From Synechococcus sp. CBW1004 (lineage in GTDB: Bacteria; Cyanobacteriota; Cyanobacteriia; PCC-6307; Cyanobiaceae): a stretch of 64,000 nt of DNA. This document shows, in pieces, positions 1 through 64,000 of this stretch (position 1 is its first letter; the number at the start of each line of letters is the position of its first letter). The stretch spans positions 1,426,001 to 1,490,000 of the forward strand of contig NZ_CP060397.1 of assembly GCF_015840715.1 (NCBI RefSeq), in the 5' to 3' direction. Under the pieces are notes generated by a model. It did not search any database. It was not told where the DNA came from and saw only the letters and a program-made list of their open reading frames with translations. The translations under genes were made by a program, and so were the position numbers.

Positions 1-66
1 TGCCTTCGGCAGGTGGGTTTCCGCTGATGCCAGAGCCAGACCTGGCAACCCACAGCCCGGCGGCCC

Positions 67-90
67 AGCCCTCCCCGCGGGGGGCTTTTT
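67..90 (+). terminator. Rho-independent terminator-like hairpin
   Basis: A GC-rich inverted repeat (AGCCC left arm, GGGCT right arm, extended inward by C/G pairs) is followed directly by a run of five T. It would end a transcript entering from outside the left edge and lies just before the toxin-antitoxin pair. No gene can be called in bases 1-66. Confidence 0.6.
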
Positions 91-144
91 GCTGGCTGGC
101 AGCACAGCTAGTCTGACCAGATCAACCAGACCAGATTCCACGTC

Positions 145-405
145 ATGGCTCCCGGCCCCCCCTCGTCGCTCCCGCCCGAACCCCGCTGCATCAACGTGCA
201 GGAGGCCAAAACCCACCTCTCGGCTCTGCTGGCCCGGGTCTCCGCCGGTGAACGCATCGTGCTGGCCCGACATGGCAAGCCCATCGCCCAGCTTGTTCCG
301 CTGGATCCCCAGCCACGCCGTCAGCTGGGTTTCCTGCAGGGGCAGGTGGATGCCGCCTTCTTCGATCCCCTGCCAGAGGAGGAACTGCGGGCCTGGGAGG
401 CATGA
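145..405 (+). CDS. Phd/YefM-type antitoxin
   Basis: An 86-residue protein with the typical antitoxin pattern: INVQEAKTHLSALLARV near residues 19-35, then a GERIVLARHGKPIAQLVP segment that matches the DNA-binding fold of the Phd/YefM family. The C-terminal tail (residues 60-86) is acidic and proline-rich, as expected of the toxin-wrapping region. The stop codon overlaps the start of the PIN-domain toxin gene (ATGA), which is the classic antitoxin-toxin operon arrangement. In this family the antitoxin neutralises the toxin and, with it, represses its own promoter. The first 12 residues are proline-rich and the true start could be slightly downstream. Confidence 0.88.
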   Translation: MAPGPPSSLPPEPRCINVQEAKTHLSALLARVSAGERIVLARHGKPIAQLVPLDPQPRRQLGFLQGQVDAAFFDPLPEEELRAWEA

Positions 406-791
406 GGCTGCTGCTGGACACCCACGTGCTGCTCTGGGCTGCTCTGGAGCCGGACAGGCTCTCCCCAGGGCAGCGTGACGGCCTGGAGGATGGAGCCAAC
501 CAGCTGTTCGTCAGCGCCGCAACCGCCTGGGAGATCGCCACGAAATGGCGGCTTGGCAAGCTGCAGCAGGCCGCCGCCGTGGTGAACAACTACGGTCTGG
601 TTCTCGACCGGCTGGCGGCCACCGAACTGCCGATCCGCGGCGATGTCGCCCGTCGCGCGGGCCTCTGGGAGGTGGAGCATCGGGACCCGTTCGATCGCCT
701 CCTGGCGGCCCAGGCAGCAGCCGATCAGCTGATCCTGGTGAGCAGCGATCCGGCCTTCATCCAGTTTGAAGACGAGCAGAGGCTGAGCTGA
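402..791 (+). CDS. PIN-domain ribonuclease toxin (VapC-like)
   Basis: A 129-residue protein that begins MRLLLDTHVLLW, the PIN-domain opening with the first catalytic Asp. SAATAWEIATKWRLGK near residues 36-51 carries the conserved Glu, and HRDPFDRLLAAQA near 95-107 carries the conserved Asp pair of this subgroup. PIN toxins are Mg-dependent RNases acting in the cytoplasm on tRNA or other RNA. The start overlaps the antitoxin stop by four bases, so the genes are translationally coupled. Length and motifs are normal, with no sign of inactivation. The RNA target cannot be read from sequence. Confidence 0.9.
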   Translation: MRLLLDTHVLLWAALEPDRLSPGQRDGLEDGANQLFVSAATAWEIATKWRLGKLQQAAAVVNNYGLVLDRLAATELPIRGDVARRAGLWEVEHRDPFDRLLAAQAAADQLILVSSDPAFIQFEDEQRLS

Positions 792-845
792 GCCGTTCGC
801 TGGCGCAGCAAGCCGACAGCCCACCAGCCTCAGAAGGGACATCCC

Positions 846-2369
846 TCAGCCCAACTCAAGGCTGAGCTGTTGCTGATTGGCAGAACCGGAGTCCTGGGAG
901 CGCCGTCTGCGGCTGACGCCGTTGCGGGGGGTCTTCAAACCCGAGCGGCGCGAGCCATGCCGCTCCTGAATGGCATCTGCCGTGCGGCGAAAGGCCTCAC
1001 TCCCACGCACCGCCCACACCTTCTCCCGTGCCTCACGGGCGGCCTGCCGGTGATCGAGAAGCGGCAACGGGTACTCGTCGCCCAGGACACAGCCCGCCGC
1101 CCGTTGCTCCGCGTCGCTCATCGTCCAGGGGGTGTGGAGATACACCACCGGCACCATCGCGAGCTCCGGCAGCCAGTGGCGCAGGAACAGGCCCTGCGGG
1201 TCCTGATCGAGCCCCTGCTTGATCGGGTTGTAGATCCGCACGATGTTGATCCCCGTCGTTCCCGCCTGCATCTGGCACTGGTTCCAGTGGATGCCGGGCT
1301 CGTAGTCGACGAACAGGCGGGCCAGCACCAGGCCGCTGTCGCGCCAGTGGATCCACAGGTGCTGGCTGGCCACCGCCATCAGCATCGCCCGCATCCGGAA
1401 ATTGATCCAGCCTTCCGCGATCAGGGCCCGCATGCAGGCATCGACGAACGGCCAGCCGGTGCGCCCCTCGCTCCAGGCCTGCAGCCGCTCGGCATCGGTG
1501 TCGCGCAGGCCGGCGTAGGCGGGATGAGCATCGCGGACCTCCAGCTCCGGTTCGCTTTCGAGCTTCTGAATGAAGTGGCAGTGCCAGTGCAGCCGCTCCT
1601 CAAAAGCGCGCGGACCGCCGCCCCGGCGGCTGGCCTGCACCACCTCCCGCAGCGACAGCGTGCCGAAGGCGAGATGGGGGGACAGGCGCGAGCAGGCCGA
1701 TGACGCCGTCAGCGGACTGGAAAGCCCGCGGGCATAGCCGCGGCCCCGCTCCTTCAGAAAACTCTCCAGCAGATCCAGGCCGGCGCGGCGGCCTCCCGGC
1801 TGACGCCCTGGGCAGGGATCGGGCTCCAGGCCCAGATCGGCCCCCGCAGGAATCGGCCCCGGGGCCCAGTTCCCCTCCAGGGGCTGCAGACGATCCGGAG
1901 CCGGTAAGGGCTCGCATCCCATCCGCTCCTCCCAGCGGCGAGCCCAGCCATCACGGTTGCGCAGCCGCCGCACGACACCGTTCTGGGGAACCTCCCGCCA
2001 GGGGATGCCGTGCTGAACGCACCAGGCTCCCACCGCCTGGTCGCGCCGGTAGCTCCAATCGTTGCCCGTCTCCTCATGGCTCCACAGGCCGGCGATCGCC
2101 ACCCGCCGCCGCAGACGCTCCAGCAGCGGCACCACCGCACCGACCCGCACCAGCAGCGGCTGCCCCCGTTGCGCGAGATCCTCACGCAGCTCCGCCAGCG
2201 ATTCGGCCACGAACGCCCACTGACGGCCGGAAGCGTCCTCCTGCGCCCAGAGCTCCGGTTCGGCCACATACAGCGGCAACACCGGCCCGCAGCGCGCTGC
2301 CTCGAGCAGGGGCCCGTGGTCAGGCGTGCGCAGGTCGCGCTTGAACCAGACGACGTGCACAGGCTCCAT
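846..2369 (-). CDS. Cryptochrome/DNA photolyase family flavoprotein
   Basis: A 507-residue protein opening HVVWFKRDLRTPDHGPL, the N-terminal antenna-binding alpha/beta domain of the photolyase superfamily. The C-terminal half has the FAD-binding helical domain: RLSPHLAFGTLS, WPFVDACMRALIAEGWINFR, and the conserved WNQCQMQAGTTGINIVRIYN block. The family either repairs UV photoproducts in DNA with blue light or acts as a light sensor, and sequence alone does not decide which. The tail after about residue 475 is basic and low complexity. Single-gene unit, convergent with the toxin gene. Confidence 0.87.
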   Translation of the reverse strand: MEPVHVVWFKRDLRTPDHGPLLEAARCGPVLPLYVAEPELWAQEDASGRQWAFVAESLAELREDLAQRGQPLLVRVGAVVPLLERLRRRVAIAGLWSHEETGNDWSYRRDQAVGAWCVQHGIPWREVPQNGVVRRLRNRDGWARRWEERMGCEPLPAPDRLQPLEGNWAPGPIPAGADLGLEPDPCPGRQPGGRRAGLDLLESFLKERGRGYARGLSSPLTASSACSRLSPHLAFGTLSLREVVQASRRGGGPRAFEERLHWHCHFIQKLESEPELEVRDAHPAYAGLRDTDAERLQAWSEGRTGWPFVDACMRALIAEGWINFRMRAMLMAVASQHLWIHWRDSGLVLARLFVDYEPGIHWNQCQMQAGTTGINIVRIYNPIKQGLDQDPQGLFLRHWLPELAMVPVVYLHTPWTMSDAEQRAAGCVLGDEYPLPLLDHRQAAREAREKVWAVRGSEAFRRTADAIQERHGSRRSGLKTPRNGVSRRRRSQDSGSANQQQLSLELG

Positions 2370-2425
2370 GGCGGCGGAGCCTAAGGGGGGCCGCTGCGTC
2401 GGCGCGGCCCGTGCGGGCGCCGGCC

Positions 2426-3949
2426 TCAGGCGGGAAGGCGCAGGCGCCGCTCGAGGCGCTTGAACAACAGCGAGGCGGTGGTGGTCATCACCAGATACAC
2501 CAGGGCGACGGCGATGTAGATCTCGAAAGCGCGGTAGGTGGTGGCGACCATCAGTTGTCCCTGCCGGAACAATTCATCGAACCCGATCACCGCCGCCAGG
2601 CTGGTGTCCTTGATCAGGGTGATGAACTCATTGGCCAGCGGTGGGATCACACGGCGGATCGCCTGGGGAGCGATCACAAAGCGCATCCGCTCCAGCGGGC
2701 TGAAGCCGAGGGCATCGGCCGCCTCCCATTGGCCCCGGTCAATCGACTCGATGCCGCTGCGCAGCGTTTCGGACAGATAGGCCGCCACGTTGAGGCTCAG
2801 GGCCGTCACGGCCGCCGGCATGCGATCGATGGTGAAGGGCAGCTGCAGGCTCTGCAGCAGGGCCGGCAGGCCGAAATAGATCAGAAACAGCTGCACCAGC
2901 ATCGGCGTGCCCCGGAAGAACTCGATGTACACGCGGCACAGCCGGTGGGCCAGCGGCCAGGGGGCCTGCAGCAGCATCGCCAGGCCGATGCCACCGGCGA
3001 GCCCGAAGCTGAACGAGAGCACGGTGAGCAGCAGGGTGATGGCCGCTCCCTTGAGAAGATTGACCAGAAGAAGCTGCAGATCCAGGCCCTTCTGCGCCGA
3101 ACGATTCGCCTCCAGACCAGGGGCGACTTCGGGCAGGACCGGCGGCTCGGCTCCAAACCAGCGGCGATAGAGCGCCGCATACTCGCCATTGCTGAACAGT
3201 GTCGCGAGGGCCTCGTTCACCGAGGCGAGAACCGGCGATCCCTGACGGGTGGCAATGCCGTAATACTCGCTGCTGAGATGCTCTCCGCTGATCCTCAGAC
3301 CGGTGAGGTTGGCCTGATCAATTGCATACAGAATTGCCGGAATATCACTCACCACAGCATCGGCATTGCCATTGGCAAGTTCCTGAAGTGCCAGCGGCGT
3401 CGAGTCAAAGCTGCTCACCCTCGCATCGGGAACTTCGCTGGCCTTGAGGGCACCGGTGGTGCCGATCTGCACGGCGATGCGTCGGCCTTTGAGATCCTCC
3501 AGCCCGTTGATGGCAGGCCCGTTCTCGCGCACAACGATCGCCTGACCCGCCTGGAAATAGGGGCGGCTGAAATCAATCGCCCGAGCCCGATCCGCTGTGA
3601 TCGTCATCGCGCTGATCGCCGCGTCGATCGTGCCGGACTGCAGGGCAGGAATCACCCCATCAAACGGCAGAGCAACCAGCTCGATCCGGCGGCCGGCCTG
3701 CCGGCCGATCGCCTCGATCAGATCGATGTCAAACCCGGTGATCTGATTGGTTGTCTTGTCCCGATACTCAAACGGTGGGAACGTGGGATCGGTACCGACC
3801 TTCCACGTCTTGACGGGGGACGCCCAGAGACTGCCCGCAAGGCCGACCGCCAGCAGCCCGGCCAGCAGGCCCGTCAGCATGTGGCGCAGACGGCTCCGAC
3901 CCGACGCCCACCGTGGGGTCAGGCCAGCCCACGGCGATCGCCGAGCCAT
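2426..3949 (-). CDS. Polar amino-acid ABC transporter, fused binding protein and permease
   Basis: One polypeptide of about 507 residues joins two ABC components. After a signal or anchor segment (LTGLLAGLLAVGLAGSLWAS) comes a family-3 solute-binding domain (KVGTDPTFPPFEYRD, FDIDLIEAIG, AISAMTITADRA, IDFSRPYF). From about residue 290 follows a HisM/GlnP-like permease with several membrane spans, the IEFFRGTPMLVQLF segment and an ATPase-contact EAADALGFSPLERMR loop. The start at 3949 is chosen because a basic n-region then precedes the hydrophobic core; an in-frame extension to 4081 is possible. The ATPase gene is divergent, 155 bp away. The substrate is probably a polar amino acid; its identity is unknown. 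Confidence 0.9.
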   Translation of the reverse strand: MARRSPWAGLTPRWASGRSRLRHMLTGLLAGLLAVGLAGSLWASPVKTWKVGTDPTFPPFEYRDKTTNQITGFDIDLIEAIGRQAGRRIELVALPFDGVIPALQSGTIDAAISAMTITADRARAIDFSRPYFQAGQAIVVRENGPAINGLEDLKGRRIAVQIGTTGALKASEVPDARVSSFDSTPLALQELANGNADAVVSDIPAILYAIDQANLTGLRISGEHLSSEYYGIATRQGSPVLASVNEALATLFSNGEYAALYRRWFGAEPPVLPEVAPGLEANRSAQKGLDLQLLLVNLLKGAAITLLLTVLSFSFGLAGGIGLAMLLQAPWPLAHRLCRVYIEFFRGTPMLVQLFLIYFGLPALLQSLQLPFTIDRMPAAVTALSLNVAAYLSETLRSGIESIDRGQWEAADALGFSPLERMRFVIAPQAIRRVIPPLANEFITLIKDTSLAAVIGFDELFRQGQLMVATTYRAFEIYIAVALVYLVMTTTASLLFKRLERRLRLPA

Positions 3950-4104
3950 GGCAGGCGTGACTGATGATGACGCCACCGTGCCTCCCCCGGGGCTTGGCCT
4001 CCGGGTCGGAGCGTTCCAGGGACACCAGAGCAGACGGAACCCTCGACCCTGACTAGGCTGACCGCCTGGATGATTGGCCACAACCCCATCACACTGATCA
4101 CCCG

Positions 4105-4860
4105 ATGATCGCCCCCTCCACGACGCCTGTCGTCCTGCAGTGCACCGATCTGCACAAAAGCTATGGCGATCTCAAGGTGTTGCGTGGCGTGAGCGCCACG
4201 GTGAAGTCCGGGGATGTCGTGTCGATCATCGGCCCTTCCGGTTGTGGCAAAAGCACCTTCCTGCGCTGCCTGAACCGACTGGAAAACTTTGAGCAGGGTG
4301 AACTCCGGGTGCTCGGCGCCGCTGTGCCGGGGGGCTCGCTGCATTGGCGTGAGCTGCGGCAATTGCGATTGCGGGTGGGAATGGTGTTTCAGCAGTTCAA
4401 CCTCTTCCCGCACCTGACCGTGATGGAGAATCTGGTGTTGCCGCCAGGCCGGATTCTGCGCTTGTCCCTGATGGAATGCCAGGAGCGAGCCGAGCGACAT
4501 CTCGCTCAGGTGGGCCTCGCTGATCGGGGGGCGTCCTATCCGGGGCAACTCTCGGGAGGGCAGAAACAGCGGGTGGCGATCGCCCGCAGTCTCTGCATGA
4601 ATCCGGACGTGATGCTGTTCGATGAGCCCACCAGCGCCCTGGATCCCGAGCTGGTGGGAGAAGTGCTGCAGGTGATGCGGCTGCTGGCCGACTCGGGGAT
4701 GACAATGCTGGTCGTCACCCATGAGATGCGCTTCGCCCGTGAGGTGTCGAGCCGCGTTCTTTTCTTCAACAATGGCCTGATCGAAGAGCAGGGAGCTCCG
4801 GCAGAGGTGTTCGGCCAGCCCCGCAGTGAGCGGCTGAGGAGCTTCCTGCAGCGTCAGTAG
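4105..4860 (+). CDS. ABC transporter ATPase, polar amino-acid type (GlnQ-like)
   Basis: A 251-residue ATPase with Walker [11 protein letters not shown] (residues about 46-55), Q-loop [11 protein letters not shown], signature [15 protein letters not shown], Walker [13 protein letters not shown] and the switch His in VVTHEM. The layout is that of GlnQ/HisP-type subunits which energise polar amino-acid uptake. It lies divergently from the fused binding protein-permease at 2426-3949, so the two genes probably form one transporter and share a control region between 3950 and 4104. Confidence 0.93.
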
Positions 4861-5011
4861 AGCCGCTCTTCCCTCAATCCCGCAGGCAGATCCGCCTCTG
4901 AGTCCACGAGTGAACCTGTCACGACCTGCCGGACCACCTCACGCCGTGGCCCGGCCGCAGGCGTCCGGGATCTACCCTGCCGCAGCAACCACGGGCGCGC
5001 CACCTCTCGCC

Positions 5012-6679
5012 ATGCCTTCGGGGCCCCGGCCATGCCCGACGCCCAGGCCACGATGCACACCGCGCCGCCGGCCCACCGCCAAGGCTGCGGCACTCGCAGC
5101 CGCGTGCTTGCTCGGTGTGCTGACCGAGGCAGCGACTCGAGCCCATCCCTCCGCCCCCGGACAGCGGGCCGAGACGACCGCCGCTTCCACATCCACGGGC
5201 TTCCAGGCCGCGGCTCCTCGCCTCGCCGGATCCCCCGTGCAGGCTGGATCACCGCCGGACACGACGGATCTCCAACCCTTCGGCGGGCCGGATCGGCAAC
5301 GGCTTCTGCTCCTGGCTACGGGAGCCTGCGGTGATGACGCGCTGGACCGGTTGCTGCGCGACCGGAGCCCCCTCAATCGCTTCGAGGTGGCGGCTGCACT
5401 CGATCAGTGCCTGCCGCAACCCGGCAGCGAGACGGATCAGCAGAAGGCTCTGATCGAGGCCTTCAGCGCGGAGCTGGCGCTGTTGCGCGCTCGCAGGGAC
5501 AGCCTCCAGGCCCGCCTGGTGGATCTTGAAGCCCTGGAGTTCTCCACCACCACCCACCTGAAGGGCGAAGCCACCTTCGTGCTCGGAGCCAACCGCTTTG
5601 CCGGCTCCGCACAAACGCTGGTGAACGAGAGTCGCCGTACCTACGGCGCCAGCACGTTGAACTACGACCTGAAGCTGGTCTTCGATACCAGCTTCACAGG
5701 CAAGGATCTGCTGCGCATGCGCCTGCGAGCCGGCAACTTCGATCGCAACAGCAACAGCTTTTATGGAGCTGGCCCCACAGTTCTGTCCGAACTGGAGGTG
5801 GCCTTTCAGGAGCAATCCGGCCCTGATCTGCTGGGTGTCAACAGACTCTATTACCAACGTCCCATCGGTGATTTCACCTTCACGTTGGGACCCAAGGTTG
5901 AGCAGGATGCCATGCTCGCCATCTGGCCTTCGGTGTATCCGGCCTCATCGGTTCTCGATGTGATGACCTTCGCCGGTGCCATCGGAGCGCTCAACCTCAA
6001 TCTCGGTGCCGGAGCGGGCCTGTGGTGGCAGAAGAACGGCGTTGCGATCAGCGTCAACACCATCGCCGCCAATGGGGAGGCGGGCAATCCCAGGCTCGGG
6101 GGCCTCGCCTCCGGGGGCTCGGGCACCAGCAGCAGCCTGCAGATCGGCTACCAGGCCAGACAGTGGGCCGTCGCAGCCACCGCGTCCTGGTTGCAGAACG
6201 GCTTCGGCACGATTCCCTATGGCACCGCGTTTGTGCTGAACAGTTTCCAGTCGCCAGGCAGCACCCTGGCCTATGGCCTCAGTGGCTACTGGCAGCCGCT
6301 CAGGCCAGGCTGGATGCCCTCGATCAGCGCTGGCTTCGGTCTCAACACCACCCGCTATGACCAACCATCGACCGCCGGCAGCCTGGTGGGCACGAGCCAG
6401 TCGTGGAGCGTGGGTGTGCAGTGGCTGAAGGCGATCGCCGGAGGGCATTCCCTGGGATTCGCCGTCGGGCAGCCCACCTATGCCACGCGCCTGGTCAATG
6501 GCGCCAGTGCCGATGATGGCAACTGGGTGTGGGAGGGCTGGACGAGCATCGCGTTGAGCGACCATATCTCGCTCACGCCGGCCGTCTTTTATCTCAGTCG
6601 CCCACTTGGGGCGAACACACCATCGGGCCGCAGCTTTCAGCAGCTGGGTGTCCTGATCAAGACGAGCCTGCGCTTCTGA
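5012..6679 (+). CDS. Cyanobacterial outer-membrane porin (SLH-type, OprB/iron-uptake porin family)
   Basis: After a basic n-region and a signal peptide core ([19 protein letters not shown]) there is a reduced SLH-like segment ([13 protein letters not shown]), a short coiled coil ([23 protein letters not shown]) and a long beta-rich barrel with repeated aromatic-ending strands, finishing in the terminal Phe (IKTSLRF) typical of outer-membrane beta barrels. This is the plan of cyanobacterial porins that anchor to peptidoglycan by the SLH part. Solute specificity cannot be told. The ATG at 5012 is preferred because the longer GTG start at 4910 adds 34 low-complexity residues before the signal peptide. 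It overlaps the end of queA tail to tail by 23 bp. Confidence 0.85.
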
Positions 6680-8018
6680 GCAACGGCTGCGCCTGCGGCA
6701 GCACCGCTTCAGGCGACAGCCACATGGCGTCGCCATAGGAGAAGAAGCGGTAACCCTGTCGCTTGGCCTCTTCGTAGAGAGCCAGCAGCCTGCGGCGGCC
6801 GATCAGGGCACTCACCAGCAGCAGCAGCGAGCTCTTCGGCAGATGGAAATTGGTGAGCAGGCCCTGCACCACCGCGAAGCGATGCCCGGGCTGAATCACC
6901 AGATCCACCGGGCCGGTGTGGGGCCTGAGCTCACCGCCATGGAGCGCCGCCACCGCCTCGAGGGTGCGCACGCTGGTGGTGCCCACGGCGATCACCCGAC
7001 CGCCCCGTTCCCGGCAGGCCCGCACCGCCTGCACCGCCTCGGGGCGCACCTGCACCCATTCGCTGTGCAGTTCCAGGCCGCGCAGGTCCTCCTGCTCCAC
7101 GGGCCGGAAGGTGCCCAGGCCCACATGCAGCGTCACCGCTGCGATGGCGATGCCCCGCTCCCGCAGGCGCGCCAGCAACGCATCGCTGAGATGCAGGCCG
7201 GCGGTGGGGGCCGCCACCGAACCGGGGCGCTCGGCATAGCGGGTCTGGTAGCGCTCCTCATCGGAGGCGTCATGCGCGTGGATGTAGGGCGGCAGCGGCA
7301 TCTCGCCGTAGCGGGCCAGCAGCGCCTCGATCGCCCCGGGGCTGGTGCAGTCGGGCGGGAAACGCACCACCCGGCCGCCGGTCTCCGCATCGGCAGCCAC
7401 GATCGGCAACTCCAGCGAGGGCTGCCCCGGGTGCTCCAGCTGCACCACATCGCCGGGGCGCAGGCGTCTGGCGGGCCGGGCCAGGCAGAGCCAGTCGCTC
7501 GGGCCGATCCTGGTGACCTCAGCGCTCCGGGCCCCATCGGCACCGGAGCTCCGCAGGGCTGTCTGGCGCCACTCCTGCCCCTCCGCAACGGGGGGCGACT
7601 CCGTCGCGGTCAGAGAGGCGGGTTCCAGCACCAGCAGCTCGACGACGCCGCCCGTGGCACGACGGGCCCGCAGACGCGCCTTGAGCACCCGCGTGTCATT
7701 CACCACCAGCAGATCGCCGGGGCGCAGCTCCTCGGCCAGATCCCACACCTGCAGGTGGCGGCAGGGAGCTGGAGACGACGCCGATCTCAGAGGCGTTTCG
7801 GAAGCACAGGCCGGGCCGGAGCGATCGGCATCTTCCGTCTCTGGGGTGGCTGGATCCACCACCAGCAGCCGGGCGGCATGGCGAGGCTCGACCGGCCGCT
7901 GGGTAATGAAGGACTCCGGCAACGCGAAGTCGTAACTGGAGAGCAACAGATCGAGCGGGTCAGCTCTCTGCTCAGCCCCGGCTCGGGTGGGCGCGACCGG
8001 GGTCTGGTCCACGGACAT
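6657..8018 (-). CDS. queA: S-adenosylmethionine:tRNA ribosyltransferase-isomerase
   Basis: A 453-residue Que[15 protein letters not shown] at the start, [69 protein letters not shown] and [16 protein letters not shown] near the end. The enzyme transfers and isomerises the ribose of SAM onto preQ1 in tRNA to make epoxyqueuosine. It is longer than the usual 340-360 residues because of low-complexity insertions near residues 56-90 and 145-175, as is common in GC-rich picocyanobacteria. Convergent with the porin, with overlapping 3' ends. Confidence 0.95.
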
Positions 8019-8125
8019 CTCAGGCGGAACGGGGCAGGCAGGGCCGCGGGGCTCCCGCCGTCGGACAGCGCGGAACCATAACGGCCCATCGCAGTCGGGC
8101 GCCGGGCATCCGCGCCGGGTGGCGA

Positions 8126-9505
8126 TCAGAGCGCCAGGCTCTCCGGATTGGTCTCGATCAGCTGGGCCAGATCCTTGAGGAAGGCCGCGGCATGGGCGCC
8201 GTAGACGGTGCGGTGATCACAGGTGAGATTCACCTGCATCTGATTGGCCACCCGGATCGAGCCGTCCTTGCCGGCCACCACCGTGGGCCGCGAGGCGGCC
8301 ACCGCCAGGATGGCGCCGGTGCCCGGCGGCAGGATCGCGTCGAAGCGATCGACGCCGAACATGCCGAGATTCGACAGGGTGAAGGTGCCGGTGCTGTATT
8401 CCTCGGGCTTGAGCTGCTTGCTGCGGGCGCGGGCCACCAGGTCGGCCCAGTTGCGAGCCAGCTCATAGATGTCGGTGCGGTCCGCGTTGGCGAGCACCGG
8501 CGTGATCAGGCCGCCGTCCTCCATCGCCACCGCCACCGCCACGTTCACGGCGGCGGGGTAGGTCATGGCACTGCCGTCCGCACTGGTGGCGGCATTCACC
8601 TGGGGATGGCGCGCCAGGGTGACGGCGACAGCCTTGGCAAGCAGGGCCGTCATCGTCACCCCCTTGCTCTTGACCTGCTTGTAGAAGGCGTCGAGCTTCG
8701 TGGTGGTGATCGTGTAGCCCACCCGGAAGCAGGGCACCGCCAGGCTGGCGAGCATGTTGCGGTTGACCGCGCCCTGCAGCGTGTTGAAGGCCACCGACTC
8801 ACCGGGACGGCCGAAGGCCTGACCGGCAGGTGCCGGGGCGGAGCCGTTCCCGGAGGGGGCACCGGCCGCAGCGGCTGCCACGGCGGGGCCGCTGCCCTCG
8901 GCGACGCGGGGCAGGCTCACCGGCTGACCGGTGGCTCGCTGCACATCCTCGGCCTGAATGCGGCCATGGGGGCCGCTGCCGACCACCGTCTCCAGGGCGA
9001 CCCCCAGCTGGGCGGCCAGCTTGCGGGCGCGGGGGCTGGCGACGATCCGCCCGTCGGCGCGGGCGGCCACGGGGGCAGGAGCTGCCGCCGGTGCAGGGCT
9101 GGCGGGTGCCGCCACGGGCTGGGGAGCGGGCGCCACCGGAACGACGGGAGGCGCCGCAGGGGCAGGGGCTGCAGGAGCCGCTGCAGGGCTGGTGGCCGCG
9201 GGGGCCGCTGCGGCGGCAGAGCCGCCGGAGGGATGGCGGGCAGCGACTTCGGCGATCTCGGCCTCGGTCTCCACGATCAGACCGATCGTCTCGCCCACCG
9301 GCGCGGTGCCCCCGGCAGGCAGCAGCACGGCCGCCAGGTAGCCCTCGTTGAACGACTCGACATCCATGTCGGCCTTGTCGGACTCGACCACGAGCACCGA
9401 TTCATTCCGCTCGACCCGGTCTCCGGGTTTCTTGAGCCACTCCACCACCTTGCCCTCCGTCATGGTGGAGCTGAGGGCGGGCATGAAAATTTCGTGGGTT
9501 GCCAT
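8126..9505 (-). CDS. pdhC: Dihydrolipoamide acetyltransferase, E2 of pyruvate dehydrogenase
   Basis: A 459-residue E2: lipoyl domain with [12 protein letters not shown] (the lipoylated Lys, about residue 44), a long Ala/Pro linker, a peripheral subunit-binding domain ([27 protein letters not shown]) and the C-terminal acyltransferase ending in the [15 protein letters not shown] active-site segment. Cyanobacterial E2 enzymes often have Tyr where others have Asp in the HxxxDG motif, as here. The start codon and first six codons lie inside the left att site of the genomic island, so the island provides the upstream region. LipB, which makes its cofactor, is on the far side of the island. Confidence 0.95.
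9488..9504. other. Left attachment site core (attL) of the genomic island
   Basis: AATTTCGTGGGTTGCCA here and AATTTCGTGGGTGGCCA at 30722-30738 match at 16 of 17 bases in the same orientation. The element is codons 1-6 of the E2 gene. Everything between the two copies (about 21.2 kb) includes an integrase next to the right copy, so the pair is read as attL/attR. The crossover must lie within the 12 identical bases 9488-9499. Confidence 0.8.
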
Positions 9506-9536
9506 AAACCAGTGCCCGTCTGCGTTTTGGAGGGGT

Positions 9537-9567
9537 GTTCCAACCGTTGTTCCAACTTTTCTCCAAC
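9537..9567. repeat. Left arm-type recombinase sites (GTTCCAAC pair)
   Basis: GTTCCAACC at 9537 and GTTCCAACT at 9549 are spaced 12 bp apart, with a weaker TCTCCAAC at 9560. The same pair with the same 12-bp spacing and orientation lies inside the right end (30671 and 30683). Each pair begins about 32 bp from its att core, the layout expected of integrase arm-binding sites. Confidence 0.65.
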
Positions 9568-9853
9568 TGGGGAGGCGTGCTGGGGTTGGTCGTTCGGGCG
9601 ACTTTAAGACGCCGAGGACCCCTCAGAAATGCAGTCAGCGCAACGGCAGAGCGCAAAGGAACAACGCCCCCGCAACCAACCCCAGCAACGCCTTCCAAAG
9701 GGAGACAGGCACCTCACCCCGCCCACAAGACACCACCACTCATGAACTTCCCGCATAGGCACCCACTGAGCGCCCCTGCCTTGCCTTCCGCCCTCAGCAT
9801 CCCTCTCAACCGCCACGACACGCAGAGGGGCACCAGAATCGCCCTGAAGCACC
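9568..9853. other. Non-coding left end of the island
   Basis: No convincing gene. The open frames on both strands are short, arginine- or proline-rich shadows. With the arm sites before it, this stretch separates the E2 start (leftward) from the first island gene (rightward), so it should hold divergent promoters. I could not pick out a clear -35/-10 pair. Confidence 0.4.
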
Positions 9854-10051
9854 ATGCCAGACATTGAGGCAATGACAGAGCACCCCCTCTGGATGCTGCT
9901 GCCCTGGGCGGTCTTCGCAGTCGCTGCGGGCGTCAAGTTCTGGCATCTCACCACCGCCTTCCGTAGGCACCTGCTGGACACCCCCACACCCTCACAACGG
10001 TTCCGTCAGTCCCTGGAGCGGATCTGGCAGCGGGATCAGAAGGCAGCGTGA
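9854..10051 (+). CDS. Small single-span membrane protein, HNH-associated (copy 1)
   Basis: A 65-residue protein with one hydrophobic span (LWMLLPWAVFAVAAGVKFW) and a basic C-terminal tail containing FRQSLERIWQRD. The same tail pattern (FRRSLEQIWAKK) ends the small protein on the other side of the HNH nuclease gene, so the two are paralogues. An internal ATG at 9872 is an alternative start. The HNH gene starts only 7 bp after its stop, which suggests one operon. Function unknown; a membrane partner or regulator of the nuclease is a guess from position only. Confidence 0.6.
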   Translation: MPDIEAMTEHPLWMLLPWAVFAVAAGVKFWHLTTAFRRHLLDTPTPSQRFRQSLERIWQRDQKAA

Positions 10052-10058
10052 GGAACGA

Positions 10059-10955
10059 ATGACCACTTCCGGGGCGATCCAGGCGGAGCGAGAGAGGCGC
10101 TCAGAGATGTGGAAGGCGGTCCAACGCATCCAAGTTGACCGCCCCCTTACGGCAGATGAGGTCCGCCAAATCGGTTGCTACAACGGCGCTCGTGGGATCT
10201 GGAGGGACAAGGCATCAACTGCCCATCTGACCCCAGCAGGCAATGGGGTCTGTGTTGGCATCAGCAGCAGGGGCAAGTACGAGGACGAGATCGGCGAAGA
10301 GACAGGCATCTACGACTACCCATCCACCAAAGTACCGACCTACGACCAAGGAGACATAGACGCGATGAGAGCGGCGTTGTCCCTGGAGATGCCGATCTTT
10401 CTCATCCGGGACACCAACGCGCAAGGAGCACCCGTCCAGGGCAAGGGTCCGAGGCGGCGCGTGGATCGGGTGGAGTTCGTCGCTGATGATCCATTGAGCA
10501 GGTCACTCATCTTCACCTTCTCCCTGGGCGGCAGAAGCGACTACCGCTTGCCAGAGGACGAGCAAGGATCTTGCTTTCAAGAAAGGGAAACGAAAGAACG
10601 GCAGAGCACGTCCAAAAAACGCAGTCAGGCAGCGTTTCGGGCAGCGGTCATCAGTCGCTACGGGGAAAGGCGCTGCTGTCTGTGTGATGCTCCTCCAGAG
10701 GTCATAGAGGCAGCGCACATCGTTCCTGTGAGCAACAACGGCAGTGACTGGAGCGGGAATGGACTGTTGGTTTGCCGCAACCATCACGCTCTGTACGATC
10801 TTGGGAGGTGGTGCCTGCATCCCCAGCATCTGGAGGTAGTGCCTGCAACAGGTCACGATCTGTCTTCTCTACAGGTCATCCGTTCCAATGTGCGTCACCT
10901 CAGGCAGAGTCCCGATCGGGAGGCGCTTCAATGGCGCTGGTCAAGGTGGGCGTGA
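10059..10955 (+). CDS. HNH endonuclease with N-terminal modification-reader-like domain
   Basis: A 298-residue protein. The C-terminal quarter is an HNH nuclease: RRCCLCDAPPEVIEAAHIVP carries a CxxC zinc pair and the first catalytic His, and LLVCRNHHALYDLGRW gives the second CxxH(H) part. The N-terminal part (about residues 25-150: GIWRDKASTAHLTP, GVCVGISSRGKYEDEIG, MRAALSLEMPIFLIRD) resembles the SRA/PUA-like readers that precede HNH domains in modification-dependent restriction enzymes; this is an inference from pattern memory. A GAGGAA ribosome-binding site precedes the ATG. A degraded relative of its C-terminus lies at 27354-27488. Confidence 0.8.
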   Translation: MTTSGAIQAERERRSEMWKAVQRIQVDRPLTADEVRQIGCYNGARGIWRDKASTAHLTPAGNGVCVGISSRGKYEDEIGEETGIYDYPSTKVPTYDQGDIDAMRAALSLEMPIFLIRDTNAQGAPVQGKGPRRRVDRVEFVADDPLSRSLIFTFSLGGRSDYRLPEDEQGSCFQERETKERQSTSKKRSQAAFRAAVISRYGERRCCLCDAPPEVIEAAHIVPVSNNGSDWSGNGLLVCRNHHALYDLGRWCLHPQHLEVVPATGHDLSSLQVIRSNVRHLRQSPDREALQWRWSRWA

Positions 10956-11125
10956 TGGAGCACCTGAACTGGGGTTACATCCAACTGGGACTCTTCGCCC
11001 TTGCCTTTGCGGGTCTGCAGGTCTGGTGGATCAGAAGCATCCTGCGCCCACGGAACCTGGCAAGACCATTGAGCGAAGGGGAGTTCCGACGGTCTCTGGA
11101 GCAGATCTGGGCGAAGAAGTCCTGA
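10955..11125 (+). CDS. Small single-span membrane protein, HNH-associated (copy 2)
   Basis: A 56-residue protein from the ATG at 10955, which overlaps the HNH stop codon (TGATG) and so implies translational coupling. One membrane span (YIQLGLFALAFAGLQVWWI) is followed by a basic tail ending FRRSLEQIWAKK, closely matching the tail of the protein at 9854-10051. An earlier in-frame ATG at 10931 would lie inside the HNH gene. The pair of paralogues flanking one nuclease gene suggests they work with it. Function unknown. Confidence 0.65.
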   Translation: MEHLNWGYIQLGLFALAFAGLQVWWIRSILRPRNLARPLSEGEFRRSLEQIWAKKS

Positions 11126-11227
11126 TCGCCTCCAGGCGACTACCAGCGCACCCCCCTCCAGACCCACCCGACGAACCAGCACACGCAAAACCGAGGGCAC
11201 AAGGGACGCCTCAGGGATCAACCGGCA

Positions 11228-11293
11228 CGCAAAAGAACTCAGATCCCACTCCGCCTCCTGGATCAGCGCCAACAGGTACACCAGCACTTCCGA
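11228..11293 (-). pseudogene. C-terminal remnant of a paralogue of the gene at 11912-12190
   Basis: The reverse strand encodes SEVLVYLLALIQEAEWDLSS, matching the end of the intact small protein at 11912-12190 (LLGDLLALIQEAEGDLGTYA). No start, no N-terminal part and no stop at the equivalent place remain. It reads as the tail of a decayed duplicate and supports local duplication and deletion in this part of the island. Confidence 0.5.
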
Positions 11294-11374
11294 AAGCAGG
11301 AGCAGAAGACTTTCTTGGGATTTGCATCAGAGATAGGAACGAATCGCCAAAATAAGACGGCACTGGAGTTGCAG

Positions 11375-11839
11375 ATGCCCAAAAGAGTCTTGGCGCCAGC
11401 ACTGGCAAGCATAACCATGCTATACAGCGCAACAGCATCGGCGCAGACATGTTATGATATTTCAGTGCATTCTTACAACAAGGGCAGGGCATCCCTAATT
11501 GCACCTTATAATTACGCAAAAGTTATACATGCAGGAGGGAAGACCGTGGATTGCAAAATAGATGATCTTTACTTGAGCGAGTATGCGATCAAATTAACCT
11601 GTGACGACGGATTCCGATATGAGATTGGCACGACTGATTACTGCGGACGGGGTGGCAGTGCAAATTGCGAAAAAGCAGTTGTCGTAAACCCATACGGAGC
11701 GAGGTCATATCATCCGACAACAATGCTCAATTCAGAGAAGCAGTGCTTTGACAATGGAGCGCAACTCGTAATATCAAACAAAATCTTTTTGAGTGGAGAG
11801 GATCTCATGGTGGTGACGACACATCAGTTCCAAAAGTAA
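11375..11839 (+). CDS. Secreted hypothetical protein, cysteine-rich
   Basis: A 154-residue protein with a signal peptide (MPKRVLAPALASITMLYSAT, then ASAQ) and six cysteines in the mature part (TCYDIS, VDCKID, LTCDDG, DYCGRG, ANCEKA, KQCFDN), suggesting three disulfides in the periplasm or outside. Base composition is more AT-rich than the flanking HNH and hsd genes, so it probably has a different origin. A longer frame starts at 11315, but the ATG at 11375 puts the signal peptide at the N-terminus. Family not recognised. Confidence 0.6.
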   Translation: MPKRVLAPALASITMLYSATASAQTCYDISVHSYNKGRASLIAPYNYAKVIHAGGKTVDCKIDDLYLSEYAIKLTCDDGFRYEIGTTDYCGRGGSANCEKAVVVNPYGARSYHPTTMLNSEKQCFDNGAQLVISNKIFLSGEDLMVVTTHQFQK

Positions 11840-11911
11840 CAGTTGCGAGGTTTGCTGGCGCCTGGGGCTTAATATGAGCAAGGTCACAATCCCACTGCCT
11901 TCAAAAAGTAC

Positions 11912-12190
11912 TCAGGCATAAGTCCCCAGATCCCCCTCCGCCTCCTGTATCAGCGCGAGAAGGTCTCCCAGCAACTGCCGAACCCGTGGGGACTGCTCAG
12001 GGTTCCGCGTTGCACCAATCGCCATGACGGTCACCCCAGTGGAGACCTGCTCCAGGGTCAGCAGGGTCTCTTCAAGCAGTTCAGCGGCGATCCGGTCGGT
12101 GGTGAGGGTCATGAGGGTCTGGGCGACTGCTGGAAGGGTTCCCAGGGTGGGACGAACGGCAAACGATGCAGAAACCGCATAGGTACGCAC
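11912..12190 (-). CDS. Small hypothetical protein divergent from hsdM
   Basis: A 92-residue, mostly helical protein (LAALIQEAE-type amphipathic helices; TTDRIAAELLEETLLTLEQV). It runs opposite to hsdM and its start lies within the region where hsdM begins, so the promoters overlap. A decayed copy of its C-terminus is at 11228-11293, which argues that it is a real protein. No family is recognised. Position beside a type I restriction operon would fit a control or accessory protein, but nothing in the sequence shows this. Confidence 0.5.
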   Translation of the reverse strand: MRTYAVSASFAVRPTLGTLPAVAQTLMTLTTDRIAAELLEETLLTLEQVSTGVTVMAIGATRNPEQSPRVRQLLGDLLALIQEAEGDLGTYA

Positions 12191-12201
12191 ACCCTTCTGC
12201 T

Positions 12202-14295
12202 ATGCGGGAAAATGGGGGCAGGCAGCAACTCCCCGTGACCGACTCCGCGACCTTCACCACACCCGAAGCAAGCGAGGAGGATCTGGGCGACCTGTTGCTG
12301 GAGGTGCTCCCGCCTGATGGCAGCACGATGGGCAACCTGTCCGCACGGGAGGCGCTGGGTCGGGCGGCAGAGCGCCAGGTCAGCGAGGAGGAATACGAAG
12401 CGGTCAGGGACAAGGCACTGAAACTGGGTCTGATCCGCAAGGGGCGGGGTCGTGGTGGATCCATCGCCCTGGCGGAGGGCATTGAGGGCGGCAGTCGCTA
12501 TGAGGCACCTTCAGCGCCTACGGGACGGCGATCCAACGGCAGCAATGGGGTCGCCCCCGAACCCACCTTCCAGATCGGGCAGAAACTCACCCTCTCCCAA
12601 CTGGAGTCGTTCCTCTGGAAGAGCGCCGACATCCTGCGGGGGAGCATGGATGCCTCGGAGTTCAAGGACTACATCTTCGGGATGCTGTTCCTCAAGCGTC
12701 TGTCTGATGCCTTTGAGGAGGCACAGGAAGGCGTCATCCACTACTACCTGGAACGAGGCAAGACCCAGGAGCAAGCGGAGGAGTTCGCCAAGGACAAGGA
12801 CGAATATCCCAATGCGTTCTTCGTCCCTGACCAGGCACGGTGGAGCAATCTCAAGGACCTCAAGCACGACATAGGCGCCGAGATCAACAAGGCGACGGAA
12901 GCAATTGAAGAACACAACCCTTCCCTGGAGGGAGTGCTGGTCGCCATTGACTTCAACAGGAAGGACCGCCTCAACGACCGCAAACTCAGAGACCTCCTGT
13001 CCCACTACTCAACCTTCAGACTCAGGAATGAGGACTTTGAGCGATCCGACCTCCTGGGAGCAGCATATGAATATCTCATCAAGATGTTTGCCGACTCGGC
13101 AGGCAAGAAGGGTGGTGAGTTCTTTACGCCCACTCAGGTTGTCAAACTGCTGGTTGCCTTGATCAAACCCCATGCGGGTATGAAGATCCTGGATCCCACC
13201 TGCGGGTCAGGCGGCATGTTCATTGAGACCAGGCACTACCTGGCAGCACGGGACGAGAACCCAGCGAACCTGCAGTTGTTCGGGCAGGAGATGAATCTGA
13301 GCACCTGGGCAATCTGCAAACTCAACATGTTCCTGCATGGTGTCTTCAATGCGGACATCCGCAAGGGCGACACGCTTGGCGACCCGCAGCATGTGGAGAA
13401 CGGCGAACTGATGCGGTTTGATCGGGTGATTGCCAACATGCCCTTCTCACTCAAGAACTGGGGGCGTGAACTTGCCGAGCATGATCCTTATGGCAGGTAC
13501 CGCTACGGGATTCCGCCGAGGGACGCAGGAGACCTGGCGTTCGTTCAGCACATGATCGCCTCACTGAATCAGGAGGGCGTCATGGGCGTGGTGGTGCCTC
13601 ATGGGGTGCTTTTCCGTGGTGGGCAGGAAGGAGAGATCCGTAAGGGCATCCTGGAAGACGATCTGGTGGAAGCGGTGATCGGTCTGCCGTCAGGGTTGTT
13701 CTATGGCACGGGGATCCCTGCGGCACTGCTGATTCTCAACAAGAACAAGACCGCGGAGCGTCGTGGGAAGGTGCTCTTCATCAACGCTGAACTGGACTAC
13801 CAGGAGGGCAAGAACCAGAACCTACTGAGAGAGCAGGATATTGAAAAGGTGGTGGGATGCTTTGACGCCTACAACGAAATCAAGCGGTTCTCACGAGTGG
13901 TGCCGCTGGAGGAAATTCGGGAGAACGACCACAACCTGAACATCCGTCGCTACGCAGACACCTCACCACCACCTGAACCCTTTGATGTGCGGGGCATACT
14001 TCATGGTGGGGTGCCGATCAAGGAAATCCAGAGCGAGTACATCCAGGAGATCCTTGAAGGGTTTGATGTCAGTGGCGTCCTGGTTCCAAAGGACACTGAG
14101 TACCTGAAGTTTCGGGATGACATTCAGGAGAAGTCCCAGATTCGCCAGCACCTGGGAGATGCTTCTGATGCGGTGATTCAGCAGTTTGAGCGGTGGTGGG
14201 ACAAGTACGGGGTCTCACTCGCTCAGATTGATTCTGAGGTCAAGGAAGCAGAAGCAGCGATGCACGGGTACTTGAAGGAGTTGGGATATGAGTGA
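12202..14295 (+). CDS. hsdM: Type I restriction-modification system, methyltransferase subunit
   Basis: About 697 residues. An N-terminal extension of some 110 residues (EALGRAAERQVSEEEYEAVR, LGLIRKGRGRGGSIAL) looks like a winged-helix DNA-binding unit. Next come the HsdM N-domain (LESFLWKSADILRGSMDASE), GGEFFTPTQVVKLLV, SAM motif I LDPTCGSGGMFIE (about residue 328) and catalytic motif IV NMPF (about 411), where most relatives have NPPF. It methylates adenine at the site read by HsdS. The start is uncertain: ATG 12166, ATG 12202 and GTG 12235 are all in frame and none has a clear ribosome-binding site. The stop overlaps hsdS by 8 bp. Confidence 0.93.
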   Translation: MRENGGRQQLPVTDSATFTTPEASEEDLGDLLLEVLPPDGSTMGNLSAREALGRAAERQVSEEEYEAVRDKALKLGLIRKGRGRGGSIALAEGIEGGSRYEAPSAPTGRRSNGSNGVAPEPTFQIGQKLTLSQLESFLWKSADILRGSMDASEFKDYIFGMLFLKRLSDAFEEAQEGVIHYYLERGKTQEQAEEFAKDKDEYPNAFFVPDQARWSNLKDLKHDIGAEINKATEAIEEHNPSLEGVLVAIDFNRKDRLNDRKLRDLLSHYSTFRLRNEDFERSDLLGAAYEYLIKMFADSAGKKGGEFFTPTQVVKLLVALIKPHAGMKILDPTCGSGGMFIETRHYLAARDENPANLQLFGQEMNLSTWAICKLNMFLHGVFNADIRKGDTLGDPQHVENGELMRFDRVIANMPFSLKNWGRELAEHDPYGRYRYGIPPRDAGDLAFVQHMIASLNQEGVMGVVVPHGVLFRGGQEGEIRKGILEDDLVEAVIGLPSGLFYGTGIPAALLILNKNKTAERRGKVLFINAELDYQEGKNQNLLREQDIEKVVGCFDAYNEIKRFSRVVPLEEIRENDHNLNIRRYADTSPPPEPFDVRGILHGGVPIKEIQSEYIQEILEGFDVSGVLVPKDTEYLKFRDDIQEKSQIRQHLGDASDAVIQQFERWWDKYGVSLAQIDSEVKEAEAAMHGYLKELGYE

Positions 14296-15490
14296 CTGGG
14301 AAGAAGCATCTCTGGCAGATCTCGCTGATTACATCAACGGGAGAGCGATAAAACCCGAGGAATGCTCCTCCAGCGATGGAATACCTGTGATAAGAATCAA
14401 ACAGATCAATGACCCTGAATCTATTGAAGATCGCTTTTGTGGAGATGATCTGGATGAAAAGAACATCGCAAGGCGTGGCGACCTGCTCTTCTCTTGGTCA
14501 GCAACGCTAAAAACAATCTTGTGGCAGGGACCAACAGGAGCGATAAACCAGCACATCTTCAAGGTCCTGCCCAAAGAGGGTATGGACAGGATATTTCTGC
14601 ACTACCTGATTGACCACTCCATACCCGCTCTCGCAGAAGAATCTCACGGGAGCACAATGAAGCATATCAAAAAATCTGCATTATCAGCATTCCACCTGCA
14701 GATCCCCCCACTCCCCGAGCAGAAGAAGATCGCCGAGATACTCTCTGGGATTGACAGTTTTATTAGATTTCTAAGGCAGCAAAGTCACAAATTAGGTGAC
14801 GCCAAGGAAGCGCTCTCAAAGGAATTGATTTCAGGATCGTCGGAACCCTGCAAAGAATCCCTGTATGGTCAAATACCTGAACATTGGAACGAGTCATCAC
14901 TGGGAGAAGCGATAGGCATTGAGAATCTGCAGACGGGACCATTCGGAAGTCAATTACATGCTCACGAATACACCAGCGAGGGGATTCCAGTCATCATGCC
15001 TCAGGACATGAAGGACTGCCGAGTTGCAACAAACAAGATTGCACGAATAACCCCCGACAGGGCACAGTCACTTGAAAAGCATAGGGTCCAATCGGGAGAC
15101 ATTCTTTTTTCAAGGAGAGGAGACATCGGCAGACATGCTGTAATTACAGAAAACGAAAGTGGATGGATCTGTGGAACTGGTTGCCTCCGAGCAAGATCCC
15201 AGGGAGCGATAAACCCTGTCTTCCTATCAGAACTGCTCAGGCATAAGTTCGCACTGGAATGGTTGAATGCAAATGCCGTTGGTCAAACAATGCTAAATCT
15301 GAATACAGGCATTCTGGCGGAATTGCCATTAGTGGTTCCACCAAGAGATGAGCAAGAGAAGATTGCAAATTCCTTGAGTTCAATCAATGAGAGGTCCAAA
15401 AAGATTAACGATCAGATATTGCTCACCCAAAATCTAAAGACAGCACTCTCGGCAGATCTCCTCTCAGGTCGCAAGAGGGTGAGCGTCTAA
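14288..15490 (+). CDS. hsdS: Type I restriction-modification system, specificity subunit
   Basis: A 400-residue HsdS with two target-recognition domains. The first (about residues 1-150) ends in the conserved LPEQKKIAEIL helix; the second (about 190-360) begins ESSLGEAIGIENLQTGPFGS and ends DEQEKIANSLSSI. Together they read the two halves of a split DNA target, separated by the conserved helices. Codon use is more AT-rich than hsdM and hsdR around it, which is common for hsdS because recognition domains are swapped between strains. It overlaps hsdM and sits 2 bp before hsdR. Target sequence not predictable here. Confidence 0.93.
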   Translation: MSDWEEASLADLADYINGRAIKPEECSSSDGIPVIRIKQINDPESIEDRFCGDDLDEKNIARRGDLLFSWSATLKTILWQGPTGAINQHIFKVLPKEGMDRIFLHYLIDHSIPALAEESHGSTMKHIKKSALSAFHLQIPPLPEQKKIAEILSGIDSFIRFLRQQSHKLGDAKEALSKELISGSSEPCKESLYGQIPEHWNESSLGEAIGIENLQTGPFGSQLHAHEYTSEGIPVIMPQDMKDCRVATNKIARITPDRAQSLEKHRVQSGDILFSRRGDIGRHAVITENESGWICGTGCLRARSQGAINPVFLSELLRHKFALEWLNANAVGQTMLNLNTGILAELPLVVPPRDEQEKIANSLSSINERSKKINDQILLTQNLKTALSADLLSGRKRVSV

Positions 15491-15492
15491 CC

Positions 15493-18459
15493 ATGCAAGG
15501 CGACGAGCGGAAACTGGTAGAGGCACCTGCCCTTGAGCAACTCAAGGGTCTGGGGTGGTCGCACATTGATGGCGCCACGCTGGCACCAGAGAAGAGCACT
15601 CTCCGCTCATCGTTCAAGGATGTGGTCCTGACTCCAAACCTGGAGCAGGCAATTCAACGCATCAACCCCTGGATCAGCGAAGACAACCTCCGCAAGGTCG
15701 TCCGTGAGGTGACCCTGATTCAGACCTCCACCCTGATGGAGGCAAACCAGTGGTTCTGGGAACGCCTGACCCAATACTTCAGCGTGGATCAGGACCTGGG
15801 TAGTGGTCGTCGTGGGCAGACGGTGAAACTCATTGACTTTGAGAACCTGGAGAACAACGAGTTCCTGTGCGTTGATCAGTTCAAGGTCCAGGGTCCGTCT
15901 CAGAACATCATTCCCGACATCCTGCTCTTCGTGAACGGGTTGCCGTTGGGGGTCATGGAATGCAAGTCCCCCTTCGTGACCGACCCGATGGCGGAGGGGA
16001 TCAACCAACTGCGACGATACGCCAACCTCCGTAACCCTGGCGACTCAGAAGGATGCGAGAAACTGTTCCACTACAACCAGGTGATGATCTCCACCCACAG
16101 GGATGGAGCACGGGTTGGAACAATCTCCTCGCACATGGAACACTTCCTTGAATGGAAGGATCCCTACCCTCTGAAGAGAAGTGATCTGGGCGAGAATCCG
16201 ACTTCTCAGAGTTTACTGATACAGGGAGTCCTGCATCCCAAGAACTTCCTGGACATCATTCAGAATTTCACAGTCTACGAGATTGAATCAGGTCGCACGA
16301 TCAAAAAGATCGCCCGCTACCAGCAATTCAGGGCGGTTCAAAAGACCATAGAGCGACTCAAGACAGCAGGAACCCGCATGACAAAAGGCGGAGTGATCTG
16401 GCATACCCAGGGGTCCGGTAAATCCCTCACGATGGTGTTCCTGGTTCTGAAGATCCGTCGGGATCCGCTGCTACGGGAATACAAACTGGTCTTCCTCACG
16501 GATCGTGCCCAATTAGATTTTCAACTGACCACCACTTTCAGGCGAACGCAAAGCGAAACGGTCCTCAACGCTTCCTCGGTCAGTCACCTCAAGGAACTGC
16601 TCGCCAAGGACGCCTCTGATCTGGTGACCGCCACGATCCAGAAACTCCAGGAGGGGGACTTCGGGTACACCTGCCTCAACGACTCAGAGCGGATCATCGT
16701 GCTGGCGGATGAGGCACACCGCACCCAGTACGGCACCCTTGGCGCTGCGATCAACACTGCCCTGCCCAACGCCCCCAAGATCGCCTTCACGGGGACCCCG
16801 CTGATCAAGACCGAGAAGACCACTCAGGAGTTCGGTGGATACATTGACACCTACACGATTGAGCAGGCGGTCGCTGATGGTGCCACCTGCCAGATCCTCT
16901 ACGAAGGACGGGAAGCGACAACCAAGGTGACAGGCGATTCCCTGGATGCGCTGTTTGATCGCTACTTCCAGGACAGGACCCCAGAAGAGAAGGAGGCGAT
17001 CAAGAAGCGGTACGGTACCGAGCGGGCAGTCCTTGAGGCACCTCAAAGATTGGAGTGGGTGGGTCTGGATCTGGTCGGGCATTACCGCAGCACAATCCTC
17101 CCCAACGGGTTCAAGGCGATCCTGGTCACCTCAAGCAGGGAAGCAGCGGTCACCTATAAGCAGAAACTGGACGCCATCCCAGGAGCACCTGAGTCCGCTG
17201 TGATCATCTCAGGCGACCACAACGACCCGCCCCATATCGCCAAGTGGACCAACCCAGCAGACCACAAGAAGGCGATTGAGAATTTCAAGAAACCGATCAG
17301 CGAGCATCCCCTGTCCCTGCTGATCGTGAAGGACATGCTGCTGACGGGGTTTGACGCTCCGATCTGCCAGGTCATGTACCTGGACCGCAAACTGACCGAT
17401 CACACCCTGCTGCAGGCGATCGCCAGGGTAAATCGGACGAAGGCGAACAAGCACTGCGGGTACATCGTGGACTACTACGGTCTCACGGACTATCTGGCAG
17501 AGGCACTGAAGGACTTCTCCAGCACCGATGTCCAGGGCGCCCTCAGGAACCTCAAGGACGAAATCCCCAAACTCCAGGCGGCACATACCAGGATCAAGCA
17601 GCACCTCAAGGGGCAGGATCTCCAGGACATTGACGCCTGCATCGCTGCCCTGGAGGACGAACTGAAGCGCCAGCAGTTTGAGGCGGACTTTCGGACCTTC
17701 GCCAAGCAAGTGGAGATCGTCCTACCCGATCCAGCGGCAACGCCCTTCCTGCCCGATCTCAAGGCACTGGGGAAGGTGGTCATCGGGTGCCGCAACCGCT
17801 ATCGGGATGAAAACCTTGACCTGAAGGGATGCGGCGAGAAGGTCAGGGCACTGATTGAGCAGCATGTCCGTGCCACAGGCGTGGATCCAAGGGTCCCCCC
17901 CACCAAACTCTTTGATGTGGAGTTTGAGCAGGTGGTGAATGCCCAGACCAGCGACAGGGCAAAAGCATCCGAAGTAGAACACGCCATCAAGGCACACCTG
18001 AAGTTCAAGTTGGACGATGATCCCGAGTATTACCAGTCCCTGTCGCTGCGCCTTGAGGAGATCATCCTGAATTGCAAGAACAAGTGGGAACTTTTACAGC
18101 AACTGCTGCTGTTCCGTGATGGCATGGAGCGGGACAAGACCCAGCAGAACCAGGATTTGGGACTGAGCGAGACCGAAGGCGCGTTCTACAGGTCGCTGAT
18201 GAAGGCAGTCACGACCAAAACAGGTGACGATGCCATGGATGAGGAGACCCATCAGCGGGTTCTGGACCTGACCAAGGAACTAGTGGGAGATTTCCAGGAA
18301 GCAACCCAGATCGTCGGTTTCTTTGACAAGTGGGATGAGGTCACCCGCATCAAGCGGCAGATCAAGCGGAGCATCCTGGATCAACCGTTTGGCGATCGTG
18401 AATTGGTGGATGAGGTGACCGACAAATTCATGGACCTGGGCAAGAGGCACTTCAAATGA
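15493..18459 (+). CDS. hsdR: Type I restriction-modification system, motor/nuclease subunit
   Basis: A 988-residue HsdR. The N-terminal nuclease domain shows PDILLFVNG followed by GVMECKSP (PD-ExK core, about residues 141-160). The translocase follows: Walker A WHTQGSGKSLTM (about 302), DEAHRTQYG (about 405), AFTGTPLIKTEK, LLIVKDMLLTGFDAP and QAIARVNRTK. A helical C-terminal domain for contact with the methyltransferase ends the protein. With HsdM and HsdS it pumps and cuts unmodified DNA. No frameshift or lost motif is seen, so the system looks intact. Confidence 0.95.
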   Translation: MQGDERKLVEAPALEQLKGLGWSHIDGATLAPEKSTLRSSFKDVVLTPNLEQAIQRINPWISEDNLRKVVREVTLIQTSTLMEANQWFWERLTQYFSVDQDLGSGRRGQTVKLIDFENLENNEFLCVDQFKVQGPSQNIIPDILLFVNGLPLGVMECKSPFVTDPMAEGINQLRRYANLRNPGDSEGCEKLFHYNQVMISTHRDGARVGTISSHMEHFLEWKDPYPLKRSDLGENPTSQSLLIQGVLHPKNFLDIIQNFTVYEIESGRTIKKIARYQQFRAVQKTIERLKTAGTRMTKGGVIWHTQGSGKSLTMVFLVLKIRRDPLLREYKLVFLTDRAQLDFQLTTTFRRTQSETVLNASSVSHLKELLAKDASDLVTATIQKLQEGDFGYTCLNDSERIIVLADEAHRTQYGTLGAAINTALPNAPKIAFTGTPLIKTEKTTQEFGGYIDTYTIEQAVADGATCQILYEGREATTKVTGDSLDALFDRYFQDRTPEEKEAIKKRYGTERAVLEAPQRLEWVGLDLVGHYRSTILPNGFKAILVTSSREAAVTYKQKLDAIPGAPESAVIISGDHNDPPHIAKWTNPADHKKAIENFKKPISEHPLSLLIVKDMLLTGFDAPICQVMYLDRKLTDHTLLQAIARVNRTKANKHCGYIVDYYGLTDYLAEALKDFSSTDVQGALRNLKDEIPKLQAAHTRIKQHLKGQDLQDIDACIAALEDELKRQQFEADFRTFAKQVEIVLPDPAATPFLPDLKALGKVVIGCRNRYRDENLDLKGCGEKVRALIEQHVRATGVDPRVPPTKLFDVEFEQVVNAQTSDRAKASEVEHAIKAHLKFKLDDDPEYYQSLSLRLEEIILNCKNKWELLQQLLLFRDGMERDKTQQNQDLGLSETEGAFYRSLMKAVTTKTGDDAMDEETHQRVLDLTKELVGDFQEATQIVGFFDKWDEVTRIKRQIKRSILDQPFGDRELVDEVTDKFMDLGKRHFK

Positions 18460-19163
18460 GCGCCATCCCGCAGGAGGTGCTGGGTCTACGGGTGGAGGTG
18501 GTCCGCTCCATCAGGAGGACTGCTGCGCTTCACATCGTCGGCAGTGATCTTCAGGTGCGGATCCCTGAGCACTTGGGGGATGAGCGGGTGGCAGCAATCC
18601 TCAAGCAGAAGCGTCCCTGGATCCGTGGCAAGGTCGCTGAACTGAAGCGGGTTCCGCCCCACCGCCCCAAGGAACTGGTGAGCGGTGAGTCGTTCCTCTA
18701 CCTGGGACGCCACTACCGCCTCAAGGTTCAGGAGGGGCATCAGGTGGGCGTGTGCCTGTCAGGGGGATACCTCAGGGCAACGATCCGACCCTCAGAGCAG
18801 GGGGAGCAACGGGAAGCACGAATCCAGCAGTACCTCCAGTCATGGTATCGCTCCCGTGCCCTGGAACGCCTGCAGGAGAAGAGCAACCGTTACGCCAAGC
18901 AGATCGGCGTGTCACCTGCTGCGGTATCTGTGAAGAACTTCCGATCACGCTGGGGATCATGCGATAAGCGGGGTCAGGTGGTCTTCAACTGGAACATCAT
19001 CAAGGCACCGCACAGCATCGTGGATTATGTGGTGATCCATGAGTTATGCCATCTGATCCACCCGAACCACTCCAAGGACTTCTGGCAGGTGGTGGGTCGC
19101 CACGACGGTGCCTACCTTGAGCACAGGCAGTGGTTGAAGGAGCGAGGCGGGAGATTGCTGTAG
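18456..19163 (+). CDS. YgjP-like zinc metallopeptidase of the hsd operon
   Basis: A 235-residue protein of the YgjP/DUF45 (WLM-like) family: KNFRSRWGSCDKRG, then VVIHELCHLIHPNHSKDFW, the HExxH-type zinc site with a third His. The ATG overlaps the hsdR stop (ATGA), so it is co-translated. Genes of this family are frequently the last gene of type I restriction operons; their role there is not settled, with regulated turnover of a subunit one idea. The N-terminal half (residues 1-130) is the usual strand-rich region. Confidence 0.88.
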   Translation: MSAIPQEVLGLRVEVVRSIRRTAALHIVGSDLQVRIPEHLGDERVAAILKQKRPWIRGKVAELKRVPPHRPKELVSGESFLYLGRHYRLKVQEGHQVGVCLSGGYLRATIRPSEQGEQREARIQQYLQSWYRSRALERLQEKSNRYAKQIGVSPAAVSVKNFRSRWGSCDKRGQVVFNWNIIKAPHSIVDYVVIHELCHLIHPNHSKDFWQVVGRHDGAYLEHRQWLKERGGRLL

Positions 19164-19212
19164 AATGGAGTAAATGCTGAATTGAGACTGGCAACCCATG
19201 CTTGAATCAGCA

Positions 19213-19827
19213 CTAGTCTTTTCGGCGGCAGTAGTGAGAAATGTCTTGGGCAACTCGGTAAATCAGGACATACGCTTCAATCAAAAGTCTTGCGACCAAT
19301 ACTGAAAGGGCGCAGATACCTGCATACATCAAACCTTCCTGGACGGAATGGGCGTAGAGTTGTGCTTCTCCATGGGAATCCCAACCGGAATTCTGACCTG
19401 ACCAGCACCCTTGAATTGCCATTGACGAGAAGACATAACCAGTTGCAGCGCCTAATCCAAGACCCTGAGCGACTGCATAGAGAAAGGACAAAACAGAAGG
19501 TGCGGCATAGGATGAGAACCTGTAATCAGCAAGCAGCGTGACAAACAAAGACTTCTCGCCCTCTTGCCGCGGGGAGATGAATCGCATTGAACAAGAGACC
19601 GCAGCGCCAGCAAAGGCGCAGATGGCGGGGTAATTGGCAATATTTTTAAACTGACACTGCGGGAATCCAATGCCGCCCGAAGAGAAGGCGATTGCGAGAC
19701 ATGCGCCCAGCAGAAACCAGAGGAAACCTTGCCAGGGTGAGCGCATGATGCAGATGCGTGGAGCATCTGTATAGTCGCGCCTTAATTCCGGGATTGCGTT
19801 ATTGTTACATTTCTTATCCAAGGACAT
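19213..19827 (-). CDS. Hypothetical membrane protein, about four spans
   Basis: A 204-residue protein with about four hydrophobic segments: GFLWFLLGACLAIAFSS, YPAICAFAGAAVSCSM, SVLSFLYAVAQGLGLGAATG and AGICALSVLVARLLIEAYVL. N- and C-termini are charged and probably cytoplasmic. It faces the hsd operon tail to tail and is more AT-rich than that operon. No family recognised. It lies between the R-M genes and the XRE regulator, in a gene-poor junction where unrelated cargo may have been added. Confidence 0.55.
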   Translation of the reverse strand: MSLDKKCNNNAIPELRRDYTDAPRICIMRSPWQGFLWFLLGACLAIAFSSGGIGFPQCQFKNIANYPAICAFAGAAVSCSMRFISPRQEGEKSLFVTLLADYRFSSYAAPSVLSFLYAVAQGLGLGAATGYVFSSMAIQGCWSGQNSGWDSHGEAQLYAHSVQEGLMYAGICALSVLVARLLIEAYVLIYRVAQDISHYCRRKD

Positions 19828-19868
19828 GCCTCGCCGCGCCCAATAGAGAGATTGTGTTGGTATTTGCG

Positions 19869-20126
19869 CTAGTCCTTAGTGCCAACAACCTCCAACAGAT
19901 CTTCAATCCCGCAGTCCAGCACCGTCACGATCTTCCCAGCGAGATCCAGCGAAAGTGCTGACGCTGCTTTCTCATCAGTCCTCGCCAACCTGGTAATGGT
20001 GGTTGCGGCAACACCCGCCTGAACAGCGAGGGAATGCATCGTAATCGGTTTCTCCCCCGCCTCAGCACGGCGAAGATTCGCCTTGGCGATTGCCTTGGCG
20101 AGGGTCAGTCGGACTTGCTTTGCCAT
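19869..20126 (-). CDS. XRE/Cro-CI-type helix-turn-helix regulator
   Basis: An 85-residue protein with a Cro/CI-type helix-turn-helix: MHSLAVQAGVAATTITRLAR forms the two helices, followed by a short C-terminal helical part (KIVTVLDCGIEDLLEV). The ATG at 20126 is chosen over an upstream in-frame start three codons earlier. It is divergent from the small genes beginning at 20402. A 14-bp direct repeat covers its start codon and recurs 56 bp upstream, which fits autoregulation and control of the divergent genes. Confidence 0.78.
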   Translation of the reverse strand: MAKQVRLTLAKAIAKANLRRAEAGEKPITMHSLAVQAGVAATTITRLARTDEKAASALSLDLAGKIVTVLDCGIEDLLEVVGTKD

Positions 20127-20192
20127 AAGGCGCACAATACATCAGGCACCAGCAACGGGACTCTTAGCGCCTGGCACTCCATAAGGCGCACA
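20123..20192. promoter_or_regulatory. Repeated operator-like sites at the XRE gene
   Basis: CCATAAGGCGCACA occurs exactly twice, at 20123-20136 (covering the XRE start codon) and at 20179-20192. The two copies are 56 bp apart on the same strand. Direct repeats straddling a small HTH gene's own start are typical repressor sites. The binding protein is inferred from position only. Confidence 0.5.
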
Positions 20193-20309
20193 GAGACCGC
20201 CCCTTCCCCAGGAACCCCAGAAGACCCGAGACGGCAGGGAACCAAGGGACAAAGTGACAGGCGCCCCGCGCATCCTAAGAGATACAGAGTGCCACGCACG
20301 CAGTCTCCA

Positions 20310-20361
20310 GCATTCTATGCTATGATTTGAGCGTTGAGGGGCAAGAGACTCATAGAAGTCC
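20310..20361 (+). promoter_or_regulatory. Promoter/leader, copy 1 of a repeated control region
   Basis: An extended -10-like TGCTATGAT around 20320 is followed by AGAGACTCATAGAAGTCC at 20344-20361. The same arrangement, TGCTATTAT then AGAGACTCAGAGAAGTCC, precedes the Rad52-like gene at 21419-21436. The 18-bp element differs at one position. This suggests two co-regulated transcripts. Confidence 0.5.
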
Positions 20362-20401
20362 GCCCCTCCAACGCCCCCACCTGAAACCCACAGAGGTTCC
20401 C

Positions 20402-20695
20402 ATGACCCGCTCCGAACTCAACCACCTGGATCTTGCGACTATTAACGCTGCCCAGAGCGTTATCGTCGCCGCTATTGAGCATCAGATATGCAAGTGGGAA
20501 CAGGATTGTGCTGATGCTTCCGCCGATGGTCGCCTGATCAATGCCCTGCAACTTGAGCACTGGGCATTCGCAGCCCAACTGCTGCGCAGCATCACCTCTT
20601 CCGAACTGAGCGCCCTCTTCGCGCAGGTCGCCGACATCCAGTTCTCCTCCATGCCTCCTGTCCAGGAGATTGAGGTCCTGGCGGAGGTCGCCTGA
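20402..20695 (+). CDS. Small hypothetical protein
   Basis: A 97-residue helical protein (LDLATINAAQSVIVAAIEHQ, LEHWAFAAQLLRSI, SELSALFAQVADIQF). An AGAGG ribosome-binding site lies 6 bp before the ATG within the leader CCCACAGAGGTTCCCATGAC; nearly the same leader recurs at 20738-20760 before the next gene. It is the first of a small co-oriented gene cluster that ends with a Rad52-like protein, opposite to the XRE regulator. Not recognised; such clusters of short genes are common in mobile elements. Confidence 0.55.
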   Translation: MTRSELNHLDLATINAAQSVIVAAIEHQICKWEQDCADASADGRLINALQLEHWAFAAQLLRSITSSELSALFAQVADIQFSSMPPVQEIEVLAEVA

Positions 20696-20807
20696 GGCAA
20701 GCACCAGGAGGGGGGCATCCAACCCCCTCCCCCAGAAACCCACAAGAGGTTCCCGATGACACTCCGCAATACTGGTGCCAGCACCCACTCACCGCCTCCA
20801 GATCCTC

Positions 20808-21002
20808 ATGGCAAAAGATCATCCCGACGCCCCGAAGCAATTTGGAGTCCGCCTGTCCGACGAAACCATGGAACTGGTCGCTGAGATCCAGGAGTACCGC
20901 AAACGCAACCAGCAATCATTCACCCTCGCCTCTGTCGTGGAAGACGCCATTCGGTGCCACTACAACCGACTGGTAGAGCGGGGACACCTCAATGACAAAT
21001 GA
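20808..21002 (+). CDS. Small ribbon-helix-helix-like protein
   Basis: A 64-residue protein. FGVRLSDETMELVAEIQEYR followed by QQSFTLASVVEDAIRCHY fits the strand-helix-helix order of a ribbon-helix-helix DNA-binding protein. The ATG at 20808 is preferred to the frame opening at 20775. Its stop overlaps the start of the next gene (ATGA). A copy of the leader seen before the gene at 20402 lies at 20738-20760 in another frame, so this gene may use a leader with a short overlapping reading frame. Confidence 0.55.
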   Translation: MAKDHPDAPKQFGVRLSDETMELVAEIQEYRKRNQQSFTLASVVEDAIRCHYNRLVERGHLNDK

Positions 21003-21382
21003 CACCCCTACCCCCTGGCGCCATTGAGCGCCTCATTCAGACCCTGCCCCCTGAGCGTGAAGACCCCTTCGCGCACCTGTCGGAACTCACCCCCGAGCAA
21101 CTAATTCAGCGGCGCCTAGAGATCACCCAGCAGACCAAGCACCTGGAGCAGGAGCGCCAGAGGATTGATGAGGAACTTCAGGAGATCCACTCCGACGCCG
21201 AACTCAGGAATGGACTGCGGGTCTCAGGCGACTGGATCCTCAAGCAGAAGTCCCGAACCTCATGGGAATACGCGCAAGAGGTCGCGCAGGTCATCAAGGC
21301 GATCCAGAAGGAAGCGCAACGGGACGGCAGAGCAGTTTCACGACAGACCTTCTTTCTTTCATTCACAAGACCTGGCGCCTAG
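20999..21382 (+). CDS. Hypothetical coiled-coil protein
   Basis: A 127-residue protein with a strongly charged coiled-coil segment (LIQRRLEITQQTKHLEQERQ, then RIDEELQEIHSDAEL) in the first half and a basic C-terminal half (WEYAQEVAQVIKAIQKEAQR). The start overlaps the stop of the ribbon-helix-helix-like gene by four bases, so the two are co-translated. Family not recognised. Its place just before a Rad52-like gene suggests a recombination or replication accessory role, but this is only positional. Confidence 0.5.
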   Translation: MTPLPPGAIERLIQTLPPEREDPFAHLSELTPEQLIQRRLEITQQTKHLEQERQRIDEELQEIHSDAELRNGLRVSGDWILKQKSRTSWEYAQEVAQVIKAIQKEAQRDGRAVSRQTFFLSFTRPGA

Positions 21383-21399
21383 GACGCACTCCCTAGTGT

Positions 21400-21436
21400 C
21401 TCATGCTATTATTCCTTCAGAGACTCAGAGAAGTCC
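21400..21436 (+). promoter_or_regulatory. Promoter/leader, copy 2 of a repeated control region
   Basis: TGCTATTAT followed by AGAGACTCAGAGAAGTCC at 21419-21436, 17 of 18 bases as at 20344-20361. It lies directly upstream of the Rad52-like gene at 21443. Confidence 0.5.
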
Positions 21437-21442
21437 ATCATC

Positions 21443-21853
21443 ATGAACAGCATTGCAAGCGTTAACGGCACCGCCGCCGCCAAGTTCACCCAGCGATCCA
21501 CCGCTGAGACCTTGGTGGAACTCAACCGCCCCATTGACCCGCGCCACTTCAAGACCCGCAAGCAGGGCAGCACGACCCTGACTTATGTGCCCTGGGCGAC
21601 CCTGGCGAGGCACCTTCATCACAGGGCGCCGGGGTGGTGCTTTGAGATCCAGTCCGTTCAGGAGGTCGGCAGGTCGGTCGTGGTCACTGGGCGACTGACC
21701 ATCCCCACCACCGATGGACTGCTGCACTACTCAGCAGTGGCATCGGAACCGCTGGAGTCCAAGTCCCAGGCACCCGCAGCAGAGGTGGCAGCGTCCTCAT
21801 GTCTCAGGAGGGCGGCGGCGTTGGCGGGATTGGGTCTTGAGTTGTGGGGGTGA
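21443..21853 (+). CDS. Rad52/DdrA-like single-strand annealing protein
   Basis: A 136-residue protein. LTYVPWATLARHLHHRAPGW, VVVTGRLTIPTTDGLLHY and a C-terminal CLRRAAALAGLGLELW match the core pattern of the Rad52/Rad22/DdrA annealing superfamily, where the final helix is usually an alanine-rich LKRA...GLGLxLW. Such proteins bind single-stranded DNA and anneal complementary strands, and are common in phages and mobile elements. It is shorter than eukaryotic Rad52, as are the bacterial forms. Its own promoter-like repeat is shared with the gene at 20402. The assignment rests on motif reading. Confidence 0.65.
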   Translation: MNSIASVNGTAAAKFTQRSTAETLVELNRPIDPRHFKTRKQGSTTLTYVPWATLARHLHHRAPGWCFEIQSVQEVGRSVVVTGRLTIPTTDGLLHYSAVASEPLESKSQAPAAEVAASSCLRRAAALAGLGLELWG

Positions 21854-21931
21854 ATCATGGCGAATATTTGGCACCCCGAAAAACTGTACAGATCAGCACC
21901 CAATCAGTTAGAGTCTAGATTGATATAAAGC

Positions 21932-23248
21932 ATGTACATGAACGCGGCACTTCTCTTCCTAACTGGAGTTCTGACAGGAATTATCGTAGGTTATATTATT
22001 GCCAGAATGACACGAAGAAGAACAGATAAATCAACCGATGACTCCAAGAGCATTAGTCTACTTGAATCTCAATTGGCATCGGGGGAATCGTTGATGAGGC
22101 GCTTGGAGGACGATCTTGATACCTATAGACAGAGTTCGGAGCAATACAAATCGCAAGTTGAGGTCATGAAAGAGCGGATCAGATCTGGCGAAGAGCAGAA
22201 GAAGTTCCTTGAAGATGCACAGAATCACCTAAGGGCACAGTTTGAAGCACTGAGCGCTCAAATGCTAAAGAATAGCAGAGAAGAACTATTAAATACGAAC
22301 AAGATGACAGTTGCTGATCCATTCAACGAACAAGTAAAGATCCTGCGAGATAAAGTTGAAGAGTTACAAAGGACAAGTCTTCAGCGACTTGATGTATTGC
22401 AAAGCACAACACGAGATCTCATCCAGAAGAGTTCCGATGTTCAAGGTGCAGCACAACAATTAACCACTGCTCTCCGCTCACCAAATACAAAGGGGAGATG
22501 GGGAGAGGTGAATCTAGTTCGTATTCTTGAGTTTGTAGGATTAGTTCCGTATTGTGACTTTCAGGAGCAGGTTCATGTAACCGACTTAGAGGGGAGTTCA
22601 CGCCCAGACTGCATCATTCGCATCCCTGGAGATAGAAGAGTAATAATTGACTCCAAGGCACCTCTAGACAGTTATCTAGATGCAATGCAGGCGCCTGACG
22701 ACAATAGCAAGAAAAGAGCAATTCAGGATCACACAAAGAAAGTTCGTGCTCACATAGATGCGTTGAGTAGAAAAGATTACACATCAAGACTTAGAGGTGA
22801 TGGACAGATTATAGAAGCGGTTATTCTCTTTATACCGATTGAGGGTGCTTTAGCAATTGCTCTAGAAAGCGATCCTTCTTTGATAGAGTATGGTTTTAAC
22901 AAGAATATCATATTGGCATTTCCAACGAGTCTTCTTGCTATCCTCAAAGGTCTATCACTGACCATTCAACAACAAGAAGTTGCCAACAATATTTACGCCA
23001 TTCGCGACATGGCGATTGAACTTCACAAGCGTTTCATAAAGTTTACAGAGTACTACACGAAGGTCGGCATGAGGTTGCGTCAACTTAACGATTCGTACAA
23101 TATGTCGGTAGGTTCGTTTAATTCCAAGTTGCTGAAGCAGGCGGAGAAGTTTGCTGAACTTGGTGGTTTTGAGGCAAAACAAGCAGAATTAGACGGGATT
23201 GAGAGTTCGGTACGATTCCCTCATGGCAACAATGATCAAACCGACTGA
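21932..23248 (+). CDS. rmuC: RmuC-family DNA recombination protein
   Basis: A 438-residue RmuC: one N-terminal membrane span (ALLFLTGVLTGIIVGYIIAR), a long coiled coil (about residues 40-150), and the C-terminal nuclease-like domain with GRWGEVNLVRILEFVGL, RPDCIIRIPGDRRVIIDSKAP and EAVILFIPIEGALAIALES. RmuC limits DNA inversions and rearrangements at repeats in E. coli. It marks the change from the GC-rich to the AT-rich half of the island. Starts at 21932 or 21938 are both possible; no clear ribosome-binding site. Confidence 0.9.
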   Translation: MYMNAALLFLTGVLTGIIVGYIIARMTRRRTDKSTDDSKSISLLESQLASGESLMRRLEDDLDTYRQSSEQYKSQVEVMKERIRSGEEQKKFLEDAQNHLRAQFEALSAQMLKNSREELLNTNKMTVADPFNEQVKILRDKVEELQRTSLQRLDVLQSTTRDLIQKSSDVQGAAQQLTTALRSPNTKGRWGEVNLVRILEFVGLVPYCDFQEQVHVTDLEGSSRPDCIIRIPGDRRVIIDSKAPLDSYLDAMQAPDDNSKKRAIQDHTKKVRAHIDALSRKDYTSRLRGDGQIIEAVILFIPIEGALAIALESDPSLIEYGFNKNIILAFPTSLLAILKGLSLTIQQQEVANNIYAIRDMAIELHKRFIKFTEYYTKVGMRLRQLNDSYNMSVGSFNSKLLKQAEKFAELGGFEAKQAELDGIESSVRFPHGNNDQTD

Positions 23249-23445
23249 CATAGTTTGGACCGCAAAATGTTAGTTTCAATCAACATTGAATACCAAGATC
23301 AGCACGGCAACTGGCGCCACTACTAGAGCAAGCAGAACGAAACGTACGCATATCAAGTCGCGCAGTATCGCGCCTAAACAATGAGGTAGTACCATCGTCC
23401 TTCGCATAAGGATGGGATGAGGTGCACATCATTTAGTCATGACTG

Positions 23446-23826
23446 TCAGTCAATATCATGATAGTTCCCATCTTTATCATAATACCCTCTGAAATGCCCC
23501 CTCTTAGACGGATTGTATCTTGGCGCATAGTCAATACGTCTGCGCTCACCTGAACCCGTTTTAAACCATTGATTCGATGCTCCCTGCCTCTGTGAGGATC
23601 CCCCTCGTTCTGCTTTGAACTTGACTTGATCCCACTTGAGTTTGAGTTTCTTCCGAAGTTCATTCGCAGTCTCCTTTGCTGCCTCAAATCCCATCACTCC
23701 TCTCGCAAGGACCTGATTGTTATCTGTGCGGAAGATATAGTAAGTGTATTCCTCCAGTAATGCTGTTGCTTCATTGCATCTCTGCATGAACTGATTAAAT
23801 GTGATGCCTTGCGTGTTTGTCTTCAT
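23446..23826 (-). CDS. Hypothetical basic protein, phage-like
   Basis: A 126-residue protein. The N-terminal part (ITFNQFMQRCNEATALLEEY, then MGFEAAKETANELRKKLKL) is helical; the C-terminal part is basic, glycine/tyrosine-rich and probably disordered (RRRIDYAPRYNPSKRGHFRG, YYDKDGNYHDID). It is in the AT-rich half of the island with the zinc-ribbon gene upstream in the same direction. Not recognised. The style resembles small structural or host-takeover genes of cyanophages, a weak inference. Bases 23249-23445 before it hold no gene I can support. Confidence 0.5.
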   Translation of the reverse strand: MKTNTQGITFNQFMQRCNEATALLEEYTYYIFRTDNNQVLARGVMGFEAAKETANELRKKLKLKWDQVKFKAERGGSSQRQGASNQWFKTGSGERRRIDYAPRYNPSKRGHFRGYYDKDGNYHDID

Positions 23827-24071
23827 CGATACTCTTGTGTTTCTATCTACAAACTATCTATGTCCTCAGATATCTGGTTCTTCCGTGAGTTTTGGCAGTG
23901 TTCTGCGATGAACGCCTTGAAACCTTTTTCCGTATTTCCAACCTACAAAAGTATGCAGGGTCGGGTTCGATGGTTTCCTCCTCTTATGAAAATTTTTTTC
24001 CGGCAGTCAATTTTCAATACCCTCTCTCAGATCTCTACCAGACTTGTCCCTTCCAGCCTGAGAACTGGAAG

Positions 24072-24503
24072 TCACTTCTGTCCTTCACTGTGATCTCTTT
24101 TGGATTCAGACTCCTTTTTCAAGTCCCCAGAACTTGTAGGATACTGATACTTTCGTATATTGTGCCCTTTCCCTGTGTAACCGCTCTGGTCTCTCTCCCT
24201 GTGATACCGACGAAACAGGTCCGGATTGTATTTCTCTAAGAACCTGGGAAACGAGATTGACTCAAAACAGTCTGGTGATTGCTTCCGTAGGCACTGAAAG
24301 GTATACCCATAACTCTCTCGTCTTGGCATCAGAGCAGCACATCGATTCCTCTTCTTGTATTCCTTCCTTTGATTGAGTGAACAGAAAGGACAGGGGAATG
24401 CATATCCTGGTCCATGAGAAAACATCTTGGGTTCCACTTCTCCTCCATCAGTACCAGCAAGGTATGGGAGAATCTGTTGAAGATATCTTTCGGTAATCGT
24501 CAT
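24072..24503 (-). CDS. Zinc-ribbon protein, primase-zinc-finger-like
   Basis: A 143-residue protein. AFPCPFCSLNQRKEYKKRNR followed about 30 residues later by YTFQCLRKQSPDCFESISF gives four cysteines spaced like a zinc ribbon, with the aromatic residues seen in DnaG-type primase zinc fingers. ISFPRFLEKYNPDLFRRYH follows. The C-terminus is basic and disordered. No primase catalytic domain is present, so if related it is a stand-alone finger. Bases 23827-24071 between it and the next gene hold no supported gene. Confidence 0.5.
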   Translation of the reverse strand: MTITERYLQQILPYLAGTDGGEVEPKMFSHGPGYAFPCPFCSLNQRKEYKKRNRCAALMPRRESYGYTFQCLRKQSPDCFESISFPRFLEKYNPDLFRRYHRERDQSGYTGKGHNIRKYQYPTSSGDLKKESESKRDHSEGQK

Positions 24504-24937
24504 ATAAGCACCTCAGTGTATTATTGGGCATTACTCTTTATTGGAGTCATCCATACATCATACCTTCTTCGTTAATATCTGTCAACAGCCTTACTACTTG
24601 ACACCCATAAGGATTCTCCCTATAATAACCATATTGGCTGAGAAACACCAAGTCCCTAAGGTCTCTAAGTCAAAGATAAAACTTGTCTATATACTATATA
24701 GGGGTTTGATAAACAAGACTCTGTATTTCCTCCTGAATCCCAATTCCCTAAACACCAAGACGACGACCGAAGGGAGTATTCCATCGAACGTAGTGAGATG
24801 GAATGCATTAGAAACCATTCAATAAATCATCTTGTGTGTTGTATGTCTCTTCTGGAACCATCATCTTAGACAGCAATCACAAGACCCTCCTGAAACCCAG
24901 AACTCTACTAAATACATAAAGAATCCACAAGAATCCT
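24504..24937. other. AT-rich gene-free stretch with one inverted repeat
   Basis: No convincing gene in 434 bp; the one open frame (24541-24825) is low quality. A 10-bp inverted repeat with an 11-nt loop (arms ATTCCATC at 24778-24785 and GATGGAAT at 24797-24804, extended by G-C and one T-G pair) lies within it, without a T run. It separates leftward from rightward genes, so it should contain divergent promoters. Confidence 0.4.
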
Positions 24938-25120
24938 ATGGATCAATTCAACGAACCTATTCGAGAACAGATCTCTTTTAAGCAACACGAAAGCTACATT
25001 CGTGAGATTCGAGATCGTTTATGCACTCACTACAAACTCAATAAGTCAGATCTCATCAAGTATCTGATCAAGAAAGAAGAGTTAGCCCTGAAGAGACTTG
25101 ATGGAATGGCATTTCATTGA
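24938..25120 (+). CDS. Tiny ribbon-helix-helix-like protein 1
   Basis: A 60-residue charged helical protein: EIRDRLCTHYKLNKSDLIKY then LIKKEELALKRL. Helix lengths and the KSDLIKYLI pattern suggest a ribbon-helix-helix or similar small DNA-binding fold. It is the first of three tiny genes in a row with this look. The upstream 20 bases have no clear ribosome-binding site. No family assignment. Confidence 0.45.
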   Translation: MDQFNEPIREQISFKQHESYIREIRDRLCTHYKLNKSDLIKYLIKKEELALKRLDGMAFH

Positions 25121-25167
25121 AGACTCCAAAGCAACTAAATAGTTACACTATACCCCTATGTAGCACG

Positions 25168-25350
25168 ATGAGTTCAGTCGTATCATCAGATCATAAGACC
25201 ATCAATCTCTTCTTCTGCCCGCGTCATCTGGATACCCTTGAGGACTTTGAGAATCTCAGTAGGAAACTACGGCGATCCAGAACTGGGACCCTCCACTTTC
25301 TCTTGACCCATTACAAGTGGTATGAGAAATACAAGCAGACGGTGGTGTGA
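25168..25350 (+). CDS. Tiny ribbon-helix-helix-like protein 2
   Basis: A 60-residue protein from the ATG at 25168: KTINLFFCPRHLDTLEDFEN then LSRKLRRSRTGTLHFLLTHY. A short strand followed by two helices is the ribbon-helix-helix order. A TTG start at 25117 overlapping the previous stop would add 17 residues. The next gene begins 2 bp after its stop. Confidence 0.45.
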   Translation: MSSVVSSDHKTINLFFCPRHLDTLEDFENLSRKLRRSRTGTLHFLLTHYKWYEKYKQTVV

Positions 25351-25352
25351 AG

Positions 25353-25481
25353 ATGGCAACCTCAATCTCCGTTGATTCGGTCACATTAGCGATGCTGCAG
25401 GAACTTGCAAAGAAGTCCCGCATGAAACCCGATCAATATCTTGCAAGTTTGATTCAAGAGCAATACAAGAAGAACAAGTAG
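25353..25481 (+). CDS. Tiny ribbon-helix-helix-like protein 3
   Basis: A 42-residue protein beginning MATSISVDSVTLAMLQELAK and continuing SRMKPDQYLASLIQEQYKK. ISVDSVTLAMLQELA followed by KPDQYLASLI is a close fit to a minimal ribbon-helix-helix unit. It starts 2 bp after the previous gene, so the two are probably one transcript. It is short enough to be missed by automatic annotation. Confidence 0.5.
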   Translation: MATSISVDSVTLAMLQELAKKSRMKPDQYLASLIQEQYKKNK

Positions 25482-25494
25482 GCACCGCCCAACC

Positions 25495-25677
25495 ATGAGC
25501 AGCAATCATCCTCACCATCTACAACCAGAAGAGTTCTCCCTTGAGGGACCGCCTACCAACCCCCTCGACCGCTGGACCTACGCCAAGGTGATCCAATACG
25601 CAGATGAAATGGATCTCCCTGATGAGGACTGGGACTGGATCAACTCCTGCTTTTCCCTGACGGAGTGGACGTTCTGA
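25495..25677 (+). CDS. Small acidic hypothetical protein
   Basis: A 60-residue protein, proline-rich at the start and acidic at the end (YADEMDLPDEDWDWINSCFS). It follows the ribbon-helix-helix-like genes by 13 bp in the same direction. Not recognised. Its strong negative charge resembles the small acidic proteins of the downstream cassette array. Confidence 0.4.
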   Translation: MSSNHPHHLQPEEFSLEGPPTNPLDRWTYAKVIQYADEMDLPDEDWDWINSCFSLTEWTF

Positions 25678-25815
25678 GGAGTTCTGATTATATTGGAAGT
25701 AACAAAGTAAAAGCCTCGAAATCTCACGCTGAGTCGCAGATACCCTGTGCCAATTGTACAACTGACCCTATAATCCCCCAAACCCGTTCACCCCATGGTA
25801 TGCTGTTTTCACAGC

Positions 25816-25917
25816 GATGGATGCTCCTTCAGAGTTAGCAGACGCTTCAATTAAATATCTTCAACCTACTTCAATCTTCAAAAAGGCGAAAGAGCAAGCG
25901 AACCGCCTGGATAATTA
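25816..25917 (+). CDS. Possible 33-residue ORF ahead of the cassette array
   Basis: ATG at 25816 opens MDAPSELADASIKYLQPTSI and continues for 13 more residues. A strong -10-like TATAAT lies at 25769-25774 upstream; the -35 is weak. It may be a real small gene, a fragment, or chance. It is the last frame before the first repeat of the array. The rest of 25678-26010 shows no gene other than the HNH-tail remnant just before the repeat. Confidence 0.25.
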
Positions 25918-25973
25918 ATTTCGCAAGACTGGTTCTGACCTGGATACCTGAGGTCTAATTTGTCGTTTCCCTA

Positions 25974-26013
25974 TGGGAGCGATGGACTTCATATCTTTTT
26001 TGTAGTCAGATAG
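25974..26013 (+). pseudogene. HNH C-terminal tail remnant before repeat A1
   Basis: The bases encode GSDGLHIFFVVR followed by TAG, which lies inside the start of the repeat. The more complete remnant before repeat A3 ends GIDGLDVFYSVR and TAG at the same place. The DNA matches at most positions (CGATGGACTT and ATCTTTT blocks). It is the extreme 3' end of an HNH nuclease gene. Confidence 0.45.
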
Positions 26014-26063
26014 ACGACCGCAAACCGTCTTTAAACCCCTGTGTCGAATGCAGGATGATTGCG
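26011..26063 (+). repeat. Cassette repeat A1 (type A, 53 bp)
   Basis: First of four type A repeats: TAGACGACCGCAAACCGTCT then TTTAAACC-rich and CCTG...CAGG parts, ending GATTGCG. It differs from A2/A4 at two positions. Two stem-loops can form (AGACG/CGTCT and CCTG/CAGG), and CGCAA in the first loop can pair with TTGCG at the 3' end. The next ORF starts 29 bp after it. Confidence 0.9.
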
Positions 26064-26091
26064 TGATTTACATTCTGAATACCTATCAACT

Positions 26092-26307
26092 ATGGAATAC
26101 CCCACTGCCACACTTATCCGAAATCTTGTTGTCAGTCATCTGATTAGCTCCAGCGAGCTTAACATCTTTGAGACTATTGACCACTGGATTGCCACCTTCG
26201 ATCAGTATTTTCTTAATGATCCAGACTGGTTGAGAAAAGATGCTCCTGACCTAAAGGACTCTCTTCGAGCTCAGGTACTTCAACTGCTGGGACTAGATGA
26301 TTTCTGA
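26092..26307 (+). CDS. Cassette protein 1, small acidic (paralogue of cassette protein 4)
   Basis: A 71-residue acidic helical protein beginning MEYPTATLIRNLVVSHLISS and ending DLKDSLRAQVLQLLGLDDF. Cassette protein 4 (27571-27813) shares the frame of the sequence (M-x-YP-A-LI at the start, DQxF, D-x-K-DSLR-QVL near the end), so they are paralogues. A TTG start inside the repeat at 26059 would add 11 residues. Function unknown. Negative charge and size fit an immunity or DNA-mimic protein, which is speculation. Confidence 0.55.
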   Translation: MEYPTATLIRNLVVSHLISSSELNIFETIDHWIATFDQYFLNDPDWLRKDAPDLKDSLRAQVLQLLGLDDF

Positions 26308-26378
26308 ATTTCTAGCTATCCTGGTCGCCAAAGGCATTCTGCTCTCAGTAGCTTACCTTTAAGGTATTGCCCATCAGA

Positions 26379-26520
26379 TAGACGACCGCAAACGGTCTCT
26401 AAACCCGATTTCGCCGCCTTACAAGGACTTCCTCTCTCGGTGAATGAGTGGAAACATCTCCATTAGGAGGCGTGATAAACCGCGCTGCTTTGGCAAAACA
26501 TATTGAGCGTTCACCCACCG
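26379..26520 (+). repeat. Cassette repeat B1 (type B, about 142 bp)
   Basis: It begins like type A (TAGACGACCGCAAACGGTCT, then CTAAACCC) but continues differently. A 37-bp block at 26415-26451 is identical to 28638-28674, and CTGCTTTGGCAAAACATAT and GTTCACCCACCG also recur. The ORF it precedes begins at 26557. Confidence 0.85.
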
Positions 26521-26556
26521 CTTTGTTGTGGTTTTTACTCAAGGAGGACACTAATC

Positions 26557-26862
26557 ATGGGTTGCGATATCTACCTGTTCAGAAAAGATGCAAGTTCTCA
26601 ATCCTCAGATCATGGTGAGATTTTCTGGGATGTGACGTCATCGGATCTTGGATACGAATTATCCTGCGTTGGCATTGACACCGATTATCGAGAGTTCTGC
26701 ACTGATGATCTTCGCACACTTACACAAGAGCTAATTGATGGAGACAGCGAGGACTTTGGCGAATATACAGATGGTGCGCTAAAAGCACTTCTCAAGAATC
26801 TCGATAGCCTCAGCAATGAACAACGGAATAACTCCCGTTGGTTTCTAACGTTAGATTATTGA
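26557..26862 (+). CDS. Cassette protein 2, small acidic
   Basis: A 101-residue acidic protein starting MGCDIYLFRKD with GIDTDYREFCTDDLRTLTQE in the middle. A good ribosome-binding site (AAGGAGG) lies 11-17 bp before the ATG. The MGCDI opening is seen in a family of small phage and bacterial proteins of unknown role; the resemblance is weak. No paralogue in the array. Confidence 0.55.
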   Translation: MGCDIYLFRKDASSQSSDHGEIFWDVTSSDLGYELSCVGIDTDYREFCTDDLRTLTQELIDGDSEDFGEYTDGALKALLKNLDSLSNEQRNNSRWFLTLDY

Positions 26863-26948
26863 ATCAAGCACTTCATACAAGCAAATAACCAGCTACTTTC
26901 ACGATAGTGAGCAGCCCCTAAGCCCACTACCTTAAAGACATTAGTCCT

Positions 26949-26964
26949 CCCTGTGCAAACAGGG
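26949..26964. other. GNRA-loop hairpin between cassettes 2 and 3
   Basis: CCCTGTGCAAACAGGG is a perfect 6-bp stem with a GCAA loop, about 12 bp before repeat A2. No T run follows. It may be an RNA 3' end stabiliser or a weak terminator of cassette 2. Confidence 0.4.
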
Positions 26965-26975
26965 ATTAAGGCAGA

Positions 26976-27028
26976 TAGACGACCGCAAACCGTCTTTAAA
27001 CCCCTGTGTCGAAAGCAGGGTGATTGCG
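26976..27028 (+). repeat. Cassette repeat A2 (type A, 53 bp)
   Basis: Identical over all 53 bases to repeat A4 at 27842-27894. TAG at its start, two small stems, GATTGCG at its end. The downstream start codon is at 27057. Confidence 0.9.
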
Positions 27029-27056
27029 ATATCGCTTTCCATCACCAACAATCATT

Positions 27057-27296
27057 ATGTACTCCAAAAAAGAAGTCTTTGAAGAATGCTACAATGAGCT
27101 TCACTCGGGATTCATACTGTATATGATGCTCTCGTTTGACGCTGAGGCTTATGAAGCGCGAAAGCGTGAGTATCTTGACAAGTTCAAGACAGGGATACAG
27201 TCCTTTGGTTACAGCTATGATGAATTCCTCGCCTGGTGCAAATCAAACCCTAACAACGAAACTCTCTATGGGAAGCTCACCTTCCCAGAGCAATAG
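27057..27296 (+). CDS. Cassette protein 3, small hypothetical
   Basis: A 79-residue helical protein, MYSKKEVFEECYNELHSGFI ... SYDEFLAWCKSNPNNETLYG. Near-neutral charge, unlike cassettes 1, 2, 4 and 6. A TTG in the repeat (27024) is in frame and would add 11 residues. Not recognised. An HNH tail remnant and repeat A3 follow it. Confidence 0.5.
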   Translation: MYSKKEVFEECYNELHSGFILYMMLSFDAEAYEARKREYLDKFKTGIQSFGYSYDEFLAWCKSNPNNETLYGKLTFPEQ

Positions 27297-27353
27297 AAAC
27301 CTCCTTGTTGCTGTCCTGCCTCATATGTAAGGGCAAGCATCCCTGGACCAGCC

Positions 27354-27488
27354 CGTAAACATCATGCTCTGTACGAGCGTGAGAGGTGGTGCCTAAATCC
27401 CCAGCAACTGGAGGTAGCTCCTGCCATTGGGCACGATCTGCCTTCTCTGGGGATCGATGGACTTGATGTCTTTTATTCAGTCAGATAG
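27354..27488 (+). pseudogene. HNH endonuclease C-terminal remnant before repeat A3
   Basis: Forty-four codons read RKHHALYERERWCLNPQQLE VAPAIGHDLPSLGIDGLDVF and end at TAG inside repeat A3. The intact nuclease at 10059-10955 has RNHHALYDLGRWCLHPQHLE and then VVPATGHDLSSLQ. The match begins abruptly at the second half of the HNH motif; the rest of the gene is absent. DNA of the two regions is still clearly alike, so the copy is recent or conserved. Confidence 0.75.
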
Positions 27489-27538
27489 ACGACCGCAAAC
27501 CGTCTCTAAACCCCTGTGTCGAAAGCAGGGTGATTGCG
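27486..27538 (+). repeat. Cassette repeat A3 (type A, 53 bp)
   Basis: One difference from A2/A4 (GTCTCTAAA for GTCTTTAAA). Its first three bases are the stop codon of the HNH remnant. The next start codon is at 27571, 32 bp on. Confidence 0.9.
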
Positions 27539-27570
27539 TGTGACCAATATTTTTCATTTCTTTCGTTCTT

Positions 27571-27813
27571 ATGAATTACCCAGCTGCAGACCTCATCCTT
27601 AAGATTGCTGTCTCAAAGATGGTTCGGAAATACGATATTGATCTTGACGATCTGATCTATGACACTATCTCCGATTATGATCAATTCTTCGAAGGAGACA
27701 ATGAGTGGTTTGACGAAGAAGATACTGACATGAAGGATTCACTTCGAGATCAGGTTCTTGAGTCTCTTCAACTCGACCAAAACGATACTGTAGCACTCAT
27801 ATTTGGTCGGTGA
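27571..27813 (+). CDS. Cassette protein 4, small acidic (paralogue of cassette protein 1)
   Basis: An 80-residue, very acidic protein: MNYPAADLILKIAVSKMVRK, DLDDLIYDTISDYDQFFEGD and MKDSLRDQVLESLQL. It aligns end to end with cassette protein 1 at a modest identity. Divergence between two paralogues that sit behind near-identical repeats means the repeats are conserved while the genes are not. Function unknown. Confidence 0.55.
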   Translation: MNYPAADLILKIAVSKMVRKYDIDLDDLIYDTISDYDQFFEGDNEWFDEEDTDMKDSLRDQVLESLQLDQNDTVALIFGR

Positions 27814-27841
27814 CCTTGCGAGAGTAGGTTCAGACATTCAG

Positions 27842-27894
27842 TAGACGACCGCAAACCGTCTTTAAACCCCTGTGTCGAAAGCAGGGTGATTGCG
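27842..27894 (+). repeat. Cassette repeat A4 (type A, 53 bp)
   Basis: Identical to A2. Its last base touches the ATG of the next gene at 27895, so here the CAGGGTG part of the second stem would act as the ribosome-binding region. This is the copy that most strongly suggests a translated leader. Confidence 0.9.
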
Positions 27895-28590
27895 ATGGGA
27901 AAATACCATCTTATTATTTTAATGGCAATTGGTTTCGGTGCTACCACTACTAGCAACGAAGATACTATTCGATCTCTGCAGAAATCTACATTTCTAAGGA
28001 ATGAAGAGATTGTTGATCTTTATCGTGACAAGTGGAATAGAATATATCCTGCTCGGATTTTTCACTCGTTCTCGGAGCAAGAGCTTTTTTCACCCCGTGA
28101 ATACTGTTATCATAACCTTAATTCAGATCGCGCCTGTTTAAGCAGTGATTGTTCTTCTCCTAGCTCTACAGGGGAGACTCGGATTATTAGAGAGTTTTTG
28201 CGATTTGGATTCTGGTCTCTTACTATTGAGCAGACTATCAAGCCTTTTAATCCAGAGCGCATAAAGGAGTGGGAACTCACGATTGCTGTATGGTGCGGCA
28301 ATCGACGAGTCTTTCATCCTCAGCAAGCCAAAAATAATATTCTTGCCTACCATGATCAATCCGTCTATGAGAGGTGGAAACAGATTGTGTTGGCAGATCT
28401 CGATAACTTTGCAGAAGTTCTTCGTGTTTTCAATCCTATGAATCACATATATTCAGTCGCCTGCTCTGCTTCATCGGAAAGAGTGTGTAAACGCTTGAAC
28501 CTTGAAGTTCGAAATGGTATTGCTTTTCTACTTCATGAGAAAGGTAAGGTTTGTCAGCACAAGTCAGGTGCATTCATGCCCTCTACCTAA
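27895..28590 (+). CDS. Cassette protein 5, hypothetical
   Basis: A 231-residue protein, the largest in the array, with a hydrophobic start (MGKYHLIILMAIGFGATTTS) that could be a signal peptide or anchor. The body has several cysteines (REYCYHN, DRACLSSDCSS, IAVWCGN, SVACSAS, ERVCKR, GKVCQH) and no recognised domain. GTG at 27886 in the repeat is in frame. It is flanked by repeat A4 and repeat B2. Confidence 0.5.
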   Translation: MGKYHLIILMAIGFGATTTSNEDTIRSLQKSTFLRNEEIVDLYRDKWNRIYPARIFHSFSEQELFSPREYCYHNLNSDRACLSSDCSSPSSTGETRIIREFLRFGFWSLTIEQTIKPFNPERIKEWELTIAVWCGNRRVFHPQQAKNNILAYHDQSVYERWKQIVLADLDNFAEVLRVFNPMNHIYSVACSASSERVCKRLNLEVRNGIAFLLHEKGKVCQHKSGAFMPST

Positions 28591-28601
28591 TCTGATCTCC
28601 A

Positions 28602-28744
28602 TAGACAATCAGAAGCTGTCTCTAAACCCTACTCTGTCGCCTTACAAGGACTTCCTCTCTCGGTGAATGAGTGGCAATAGTTGCACTGGAAGGCATGATA
28701 CACTGCGCTGCTTTGGCAAAACATATGGAGTGTTCACCCACCGC
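28602..28744 (+). repeat. Cassette repeat B2 (type B, about 143 bp)
   Basis: Shares with B1 the 37-bp identical block (28638-28674) and later blocks. Its first stem is AGACA/TGTCT in place of AGACG/CGTCT, a paired change that keeps the stem. The rest of the first loop differs. The next gene starts at 28782. Confidence 0.85.
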
Positions 28745-28781
28745 CTTACAATTCAATTACCAAATCATCAACACACAATTA

Positions 28782-29053
28782 TGACTTCTAATCAGCAAAT
28801 CCTTATCCCTTGGTCTCCCATAATTGAAACATGGATAAATGAAGACCCTTATGCGTCTGATAACTTTTGGAGTTATTATCCCGATGCCAACCACTCTCCT
28901 TATGAACAACTCATCCAAATTCATATGGTAGCAGAGGATACTAATGCCGATTTCTTTGATTCGCTTGTCCATGTCATTTCAAATATCGTAAATGATGATA
29001 GCGGAGGCTTTCAATGCGATTTTTGCGAGGAGGGTGTTTATGTGATCTCCTAG
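28782..29053 (+). CDS. Cassette protein 6, small acidic
   Basis: A 90-residue very acidic protein: MTSNQQILIPWSPIIETWIN, DPYASDNFWSYYPDANHSPY and a C-terminal CDFCEE. Last gene of the array; a strong terminator follows at 29098-29130. Not related to the other cassette proteins by eye. Confidence 0.5.
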
Positions 29054-29092
29054 CAATATCTTTGACCTGTCTGGCTGCAAGGTGCAACTGCA

Positions 29093-30574
29093 TCACAACG
29101 ACTCAAGGTCCACTGCCTTGGGTCGTTTTTGTTTCTTCCCGTAGGTTCGTGCTGTTGCTTCCGCCCTTCTCGCTCCCGGAGCTGTTTTTTTTCTCTCTTG
29201 ATCACCTGCAGGATATTGACTCATATTGTCTAAAAGAGTATCTTCACCATTGCTGACAGAAGCACTTTGAAAGAAGCCTAGTGAATCAATATGAAAACGG
29301 CTGGATAGTCCATCGTATGTTTTTTGAATCATAGCTAGAGATGTGCCGCAGTTCTTTGCTACCAGATTGACTCTTTGCCCTTGCAAGAGTGCAAATGAGA
29401 TATGTGTGGACCTCAAAGAGTAAAGTGTATATTTGCGATCAAAGTCGCATTTGGCGAGAACACGGTTGAACCACTGTCTTATATGCTCTATATGATACAT
29501 TGATCTATCACTAAAAAATGGATTCATCATTAATAAGTCATCATCTGATGGCGGCAAAACCAGCGGCTCTATTTCGGTGACTAGATTGCCTTTCTTATCT
29601 TTTATCATTTCAGCAGTGATTCTTCTGTTTAAATCTGCATGCTGTTCATTGCGGATTTTAATTCCTTTGCTCAGGTGTGACTTAATCGCTTGAAGCGTGT
29701 TTCCGTTCATAGCCACTTCTCTCCCACCTGTCTTTGTAGTATTGGATATTTTCACGATCCCGCTGAGTTTTCCGTCTGACCTCCTGACTACTTCGCAGTC
29801 ACCCCAGCGAATCTGCGCTGTTTCATGCGGTCTGCATCCTGATTGATATTGAAATCTTACCCACTGAATAATCCAACGTCTCTTCCACCTTGTTTCTTGA
29901 TCTAAAGACTGTTTCTCAATTGCATATAGCTCATCGCTAAACCTTTTCCAATGATCTGGCAAGAAAGCTGGATTTGCCTCATCTCTATAGTTCTTGCGGT
30001 CTTTAATCTTCTTTACTTCCGGCTTCTTCTTAGGGTCAAGCATCTCATTGTCTACCATCCAACTTAAAATTGCCTTCAAGGTCGTGATGTCACTATTAAT
30101 TGTCCCCGCTGAAAGTCCATTAGTATCACTCTTCCATTTTCCTTTTTGCGTCACATCAAGGTAATATCCTGAGTAATCAGAGAATGAAGTCTTACAAATA
30201 TCGCCAATACTGCGGATTCCTTTTGCCCTACAGTAGGGGAGTATTCGTTGCGATATCCTCTGTCTATAAAGGTCATGTGACCGATCGGCAAGTTGTCCTC
30301 GCGTTACTTCAACCTCCTTTTCCTGTAGATATAATTCACAAATCTTTGCAAAAGAGAGGTTTCGGCTTTTTGTTTTTGGAGCCTGACTTTCAATCTGGAC
30401 ATATGCAGACAAAGCATTCTTATGCGCTTGCTTAATGTCGCTTGTCTTAAGTGAGATATTAGTGTATCTTTTTCCGCCTCTGTTTACGCGAAGGAAGAAC
30501 GCCTCTCTCTCTGCATACTTAATAACGTATGCCTGACCATTAAGGGTTGGCTCCTTGATCTCAATTTTCGGCAT
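29093..30574 (-). CDS. Tyrosine recombinase (island integrase)
   Basis: A 493-residue phage-type integrase. An N-terminal arm-binding part is followed by a core-binding domain (about 70-190) and a catalytic domain with QSGCRPHETAQIRW (catalytic Arg near 246), YSLRSTHISFAL (second Arg and His near 386) and IQKTYDGLS (nucleophile Tyr near 420). Box II has Tyr where many relatives have His, a variant seen in a clade whose motif reads YSLR. It is AT-rich like the right half of the island and points away from the nearby att site. It is the likely enzyme for the attL/attR pair. Confidence 0.92.
   Translation of the reverse strand: MPKIEIKEPTLNGQAYVIKYAEREAFFLRVNRGGKRYTNISLKTSDIKQAHKNALSAYVQIESQAPKTKSRNLSFAKICELYLQEKEVEVTRGQLADRSHDLYRQRISQRILPYCRAKGIRSIGDICKTSFSDYSGYYLDVTQKGKWKSDTNGLSAGTINSDITTLKAILSWMVDNEMLDPKKKPEVKKIKDRKNYRDEANPAFLPDHWKRFSDELYAIEKQSLDQETRWKRRWIIQWVRFQYQSGCRPHETAQIRWGDCEVVRRSDGKLSGIVKISNTTKTGGREVAMNGNTLQAIKSHLSKGIKIRNEQHADLNRRITAEMIKDKKGNLVTEIEPLVLPPSDDDLLMMNPFFSDRSMYHIEHIRQWFNRVLAKCDFDRKYTLYSLRSTHISFALLQGQRVNLVAKNCGTSLAMIQKTYDGLSSRFHIDSLGFFQSASVSNGEDTLLDNMSQYPAGDQERKKTAPGARRAEATARTYGKKQKRPKAVDLESL
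29098..29130 (+). terminator. Rho-independent terminator closing the cassette array
   Basis: Arms ACGAC-T-CAAGG (29098-29108) and CCTTG-G-GTCGT (29116-29126) pair with one T-G wobble around a 7-nt loop, and five T follow. It terminates rightward transcripts from the array and overlaps the last codons of the integrase gene on the other strand. Confidence 0.75.
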
Positions 30575-30612
30575 AGCAGAGAACCGAGAGGGTGTTCATC
30601 GGACCAACATCA

Positions 30613-30691
30613 GTTCCAACCCTCGCCTGAGCGGTCTCGACGTGACTGACTTTAGCATCAAAAACGGCTTGTTCCAACCCTTGTTCCAACC
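30613..30691. repeat. Right arm-type recombinase sites (GTTCCAACC)
   Basis: GTTCCAACC at 30613, 30671 and 30683. The last two are 12 bp apart, exactly like the left pair, and end 30 bp before the right att core. They lie in the integrase promoter region, so the integrase may control its own gene through them. Confidence 0.65.
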
Positions 30692-30721
30692 TTAGAAACG
30701 AGACTGGAGCTAGGGTTTTTC

Positions 30722-30738
30722 AATTTCGTGGGTGGCCA
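30722..30738. other. Right attachment site core (attR) of the genomic island
   Basis: AATTTCGTGGGTGGCCA, 16 of 17 bases as at 9488-9504. On the reverse strand it reads TTG GCC ACC CAC GAA ATT, i.e. the opening codons of E2 with a TTG start, then runs into GAA AAA CCC TAG. It is the severed 5' end of the E2 gene left behind 31 bp after the VOC gene. Confidence 0.8.
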
Positions 30739-30769
30739 ACGGAGGTGCGCCGCACAGATGATCGGGATT

Positions 30770-31225
30770 TTACGTGGGGCCTGTGATCGCCTCGGCCAGG
30801 AGTTCACGCTGGTCGGGATCCGGCGGCCCCTTGAGCTCGATGCGGTTGCCTTCCGGGTCCTGCAGGTACAGGGAGGGACCGTGCCCGTCGGCGCCATAGC
30901 GGCGTTCCACGGCCCCGAACGGCACACCATGGCGCAGCAGATGCGCCTGGATCGCCTCGCTGTCGAAGTGCTCGAGGCGCAGACAGAAATGATCCAGGTT
31001 GTGGCCAGCGGCGGCCGGGGGTGCGGAGCCGGCCCCCGCGGGCCGGGCCCCATCGACGAGATCGATCAGGCTGCGACCGGCCCGCAGCTGGGTCAGACCG
31101 GTCTGCGGCAGCACCCTCTCCACGCGACAGCCCAGGACGGTGACGTACCAGTCGGCCAGAGCCTCCCGATCGATCACCCTCAGCACCACATGATCCAGCC
31201 CCAGCAGGCTCAGGGGGTGTGACAT
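30770..31225 (-). CDS. VOC-superfamily (glyoxalase/bleomycin-resistance type) protein
   Basis: A 151-residue protein: LLGLDHVVLRVIDREALADW, RSLIDLVDG, LDHFCLRLEHF and GPSLYLQDPEGNRIELKGP give the two beta-alpha-beta-beta-beta halves of the vicinal oxygen chelate fold, with metal ligands at His in LDHVV and LDHFC and Glu in NRIELK. The specific reaction is unknown. It was the gene directly upstream of E2 before the island inserted. Start ATG 31225 is preferred; the frame runs much further upstream but as a shadow of ylqD. Confidence 0.88.
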   Translation of the reverse strand: MSHPLSLLGLDHVVLRVIDREALADWYVTVLGCRVERVLPQTGLTQLRAGRSLIDLVDGARPAGAGSAPPAAAGHNLDHFCLRLEHFDSEAIQAHLLRHGVPFGAVERRYGADGHGPSLYLQDPEGNRIELKGPPDPDQRELLAEAITGPT

Positions 31226-31241
31226 CGGTAGGCCTCCGCCC

Positions 31242-31685
31242 TCAGGCCCCTTCGATCGCCTCGATGACACCGTCGCGCACCAGGATCGCCGCCTGGAGCT
31301 TCTCCACCAGGTTGTCGCCGACCGACACGTCGATCGTGCTCTCGATCTGACCCTGCTCCACGACCGCCTCCATCTCGAGTTCGCGAACCTGACGCTGCTG
31401 CTCGAGCAGCTGACGCTTCTGCTCCTCCAGCTCGGCACGCTTGGCGGCCACCTGCTGCTGCACCGAGGCCACCTGCTCCTGCACGCGCGGATCGAGGGGA
31501 TTGGCACTCTGGCGGCGGATCTGATCGATCACCAGCTGCCCCTCCTGCTCCAGCTGGCCGAGCTGCTGATCGACGTTGACGATGGCGTTGCTGAGCTCCC
31601 GCTCGGCATCCTCCTTCCAGCGCGGGGTGACGACGGCCCGCACCGTGATCGTGCGCTTGATCGTCAGGGTGGTGCCGTCAGCCAT
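31242..31685 (-). CDS. YlqD-family protein
   Basis: A 147-residue protein with KRTITVRAVVTPRWKEDAER, a long central coiled coil (about 30-110, glutamine-rich: VQQQVAAKRAELEEQKRQ) and a C-terminal VSVGDNLVEKLQAAILVRDG. This is the YlqD-type protein conserved in cyanobacteria and Firmicutes; function not known. It is 16 bp upstream of the VOC gene and in the same direction, so the two form an operon. Confidence 0.82.
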   Translation of the reverse strand: MADGTTLTIKRTITVRAVVTPRWKEDAERELSNAIVNVDQQLGQLEQEGQLVIDQIRRQSANPLDPRVQEQVASVQQQVAAKRAELEEQKRQLLEQQRQVRELEMEAVVEQGQIESTIDVSVGDNLVEKLQAAILVRDGVIEAIEGA

Positions 31686-31753
31686 GGGGAGGACAAATCA
31701 GCCCACAGGCTGTCAGCCGGCGGGGAGCCGGTCAACCGAGCCCGGCGGGCCGC

Positions 31754-33733
31754 TCAGCCGCCCGTGTCCCCGTAGATGGCGGCAATCGCGCCGGCATCGC
31801 GCTCGCTGATGCGGTCGCGGCGCTGCTTGAGCGTCTGGGTGAGCAGACCGTTGTCGATCGAGAACGGCTCCACCAGCGCCACCCCGGCCAGACGCTCATC
31901 GGGGCGGGCGCCGGGGCGGGCCTGCAGGCGGCGGTTGAGCCGGCTTGTGAGCGCCTTGAGCAGGGCCGCTTCGGCGCCGGGGGCGCTGCCATCGGGCCAC
32001 TGCTCCCGCGGCTGCAGGCCCTGCTCGCGGGCGAAGGCGGCCAGGGGTTCGGCCCTGGGCACCACCAGGGCACCAAGGGCCTTGCGGTCCTGCCCCACCA
32101 GCATCACCTGCTCCACCAGGGTGCAGGCCACCAGGCATTCCTCCAGCGGCCCGGGCTCGATGTTCTCGCCGCTGCTCAGCACGATCGTGTCCTTGGCGCG
32201 GCCGGTGAGCACCAGCGAGCCATCGCCCAGCAGCTGGCCCAGGTCGCCGGTGTCGAACCAGCCCTCGCTGTCGAGCACCTTCGCCGTGGCCTCCGGCTTG
32301 TTGTGGTAACCGCCCATCACCTGGGGGCCGCGGGCGAGCACCAGGCCGCGCTCACCCTGGGGCAGGGGCCGGCGGGTCTGGGGATCGACGATGCGGATCT
32401 CGGTGCCCGCGAGGGGCTGGCCGGCACTGCCGCGCCGGTTGCACCAGGGCCGGCGGCAGGTGAGCACCGGGCTGGTCTCGGTGAGGCCATAGCCCACCAG
32501 CAGCTCGATGCCGATCGCCTCGAAGAAGCCATCGACATGCAGCGCCAGGGCGCCGCCGCCGCTGATCGCCCGCCGCAGCTCACCGCCCACCAGCTGCTGG
32601 CGCACCTTGGGCCAGAACAGAGCCTCGGAGAGGACATGCAGAGGGGTGCGCAGCAGTGCCTTGATCCGGGCCCTCAGCCGCCGGCCACCGGGCACGGGCG
32701 CCAGGGTGAGATCGGCGGCGGTGCGTCGCGCCAGGGCCCAGGCACGGCTGTTGGCCAGCGCGGCCTGGAGCAGCCGGCGGCGGGAGGCGGGCATCGCCGC
32801 CAGCGCATCCTCGAAGCCGGCCATCAGCGCCTCCCAGAGACGGGGCACGCTGATCAGGTATTGCGGCCGCACCTTCTGCAGATCGGAGCGCAGCTGGCGC
32901 AGGGTCGTGTAGGTCTGCCGGCAGCCGCGTGAGAGCAGGAAGTATTCGGCACTACGCTCATAGGCATGCCAGATCGGCAGCACGCTCAGCACCCGCTCCC
33001 CCGGTTCGGGCTGCACCGCCACCCCGAGGGTGCGCAGCTGATGCAGCAGGTTGGCGTGGCTGAGCGGCACCCCCTTGGGCGTGCCGGTGGTGCCGGAGGT
33101 GTACAGCAGCGTCGCCAGGCGGGCGGGGCCGGCGGACGGCAGCGGCGGCACGGGGCTGGAGGCGCCGCGCTCGAGCAACGACTCCCAACCCAGACAGGCG
33201 ACGCCGGCATCCGCAGGCACGCCGAACTCCCCGTCCTCCAGCACAACCACAAAGCGCAGACGGGCCAGGGCGTCGCCATCGAGGGCCAGCCGCTGCAGCA
33301 GCTCCCGGGACTCCACCACCAGCCCCACGGCGCCGGAGTCACCCAGGATGTATCGCAACTCCTCGGGGGGCGCGGCACTGCCCCGCACCGCATCGGCCGC
33401 GCCCGCCCGCATCAGCCCCTGATCAGCCACCAGCCAGCGGGGGCCGTTCTCGGCGAAGACGGCCACCACATCCCCCTCCATCACGCCCAGCGCCGCGAAG
33501 GCGGCGGCGGCCTGCTCGATGCGACGGTGCAGCTCCTGATACGAGAGCGTCTCCGGCGGTTGGGCGTGGGGCGCCTCCAGAGCGATCGCCTCGCCGTGGC
33601 GGTCGGCCAGGGCGCTCCAGAGCTGCTCCAGCCCCTGCAGGTCGGACCAGTCGGGAGCACCGGCCAGGGCCCGCAGATCGGCGGGGCTGGCACTCCAGGG
33701 CAGCGGGGCGGTGGAGGGTGAAGCGGTCGACAT
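31754..33733 (-). CDS. AMP-binding long-chain acyl-CoA/acyl-ACP synthetase
   Basis: About 659 residues of the adenylate-forming family: LLYTSGTTGTPKGVPLSH (P-loop), VGYGLTETSP, GWFDTGDLG and LTGRAKDTIVLSSGENIEP. It activates fatty acids with ATP; in cyanobacteria the single such enzyme is usually an acyl-ACP synthetase that recycles free fatty acids. Start ATG 33733 is chosen; the frame extends to 33892 but that region is proline-rich and non-conserved in style. In the usual position of AEYRxNP-type motif the sequence is unusual (VRGSAAPPEELRYIL). It lies between lipB and ylqD on the same strand. Confidence 0.88.
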   Translation of the reverse strand: MSTASPSTAPLPWSASPADLRALAGAPDWSDLQGLEQLWSALADRHGEAIALEAPHAQPPETLSYQELHRRIEQAAAAFAALGVMEGDVVAVFAENGPRWLVADQGLMRAGAADAVRGSAAPPEELRYILGDSGAVGLVVESRELLQRLALDGDALARLRFVVVLEDGEFGVPADAGVACLGWESLLERGASSPVPPLPSAGPARLATLLYTSGTTGTPKGVPLSHANLLHQLRTLGVAVQPEPGERVLSVLPIWHAYERSAEYFLLSRGCRQTYTTLRQLRSDLQKVRPQYLISVPRLWEALMAGFEDALAAMPASRRRLLQAALANSRAWALARRTAADLTLAPVPGGRRLRARIKALLRTPLHVLSEALFWPKVRQQLVGGELRRAISGGGALALHVDGFFEAIGIELLVGYGLTETSPVLTCRRPWCNRRGSAGQPLAGTEIRIVDPQTRRPLPQGERGLVLARGPQVMGGYHNKPEATAKVLDSEGWFDTGDLGQLLGDGSLVLTGRAKDTIVLSSGENIEPGPLEECLVACTLVEQVMLVGQDRKALGALVVPRAEPLAAFAREQGLQPREQWPDGSAPGAEAALLKALTSRLNRRLQARPGARPDERLAGVALVEPFSIDNGLLTQTLKQRRDRISERDAGAIAAIYGDTGG

Positions 33734-33928
33734 GGGCCCGGATGGGGAGCGCGCCCATGCTGGCCGCTGAGGCAAGGCGCTGGGCATGGGCAGAAGCAGG
33801 TCCTTGCCGCCGGCTGCGCCACTGCCCTGCGCCAGTTCCATACGCCAGCGCCCCGGAGCTGGCCGATCGTCAGGAGGATCAGCCGCGGCCACGCCCTCCC
33901 TCGGGGCACCGGATGAGGGAGTCGGGGA

Positions 33929-34639
33929 TCAGAGCAGCCCGGTGGCCAGGAACTCGCCCGCAAGCTTGTCCAGCTCCTCCATCGGCCTGGCAGCCCCCAG
34001 TTCCAGCTGCAGGCAGGTCGCCGCCTGGCGCAGAAGGGCCGGGGCGAGGGCGTCAGCGGTGCAGCCGGGGATCCAGTCCACCAGGCGCCCCACCGGCAGG
34101 CCCGTGAGGCCGCACGGGGTGATCGCCCCGAACCCGTCCAGCGGCATCTCCACATTCAGCGCCAGGCCGTGCTGGCTGATCCAGCGGCGGGCCCCCACCC
34201 CGATCGCCGCCACCTTGCGGCCCTCCAGCCACACGCCCGTCCGTCCGGCGACCCGCTCACCGCGCAGGCCGAGCTCAGCGAGCAGATCGATCACCACCTG
34301 CTCAAGGCTGCGCAGATAGAGGTGCAGGTCGGAGCCGCGGCGGCGCAGATCGAGCACGGGATAAAGCACCAGCTGGCCGGGGGCGTGATGGGTCACCTCG
34401 CCGCCGCGGTCGATGCGATGCAGCGGCAGGGGCGGAGCGGCCGGATCGAAGTGGAGGTGCTCCAGGCTGGCGCCGCGGCCGAGGGTGTAGCAGGGCTGGT
34501 GCTGCAGCAGCACCAGCGCCTCGGGCGCCCGTGGATCAGCCAGCAGGCGCGCCTGCAGGGCGCGCTGCCAGCGCCAGGCCTGCGCGAAGGGCACAGGAAC
34601 CGCGGCAACGAAAAGATTTGCTGTTGTGGAGGGCTCCAT
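33929..34639 (-). CDS. lipB: Lipoyl(octanoyl) transferase
   Basis: A 236-residue Lip[54 protein letters not shown] (catalytic Lys) and [21 protein letters not shown] (catalytic Cys). It moves octanoyl from ACP to E2 and related lipoyl domains. Its target, the E2 subunit, is encoded at the other side of the island and would have been a near neighbour before insertion. Confidence 0.95.
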
Positions 34640-34726
34640 CGTGAGGCCTTCCTAGCGTGGGCACACCCGGGGGAGGCACCTCCCTGGCGCCCCGCCCCCG
34701 GCGGCTGATACTGCCCAGAGATCCTG

Positions 34727-35314
34727 ATGAAACTGCTCATCCACGGCCGCAATCTTGATGTGACCCCTGCGATCCGTGACTACACCGAGTCCAAGATCAG
34801 CCGAGCGATCACCCATTTCGGCGACATGGTCAAGGAAGCGGATGTGCACCTGTCCGTCGCCCGCAATCCGCGCGTCCCCCAGCAGATTGTCGAGGTGACG
34901 ATGTTCGCCAACGGCACCGTGATCCGTGCCCAGGAGCGCAGCGAGAACCTGTACGCCAGCATTGATCTGGTGGCCAACAAGCTCAGCCGTCAGCTGCATC
35001 GCTACAAGGACCGTCTGCATGAGCGCAGCCACGGTCCGGTGCATCGCTCCGCCCGCGACGAAGAGGCCGGTGCCGCCACGCTTCCCCCTCCCGGTGCCTC
35101 GATCACCGAGGGGCTGGAGCCCTCCGTCCCCCATCGGGGCGTGCGCCGCAAATACTTCGAGATGCAGCCGATGGATCTCGAGGAGGCCCTGCATCAGCTG
35201 GAGATGGTGGACCACGATTTCTATGTCTTCCGCGATGCTGCCAGCGGCCAGATCCAGGTGGTCTACCGCCGCAATCACGGCGGCTTCGGTGTGATTCAGG
35301 CCAAGGACGCCTGA
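34727..35314 (+). CDS. hpf: Long-form ribosome hibernation promoting factor (light-repressed LrtA)
   Basis: A 195-residue long HPF. The N-terminal domain (MKLLIHGRNLDVTPAIRDYT ... LYASIDLVANKLSRQLHRYK) binds the small subunit in the tRNA/mRNA channel; after a linker, the C-terminal dimerisation domain (RRKYFEMQPMDLEEALHQLE ... FRDAASGQIQVVYRRNHGGF) makes 100S ribosome dimers. In cyanobacteria this is LrtA, whose transcript rises in darkness. Divergent from lipB across 87 bp. A long perfect hairpin follows it. Confidence 0.95.
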   Translation: MKLLIHGRNLDVTPAIRDYTESKISRAITHFGDMVKEADVHLSVARNPRVPQQIVEVTMFANGTVIRAQERSENLYASIDLVANKLSRQLHRYKDRLHERSHGPVHRSARDEEAGAATLPPPGASITEGLEPSVPHRGVRRKYFEMQPMDLEEALHQLEMVDHDFYVFRDAASGQIQVVYRRNHGGFGVIQAKDA

Positions 35315-35330
35315 GGTCTGACGATCTGTC

Positions 35331-35374
35331 GGGTCCCCATCAGGAGTGTCGGGCTCCGGCCCTGATGGGGACCC
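35331..35374 (+). terminator. Perfect 14-bp hairpin after hpf
   Basis: GGGTCCCCATCAGG (35331-35344) pairs with CCTGATGGGGACCC (35361-35374) around a 16-nt loop. No T run follows, so it may be a processed or Rho-assisted 3' end or an mRNA-stabilising element for lrtA rather than a classical terminator. Confidence 0.55.
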
Positions 35375-35532
35375 TTGCCGTGATCCGGATCCCTATCAGG
35401 CCGGAGTGCGGACCGGGTGGGAGCCACCGATCTCAGCAGCGGACGCCGCTGCCTGCTCATTCGGCCTCACCGCCAGGGGCGTTCGCCAGGGAGCAGCAGC
35501 GCCGATGTGCCCTCTGTGTCCCTCGGGTACCC

Positions 35533-36273
35533 ATGCCGCTGCAGCCTGCCCCTGTCCAGACTCGGCACTCCCACCCGCACAGCGAACCGCGCGTGTCCCG
35601 CGACCTGCCCGATCTGGCTCCCCTGATCGATCACGCCCTGCTCGATCCGCACCACGGCGCCGAGGCGGTGCGCGAGCGGAGCGATGAGGCCCGCCACTTC
35701 GGCTTCGCCGGGATCTGCCTGGCCTCCCGCTGGGTGGCGACCGCCCGCCCGCTGCTGCCGCCGGGCGACCGGGTGCGGCTGATTTCGGTGGTGGGCTTCC
35801 CGTTCGGCGCGGTGCCGGCGGCGATCAAGCGGGCCGAGGCGGAGGCCGCCGCCACCGCCGGGGCCGATGAACTGGATGTGGTGCCCGATTTCGGTGCCCT
35901 GGCCGATGGCGACAGCAGCGCGGTGCACGACGACCTGGCGGTGATCTGCGAACTGGGCCTGCCGGTGAAGGTGATCGTCGAGGTGGGTCGGCTCAGCGAT
36001 GCGGCCCTGCAGCTGCTGGTGGAGGCCAGCCTCGATGCCGGCGTGCGCTGGCTCAAGAGCGGCAGCGGCTTCGGGCCGCCGGTGACACCGCCGCAGATCC
36101 GGCGCCTGGCCGAGCTCGCCCGCGGCAGGGCGGGGGTGAAGGCCTCGGGCGGCATCAGCAGCCTCGAGCAGGCCTATGCCCTGGTGGAGGCAGGGGCCAC
36201 GCGTCTGGGCACCAGCCGCGGCGTGACGCTGATGCAGGCGCTGCGCGGGCCCACCACGCCACCTGAGGGCTGA
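35533..36273 (+). CDS. deoC: Deoxyribose-phosphate aldolase
   Basis: A 246-residue DeoC: LIDHALLDPHHGAEAVRERS, FAGICLASRWVATARPLL, ISVVGFPFGAVPAAIKRAE, ADELDVVPDFGAL, KVIVEVGRLSD, RWLKSGSGFGP and GVKASGGI (catalytic Lys). It splits 2-deoxyribose-5-phosphate to glyceraldehyde-3-phosphate and acetaldehyde. Start ATG 35533 chosen; upstream in-frame sequence to 35365 is not protein-like. It precedes recO, the usual cyanobacterial order. Confidence 0.93.
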   Translation: MPLQPAPVQTRHSHPHSEPRVSRDLPDLAPLIDHALLDPHHGAEAVRERSDEARHFGFAGICLASRWVATARPLLPPGDRVRLISVVGFPFGAVPAAIKRAEAEAAATAGADELDVVPDFGALADGDSSAVHDDLAVICELGLPVKVIVEVGRLSDAALQLLVEASLDAGVRWLKSGSGFGPPVTPPQIRRLAELARGRAGVKASGGISSLEQAYALVEAGATRLGTSRGVTLMQALRGPTTPPEG

Positions 36274-36458
36274 GGTCACGGGCCGACGGAATCCAGCCGG
36301 GACGACCTCCGCTGCAGTTGTCGCGACACAGCAGCGAGAAGGCCGGAGACCCCTCACAGGGCTCCGCCGTGGCGCCGCCGGAGCCCTGGCGGGATCACCA
36401 CCCGGAGCAGCCGCCGCCCCGTCCCCGGGTCAGAGTCAGGGGGCAGGGCCTGCCGATC

Positions 36459-37265
36459 GTGAGCGACACCACCCTGGAGGGCCTGGCCCTCGCCACCGGC
36501 CCGCTCGGTGAGAACGACCGCCTGCTCACCCTGCTCAGCCAGGATGAGGGCCTGACCCGACTGGCGGTGCCCGGGGCCCGGCGCCCCCGCAGCAGCCTGG
36601 CGGCGGCGGTGCCGCTGGCCCATCTGCGCCTGCAGGTGGTGGGCCGCCGCGGCCTGCGGCGCGTGAAGCAGCTGCAGGTGCTGCACAACTACAGCGCCCT
36701 GGCTCAGCGGCTGGAACCCCTGGCAGCCGCCCAGGGCCTGGCGGAGCTCTGCCTGCGGCTGGTGCCGGAGCAGGCGCCGGCCCCGGAGATCCTCGCGGAT
36801 CTGCTGCTGCAGCTGGGCCGGCTGGAGGAGCTGGTGCGCGAACGCGGTGAACGGCGCGAAGCGCTGGCGATCGCGGTGCAGGGCTCGGTGCACCTGCTGG
36901 CCCTGGGCGGCTACGCCCTGCCCCTGCAGAGCTGCTGCCGCACAGGGGCACCGCTGGAGCCGCCCCTGGGCGATCGGCAGTGGCACTGCAGCCTGCTGCC
37001 GGGAGAGGGGCTGGCGCTCGGGGCGCTGGCCGGTGCCCGGCTGGTGCTGTGGTCGTCGGAACTGGCGCTGCTGCAGCGGCTTCCCAGACCGGGCCTGCCT
37101 CTGCGACCCGGCGGCGAGCTGATGGGGCCCGAGCCGGTGTGGCTGCACCTGCTGGAACTGATCGAGGCCTGGAGCGGTGACCATCTCGGCCGCAGCCCAC
37201 GGGCCTTCAGACTGCTGCGCAGTGGCTCTGCGTCCATGCCTCCATCGTCCCCTCCCCTGCGATGA
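36459..37265 (+). CDS. recO: DNA repair protein RecO
   Basis: About 268 residues from GTG 36459: TTLEGLALATGPLGENDRLL opens the OB-fold, PGARRPRSSLAAAVPLAHLR follows, and the C-terminal helical domain has HLLALGGYALPLQSC. RecO loads RecA with RecR by removing SSB. The frame extends back to 36318 with proline-rich sequence that I take as non-coding. The zinc cysteines of some RecO proteins are only partly present. It ends 10 bp before the MFS gene. Confidence 0.88.
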   Translation: MSDTTLEGLALATGPLGENDRLLTLLSQDEGLTRLAVPGARRPRSSLAAAVPLAHLRLQVVGRRGLRRVKQLQVLHNYSALAQRLEPLAAAQGLAELCLRLVPEQAPAPEILADLLLQLGRLEELVRERGERREALAIAVQGSVHLLALGGYALPLQSCCRTGAPLEPPLGDRQWHCSLLPGEGLALGALAGARLVLWSSELALLQRLPRPGLPLRPGGELMGPEPVWLHLLELIEAWSGDHLGRSPRAFRLLRSGSASMPPSSPPLR

Positions 37266-37275
37266 GCCGCCAGCG

Positions 37276-38655
37276 ATGAGCGCGACGGACGACCCTGTGG
37301 CAAGCGACAGATCCGTCAGCAAGAGCACCGCCCAGAGCGGCGGCCTGGCGGCCGTGCTGGCCCTGCCCGGCTTCCGCATGCTCTGGGTGGGCCAGATCTT
37401 CTCGCAGCTGGCCGACAAGTTCTACATCGTGCTGATGGTGTTCCTGATCGCCCGCTACTGGGTGACGGACAACCCCCAGCCCGATCCGCTGCTGGCCGAG
37501 GCGGCGGCGGCGATGCGCATGGGCGTCGAGAACCGCGCCCAGCTGATCACCCTGCTGGCGACCGGCATCTATGTGGCCAACACGGTCCCGGCGATGCTGC
37601 TCGGCACCGTGGCGGGAGTGTGGGCCGACCGCTGGCCGAAGCGCGGCGTGATGGTGGCCTCCAACGGCCTGCGGGCGCTGCTGGTGCTCCTGGCGCCGCT
37701 GACCCTGCTGCCTGGACCCACCTGGCTGGGGCTGGGCTGGGGCTACTGGGCGCTGGTGCTGATGACCCTGCTGGAGTCGGTGCTCACCCAGTTCTTCGCG
37801 CCGGCGGAGCAGGCGGCGATCCCGCTGCTGGTGCCGCCGCAGCAGCTGCTGGCGGCGAATTCGCTCTATCAGGCCACCAGCATGGCCGCCACGATCGTCG
37901 GCTTCGCCCTCGGGGATCCGATCCTCCGGCTGCTGCAGGGGCTGCTGGCGGGGGTCGGGGTCAGGGGCGGTGAATTCGTGCTGCTGCCGCTCTGTTACGG
38001 CGCCGCGGCCGTGGCGATCGCGGCGATCCGCCTGGAGGAGACGCCAAGGCCGGAGCGCGATGTGGGGGTCTGGCAGGAGATCGTCGAGGGGATGCAGGTG
38101 CTGCGCGAGCGCCCCAGCGTGCGCAGCGCCATGCTCCAGCTGGTGCTGCTCTACAGCCTGCTGGCGGCGCTGTACGTGCTGGCGATCAGCCTGGCTGCGA
38201 CGATCCAGGGGCTGGGTCCCACCGGCTTCGGCACCCTGCTGGCGATGAGCGGACTGGGGCTGGCGATCGGGGCGGTGGCGATGGCGCAGCTGGGGGATCG
38301 CTTCAGCCGCCGGCTGCTGGGCTGCGCCGGCCTGGGGCTGATCGCCTGCTGCCTGGTGCTGCTGGGCCAGGCCCGCGGCCAGCTGGCGCTCACCCTGGCC
38401 CTGTGCGGTCTGCTCGGGCTGGGGGCGGCGCTGCTGGCGATCCCCGCCCAGACCACCATCCAGGAGGAAACGCCGGAGGACCAGCGCGGCCGGGTGTTCG
38501 GCCTGCAGAACAACCTGATCAACATCGCCCTGAGCCTCCCCCTGGTGCTGGCGGGTGCCCTGGTCAGCCAGTACGGGCTGCTGCCGGTGCTGTGGGTGCT
38601 GGCGGCGGTGGCGCTGGTGGCGGCCCTGAGCGAGCGCCCCTGGCAGCGGGGCTGA
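37276..38655 (+). CDS. Major facilitator superfamily transporter
   Basis: A 459-residue MFS permease with about twelve spans: FRMLWVGQIFSQLADKFYIV, NTVPAMLLGTVAGVWADRWP (motif A-like GxxADRxPKR), NLINIALSLPLVLAGALVSQ near the end. A central cytoplasmic loop follows span six. The substrate is unknown; it resembles cyanobacterial MFS genes that neighbour recO. It starts 10 bp after recO and is likely co-transcribed with it. Confidence 0.85.
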   Translation: MSATDDPVASDRSVSKSTAQSGGLAAVLALPGFRMLWVGQIFSQLADKFYIVLMVFLIARYWVTDNPQPDPLLAEAAAAMRMGVENRAQLITLLATGIYVANTVPAMLLGTVAGVWADRWPKRGVMVASNGLRALLVLLAPLTLLPGPTWLGLGWGYWALVLMTLLESVLTQFFAPAEQAAIPLLVPPQQLLAANSLYQATSMAATIVGFALGDPILRLLQGLLAGVGVRGGEFVLLPLCYGAAAVAIAAIRLEETPRPERDVGVWQEIVEGMQVLRERPSVRSAMLQLVLLYSLLAALYVLAISLAATIQGLGPTGFGTLLAMSGLGLAIGAVAMAQLGDRFSRRLLGCAGLGLIACCLVLLGQARGQLALTLALCGLLGLGAALLAIPAQTTIQEETPEDQRGRVFGLQNNLINIALSLPLVLAGALVSQYGLLPVLWVLAAVALVAALSERPWQRG

Positions 38656-38718
38656 TCCCGGGAGCGAGGACTTCGGCCGGCGCTGCTAATTTTCCTGTTC
38701 CCAGACAACCGTGTTCCG

Positions 38719-40074
38719 TTGGCTCACATTGCCTGGCTGGGCAAGAAATCCCCCTTCTGCGGCAACGTCACCTACGGGCTCAGCATCACCGAAGCCCTGC
38801 GGCGCCGCGGCCATGGCGTGAGCTTCATCCATTTCGATAATCCCGCCGCGCCCCCGGGACGCGGCGACTGGACCCAGGCGGTGATCGGCCCCGCGTCCCG
38901 CGGCAGCGGCGGCGGGCCATCGGCCAGCCTCTGGCCTCTGGGCGGCGGCGGTGGGCAGGGCCTGGCCAGCCCCTTGACGGCCGATCCGCCCAGCGATCAG
39001 GAACGACCGGGCAGGGCCACGCCGCCACGACCTGGGACTGGCGACGCGGTTGAGGTCCCGTCCGGTACCCCCGAAGTGACGCTGCCATACCTGGTCAAGT
39101 CGCAGGTGTACACGATTCCCTCGCCGGGAGCCCAGCGGGAGCTGCGCGAATCGCTGGAGCGGCTGCGTCCCGATCTGGTGCATGCCAGCCTCACCCTGTC
39201 ACCGCTCGATTTCCGGCTTCCGGATCTCTGTCAGCAGCTGGGATTGCCGCTGGTGGCCACCTTCCATCCGGCCTTTGATGCGGGACTGCGCAACCTGGCA
39301 GGCGGCACTCAGCAGCTCACCTATCAGCTCTACGCCCCGTCCCTGGCGCGCTTCGATCGGGTGATCGTGTTCTCGGAGCTGCAGGCGGAGGTGCTCCATC
39401 GCCTGGGCGTGCCCGAACAGCGCCTGGCGGTGATCCCCAACGGCGTCGATCCGGCGTTGTGGAGGCCGGCACCACCGGGCCCCGAATCGGCGGAACTGCA
39501 GGAGCTGCGGCGGCGTTTCGCCGGTCGCCGCGTGTTCCTGTACATGGGACGCATCGCTACCGAGAAGAACGTCGAGGCGCTGCTGCGGGCCTGGCGGCTG
39601 GTGCAACCCGAAGGCTGCACGCTCGTGGTGGTGGGCGACGGACCGCTGCGGCAGTCGCTGATGCAGATCTATGGCGAAGCCGAAGCGGTCCACTGGTGGG
39701 GCTATGAACCGGAGCAGGAGCGGCGCCTGGCCCTGCTGCAGCTGGCCGAGGTGTTCCTGCTGCCGTCGCTGGTGGAGGGGCTGAGCCTGGCGCTGCTGGA
39801 GGCAATGGGCAGCGGCACCGCCTGCGTCGCCACCGATGCGGGCGCCGATGGGGAGGTGCTGGAGGGAGGTGCCGGCATCGTGATCAGCACCCAGGGCGTC
39901 ACCACCCAGCTGCGCACCCTCATCCCGGTCCTGCGCGACCAGCCGGTGCTGACGGCCGAGCTTGGGCGCCGCGCCCGCGCCCGCGTGCTGGAGCGCTACA
40001 CGCTGGAACGGAATCTCGACGCCCTCGAGGCCCTCTACGCCGATCTCACCCGAGCGCCCCTGGCGGCAGCCTGA
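38719..40074 (+). CDS. Family-4 glycosyltransferase
   Basis: A 451-residue GT-B enzyme from TTG 38719: N-terminal domain GKKSPFCGNVTYGLSITEAL, LPLVATFHPAFDAGLRNLAG, and C-terminal nucleotide-sugar domain VIPNGVDPALWRP, YMGRIATEKNVEALLRAW, PSLVEGLSLALLEAMGSGTA (EX7E motif). Residues about 43-115 are a glycine/proline-rich insertion that splits the first domain, with no counterpart in normal GT4 enzymes. The sugar and acceptor are unknown, probably envelope or glycolipid. Confidence 0.85.
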   Translation: MAHIAWLGKKSPFCGNVTYGLSITEALRRRGHGVSFIHFDNPAAPPGRGDWTQAVIGPASRGSGGGPSASLWPLGGGGGQGLASPLTADPPSDQERPGRATPPRPGTGDAVEVPSGTPEVTLPYLVKSQVYTIPSPGAQRELRESLERLRPDLVHASLTLSPLDFRLPDLCQQLGLPLVATFHPAFDAGLRNLAGGTQQLTYQLYAPSLARFDRVIVFSELQAEVLHRLGVPEQRLAVIPNGVDPALWRPAPPGPESAELQELRRRFAGRRVFLYMGRIATEKNVEALLRAWRLVQPEGCTLVVVGDGPLRQSLMQIYGEAEAVHWWGYEPEQERRLALLQLAEVFLLPSLVEGLSLALLEAMGSGTACVATDAGADGEVLEGGAGIVISTQGVTTQLRTLIPVLRDQPVLTAELGRRARARVLERYTLERNLDALEALYADLTRAPLAAA

Positions 40075-40183
40075 GGCTCACAGCAGCCTCCGGGTCAGGG
40101 GGCGAAGCGCACCGACCCGCAGCCACAGGGGGGTCAAGCCGGAGGAATGGGCCCGGCCCATCTGCCGCCAGCATGGCCCGCAG

Positions 40184-40218
40184 GCGCAGGGGGCTGCGGC
40201 TGTTGCAGCCCCCTGCGC
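40184..40218. terminator. Bidirectional 14-bp hairpin between convergent genes
   Basis: GCGCAGGGGGCTGC (40184-40197) and GCAGCCCCCTGCGC (40205-40218) are perfect complements around a 7-nt loop. It lies between the convergent glycosyltransferase and isocitrate-lyase-like genes, the place for a shared terminator. No T run on either side. Confidence 0.6.
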
Positions 40219-40270
40219 AGCCGATGCGGGTGGATCGCCAGCAGACCCCTGGCGGCGCCATGCCGCACGT

Positions 40271-41146
40271 CTACGCCTCCTCCCAGCCCGCCTGCCGGGC
40301 GCGAATCGCCTCCAGGCCCACCAGCTGGTGATAGGCGTCGAAGTCCAGCATCCGCCCGCGGAAGCCGGCCACGCCGCCGTGTTCGCGCAGGTGGGCCGCC
40401 CACTCCTGCAGGGCCCGGGCGGCGGTGAACACCGAGCCGCAGGGATGGGCCACCACCGCATAGCCCAGCTGCTGCAGCTCAGCGGCCGTGAGCAAAGGCG
40501 TGCGTCCACCCTCGATCAGGTTGGCCATCGAGGCGGTGCCGCACGACGCCAGCACCTGGTTGGCGGCCCGCATCGCCTCGACGCTCTCCAGCGCCTCCAC
40601 GAACACCAGATCCGCGCCCGCCTCGGCATAGAGGTGGGCGCGGCGCAGGGCCTCCTCGAGCCCCAGCACCCCGGCGGCGTCGGTGCGGGCGGTGATCACG
40701 AGATCGGGATCCCGGCGGGCGGCCAGGGCGGCGCGCAGCTTGGGCAGGTACTCCTCCACCGCCACCACCTGCTTGCCGGCCATGTGGCCGCAGCGCTTGG
40801 GGTAGGTCTGATCCTCCAGGAACACCGCCGCCACACCGGCCCGCTCGGCCGCCTGCACAGCCCGCACCACGTTGTTGACGTCGCCGAAGCCGGTATCGAG
40901 ATCGACGAACACCGGCAGCTCCACCGCGGCGCAGATGCGCTCGTACTGGCGGATCAGCTCCTGTCCCTCCAGCAGGCCGATGTCGGGCCGGCCCAGCAGG
41001 CTGCCGGAGAGGCCGAAACCAGCGGCGGCGATCGCCTCGAACCCGGCCTGCTCCAGCACCCGCGCCGACAGAGCGTCGTGGCAGCAGGGCATCGACAGGA
41101 TGTCGGGAGCGGCCAGCAGCTGGCGGAAGCGGGTGGTGCGGCGCAT
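40271..41146 (-). CDS. Isocitrate lyase/PEP mutase superfamily enzyme
   Basis: A 291-residue TIM-barrel protein: MPCCHDALSARVLEQAGFEA, FVDLDTGFGDVNNVVRAVQA, FLEDQTYPKRCGHMAGK (active-site KRCGH) and VITARTDAAGV. These are hallmarks of the family that cleaves or forms C-C or C-P bonds beside a carboxylate. Candidates are methylisocitrate/dimethylmalate lyase or oxaloacetate decarboxylase types; the KRCGH loop favours a lyase. It is too short for true isocitrate lyase. Confidence 0.85.
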   Translation of the reverse strand: MRRTTRFRQLLAAPDILSMPCCHDALSARVLEQAGFEAIAAAGFGLSGSLLGRPDIGLLEGQELIRQYERICAAVELPVFVDLDTGFGDVNNVVRAVQAAERAGVAAVFLEDQTYPKRCGHMAGKQVVAVEEYLPKLRAALAARRDPDLVITARTDAAGVLGLEEALRRAHLYAEAGADLVFVEALESVEAMRAANQVLASCGTASMANLIEGGRTPLLTAAELQQLGYAVVAHPCGSVFTAARALQEWAAHLREHGGVAGFRGRMLDFDAYHQLVGLEAIRARQAGWEEA

Positions 41147-41255
41147 GGGGTGGTGAGCCTGGCCTGAGGGCCGGCAGGGGGAGTGGAGGAGACCACCAGG
41201 ATGACCGCGGCGGGCGCGGCGCCCCGCCAGGCCCCGCGGCGAACGCAGGGCGAGC

Positions 41256-43262
41256 TCAGTAGCGCTCCGGCCGGGGGCGGGTCCACGTGAGCGGATGGCC
41301 GGCGGCCCGCAGCTCGGCGGCGCGGCGCTCCAGGAGGGTGCGATCGACGCGCCAGAGGCGATAGAGCCCGGCGCGGGAGAGCTCGATGGGCTGCAGGCCC
41401 TGCCAGAAGGGCTGGGCGGCGGTGGTGCGATCGATCACCACAAGGGCGGTCGGGATCACTTCCGGAGGGGCCGGGTTCTGGCCGGGGCGATCCTCCTGGC
41501 GCAGGCGGTCGGCCAGGTTCACCAGGCCCTCGGGCTCGATGCCCTCGTAGATCACCACACGACCGCTGTAGTAGTGCAGCGACGGTTTGAGGATGCCCAC
41601 CATCGCCAGCGCCTCGCGCGGGGCGGCCAGCCGGGTGGCGGCGGCGGCCATCTGGCGCACCGGCAGGCCGCGCAGCCGGTCGCCCAGGGCCCAGCTCGGC
41701 AGCAGCGCCGCCGGCACGAACAGCACCAGGGGCAGCTGCAGTGCCAGCAGCCGCTGCGGCGCCGGCCGGGCCCTCAGGAGCCAGCCCAGCAAAACCGCCA
41801 GAGCCCACAGCCAGGCGGCACGCCCCAGAAAGCCCGAAGCCAGAAGCTCGGCGGGCAGGGTCGGCATCTCCGGATCGAAGATCAGCGGGACCCACACAGG
41901 CCCCAGGGCGAAGGCCAGCGCCAGCACGGCCGCCAGCACAAGACTCAGACGCCAGGCCAGGCGAAACGGCCGGTCGGCGTCCACGCCCATCACTTCGGAG
42001 CGCCAGGGCAGCTGGCTCACCAGAGCGATCAGCAGGGCTGCGGCCGGCGTGGCGGGCAGCCAGTAGCTGGGCAGCTTGGTGGCGGCGGCGGTGAAGAACA
42101 GCAGAACGGCCAGCAGCCAGCAGGCGGCGAACCGAGCCAGAGACAGCTCCGGGGGCACGGTCGAGACAGCCGAGGGCAGCGGCAGGCCGCGGCACCGTCG
42201 CAGCCGCAGCGGCCCGATGGCGCGGACGAGTCCCAGGAGCAGCAGCGGCGTCACCGGCAGGGCCGCCAGCAGCAGCACCGGCACGAAATACCACCAGGGC
42301 TCCAGGTGGTCATTCACCACGGCCGTGAACCGCTGCACGTTGTGATAGCCGATGAAGCTGTCCCAGAAGGCGCGGCCATCCCGCCACAGGGCCAGGCCAT
42401 ACCAGGGCATCGCCACCAGTGCGGTGAGCAGCAGCCCCGGCAGCGGTCGCAGGCGCCTCAGGAGCAACACCCCATCTCCCTGCAGCAGCAGGAACAGCGC
42501 CAGGGTCAGCGCCAGCAGCACCACCGCCACAGGCCCCTTGGTGAGCACCGCCAGGCCCAGCAGCAGCCAGGGCAGCGCCCAGGGCTGCGAGGCATCCGCC
42601 AGGCGACGCCAGACCGCCAGACAGGTCAGCGACACCATCGCGGTGAACAGGGCGTCGCTGACGGGGATCCGGCCCCAGAGCAGGATCAGCGGCGAGAGCG
42701 CAAACGCCAGTGCGGCGGTCATGGCCGTCAGGGCGGGCCGCCAGGAAACCGACGCAGGGGAGGCGGCAGACGAGGTGGCGAGGCCGGCAGGCCCTGCGGA
42801 GGCCAGGCCACCAGCACCGGAGCCCGGACCTCCAGGCCCAGGCGCCTCACCAGCCCCCGGCCTGCGACGCCACCGGTGGGCCTGGAGCACCTGCGGCGGC
42901 TGCGGCCAGCGCAGCAGCGTGTCGGCCAGGGCCAGCATCACGGCGATCGTGGCCAGCGCCGAGGGCAGCGATGAGGCCCAGGTGCCGAGGGGATCCCAGC
43001 GGGGCTGCCCGGGCAGGGCGTAGAACAGCCCCATCAGCCAGTACACCAGCGGCGGCTTGTCGTAGCGGGGCAGGCCGTTGACGTGGGGGATCAGCCAGTC
43101 GCCCCGCTCGACCATGGCGCGGGCGGAGGCGGCGAACAGCGGCGGCGTCTCATCCACCAGCCCCGTGGAGCCCAGACGCCAGAGGAACAGCAGGCCTCCC
43201 AGCCCGGCGGTGAGCAGCAGCACCAGCAGGCGCGTGCGGCGGGGCAGGGCGGCCAAACGCAT
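41256..43262 (-). CDS. Family-39 (ArnT-like) membrane glycosyltransferase
   Basis: A 668-residue polytopic protein: LWRLGSTGLVDETPPLFAAS, MVERGDWLIPHVNGLPRYDK (the first periplasmic loop with catalytic Asp-Glu) and KPPLVYWLMGLFYALPG, then about ten more spans and a soluble C-terminus. GT39/ArnT enzymes transfer sugars from polyprenyl-phosphate carriers at the outer face of the inner membrane. A low-complexity Pro/Gly insertion is near residues 130-165. The acceptor is unknown. Confidence 0.88.
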   Translation of the reverse strand: MRLAALPRRTRLLVLLLTAGLGGLLFLWRLGSTGLVDETPPLFAASARAMVERGDWLIPHVNGLPRYDKPPLVYWLMGLFYALPGQPRWDPLGTWASSLPSALATIAVMLALADTLLRWPQPPQVLQAHRWRRRPGAGEAPGPGGPGSGAGGLASAGPAGLATSSAASPASVSWRPALTAMTAALAFALSPLILLWGRIPVSDALFTAMVSLTCLAVWRRLADASQPWALPWLLLGLAVLTKGPVAVVLLALTLALFLLLQGDGVLLLRRLRPLPGLLLTALVAMPWYGLALWRDGRAFWDSFIGYHNVQRFTAVVNDHLEPWWYFVPVLLLAALPVTPLLLLGLVRAIGPLRLRRCRGLPLPSAVSTVPPELSLARFAACWLLAVLLFFTAAATKLPSYWLPATPAAALLIALVSQLPWRSEVMGVDADRPFRLAWRLSLVLAAVLALAFALGPVWVPLIFDPEMPTLPAELLASGFLGRAAWLWALAVLLGWLLRARPAPQRLLALQLPLVLFVPAALLPSWALGDRLRGLPVRQMAAAATRLAAPREALAMVGILKPSLHYYSGRVVIYEGIEPEGLVNLADRLRQEDRPGQNPAPPEVIPTALVVIDRTTAAQPFWQGLQPIELSRAGLYRLWRVDRTLLERRAAELRAAGHPLTWTRPRPERY

Positions 43263-43479
43263 CAGGCGGCTGGGGCGAACCTATCGCTCCCCGGCCGCGG
43301 AGCTGTGCTGCGCCCGTCGCGGCATCGACCCGGAAGGGGCGGGATTCCGCAGCGTTGCCGCCGCAGAGCGCAGACCGCTGCAGTGACGTCCATGCTCCGG
43401 CCCGGGCACCACAGCACCCATGGCGTCCGAGTCCGGCAGGTCCTGGAGAGCAACGCGACAGAGCGCCCCCCAGCGTGGT

Positions 43480-43708
43480 CCGCCTGAGCGGGCGCCGCAG
43501 CTCATCGCCTCCAGCAGGCTCCAGCTCAGCACGAAGGGATATGACATCAACGTTGGCAGGCGCTCCAGCAGCGCCCCCACCGCCTCGGCCCGCAGGGCCT
43601 TGGTCGCCACGCCGCTGCAGGGCCGGAGCCAGGTGCCGCTACTGGCCTGGAAAGTTCTGATGCACCAACAGGACCGTGCGCACCCTGGCCTCCGCCATCG
43701 CCACTGAC
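43480..43708 (-). pseudogene. Decayed family-4 glycosyltransferase
   Basis: The reverse strand encodes VRTVLLVHQNFPGQ, then an in-frame TAG, then RHLAPALQRRGDQ in the same frame. Intact relatives read HQNFPGQFRHLAPAL, so one codon became a stop. About 70 bp later another frame encodes SYPFVLSWSLLEAMSCG, the EX7E region of the same family. The whole middle (over 200 residues) is missing. The flanks 43263-43479 and 43709-43759 hold no supported gene. Confidence 0.72.
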
Positions 43709-43759
43709 TGCAATCCGGCCCAGCCTGTCGCGTCCGGGCCCTGCAGCCCAGGTCGGCGC

Positions 43760-44734
43760 TCAGAATTGGGCTGCCGTCGGCAGCAGCGGGCGTCCCTCCC
43801 ACAGCTCGCGCCGGCGATTGAGCAGCACCACGGACACCAGGGCCAGGGCCACCCCCAGCCACTGCAGCGGGCGCAGATGTTCGTCGAGCAGCACCAGTCC
43901 GCACAACAGCGCGAACACCGGGGTGAGGAAGGTGAGCGCCAGGAAGCCGGTGAGGTCGCCGCTGCTGGCAAACCAGAAGAACAGGCCGTAGGCCAGCGCC
44001 GAGCCGAACAGCGAGGCGTAGGCCATCAGGGCCCAGTCGACGCCGTCCCAGGCGGGCAGGAAGGCCAGCCAGCCGGCCCCCTCCTGCAGCACCGGCGTCA
44101 GGACGGTGGCCAGCAGCAGCGGCAGACCGCCGATCAGCATGTGAAGAGCCGTCACCTGCAGCGGATCGCTGCGGCGGGTGGCGTAGCGGCAGAGCACCGT
44201 GCCCACGGCCATCGCCGCCGCCGCCGCCAGCATCCACAGCTCGCCATGGCTCCAGGCCCGGCCGTCGAGGACAGCGGGTCCCATCAGCCACCAGTGCTTC
44301 AGCAGCGGCGCCGGCAAACCCAGGAACAGGATGCCGAGCAGGCCCAGCAGCAGACCGAGCCAGCCCACCGGGTTGATCGCCTCGCCGAACAGCCAGCGGG
44401 CGAGAAGGGCCACCAGCAGCGGTTGCGAATCGATCAGAACCGAACCCAGGCCGGCGCCGGTCTGGCCGAGGCCGCGGGCCAGCAATCCCTGGAACAGGGT
44501 GGCGTCCACCAGCGAGAACAGCAGCAACCAGGGCCAGTCGCCCGGATCGATGCGGCCGGGGCGGCCCAGCAGGCGGGCGGCCAGCCACAGCACCAGCCCG
44601 GCCGGCAGCAGCCGCAGCGTGGCGACCAGCAGGGGCGAGCCGCCATCGAGCAGGGGGCGCATCGCCGCCATCGCCGTGCCCCACAGGGCGAAGGGCAGCA
44701 GCATCAGCAGCCAGCGCAACGGCGACGGGGGCAT
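43760..44734 (-). CDS. EamA-type (DMT superfamily) transporter
   Basis: A 324-residue protein with ten spans in two EamA repeats: LLMLLPFALWGTAMAAMRPL opens the first and MLAAAAAMAVGTVLCRYATR the second, ending LQWLGVALALVSVVLLNRR. DMT exporters move amino acids or other metabolites; substrate unknown. The frame runs on to 45208 but that region is antisense to sppA, so ATG 44734 is chosen. Confidence 0.88.
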   Translation of the reverse strand: MPPSPLRWLLMLLPFALWGTAMAAMRPLLDGGSPLLVATLRLLPAGLVLWLAARLLGRPGRIDPGDWPWLLLFSLVDATLFQGLLARGLGQTGAGLGSVLIDSQPLLVALLARWLFGEAINPVGWLGLLLGLLGILFLGLPAPLLKHWWLMGPAVLDGRAWSHGELWMLAAAAAMAVGTVLCRYATRRSDPLQVTALHMLIGGLPLLLATVLTPVLQEGAGWLAFLPAWDGVDWALMAYASLFGSALAYGLFFWFASSGDLTGFLALTFLTPVFALLCGLVLLDEHLRPLQWLGVALALVSVVLLNRRRELWEGRPLLPTAAQF

Positions 44735-44810
44735 GGCGGCCTGCGGAGTGGCCTCCAGGATGCCTGTTTTTAAGATCCAGCCGGAACCCCTCACCCAAGC
44801 GAGCAAACCG

Positions 44811-45623
44811 ATGCCCTGGCCCTGGCGCCGCAGGTCCCGCCGCGCGATCGCACGGATCGCCATTGAGGGGCCGATCGCCGGCCCCACCCGCACACGGGTG
44901 GTGAAGGCCCTGGAGCAGGTGAAGCAACGGCAGTGCCCGGCGCTGCTGCTGCGCATCGACAGCCCCGGCGGCACGGTGGGCGACAGCCAGGAGATCCACG
45001 CCGCGATCCTGCGGCTGCGCGACTCCGGCTGCCGCGTGGTCGCCAGCTTCGGCAACATCTCCGCCTCCGGCGGCGTGTACATCGGCGTGGCGGCCGAGAA
45101 GATCGTCGCCAATCCCGGCACGATCACCGGCTCGATCGGCGTGATCCTGCGCGGCAATGACGCCTCCCGGCTGCTGGAGCGGATCGGCATCCGCTTCGAG
45201 ACGGTCAAGAGCGGCCTCTACAAGGACATCCTGTCGCCGGACCGGGCCCTGACCGAGGCGGAGCGCCAGCTGCTGCAGGAGCTGATCGACGCCAGCTACG
45301 GCCAGTTCGTCGGCGCCGTGGCCCGGGGCCGCGGCCTGGAGGAGCAGGTGGTGCGCGACTTCGCCGACGGACGGGTCTTCACCGGGGCGCAGGCCCACGC
45401 CCTCGGGCTGGTGGATGCCCTCGGCGACGAGGAGCAGGCGCGGCGCCTGGCCGCCGAGCTGGCCGGCCTCGATCCTGAGCACAGCAAGACGCTCAGCTTC
45501 GGCAAGCCCCCCAGGCGTCTGGGTCGACTGCTGCCGGGAAGCCGGCTGCTGGGCATGCTGCATGACTTCCTGCAGCTGGAGCTGGCCACCAGCGGCCAAC
45601 CGCTCTGGCTCCACCGCCCCTGA
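44811..45623 (+). CDS. sppA: Signal peptide peptidase SppA (short form)
   Basis: A 270-residue serine protease of family S49: ARIAIEGPIAGPTRTRVVKA, LLLRIDSPGGTVGDSQEI, VASFGNISASGGVYIGVAAE (nucleophile Ser) and GSIGVILRGNDASRLLERIG. It cuts leftover signal peptides in the membrane. No clear membrane anchor at the N-terminus, only a short basic start. Length matches the half-size bacterial form. Divergent from the EamA gene, 76 bp apart, and 29 bp before aroH. Confidence 0.92.
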   Translation: MPWPWRRRSRRAIARIAIEGPIAGPTRTRVVKALEQVKQRQCPALLLRIDSPGGTVGDSQEIHAAILRLRDSGCRVVASFGNISASGGVYIGVAAEKIVANPGTITGSIGVILRGNDASRLLERIGIRFETVKSGLYKDILSPDRALTEAERQLLQELIDASYGQFVGAVARGRGLEEQVVRDFADGRVFTGAQAHALGLVDALGDEEQARRLAAELAGLDPEHSKTLSFGKPPRRLGRLLPGSRLLGMLHDFLQLELATSGQPLWLHRP

Positions 45624-45652
45624 TCCGCCCCCACTGCAGCGAGCGCCAGCCG

Positions 45653-46060
45653 ATGAACCCTGATCTGGAACTGCGAGCCCTGCGGGGCGCCACCACCGCC
45701 AGCGCCAACACCGCCGAGGCGATCGGGGAGGCGGTGAGCGAGCTGATCTCGGCCCTGGTGGCCCACAACGGCCTGCAGGGGCTGGAGTCCAGACGCCTGC
45801 TGTCCATCACCTTCTCGGTGACGGCCGATCTCAATGCCTGCTTCCCGGCGGCGATCGCTCGGCGCATGCTCAATGGTGATGGCATCGCCCTGCTCGATTG
45901 CCAGCAGATGGCGGTTCAGGGGGATCTGCCGCGCTGCATCCGGCTGCTGGCCCACGCCTGGCTGGAGCCGGAGCGACCGCCGGTGCATCCCTACCTGCGC
46001 GAGGCCAGCCGGCTGCGGCCGGACCGGGCTGTGCCCCCCTGCGGCAACGCGAGCCGGTGA
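45653..46060 (+). CDS. aroH: Chorismate mutase, AroH type
   Basis: A 135-residue AroH-fold enzyme: LELRALRGATTASANTAEAI (active-site Arg), RRLLSITFSVTADLNACFPA, ALLDCQQMAVQGDLPRCIRL and HAWLEPERPPVHPYL. It converts chorismate to prephenate for Phe and Tyr. It follows sppA by 29 bp in the same direction. Confidence 0.94.
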   Translation: MNPDLELRALRGATTASANTAEAIGEAVSELISALVAHNGLQGLESRRLLSITFSVTADLNACFPAAIARRMLNGDGIALLDCQQMAVQGDLPRCIRLLAHAWLEPERPPVHPYLREASRLRPDRAVPPCGNASR

Positions 46061-46125
46061 GCGGTCCGGCCACCGGGGCCACAGGCCGCCCGGACGGCTG
46101 CTGAGAATCCAGGAACTGCATTCCA

Positions 46126-46731
46126 ATGCCCATGTCCGCCCTCTCGCGCCTGCGGGCCGTCGCCGCCGGGGCCACCCTGGCGGCCTCCACCGCCGGGCTG
46201 ATGTCCCTGATGGGCGTCGCGCCCGGCCCGCTCCAGCCAGCTCCGGCCCGTGCCCAGGGCACGCCAGGCCTGTTCGAGTTCCGCTGGGACAACAACAGGG
46301 ATTTCCGCAAGCTCTACTTCTTCATGACCGAAACGGGTCGGTCGAAGCGGGCCGAGTACTACCTGATCCTCAGGCCCAAGGACCGCAAGACGGCGGCGCT
46401 GAAGCTGAGCGTCCGGCTGCCCGACTACTGGCAGGCCGATCTCGATCCCAAGCTGATGAAGCTCTGCGTGATGCGGGAGGGCGGCATGCTGGCCCGCACC
46501 CGCTGCCTGGAGACGATCCCGGCCACGATCGAGGTTTCTCCCAACGGCAGGGCGATCGAGGTCTTCCCCGACACGCCGGTGCCTGACAACAAGACGATCG
46601 GTTTATACATGGTGCTGATCAACCCGTTCAATGCCGGGATGTATCAGTTCAATGCCTTCATTCAGCCCCCCGGCGATATCCCGGTGTCCAGCTATGTGGG
46701 CAGCTGGCTGATTCAGATCGATCCGGGCTGA
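46126..46731 (+). CDS. DUF2808 secreted protein
   Basis: A 201-residue protein with a signal peptide (LRAVAAGATLAASTAGLMSL) and a mature beta-rich domain: LFEFRWDNNRDFRKLYFFMT, RAEYYLILRPKDRKTA and IGLYMVLINPFNAGMYQFNA. It belongs to the DUF2808 family, widespread in cyanobacteria with unknown role. Same direction as aroH and the rpmH cluster. Confidence 0.86.
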   Translation: MPMSALSRLRAVAAGATLAASTAGLMSLMGVAPGPLQPAPARAQGTPGLFEFRWDNNRDFRKLYFFMTETGRSKRAEYYLILRPKDRKTAALKLSVRLPDYWQADLDPKLMKLCVMREGGMLARTRCLETIPATIEVSPNGRAIEVFPDTPVPDNKTIGLYMVLINPFNAGMYQFNAFIQPPGDIPVSSYVGSWLIQIDPG

Positions 46732-46822
46732 GGCCGGTGCACCCGCCGGCGCCATGAGCCCGGCGGGCCCCACTCCGGCTGATAGGGTGGCTGGCTGACG
46801 CATCAGCAGGAACCGGCAGGCC

Positions 46823-46960
46823 ATGACCAAACGCACCCTGGAAGGAACGAGCCGCAAACGCAAGCGCGTGTCGGGTTTCCGCGTGCGCATGCGCACCCAC
46901 ACCGGCCGCCGTGTGATCCGCGCCCGCCGTCGTCGCGGCCGCGCCCGCCTGGCTGTCTGA
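46823..46960 (+). CDS. rpmH: 50S ribosomal protein L34
   Basis: A 45-residue, highly basic protein: [20 protein letters not shown] and [21 protein letters not shown]34 sits deep in the 50S subunit. It starts the classic rpmH-rnpA-yidC cluster. Too short for most ORF callers at high cut-offs. Confidence 0.98.
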
Positions 46961-46973
46961 TCACTGCGCATCC

Positions 46974-47354
46974 GTGGCCCTGCCGCCCGAACATCGGCTG
47001 CGGGGCCATCGAGTCTTCGAGCGGCTCTATCGCAAGGGCCGCCGTTTCCAGGGAGAATGGCTGGTGCTGCGGCAGCTGAACGCCGAGCCCTCCTTGCTCC
47101 CGCCGAAGATTCGCCCCCATCCCTCCAGCTCCTGGCGCTGCGGCATTGTTGTGAGCAGCAAGGTGCACAAGCGGGCAGTGCGTCGCAATCGGTTGCGTCG
47201 CCTGCTGCAGGAGGAACTGAGGCGTGATCCCCCTCAGCCACGTCGGCCCCTCTGGCTGCTGCTGAGCCTGCGGCCGGGCAGCGCCGACGTCGACGAGGAA
47301 CGGCTGCTGGGAGAATGCCGACAGCTGTTGCATCAGGCAGGTCTGCGCCCATGA
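46974..47354 (+). CDS. rnpA: Ribonuclease P protein component
   Basis: A 126-residue basic protein from GTG 46974: RLRGHRVFERLYRKGRRFQG, CGIVVSSKVHKRAVRRNRLR (the RNR motif) and a C-terminal helix. It assists the RNase P RNA in tRNA 5' maturation. It starts 13 bp after rpmH and overlaps the next gene by four bases (ATGA). Confidence 0.96.
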   Translation: MALPPEHRLRGHRVFERLYRKGRRFQGEWLVLRQLNAEPSLLPPKIRPHPSSSWRCGIVVSSKVHKRAVRRNRLRRLLQEELRRDPPQPRRPLWLLLSLRPGSADVDEERLLGECRQLLHQAGLRP

Positions 47355-47842
47355 GTGATCCCGGCACCCCCGCATCCGACGGCACCACCCCCAAGCCCCC
47401 AGCGGCGCCCGGTGCAGCACCTGCGGCATCGGGAGTCGCCATCGACGAAACCGTCTGGTACGAAGGCGGTCCGGCTCGGGGCGACCTGATCGTCGGGGTG
47501 GTGCTGATGTTCACCATCGTCGGCATCCCCCTGGCCGTGGGAGCGATCGTGCGGGCCCTGTGGCTGCGCTATCGGATCACCAGCCGCCGCATCGAGGTCA
47601 ACGGCGGCTGGCTCGGCCGCGACCGCAGCCAGGTGGTCTACAGCCAGATCCGCGAGGTGCGCTCGGTGCCCAGGGGCCTGGGCAGCTGGGGAGACATGGT
47701 CCTGGTGCTCAATGACGGCAGCAAGCTGGAGATGCGCTCGGTGCCGCGGTTCCGCGAACTGGAGACCTACATCGAGGAGCGCCGCCAGGCCCGTGGCGGC
47801 CGCAATGTCCCCAGGAGCGGCTTCGCCCAGCCCGCCGCCTGA
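47351..47842 (+). CDS. PH-domain (DUF304/YdbS-like) membrane protein
   Basis: A 163-residue protein: about 35 Pro/Ala-rich residues, then ETVWYEGGPARGDLIVGVVL, one or two spans (LIVGVVLMFTIVGIPLAVGA), and YRITSRRIEVNGGWLGRDRS followed by a bPH strand-rich domain (VVYSQIREVRSVPRGLGSWG). In cyanobacteria this gene lies between rnpA and yidC. Function unknown; the overlap with rnpA implies coupled translation. Confidence 0.86.
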   Translation: MSDPGTPASDGTTPKPPAAPGAAPAASGVAIDETVWYEGGPARGDLIVGVVLMFTIVGIPLAVGAIVRALWLRYRITSRRIEVNGGWLGRDRSQVVYSQIREVRSVPRGLGSWGDMVLVLNDGSKLEMRSVPRFRELETYIEERRQARGGRNVPRSGFAQPAA

Positions 47843-47984
47843 TCGCCCTGCGTCACGGCGGCCCCGTCGCCGGCCGTTCCAGGCAGGCGGCCCCATCGGC
47901 ATCCAGTGATGCCCCACCCGCAGCCCCCGCCCATCGGGCACACTGGCTGCCGATCCCGTCCCTTCCTCCCCGAGCGCCCCTGCC

Positions 47985-49133
47985 GTGATCGGCTACATCT
48001 CCGACAACCTGCTGCTGCCGATCCTCGACTTCTTCTACGGATTGGTGCCCAGCTACGGGCTGGCGATCATCGCCCTGACAGTGGTGATCCGTCTGGCCCT
48101 CTTTCCGCTGAGCGCCGGGTCGATCCGCAGCGCCCGTCGCATGCGCATCGCCCAGCCGGTGATGCAGCAGCGCCAGGCCGAGATCAAGAGCAAGTACGCC
48201 AACAATCCGACCAAGCAACAGGAGGAGCTGGGCAAGCTGATGAAGGAGTTCGGCAGCCCGCTCTCGGGCTGTCTGCCCCTGCTGGTGCAGATGCCGATCC
48301 TGTTCGCGCTGTTCGCGACGCTGCGCGGGTCACCGTTCGCCGATGTGCCCTACACCTTCAACGTCAAGGTGCTGCCAGCGGAGCAGATCGCCGCGGTGGA
48401 GCCCAAGCCGTTCAACAGCCCCAGCCATTCGATCTTCGTCACCGCCACCAACCACGTTCCCGTGATCGGCACCCTCGAAAAGGGCACCAAGCTGGGGGTC
48501 GGCGACAGCGAGCCGGTGCAGCTCCACACCCGCACCGGCGACAGCTTCGCCTCGGTGCTCAAAGAGGTGGAGAACGGCGACAGCTTTGCCCCAAGCTGGA
48601 GCGTCACCAAGGGTGAAGGCATCGTCAGCGTCGACGCTGACGGCACCATCCATGCCCTGGCCCCCGGCGACGCCACGGTGGAGGGCAAGATCCCCGGCCT
48701 GGCAGCCCGCAGTGGATTCCTGTTCATCAAGGCCCTCGGTCAGGTCGGTTTCATGACCGACGGCGCCGTCAACTGGGACATCGCGATCCTGGTGGCGGCC
48801 TTCGGCGCCAGCCTGTTCATCTCCCAGATCCTCTCGGGGATGGGGATGCCGGCCAACCCGCAGCAGAGCACGGCCAACAAGATCACGCCGGTGATGATCA
48901 CGGCCATGTTCCTGTTCTTCCCGCTGCCCGCCGGCGTGCTCCTGTACATGGTGGTGGCGAACATCTTCCAGGCGGCCCAGACCTTCCTGCTCAGCCGCGA
49001 GGCCCTTCCGGACAACCTTCAGGCGATCCTCGACAAGCAGCTGGCCCAGGCGGCCACCACCGTCACCGCCACGGCCGGTGCAGGCGCCGGTCCGGCCGGC
49101 CGCATGCCGTTCGAACCGAAGGGCAAGAAGTGA
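47985..49133 (+). CDS. yidC: Membrane protein insertase YidC/Oxa1
   Basis: A 382-residue insertase from GTG 47985: [40 protein letters not shown] (positively charged groove Arg), [39 protein letters not shown] and the C-terminal spans. Between them is a loop (residues about 125-250) with [20 protein letters not shown], a bacterial Ig-like pattern typical of cyanobacterial YidC. It inserts proteins into plasma and thylakoid membranes. Confidence 0.96.
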
Positions 49134-49161
49134 GGCCCCTCCGCCCCGCCCCGTCGCGACG

Positions 49162-49710
49162 ATGAGCGAGCTGCTGAGCCCCCTTCCACTGGCCGAACTG
49201 CGGCTGCTCGATCAGGGACGCCAGTGGCGCTTCGAGCAGCCCATCGCAGGGCTGGAGAGCCTCACCCCGGTGCAGGGATCCATCCAGGCCGTCCATCACG
49301 GCACAGCCCTGGAGGTCACCGCCGCGGCCGAGACGATCGTCACCCTCTGCTGCGACCGCTGCCTCCAGCACTTCAACCACCCGCTGCGCGCCGACGTGCA
49401 TGAGCTGGTGGAGTTGCGCGGCCAGGGCGAGGCCGGCTCCCCATCGTTCGACGATGTGAGCCTGGAGCTGGCTCGCGAGGGCATGCCCGAAGGGGCCGAC
49501 CTCGACGACCGGCTCGATCCGGCCGGCAGCTTCGATCCCGAGCGCTGGTTGTTCGAGCAGCTGAGCCTGCGCCTGCCGCTGGTCAACCGCTGCGGCGACG
49601 AATGCCCCGGGCCGGCCACCTGGAGCAGCGAACCCACGGGCGTCGACCCGCGCTGGGCGGCACTGGCGCGGCTTGGCGTCGGTGCGGAAGCCAACGACCT
49701 CGAGGCCTGA
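49162..49710 (+). CDS. DUF177 (YceD-like) protein
   Basis: A 182-residue protein: PVQGSIQAVHHGTALEVTAA, TLCCDRCLQHFNHPLRADVH (CxxC) and LPLVNRCGDECPGPATW with a second cysteine set, so a zinc site is possible. DUF177 proteins of bacteria and plants are linked to 23S rRNA and L32 processing, and often lie next to rpmF; here it lies between yidC and ycf46 as in other cyanobacteria. Confidence 0.88.
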   Translation: MSELLSPLPLAELRLLDQGRQWRFEQPIAGLESLTPVQGSIQAVHHGTALEVTAAAETIVTLCCDRCLQHFNHPLRADVHELVELRGQGEAGSPSFDDVSLELAREGMPEGADLDDRLDPAGSFDPERWLFEQLSLRLPLVNRCGDECPGPATWSSEPTGVDPRWAALARLGVGAEANDLEA

Positions 49711-49720
49711 GAGCGGGCCG

Positions 49721-51223
<1,503 letters not shown>

Positions 51224-51486
51224 CACGGCAACTGGGTGCTCCCTGAGCTGATGCGCCGGCCCCCCTTGCACGCCCCCGCCGGCAGCCCCATTCCGGTCGG
51301 CAGGCTGCGCCTGGCCGATTGGGTCAACGGATCTCTGACCGCGGATCTGGATGCGCCCGCGGTTGCAGTGCCTCGGCGCCGTGGCCTGAGGGCCTCCGCA
51401 AGGCCACCTGCGGCGCTCATCACGCGGGATGAGCCCTTCGCCGCTCGCGCTGGCACGCTGCCCCCCCGTGCGGGGAGACGCCTCCT

Positions 51487-52011
51487 TCAGCTTCCGCCCT
51501 CCCGATCGCAACTGGCGCTCAGGCGCAGCTGCAAGCCATCCGCCTCCCGGGCGAAACGGGCGCCGTTGACCGTATAGAACGTGAATCCCCTCTGGTTGGT
51601 GTAGAGAATCGTCCGGCTGCGCTGCAAGCGCTCCTCGGCCTGACGACGGCACTCCAGATAGGCCGTGTAGTCGAAATCCACCGACTCTGGCTGCGCTGAT
51701 GGCACGGCCTGCGCGACGGGGTCTGCCTTCACAACAGGGTCTACCTTCGCAACAGGGTGTGCCAGCGCTGACGGCTGGTCTGCCGTGCTGGCCTGAACCT
51801 GGGCATTGGCCCGCTCCGCCAGCCTCTCCTGCTGCGGGCAGATGTCCATGCGGGTGGCCTGCACCAGGGCGATCTCCGCCTGCATCGCCTCAGCGGCCAG
51901 CTGATTGCGGCGCTCCCGCAGATGGCGACACTCCACCAGTCCCAGGGGCTGGGCCACGGCCTGCAGGGGCAGCAGCGCCGCAAGCAGGAGAAGGGAGTGG
52001 TGGGCAAGCAT
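51487..52011 (-). CDS. Secreted hypothetical protein with degenerate PV-rich repeats
   Basis: A 174-residue protein with a signal peptide (HSLLLLAALLPLQAVA) and a mature part with four cysteines (VECRHL, DICPQQ, LECRRQ, ASCDRE). Between them is a repeated segment HPVAKVDPVVKADPVAQAVP. The C-terminus FYTVNGARFAREADGLQLRL looks globular. No family recognised. The 263 bp between ycf46 and its 3' end hold no supported gene. Confidence 0.55.
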   Translation of the reverse strand: MLAHHSLLLLAALLPLQAVAQPLGLVECRHLRERRNQLAAEAMQAEIALVQATRMDICPQQERLAERANAQVQASTADQPSALAHPVAKVDPVVKADPVAQAVPSAQPESVDFDYTAYLECRRQAEERLQRSRTILYTNQRGFTFYTVNGARFAREADGLQLRLSASCDREGGS

Positions 52012-52186
52012 CCGTCCATGCTGCCTGCCTTTCTGCCGCCTGCAGCAGCCTGGGGCGCCTGTTCGACCTCGATGCCCTCATGCCCGGTCGCCCTCGCCGG
52101 CGCCGGTCCAGCAAGGCGACAGCGCTGCGGGCCCCTGGCGGTGGGCAGCGGCTACCGCCCCTCGTCCTCGCCGTTCCCCCTGCTGC

Positions 52187-52220
52187 GCTGAGCCTGCCCG
52201 CTCATTCCGGCAGGCTCAGC
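52187..52220 (-). terminator. Perfect 12-bp hairpin at the end of glgX
   Basis: GCTGAGCCTGCC (52187-52198) pairs with GGCAGGCTCAGC (52209-52220) around a 10-nt loop. On the reverse strand it spans the last codons and stop of glgX. No T run, so termination is likely but not certain. Confidence 0.5.
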
Positions 52221-54394
52221 GTCTGGGCCAACGGCCCTGACACCATCAGGATCAGACTGCGGCTCTCCAGCGGCACTCCCGACGGGCTCCAGAGATCGGG
52301 CTGGCTGGGAAAGTCCTGCCCGGGGGGCAGGGCCGTGTCGATCAGCCTCCGCCAGCCCCCCGGCGTCGGCGGCAGCTCGAAATGCATCGCCTTGTAGAAG
52401 GCATTCATGCCGCACCACAGCAGGGGGCCGTGGGGACCGTCGTGCAGGCTCCAGGCCAGTGAGTGCGACCAGGCCGCCCAATCGGGCTTCTGCAGCTCCA
52501 CCCCATGCCATTCGCGCCACAGCGGGCTGCCCTCACCGCTGCGTCGGGGCGGCGCTTCGGCCAGTGGCGTCTCCGGATTGAGCAGGCCCGAGAGCTGCAG
52601 CCGCAGGCTGATGAGCCGTCTCACGAACTGCCGCAGCGCCTGATCAGCCCCGTCATGGCGCCAGTGCATCCAGCCCAGGGGATTGTTCTGACACCAGGTG
52701 TTGTTGTTGCCGCCCTGACTGCGGCGCACCTCATCGCCCATCAGCAGCATCGGCACGCCGGGAGTGAGCAGCAGCGAGCAGAGCAGGTTGCGCAGCTGGC
52801 GTTCGCGCAGGTGCCGCACCGCCCGATCGGTGCTCGGGCCCTCGACACCGTGGTTCCAGCTGTTGTTGTGGTTGTCGCCGTCGCGGTCGTTCTCGCCGTT
52901 GGCCAGGTTGTGCTTGCGGTTGAAGCTGACCAGATCGGCGAGGGTGAAGCCGTCGTGGGCGGTGAGGAAGGTGATCGTGCGGCCGACGCCACCGCCCTGG
53001 CCTCCGAACAGATCCGGGTTGCCGCTGATCCGCTGCCCAAGCGGCCAGACGCTGCGTTCATCGCCCTTCCAGAAACGCCGCAGGTCGTCGCGGAAGCGAC
53101 CGTTCCAGCCGGCCACCCGCTGGGCCGGGAAATCGCTGAGGCGATACAGACCGCCGCAGTCCCACGGCTCGCTCACCAGTTTCAGATCGCTCAGATCCGG
53201 GTCGGCCTCCATGTCCTCGAACAGCGGCGGCGCATCCAGCGGCGCCAGGCCCTCGCCGCGGCTGAGGGCGATGCCCAGGTCGAAACGGAAGCCGTCGATG
53301 CCCAGCTCCACCGCCCAGCAGCGCAGCGATTCGAGGATCAGCCGGCGCACCAGCGGCCGGTTGGCGGCAATGCTGTTGCCGCAGCCACTGACATCGAGAT
53401 AGTCGCCGCTGGCGTTCTGATGGTAGTAAAGGTGATCGGCGAAGCCGCGCCAGCTGAGCGTCGGCCCATCCTGATTGCCTTCGGTGGTGTGGTTGTAGAC
53501 CACATCCAGCAGCACCTCCAGCCCCTGCTGGTGGCAGGCGGTGACCAGCTGGCGCACCTCCTGACGCGCCTGCAGGGGATCGTCACTGCACAGATAGCCC
53601 TGATGCGGCGCCATCCAGCTCAGGGGGCTGTAGCCCCAGTGGTTGAACCGTCCCGGCGGAGCGTCCTGGGGATCGAACGCCATCACCGGCAGCAGCTCGA
53701 TCGCCGTCACCCCCAGCTCGCGCAGCTGCGGCAGCACCTCGATCAGCCCCAGCAGCGTCCCCTGCCGCTCCGCCGTCACCGGCGAGCCCACCCCACGGGT
53801 GAAGCCGCCCGGATGCAGTTCATAGATGACGCTCTTCTGCCAGGAGTGACGCGGACGCGGTGCCGCCTCGAAATCGAAGCGATCGCGCTCCGTCACCACC
53901 CCCTTGAGGCAGCAGGCCGTGTTCGGCACCGCCCCCACCGCCGCGCCGCGCTGATACGCCGACCAGCCGGTGATCGCCCGGGCACAGGGATCAAGCAGCA
54001 CCTTGGAGGGATTGAAGCCGTGGCTTCCGGGCTGCAGCGGCCCGAAGACCCGGTAGCCGTAACAGCAGCCGATGCCGAGGCCCTCCACCTCCACATGCCA
54101 GTGGTCGCCGGAGCGGTGGCGGCCATCCAGCTCGATCACCTGAAACGGCTCGGCAGCCTCTCCGCCCGCGAACAGCAGGAGCTCCACCCGTGTCGCCAGG
54201 GGCGCCACCACGGAGAAATTGACACCGCGAGAGGTGCAGCAGGCCCCCAGCGGCCAGGGGTGTCCGATCCGGATCGGCAGCAAGGCGGGGGCGTGCGATG
54301 CGTTCAAGTTAGGGCCCCTCGCCAAGTGGGCGTCAGCACCGGGCGACAAACGCCCCTCTGCTTCTCCAAGGCCGTCGGCGAATCGAGGGCGCAT
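52202..54394 (-). CDS. glgX: Glycogen debranching enzyme (isoamylase type)
   Basis: About 730 residues. The N-terminal CBM48 part (HPWPLGACCTSRGVNFSVVA) leads to the GH13 barrel: ELLPVMAFDP, LLDVVYNHTTEGN, IDGFRFDLGIALSR (nucleophile Asp), LKLVSEPWDCGG (acid Glu) and FLTAHDGFTLADLV (third Asp). It cuts alpha-1,6 branches in glycogen. Start ATG 54394 is provisional; the conserved part begins near residue 38. It is divergent from the MBL-like gene, whose ATG is 31 bp away. Confidence 0.92.
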   Translation of the reverse strand: MRPRFADGLGEAEGRLSPGADAHLARGPNLNASHAPALLPIRIGHPWPLGACCTSRGVNFSVVAPLATRVELLLFAGGEAAEPFQVIELDGRHRSGDHWHVEVEGLGIGCCYGYRVFGPLQPGSHGFNPSKVLLDPCARAITGWSAYQRGAAVGAVPNTACCLKGVVTERDRFDFEAAPRPRHSWQKSVIYELHPGGFTRGVGSPVTAERQGTLLGLIEVLPQLRELGVTAIELLPVMAFDPQDAPPGRFNHWGYSPLSWMAPHQGYLCSDDPLQARQEVRQLVTACHQQGLEVLLDVVYNHTTEGNQDGPTLSWRGFADHLYYHQNASGDYLDVSGCGNSIAANRPLVRRLILESLRCWAVELGIDGFRFDLGIALSRGEGLAPLDAPPLFEDMEADPDLSDLKLVSEPWDCGGLYRLSDFPAQRVAGWNGRFRDDLRRFWKGDERSVWPLGQRISGNPDLFGGQGGGVGRTITFLTAHDGFTLADLVSFNRKHNLANGENDRDGDNHNNSWNHGVEGPSTDRAVRHLRERQLRNLLCSLLLTPGVPMLLMGDEVRRSQGGNNNTWCQNNPLGWMHWRHDGADQALRQFVRRLISLRLQLSGLLNPETPLAEAPPRRSGEGSPLWREWHGVELQKPDWAAWSHSLAWSLHDGPHGPLLWCGMNAFYKAMHFELPPTPGGWRRLIDTALPPGQDFPSQPDLWSPSGVPLESRSLILMVSGPLAQTLSLPE

Positions 54395-54425
54395 CGTGGC
54401 CGCTCCGGTGAGGCGGGTGGGTTCA

Positions 54426-55154
54426 ATGGAAGGCCTCGGCATCGACACCTTGGGAGCGTCCCCGGCTGCATCCCCCACCCCCGACGGTCGGGCACCTCAG
54501 CCGGTGCGACCGGGCCTGTGGCTGTTCGCACCCAACCGCGACACCCAGGGCGGCAGTGCCTGGCTCTACGAGGCGGGAGATCGGGATGTCCTGGTGGATG
54601 TGCCGGCCCTGAGCGAGGCGAACCTCACCTGGCTCTCTGAGCGTGGGCGGCAGCGCGCCGGCTGGATCGTGCTCACCGGCCGCCAGGGCCACGGCCGCTG
54701 CCGCGCCCTGCAGGAGGCCCTCGGCTGGCCGGTGCTGGTGCAGGAGCAGGAGGCCTACCTGCTGCCGTCGCTGGCAGAGAAGCACAGCTTCGCAGAGTCT
54801 CACAACCTGGCGACCGGCCTGGAGTTGCTCTGGACGCCGGGCCCCGGCCCGGGCAGCTGCGTGCTGCATGCCCGCGGTGGAGGCGCCGGTGATGGATTGT
54901 TCTGCGGCCGGCTGCTGGTGCCGCTGGCGCCGGGTCGTCTGGGCCCCCTGCGGCGCCCGGGCACCTTTCACTGGCCTAGACAGCTGCGCAGCCTGGAGCG
55001 GCTGCGGCAGTGGCTGCCGGCGGGCTCGCCGGACTGGATCGCCAGCGGCGCCGGACTGGGAGCGCTGCGCGGCGAGAAGCTGCTGCAGGGCGGCGCAGAT
55101 CTGCTGGCAGGACTGGAGTTGGCCGCTCTGGCCGAGGCCGTTCCCCAGGCCTGA
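54426..55154 (+). CDS. Degenerate metallo-beta-lactamase-fold protein
   Basis: A 242-residue protein: GLWLFAPNRDTQGGSAWLYE, VLVDVPALSEANLTWLSERG and WIVLTGRQGHGRCRALQEAL follow the strand order of the metallo-beta-lactamase fold, but the HxHxDH metal site is replaced by TGRQGHG. It is therefore probably non-catalytic or uses other ligands. Such variants are found in cyanobacteria. Assignment by pattern reading only. Same strand as the HU gene downstream. Confidence 0.6.
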   Translation: MEGLGIDTLGASPAASPTPDGRAPQPVRPGLWLFAPNRDTQGGSAWLYEAGDRDVLVDVPALSEANLTWLSERGRQRAGWIVLTGRQGHGRCRALQEALGWPVLVQEQEAYLLPSLAEKHSFAESHNLATGLELLWTPGPGPGSCVLHARGGGAGDGLFCGRLLVPLAPGRLGPLRRPGTFHWPRQLRSLERLRQWLPAGSPDWIASGAGLGALRGEKLLQGGADLLAGLELAALAEAVPQA

Positions 55155-55426
55155 GGGTTGTCCTCCAGCTGCACCGATCACGTCAGCCACGGCGGCCTCC
55201 GGCCGTGCCAGCAGCCGGCGGAAAGGAGTCGCCCCAGCCGCCTCGAAGCGCAAGAACCGTTGTCATAACCGGACTTTTGCGGTTGCCGGGCCCGTCCTTG
55301 CTCCATACCATGGGCACGCTTGTTGCCACGGGCGGTCGGGGACTCTCTCCGATCCACTGCCCGGCGGCCCCACAGGCCGTCACCCCCCCCGACAGTCCTG
55401 CATCCCCGGAGGCCTATTCCGTCGCC

Positions 55427-55702
55427 ATGAACAAAGCTGATCTCGTCAACATCGTTGCCGCCCGCACCGAGCAGACCAAAACGGACGTCGCCACCGTCGT
55501 CGATGCCCTGATCGAAACCATCATCGATTCGGTCGTCGAAGGCAAGAAGGTGTCGATCCTGGGCTTCGGCTCGTTCGAACCCCGCGAACGCTCCGCACGC
55601 CAGGGCCTCAACCCCAAGACAGGCGAGAAGATCGCCATCGAAGCCAAGCGGGTTCCTGCCTTCACCGCCGGCAAGATGTTCAAGGACCGCGTTCAGGGCT
55701 GA
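55427..55702 (+). CDS. hup: HU-family DNA-binding protein
   Basis: A 91-residue HU: MNKADLVNIVAARTEQTKTD, VSILGFGSFEPRERSARQGL, NPKTGEKIAIEAKRVPAFTA and GKMFKDRVQG. It bends and compacts DNA. The 272 bp before it hold no supported gene and likely its promoter. A strong terminator lies 160 bp after it. Confidence 0.97.
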   Translation: MNKADLVNIVAARTEQTKTDVATVVDALIETIIDSVVEGKKVSILGFGSFEPRERSARQGLNPKTGEKIAIEAKRVPAFTAGKMFKDRVQG

Positions 55703-55863
55703 TCGGCGCAGCGAGCCGGACGACCGTCGAGCCCCGCAGAAGGAGGCAGCCCGGCCAGGACCAGGCCTGCCTTCCAGGGCGATCGGCCCACTCCGTCCAG
55801 ACGCTTCACGACGCGACAACTGGCTCAGATCCGGAGCTGAGGTTCAGCTCCGCGAGCCGATGG

Positions 55864-55891
55864 AAGCGGTTCCGCTGGGAGCCGCTTTTTT
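55864..55891 (+). terminator. Rho-independent terminator after HU
   Basis: AAGCGGTTCC (55864-55873) pairs with GGAGCCGCTT (55878-55887), with one T-G wobble, around a 4-nt loop and runs into six T. The stretch 55703-56176 otherwise holds no gene, only an upstream open frame of gluQ that I do not accept. Confidence 0.85.
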
Positions 55892-56176
55892 GATGCCTCC
55901 GGCTGGATCCAGGCGGTGTCCCCAGGCGGGGGAGGCAACCGGGGGGAGCCCCCTGACGATCCGCCCGCTCCCCAGCGACAGAGCCGGCGCCGACACTGCG
56001 CCCTCGCGGATCCGAGACTGGAAGGGCTTCAGGCCGTCGCCGTCAGGATTCCCCCGATGCAGCCAGGGCAGCGCCACCGGCATGATCCCCGCCCTCAGGA
56101 ACCTGCCGGCCGGGAGGGCGGCCCGCCCGGTCCTGACACCAGCGGACAGGCAGCTGGGCGGCGACGGCCTGAAAGC

Positions 56177-57313
56177 ATGGCCACGGCGTTGCAGTCCTCA
56201 GCGAGAACAGTCCCGGGACCGGATCCAGTCCCCGGCATCCCCACCGATGGGGAGGATGGGGACCGGCCGGAACAGAACGCACCCACCTCGCCGGCACCAG
56301 CGGTCTCCCTGGCGCGCCTGCGGTTGCCGGAGCACCTGCAGGCCTCCCTGGCCGCAGCTCAGGAGCAGCGGCTGCGGGGCTATCGGGGACGCTTCGCCCC
56401 CTCACCCACCGGCGAGCTGCATCGCGGCAACCTGCGCACCGCCCTGCTCAGCTGGCTGGCCGCCCGCCGCCGCCGCGGCGAATGGCTGCTGCGGATCGAT
56501 GACCTCGACACGCCGCGCAACCGGGCCGGCGCCGAGGAGGCGATCCTGGCGGATCTGCTCTGGCTGGGCCTGGACTGGGATGGACCGGTGCTGCGGCAGA
56601 GCCGGCGCCGGGGCATCTATGCCAGCGTGCTCTCGGCCCTGCGCCGCGCCGGGCTCCTCTACCCCTGCCGCTGCAGCCGCCGTCTGCTGGCCGACATCTC
56701 CGCCCCCCATGGCGGCCTCAACGTCTATCCGGGCTTCTGCCGCGAGGGGCCGCACGCCTGGGGACCCGAGCAGGGCCGGCTGCCCAGCTGGCGGCTGCGG
56801 CTGCCGCCGGGGAACCTGCACTGGCGGGAGGGGAGCAGCTGCGGCGGCTGGCTCGATGGCGCCACCGCCGTCGGCGATGGGGTGCTGCGGCGTGCCGATG
56901 GGGTGGTGGCCTACCACCTGGCGACGGCGGTCGATGAGCTATGGCTGGGGATCAGCGACGTGGTGCGCGGCGAGGACCTCTGGAGCAGCACCGGCGCCCA
57001 GGTGGCGGTGATGCAGGCCGTCGGGGCAGAGCCGCCCGCCTATACGCACGTGCCCCTCTGGCGGGACGCCAACGGGGAGCGCCTGAGCAAGCGTGACCGC
57101 TCCGAGGGGCTGACGGGCCTGCGCCGGGGCGGACGGGATGCGGCCGCCGTGATCGGCGAGCTGGCCGCCAGCCTGAACCTGGTGCCCGCCGGATCGCGCC
57201 TCAGCGCCCGCGAGCTGCTCGCCAGCCTGCCGGCGGAAGGCCCGCTGCTGCCACCACCCCAGCAGGCCCTCCGCCAACCACCGACGCCAGGGCGGCAGCA
57301 GGCCGAGGTTTAA
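56177..57313 (+). CDS. gluQ: Glutamyl-Q tRNA(Asp) synthetase
   Basis: About 378 residues. YRGRFAPSPTGELHRGNLRT (HIGH-like), LLRIDDLDTPRN, YPCRCSRRLLADIS (zinc-type cysteines), DGVVAYHLATAVDELWLGIS, VVRGEDLWSSTGAQ and NGERLSKRDRSEGL (KMSKS-like). It is GluRS without the anticodon-binding half and charges glutamate onto queuosine of tRNA(Asp), so it depends on the queA pathway also in this window. Start ATG 56177; the first 70 residues are low complexity and a later start is possible. Confidence 0.92.
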   Translation: MATALQSSARTVPGPDPVPGIPTDGEDGDRPEQNAPTSPAPAVSLARLRLPEHLQASLAAAQEQRLRGYRGRFAPSPTGELHRGNLRTALLSWLAARRRRGEWLLRIDDLDTPRNRAGAEEAILADLLWLGLDWDGPVLRQSRRRGIYASVLSALRRAGLLYPCRCSRRLLADISAPHGGLNVYPGFCREGPHAWGPEQGRLPSWRLRLPPGNLHWREGSSCGGWLDGATAVGDGVLRRADGVVAYHLATAVDELWLGISDVVRGEDLWSSTGAQVAVMQAVGAEPPAYTHVPLWRDANGERLSKRDRSEGLTGLRRGGRDAAAVIGELAASLNLVPAGSRLSARELLASLPAEGPLLPPPQQALRQPPTPGRQQAEV

Positions 57314-57391
57314 CAAAGGCTTCGGGATCGCGGCGGATTTTCCGAGCACAGTGGAGGCACTGCGAAGGCGGCCCTGCAGGGGCCGGAAGCC

Positions 57392-57712
57392 ATGGCCTGT
57401 CCCGTACCCTCATCCCCTCCTGCCGCTGGTCTGCAACAGGCCGCGCTGGTAGGGCTCCCCTCCTCCCCACCCCGGCCGGAGCGACCACGACACCTTCTGA
57501 GCGTCGCGCCGCTGGAGCTTCAGCAGGCTGGCTTCGAGCTCAGACGCGAGCCTTGCCTGGGATGTGGCGGCAGCGGCATGCTGCGCATCAACGTGCAGAG
57601 CCATCGCACCTGCATGGACTGTCTGGGCGGAGGTCAGCGGCTGCTCACCTCCGCGGATCTGCTGGGCCGTGCCGGCCTCAGAGCCGTTGTGTCTTCTTCT
57701 GGCGCAGGATGA
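57392..57712 (+). CDS. Small zinc-ribbon protein (DnaJ-type CxxCxGxG)
   Basis: A 106-residue protein. PCLGCGGSGMLRINVQSHRT then CMDCLGGGQRL gives two CxxCxGxG-like elements, as in the zinc centre of DnaJ-type and BSD2-like proteins. The first 45 residues are proline-rich. It might be a thiol chaperone in photosynthetic assembly, which is inference. Its 3' end overlaps the small reverse-strand gene at 57678-57794 by 35 bp. Confidence 0.65.
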   Translation: MACPVPSSPPAAGLQQAALVGLPSSPPRPERPRHLLSVAPLELQQAGFELRREPCLGCGGSGMLRINVQSHRTCMDCLGGGQRLLTSADLLGRAGLRAVVSSSGAG

Positions 57713-57794
57713 AGAAGGCGGCGGTGGCCACCACGACGGCCAGGGGAGCGGCCGTCAGCAGCAGCAGGATCACGGCGGTCCAGTCGGTGTACAT
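57678..57794 (-). CDS. Tiny single-span membrane protein (38 residues)
   Basis: Reads MYTDWTAVILLLLTAAPLAV then VVATAAFFILRQKKTQRL: one clean hydrophobic span with a basic C-terminal tail. Size and form match small subunits of photosystem II, cytochrome b6f or NDH-1, but it does not match any of the ones I can recall (PsbM, PsbN, PsbX, PsbY, Psb30, PetM, PetN). It overlaps the zinc-ribbon gene end to end and lies opposite the secreted gene at 57846. Confidence 0.55.
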   Translation of the reverse strand: MYTDWTAVILLLLTAAPLAVVVATAAFFILRQKKTQRL

Positions 57795-57845
57795 GGCTGC
57801 GAGCCTCAGGGCGCTGCCATCATCCCAGCAGCACCTGCCAACGCG

Positions 57846-58181
57846 ATGATCCGCCGTCCGGGGCCGCGCCCCAGTCCAGCTGCCGACCAGCCACCGGCGC
57901 CGTCCGCCCCGCGCAGGCCTCTCGCCCTTGCCGCCTCCCTGCTGGCCCTGACGGCGGCCTCCCTGCTGACGCCAGGGACGCCGGCCCGGGCCGGCGTCCG
58001 CTTCGAGAACTGCGTGCAGGGCTCCGACGGCTCGGTCACCTGCGACACCGTGCCGACCGGCAACACCTATCTCGACGACAAGGATGCCCAGTACGGCCTG
58101 CTCCAGCAGGCCAGCCCCGGCTGGAGTGAGTTCAACCCCTACGAGGGCTACGACGAGGATTTCGGCGGCGGCGACGACTGA
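57846..58181 (+). CDS. Small secreted hypothetical protein
   Basis: A 111-residue protein with a signal peptide (LALAASLLALTAASLLTPGT, ending PARAG) and a short mature part: VRFENCVQGSDGSVTCDTVP with two cysteines and an acidic tail (EGYDEDFGGGDD). The pattern ENCxQxxDGSxTCxT is familiar from picocyanobacterial proteins of unknown function. Periplasmic or outer-membrane associated. Confidence 0.65.
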   Translation: MIRRPGPRPSPAADQPPAPSAPRRPLALAASLLALTAASLLTPGTPARAGVRFENCVQGSDGSVTCDTVPTGNTYLDDKDAQYGLLQQASPGWSEFNPYEGYDEDFGGGDD

Positions 58182-58219
58182 GCGCGGCGGTCACCGAAAC
58201 GATCGGTCCACCACGCCAC

Positions 58220-59128
58220 TCAGCCGATACCGCAGAGCTGCTCGCTGATCTCCCACAGCCGGGCCCGCTCCTCGGGGCGTGTCGCCGCCGCCGGCAGCCG
58301 CCCGCGGCCGGGTGCCCCACGCATCTCAGCGAGGCTCGCCGGAGCGATCAGCTCCCCGCCACTCACCTCCTCAGCGGTGGCGGCATAGAGCTGCGGCAGG
58401 GCCCCGGCCGCCGCGCTCTGGAACAGCGGATCCATCAGGCGATAGGCGAGGGCCTCCAGGCGACCTCCACCGGCCGCCACCGACTTGGGCTGCAGCTGGG
58501 TGCGGGCGACACCGGGGTGAGCCGCCAGCGACAGGGTGGCACTGCCCATGGCGCGCAGCCGTTCCTGCAGCTCCAGGGCGAACAGCGTGTTGGCCAGCTT
58601 GCTCTGGGCATAGGCCCGCCAGCGGTCGTAGCGGGTCTCCCCCTGCAGATCGTCGAAGGCGATGCGCCCGAAGTGATGGGCGCCCGAGGTGACCGTCACC
58701 ACCCGGCTGCCGGGGGTGCCTTGCAGCAGCGGCAGCAGGGCGAGGCTGAGGGCGAAATGGCCCAGGTGATTGGTGGCGAACTGACGCTCGTAGCCATCGG
58801 CGCTGAGCTGGCGGGGCAGGGCCATCACACCGGCGTTGTTGATCAGCAGATCGAGACGGGAGCAGCGCCGGCCCACCTCCGCGGCGGCCGCCGCCACCGA
58901 GGCCAGATCCGCCAGATCCAGGGGCAGGATCTCGAGGCGGCCTGTCGCCTCAGCCGCCAGCTGCCCGCGGGCGGCCTCGGCCCGCTCGGCCTGGCGGCAG
59001 GCCAGCAGCACGGTGGCGCCCCGGTTCGCCAGCGCCCGGGCTGTCTCCAGGCCCAGGCCGCTGTTGGCGCCGGTCACCAGGGCGACGCGGTCGCGCTGGT
59101 CGGGGATGTCGGCGACGGTCCAGGCCAT
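58220..59128 (-). CDS. Short-chain dehydrogenase/reductase
   Basis: A 302-residue SDR: VALVTGANSGLGLETARALA (NAD(P) site), LDLADLASVAAAAAEVGRRC, LDLLINNAGVMALP, VTVTSGAHHFGRI and RWRAYAQSKLANTLFALELQ (YxxxK). It is of the retinol-dehydrogenase/protochlorophyllide-reductase-like subgroup, but lacks clear POR features. Substrate unknown. Start ATG 59128; the frame beyond is antisense to the next gene. Confidence 0.88.
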   Translation of the reverse strand: MAWTVADIPDQRDRVALVTGANSGLGLETARALANRGATVLLACRQAERAEAARGQLAAEATGRLEILPLDLADLASVAAAAAEVGRRCSRLDLLINNAGVMALPRQLSADGYERQFATNHLGHFALSLALLPLLQGTPGSRVVTVTSGAHHFGRIAFDDLQGETRYDRWRAYAQSKLANTLFALELQERLRAMGSATLSLAAHPGVARTQLQPKSVAAGGGRLEALAYRLMDPLFQSAAAGALPQLYAATAEEVSGGELIAPASLAEMRGAPGRGRLPAAATRPEERARLWEISEQLCGIG

Positions 59129-59245
59129 GACGACGCAAGGAAGGAAGGCCGTTCTACGGAATCCGGCGGCCTGCCGGACCCGATGCCCGGGGGATGCCGA
59201 AGTGTTTCTGGAGTCCGCTGGTGGTTTCGGCCGGCCTGCGGTTTG

Positions 59246-59524
59246 ATGGACGGGGTCTTCGGATCGGATGGCGTGTCCCTGCATTTCTGGGCTCCTGAGA
59301 TCGATCCGGCCCATCCGCTCGAGTGCACCCATCCGGAGCGCTATGCCCTGCGGCGCCTCGACAGCGGCAGCTACATCGCGCTCAAGAAGGAGGATCAGAG
59401 CCTGCGGGATGTGAGCGACGTGCAGGAAGCGCACTTCTTCCATACCCACGAGGCGGCCCTGCGGGCGGCGATCGAGCTGCACCGACTCGGCTCCGGCAGC
59501 TTCGATGTGGTGAAGGTCGACTGA
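59246..59524 (+). CDS. Small hypothetical protein
   Basis: A 92-residue protein: LHFWAPEIDPAHPLECTHPE, RYALRRLDSGSYIALKKEDQ and FFHTHEAALRAAIELHRLGS. Well-mixed composition and a G+C-typical codon pattern suggest a real gene. Not recognised. Followed 96 bp later by another hypothetical gene on the same strand. Confidence 0.6.
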   Translation: MDGVFGSDGVSLHFWAPEIDPAHPLECTHPERYALRRLDSGSYIALKKEDQSLRDVSDVQEAHFFHTHEAALRAAIELHRLGSGSFDVVKVD

Positions 59525-59620
59525 AGCGACAGGCCTGGGGACGGCTCGGCTTCAAAGCGTGGCGAGGGCGCTGCCGCGCCAGCCGGACTCGATAGCGTTC
59601 TCGCAGACGGTTTCGACACC

Positions 59621-60367
59621 ATGAAACGCCACCACCAGCGCACGCTGGAGGCCCTGTTCGCCCATCCGCTCCAGCATTCGATCCGGGTCTCCAAGGTGGA
59701 GGCGCTGCTGCGCGTGCTGGGTGCCGAGGTGGAGGAACGGGCCGACCATCGCCTGCACATCCGCATGCCCGCCGGCCAGGAGACCTGGCTGCACAGCGGC
59801 GGCGGCCCTCACCATCCCGACCTCGACGGCGAGGCCGTGGTGCGGCTGCGCCAGTTCCTGCGCGACGCGGGCGTCACCCCCGACCACCCGGTCGCCGATG
59901 GCCCATCGCCCCGTGGCGACCAGAGCCACCGCCTGGTGCTGCTGCTCAACCACCGCCACACCGACGTCTATCGCCTTGAAGGCGACGAGGTGGAGCATGC
60001 GGTGCTGCATCCGCATGGCATCTGGGGCAGCGATCAGAACCTCACCCATCGCCACGACCGCGATCAGGCCGGCCAGAAAGCGCCGCTCGACAACGACTAC
60101 CTGGCGCGCATCACCGCCGCCATGGCCGACGCCGACGCGGTGCTGCTGCTGGGCCACGGCACCGGATCGAGCGACCTGCGCCAGGTGCTGCTGCGCTACC
60201 TGGAGACCCACCGCCGCGATCTGCTGGCCCACATCTCCGGGATCGAAACCGTTGACGACTCGGCCCTGAGCGAGGCCGGCCTGCTGGCGGTGGCCCGCGC
60301 CCACTTCGGCAACCTGCCGCACCGCCACCCGGTGGTGACACCCGGCCTGGAGCAGCAGCCCGGCTGA
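59621..60367 (+). CDS. Hypothetical protein with HicA-like start and eRF1-like end
   Basis: A 248-residue histidine-rich protein. Residues 1-75 (LFAHPLQHSIRVSKVEALLR, VLGAEVEERADHRLHIRMP) resemble a small double-stranded-RNA-binding-like (HicA-like) unit. Residues 100-230 (HRLVLLLNHRHTDVYRLEGD, ADAVLLLGHGTGSSDLRQVL) resemble the release-factor-like domain seen in stress or host-attachment proteins. Both are pattern readings. A cytoplasmic RNA or ribosome-linked role is a guess. Confidence 0.55.
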   Translation: MKRHHQRTLEALFAHPLQHSIRVSKVEALLRVLGAEVEERADHRLHIRMPAGQETWLHSGGGPHHPDLDGEAVVRLRQFLRDAGVTPDHPVADGPSPRGDQSHRLVLLLNHRHTDVYRLEGDEVEHAVLHPHGIWGSDQNLTHRHDRDQAGQKAPLDNDYLARITAAMADADAVLLLGHGTGSSDLRQVLLRYLETHRRDLLAHISGIETVDDSALSEAGLLAVARAHFGNLPHRHPVVTPGLEQQPG

Positions 60368-60395
60368 GCGCCGCGGCCGGCGGGGGCGCTCCGGC

Positions 60396-61466
60396 TCAGG
60401 GCGACGGCGACGCGTGCGGGTACACCTGCAGCCAGTCCCGCGCCATGTCCACCACGATCCAGCCCCGCTCGCGGGCCCGATCGAGCGCCTTGGCGAGCCG
60501 GCCAACCCGGCTGTCGCGGTCATAGGCCCATTCCCGGCGGGCGTCGTTGTGGTGCACCAGAAGAGCCAGGCGCGGGCCGGTCCCGGCGGTGGCCCACTCG
60601 AGCATCTGCAGGTCGCCGTCGGAGTTGCCGAAGGCCGCCACGGGCCGGCGGCCGAGCACCTGCTGAATCGCAATCGGCTTGTTGGGCCCATCTGTCACCG
60701 CCTCGATCGCAGGCAGGCGCAGGAGGCGCGGTGCCTGGCCAGGTGCATGGGTCCAGGCGAGCGCCAGCCTCGTGCCGATCACCTGCTCGGGCGGGATGCC
60801 GTACACCACCTCGCTCCAAGGCCGCATGAACTCCGTGTCGCCACCGGAGACGATCACCGTGCGGAAACCGGCTGAGCGCAGCAGGGCCAGCAGCTCCAGC
60901 ATCGGCTGGAACACCATCGCCGTGTACGGCAACCCTGTGCGCGGATGGCGGGCCGTGGCCAGCCAGCGGCGCACCTCGGCGGCGTAGGCGTCGGTGTCCA
61001 TGCCGGCGGAGCAGACCGGCAGCAGCGTCGCCAGCGCCGTCGCCCCCTGGGCCAGCAGGGCATCCACATCACCGCGCAACGCCGAGGCGTAGGGCTCCTG
61101 CCGGCGCCACTCTGCAGGCACAGGCGCCATGGCCTGGATCCTGTCCACGCAGAACTGGAAGGGGAAATACAGGGGCTGCTCACTCCAGAGGGTGCCGTCG
61201 TTGTCGAACACGGCCAGGCGCTCCTGCGGTGGGATCGCCCCGGGGCCCGTCGGCAGGGTCGCCCGCCGCACGAAGCGCAGCAGGGCGGTCTTGGTGCGAC
61301 CCCCGCGCCAGGAGGGAAGGGGATCGGCAGCCGCAGCAACAGGGGGAGCCGTCGGCGCGGCGGAGGGAGAGGGCGCTGCGACCTGAGCCACCGAGGCAGG
61401 CGAGGGAGCGGCGGCGGCGATCAGGCTCAGGGCCAGGCCCGCCGCCGTGGCGCGCAGACAACGCAT
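60396..61466 (-). CDS. Secreted HAD-superfamily hydrolase
   Basis: A 356-residue protein with a signal peptide (ATAAGLALSLIAAAAPSPAS), an Ala/Pro linker and a HAD domain: RLAVFDNDGTLWSEQPLYFP (motif I DxDGT), TVIVSGGDTEFM (motif II) and VAAFGNSDGDLQMLEWA (motif IV DGD). A helical cap lies between. It is probably a periplasmic phosphatase; substrate unknown. Convergent with the previous gene. Confidence 0.88.
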   Translation of the reverse strand: MRCLRATAAGLALSLIAAAAPSPASVAQVAAPSPSAAPTAPPVAAAADPLPSWRGGRTKTALLRFVRRATLPTGPGAIPPQERLAVFDNDGTLWSEQPLYFPFQFCVDRIQAMAPVPAEWRRQEPYASALRGDVDALLAQGATALATLLPVCSAGMDTDAYAAEVRRWLATARHPRTGLPYTAMVFQPMLELLALLRSAGFRTVIVSGGDTEFMRPWSEVVYGIPPEQVIGTRLALAWTHAPGQAPRLLRLPAIEAVTDGPNKPIAIQQVLGRRPVAAFGNSDGDLQMLEWATAGTGPRLALLVHHNDARREWAYDRDSRVGRLAKALDRARERGWIVVDMARDWLQVYPHASPSP

Positions 61467-61622
61467 CGGCTCACTCCCGAGGCGAGAGGCGGCCCGACCG
61501 TAGGCACGGGACGCTCCAGGAGCCCGTCCCCCTTGCCAGGGCGGAACCGCCCTGCGACGCAGCCACCGGCGTCCTGACCAGGCGAGCGCGGCCCTCAGTC
61601 AGGGCCAGCCGGCTGACGGGGC

Positions 61623-64000
61623 TCATCGGTCGGGCGCACGGATGTCGCCCAGGAGCCGACGCCCCTGCAGCGGCTCCAGCCACAGCAGCACCGCCAGCCA
61701 GTGGATCAGCACCGCCCACCACAGCGAGCCGGTGATGCTGTAAGCCAGGGCGCAGACCAGGCCCAGCAGGCTGCACTGGAGCAGGAAGCGCGGATCGTCG
61801 AACAGCAGGCGCCCCTGCGGATACCAGAGGCGGCCCGCCAGGGGGTGATACAGCACGAACAGGCCGGTGCTCAGCGCGATCCAGGGCCCCACCTGCAGCG
61901 GTGTCAGCCCGGCCAGGGGATGGGGCAGCAGCAGCCCCCGGAACAGCAGCTCCTCGCCGAAGGCGGGCATCAGCGCAGTGGCCACGCCGCGCCGGAGCAA
62001 GCGGGGCAGCGGCGGCCAGCTCCAGGTGCGCGGCAGCAGACCATCGCGCCGGCCGAGCCACAGGGCCAGCGGCGCATAGACCGCCAGGAGCAGCAGCGGC
62101 CAGGCGATGCCGGCGGCCTGCGGTGGCGGGAACAGGGCGTCGCCGAGGCGGGCCACCAGGGTGCCGGCCACCGGCAGCTGGCCCAGAAGGATGGTGGGTG
62201 CGACGGGCTCCAGGCGGGGATCAGCGCCGGGGATCTGGTTGGTGCGCAGCAGTTGCAGGGGCAGGCCGGCCCGGAGCAGTTCGGCCGCGAGGCTGTCGTG
62301 GGCGCCGCGAGGCAGCAGCGACCGCCAGCTGAGCAGCACATCCAGAGGCTTCTGACTGGCCTGGAACGTCCCGCGCTCGCCCGCCAGCACCAGGCGGCTG
62401 TTGTGCACCCAGTCGGCGCGCACCCGGCCGAAGGGGGTGAGCAGATGGTCGAGAGCCTGGCCCAGCCGTCGCAGACGCTCGCGCTCGGCCGCGCTGGCCG
62501 GCACGACGGCTTGCCGGGCAGGCGGATCCACGAGCGAGACCTCCGCCTGCCCAGGGCCCTGCTGCTGCAGCTGCTGCAGGGCGATCCACAGGGCCTGGGC
62601 GGAATCCTGCACGCAGGAGGTGGCGGCGGTCACCAGCGCCACCCCCCGGCCATCGCCGCTGCGGTAGCGCGCCGCCAGCAGCTCCGCCTGCAGGGCGATG
62701 GCATCGAGCACCTGCGGGCCGAGCGGGATCAGCGCATCGGAGAAGGGGCGCGTGCCGAGCCAGCCGCGCTGCAGATTGCCGCCGTAGGCACTCCAGTCCT
62801 GGCTGCCGGCGACGATGCCGTTGGGATTGTTGGCATAGATCTGGTGGTACCGGATCTGCAGGCGCGGCTGGCCGCTGAACGGATCCTCCACCACGCGGGC
62901 CTCGCCGAAGGCGAAGTGGCCGGTGACGGTCCAGCCCGAGACCGGTTCGCCATCAGCGCCGCCGATGCCGCCGAACAGATGCATCAGCAGGGCCCGATCG
63001 CCCGGCTGCCATTGCAGCGGGGCCGCCCCGTCAGGCAGCAGGGCGGTGCTGGCGAGGGTGCCGCGGATCAGCTGCGGCGGACTCCAGCTGCTGCGCAACA
63101 GCCCAGAGAGGCTGGCCTCGGTGCCGCGGATCTGCTGCCGGGGCCGGGGCGTGAGCAGGGCGCGCGGCTCGAGCGCCTGAGCGGTGAACACACCGTCAGC
63201 GGCGGGGGCTCCCTGGATCCACCAGCCCTCGCGATTCGCCTCCGATCGCTCCAGGCCGCTGGGATCGAACATCCTCCGGCCGAAGCGGTCGGGTGGCAGC
63301 AGCGGCACGCGGATCGTCTCGCGCGGACCATCGAAACGACCGCTCCGGCGGTCGTAGTGACGCACCCACCACAGACCATCCGTCTGGCTGTCGTTCGCAC
63401 GGCCCTCGAAGCGCACCAGAGCCTGCCAGCGGCCGCTGATCTGCACCGGAGGCCGGGCGATGCGCACCTGGTCGCCACGGCGCTGCACACCCTCCAGAAG
63501 CACCGTGAGGTCATCGGCGGGCCTGGCCCCCGCCAGCGACTGCAGCGGCCCTACCTGCCCGCGGCCGTCGAGGCGGCTGGGCACCACATCGCCGCGAGCG
63601 GCCAAGCGGCGGGCGGCCTCTCCGAAACGGATGTCGGTGGTGACGGCCCGCACCAGGCGTTGCAGCGCCGGATCCTCGGCCCAGAGCAGGCGCAGGCGCC
63701 GGCCGACCCAGTCCTGGGCATCGGCCGGGGCCTGCTCCAGCTCGATCCACACCCAGTCCTCGCGCGGGGCCACAGGGCCGGCCAGCTCCTCCGGGGTCGG
63801 GAGAATCAGCCGGCCGAGCCACTCGGCACTGGGGCGGTAAAGATCAGCGCGGGGCCTCAGGCTGAGCGGATAGCTCTCTGGCCGACTCCAGGGGGACTGC
63901 AGCGCCAGGGCCTCGCTGCTCACGGGCAGCGGCTGGGTGGGGGTGCCCACGGACGGAGGCGAGGCGGCCGATGGCAGCCAGGCCAGCCCGCTCAGCAGCA
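61623..64000 (-). CDS. CPBP-family intramembrane protease with large N-terminal domain (5' end outside window)
   Basis: At least 790 residues; the coding frame continues past the right edge through a hydrophobic LLSGLAWLPSAAS segment that looks like a signal peptide. The first 500 residues are soluble, with a repeated beta-rich part (YPLSLRPRADLYRPSAEWLG, GVALVTAATSCVQDSAQALW). The C-terminal 230 residues have several spans and the CPBP/Abi motif FGEELLFRGLLLPH (EExxxR), then FVLYHPLAGRLWY (His). CPBP proteases process proteins within the membrane; the target is unknown. Confidence 0.86.
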   Translation of the reverse strand, partial: LLSGLAWLPSAASPPSVGTPTQPLPVSSEALALQSPWSRPESYPLSLRPRADLYRPSAEWLGRLILPTPEELAGPVAPREDWVWIELEQAPADAQDWVGRRLRLLWAEDPALQRLVRAVTTDIRFGEAARRLAARGDVVPSRLDGRGQVGPLQSLAGARPADDLTVLLEGVQRRGDQVRIARPPVQISGRWQALVRFEGRANDSQTDGLWWVRHYDRRSGRFDGPRETIRVPLLPPDRFGRRMFDPSGLERSEANREGWWIQGAPAADGVFTAQALEPRALLTPRPRQQIRGTEASLSGLLRSSWSPPQLIRGTLASTALLPDGAAPLQWQPGDRALLMHLFGGIGGADGEPVSGWTVTGHFAFGEARVVEDPFSGQPRLQIRYHQIYANNPNGIVAGSQDWSAYGGNLQRGWLGTRPFSDALIPLGPQVLDAIALQAELLAARYRSGDGRGVALVTAATSCVQDSAQALWIALQQLQQQGPGQAEVSLVDPPARQAVVPASAAERERLRRLGQALDHLLTPFGRVRADWVHNSRLVLAGERGTFQASQKPLDVLLSWRSLLPRGAHDSLAAELLRAGLPLQLLRTNQIPGADPRLEPVAPTILLGQLPVAGTLVARLGDALFPPPQAAGIAWPLLLLAVYAPLALWLGRRDGLLPRTWSWPPLPRLLRRGVATALMPAFGEELLFRGLLLPHPLAGLTPLQVGPWIALSTGLFVLYHPLAGRLWYPQGRLLFDDPRFLLQCSLLGLVCALAYSITGSLWWAVLIHWLAVLLWLEPLQGRRLLGDIRAPDR

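Follow-up and report, generated by a model that had tools for sequence, protein, structure and literature searches.

Conserved repeats ahead of unrelated cargo genes in a Synechococcus integrative island are probably pseudoknotted leader RNAs

To understand why six small genes, most of them unrelated, should each stand behind a copy of the same conserved repeat, we examined an array within a 64-kb stretch of the genome of Synechococcus sp. CBW1004 (hereafter the window), which a preliminary description had read as a cassette-like system. All six genes lie on the forward strand with a repeat ahead of each, and the division into four type A and two type B copies is borne out. The type A copies, A1 to A4 (26011-26065, 26976-27030, 27486-27540 and 27842-27896, all forward strand), are near identical. 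The type B copies, B1 (26379-26525) and B2 (28602-28747), also on the forward strand, are 83% identical over 147 nt and have in common the head TAGAC-N11-GTCT-Y-TAAACCC, which in B1 is a type A sequence joined to a type B body. The core motif has exactly six matches in the 3.67-Mb genome, all of them in the array, while the reversed pattern, used as a control, has none; in this genome the repeats are confined to the island that carries the array. The genes behind A1 (26092-26307, 71 aa), B1 (26557-26862, 101 aa), A2 (27057-27296, 79 aa), A3 (27571-27813, 80 aa), A4 (27922-28590, 222 aa) and B2 (28781-29053, 90 aa) gave no convincing match to Pfam, PHROGs or PADLOC. For the gene behind A4, the ATG at +78 (27922) is a more likely start than the 27895 first proposed, and the start of the last gene is corrected from 28782 to 28781. 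A remnant of an HNH gene (27353-27448, forward strand) precedes A3 and is 83% identical to 10775-10870 within the HNH gene of the island. Scans of the array for promoters and terminators gave matches about as frequently as in shuffled sequence.

The mobile island inferred in the preliminary description is real. It spans 21.2 kb (9488-30738), is absent from six congeners, in which pdhC (8126-9504) and the gene at 31242 are immediate neighbours, and has a GC content of 0.42-0.60 compared with approximately 0.70 outside. A direct repeat, AATTTCGTGGGTKGCCA, stands at both ends on the forward strand: the left att core (AATTTCGTGGGTTGCCA, 9488-9504) falls within the 5′ end of pdhC and is identical in sequence to the intact site of the congeners, and the right core is at 30722-30738 (AATTTCGTGGGTGGCCA). 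With its own tyrosine integrase gene (29093-30574, reverse strand, convergent with the array; PHROG phrog_1, 4e-24; family F0), relatives of which are found on most other islands examined, this is a tyrosine-integrase integrative island. Besides the array and the integrase, it contains, as recognised with Pfam, the HNH gene, type I restriction-modification genes and genes for YgjP-like, Cro-like HTH, Sak-like SSAP and RmuC proteins. Two further reverse-strand genes belong to the island backbone: one encodes a protein with Cys clusters (24072-24503, family F1) and is common to several other islands, and the other (23446-23826, family F3) is common to the islands of genomes G279, G085, G239 and G163. 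Tycheposons are tRNA-targeting elements of Prochlorococcus; the present island is integrated at the 5′ end of pdhC, the window contains no tRNA, and we do not assign the island to that group.

Covariation indicates that the type A repeat folds as a pseudoknotted RNA. In the predicted layout a hairpin P1, most often GACG/CGTC, is followed by the conserved linker NTAAACC (UAAACC in the RNA), a variable hairpin P2 and a 3′ tail, one strand of which pairs back with the P1 loop; in A1, P1 is formed by 26013-26016 with 26026-26029 and the pseudoknot by CGCAA (26019-26023) with TTGCG (26059-26063). The pseudoknot strands vary among copies yet stay complementary (CGCAA/UUGCG, CUCAG/CUGAG, ACCAG/CUGGU, UUCUG/CAGAA, ACCUG/CAGGU and AUCCCG/CGGGAU). 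In a reduced alignment, for which the P2 and tail strands were picked by eye according to a uniform rule, 95% of cells pair and 10 of the 14 pairs show two-sided changes, with a covariation score reached by none of 500 shuffles. A plain MAFFT alignment, in which only the P1 and pseudoknot rows were used for the count, retains the five core pseudoknot pairs in most copies, four of them with two-sided changes; the search models R1 and R3 held no pseudoknot. Eight of ten representative copies have a Watson-Crick run of at least five between the loop and their own tail, against 2.0 expected by permutation (0 of 5000). The unpaired bases of the loop (A..../AC) and the UAAACC linker are near invariant, whereas the helices vary. 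Three copies from G183 and G347 have only three to four pseudoknot pairs and a further form, type D (G290 and G347), has no visible pseudoknot, implying that some copies can do without one. Since a pseudoknot is invisible to single-sequence folding, the energies obtained by that method are no better than those of shuffled sequences. Searches of Rfam gave no relevant match at E values up to 5 in the window or up to 2 at nine loci; hits to snoZ247, isrA and mir-1677 were below threshold and were rejected.

The repeats also keep a constant position relative to the genes that they precede. The distance from P1 to the start codon is 75-84 nt in 16 of 20 copies, with a median of 78, where the start codons were partly picked by us among alternatives, and the type B copies are likewise spaced to start codons. 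From the type A fold an unstructured A/U-rich stretch of approximately 25-30 nt extends to the start codon. None of the 16 cases tested has a Shine-Dalgarno sequence behind the leader at dG <= −4.5, compared with 31% of 163 control ORFs, and some other island genes have strong ones. Exceptions are the leaders in G225 and G266 and the type B copy B1, which precede a gene with a Shine-Dalgarno sequence. Covarying helices together with a constant position before start codons, on one strand, mark the repeats by their sequence as a predicted structured cis-acting RNA leader in the general sense.

Covariance searches located type A leaders in 16 other genomes, and the whole family, including type B, in 20 genomes from 11 genera. 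As anticipated in the preliminary description, the repeats in other genera precede mostly unrelated small genes on integrase islands; the gene behind A3 has relatives on the islands of G290 and G360, and that behind A4 belongs to a family common to the islands of G085, G144, G183 and G347. Amongst G225, G266, G278 and G290, the DNA upstream of the leader is 81-87% identical and the leader itself 85-95%, while the downstream DNA is at random level, and in G183 and G347 two genes have exchanged positions. Genes directly 3′ of a family F4 gene overlap or adjoin it and have no leader, and the same two genes bear a leader when they stand behind family F28. A BLAST search with the array found no match amongst phages and plasmids, and the type B pattern was absent from viral contigs. 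Loose IUPAC patterns gave chance-like matches in viral and genome contigs, scattered over unrelated taxa or within genes, and matches of model R3 at approximately 22 bits in many genomes proved to be dnaG codons; both were discarded.

We consider it probable, at about 70%, that every repeat serves as the 5′ untranslated leader of the gene it precedes, and that one compact, folded RNA is reused for unrelated cargo genes across a single family of integrative islands. The leader is most likely a translation-control element, judging from its sequence and placement. It would act at translation initiation, either drawing the ribosome to the unstructured stretch or controlling its access there, and each gene of a presumably polycistronic cargo operon could then be translated independently, perhaps under one common control. 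A role at the level of transcription or mRNA stability would also fit a conserved leader, and we found no associated regulator that all islands share. More tentatively, the pseudoknotted RNA might stand in place of the Shine-Dalgarno sequence as a transferable leader that recruits the ribosome, comparable in function to an internal ribosome entry element and usable by any incoming gene.

The leaders could instead be ligand-binding riboswitches, in which stabilisation of the pseudoknot by a metabolite or ion would switch the translation of all the cargo genes at once, a possibility that we regard as real but doubtful. A compact pseudoknot of 50-60 nt with near-invariant unpaired bases and varying helices would suit such a function. 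In the fluoride (crcB) riboswitch the loop of hairpin P1 forms pairs with a strand 3′ of P2 and there is a UAAAC-like linker, a topology that the leaders resemble; however, its Rfam model gives no match at E values as high as 5, the loops differ in their conserved bases and no ion exporter is found among the genes here. Small pseudoknotted riboswitches are known from cyanobacteria, where the glutamine-II riboswitch/Downstream-peptide motif is likewise a pseudoknotted leader of approximately 60 nt, but there the second hairpin supplies the loop, which pairs with a strand on the 5′ side (PMC6698751), and in the present leaders the first hairpin supplies it and the partner is the 3′ tail. Neither the Downstream-peptide model nor other Rfam models match the leaders, no riboswitch in Rfam does so even at permissive thresholds, nothing resembling an expression platform, for instance an occluded Shine-Dalgarno sequence, can be seen, and the downstream genes have no known pathway in common.

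It is rather unlikely that the leaders serve as operators, at which an RNA-binding protein encoded by the island, a helper phage or the host would bind the pseudoknot and spread through the A/U-rich stretch as far as the start codon. The T4 protein gp32 binds the pseudoknot of its own mRNA and spreads in this way. The layout is the same as in the gene 32 operator of T4, where a pseudoknot approximately 67 nt upstream is followed by unstructured A+U-rich RNA to the start codon, and also resembles that of T2 and RB69 (PMC3014915), although there a single gene is autoregulated by its own product, whereas the leaders precede many unrelated genes and have no known binder. No gene common to all islands presents itself as an obvious candidate, and the sequence of the helices is free to vary.

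The exchange of genes behind conserved leaders, as seen in the sequence comparisons, means that the term cassette-like was partly apt, but we hold it very improbable that the repeats serve a cassette system, of integron type or new, as its sites of site-specific recombination. Genes do differ behind conserved repeats, hybrid A+B repeats exist (B1 and a copy in G279), and the genome encodes an integron-type integrase. Moreover, rows of small, promoterless-looking genes with one repeat per gene recall integron cassettes with attC sites. Against this, the repeat is tied to the start codon, 5′ of the gene at a fixed spacing, rather than to a cassette boundary, its helices co-vary as those of an RNA pseudoknot, and the island moves by its own tyrosine integrase at a separate att site. 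A scan for RYYYAAC…GTTRRRY boxes with paired inner boxes found no attC site on either strand of 25900-29100, in agreement with the preliminary description, while a known attC site used as positive control was found. The statement that no integron integrase is present holds for the window but not for the genome, in which the only full TIGR02249 match lies at genome position 1968004, 0.51 Mb from the array. Ordinary recombination accounts better for the turnover of genes, and the leaders would supply the shared homology for their gain and loss.

Two further explanations have very little in their favour. Tandem duplication of one leader-gene unit with fast divergence of the genes does apply to A1 and A3, since the genes at 26092 (without Pfam or PHROG match) and 27571 are homologous to each other and approximately 36 bp of upstream flank are also shared; as a full explanation it is refuted, because the remaining genes show no relationship in sequence, in ten further genera these leaders stand before yet other genes, and the gene order differs between G183 and G347. 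Limitation of the repeats to this genome, or to one fixed gene order, would have told against the preliminary description, and neither applies. Double-stranded promoters for a phage-type RNA polymerase, such as the G245 island encodes approximately 1 kb from a leader, should keep their sequence, whereas here the paired strands change together, and the annotated proteins of the window island include none recognisable as such a polymerase.

The closest parallel in arrangement is found in cluster K mycobacteriophages, in which Start-Associated Sequences (SAS, 13 bases next to the start) and Extended SAS (ESAS, an imperfect inverted repeat) are suspected of a role in translation (PMC3203893). There too, repeated elements of two forms stand at the starts of many unrelated small mobile or viral genes, and the same gene family occurs sometimes with and sometimes without the element (PMC3203893). 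The leaders differ in being a pseudoknotted RNA of approximately 50 nt, some 78 nt upstream and without a Shine-Dalgarno sequence, and the SAS sequence GGGATAGGAGCCC has two matches with two mismatches in the 64 kb, which is chance level, neither of them in the array.

If the proposed reading is right, the leaders would constitute an RNA family that seems not to have been described, strongly covarying and represented in 11 genera yet confined in this genome to a mobile island, and a rare case of one leader RNA common to many unrelated cargo genes of an integrative element. They would offer a direct handle on how islands control their cargo, and searches for the leader would find more islands. 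They would also provide a test case for translation start without a Shine-Dalgarno sequence and, should the ribosome-recruiting version hold, the islands would function as modular operons, with leaders already in place behind which one gene can replace another.

The array at 25974-29053 comprises, as the preliminary description had it, six genes on the + strand with one repeat ahead of each, four of type A (A1, 26011-26065; A2, 26976-27030; A3, 27486-27540; A4, 27842-27896) and two of type B (B1, 26379-26525; B2, 28602-28747). The type A repeats are nearly identical across 53-55 nt, the type B repeats (~147 nt each) share 83% identity, and the head TAGAC-N11-GTCT-Y-TAAACCC is common to both. 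All six occurrences of the repeat core in the 3.67 Mb genome fall within the array. No convincing match to the six array proteins was found in Pfam, PHROG or PADLOC; gene 26092 is homologous to gene 27571, and no homology was detectable among the remaining array genes. For the gene behind A4, 27922 is the probable start. An HNH gene remnant (27353-27448), 83% identical to part of the island HNH gene at 10059-10955, separates units A2 and A3.

Since the gene at 8126-9504 (pdhC, judged by sequence) directly adjoins gene 31242 in six congeners, ~21 kb has been inserted in the window genome. Copies of the direct repeat AATTTCGTGGGTKGCCA flank the insert (9488-9504 and 30722-30738); the congeners carry this sequence uninterrupted, as the integration site. 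An integrase gene (29093-30574, phrog_1) lies beside the right island end and is convergent with the array. Among the other island genes are HNH and type I restriction-modification genes and those for a YgjP-like protease, a Cro-like regulator, a Sak-like annealing protein and RmuC. As the attachment sites are the direct repeats at the island ends, the array repeats do not serve the element in this role. Several GTTCCAAC repeats close to both ends (9535-9570 and 30601-30695) may be arm-type sites for integrase binding. An integron array fails both on attC, as previously proposed, and on integrase location: there is no integron integrase at the array, but the genome holds a full integron-type integrase gene elsewhere (contig C1, 1968004-1968936; 12004-12946 of stretch L259; TIGR02249, 464 bits, over the cut-off), with no attC found by a simple scan of the surrounding 34 kb.

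BLAST of the array against 400 genomes of the family revealed relatives of the repeats in other genera, and a covariance model, R1, followed by a wider one, R3, each gave more copies. After removal of dnaG look-alikes by inspection, type A was accepted in 16 further genomes (G279, G119, G239, G087, G110, G183, G347, G163, G245, G290, G225, G064, G278, G266, G397 and G259), and type B was found in G279, G085, G144, G179 and G119. The dnaG matches, present in many genomes (e.g. stretches L214, L217 and L218), are false positives of ~22 bits in which DnaG zinc-finger codons mimic the first hairpin, P1 (GACGACAGCAAACCGTC). The search that the preliminary description had called for thus placed copies in 20 genomes of 11 genera, ahead of largely unrelated genes; none of 41 congeners searched had a convincing copy. 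One integrase family (14 members) is common to most leader-bearing islands, and backbone genes of the window island recur in several of them. The leader-bearing elements in G183 and G347 encode a DUF5906-like replication protein adjoining an AlpA regulator (L197:12153-13946 and L198:3215-4996), which suggests that they are satellite or plasmid-like. A gene for a phage-type single-subunit RNA polymerase (L203:7464-8645, - strand; phrog_414, 4e-61) lies ~1 kb from a type A leader in G245.

Covariation shows that type A is predicted to fold as an RNA with two hairpins, P1 and P2, and a pseudoknot between the P1 loop and the 3′ tail. P1 is GACG/CGTC in most copies and GGCG/CGCC, GAGG/CCTC or GACT/AGTC elsewhere, while P2 varies freely in sequence with pairing kept. 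The strand that pairs with the P1 loop usually lies 2-3 nt 3′ of P2, and loop and tail change together (CGCAA/TTGCG, CTCAG/CTGAG, ACCAG/CTGGT, TTCTG/CAGAA, ACCTG/CAGGT, ATCCCG/CGGGAT), with longer strands in G245 (AACTCAG/CTGAGTT); three copies in G183/G347 and the g34 group have a pseudoknot of only 3-4 pairs. In a reduced alignment of 20 copies, two-sided changes occur at 10 of 14 pairs, 95% of cells are paired, and none of 500 shuffles matched the covariation score. Because the strands of this alignment were chosen by eye, following a rule, two further checks were made. In a plain MAFFT alignment, most copies again kept the five core pseudoknot pairs, of which four showed two-sided changes. 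In 8 of 10 representative copies, the loop and its own tail could form five or more consecutive pairs, against 2.0 expected when tails were permuted among copies (0/5000 permutations). Neither search model contained the pseudoknot, which is therefore independent evidence. Rfam has no match for the leader, and we found no published description of the motif in the literature searched, coverage of which was incomplete. The glutamine-II riboswitch (PMC6698751) differs in pseudoknot topology. In layout, the motif comes closest to the SAS/ESAS of mycobacteriophages (PMC3203893), which are unlike it in sequence and structure.

Judged by its placement, the type A repeat is a predicted leader of the gene behind it. 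Counting from the first base of P1, the next start codon comes 75-84 nt downstream in 16 of 20 copies (median 78), and this spacing is kept though the genes are largely unrelated; three of the 16 have TTG at the expected position. Ahead of the start codon the sequence is rich in A/U (GC 0.29). Of 16 leader-preceded genes tested for it, none shows Shine-Dalgarno pairing of -4.5 kcal/mol or stronger, against 31% of 163 control ORFs; some other island genes have strong Shine-Dalgarno sequences. Type B, with modest covariation support, looks like a structured RNA too. In four of its copies from other genomes, start codons of differing genes lie 134-141 nt past the start of the conserved body. A variant designated type D (AGTCG-ATAAAC-CGACT-CAAAACCC) was seen in G290, 77 nt ahead of a gene related to that of A1/A3, and in G347, 76 nt ahead of a gene. 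A short variant corresponding to the first ~40 nt of type B (CGCCTTATCAGGAACGCCGCACTCGGT..GCGGC) precedes other small genes (L171:10329 and L261:8238), and type-B-like heads, GGCA-ATCGGYAAC-TGCC, with local loop pairing CGGC/GCCG and CGGT/ACCG, precede a shared gene (L197:7160 and L198:8747).

The proposal of a cassette-like array holds partly, in effect, in that genes change behind conserved repeats, but the repeats are gene leaders. In G225, G266, G278 and G290, identity is 81-87% upstream of the leader and 85-95% within it, and falls behind it to 55-61%, the random level (58%). The MPNDC... gene family lies behind type A in G087 and behind type B in G085 and G179. Hybrid repeats, namely B1, in which a type A head is joined to a type B body, and one in G279, with a complete type A followed by a type B tail, point to recombination inside leaders, and homologous recombination would suffice to explain the turnover. 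Between G183 and G347, genes of families F27 and F29 have traded places: the gene directly after F4 overlaps or adjoins F4 and lacks a leader, and the gene behind F28 has one, conserved at that position while the gene is not.

The comparisons thus establish the RNA fold, the fixed spacing, the missing Shine-Dalgarno sequence, the restriction to islands and the exchange between leaders and genes. We infer that the leader would act at translation initiation; it may simply recruit ribosomes, be gated by a ligand or be bound by a protein, as in T4 gene 32 (PMC3014915). The F27/F29 exchange suggests that a gene needs the leader only when it is uncoupled from the preceding gene.
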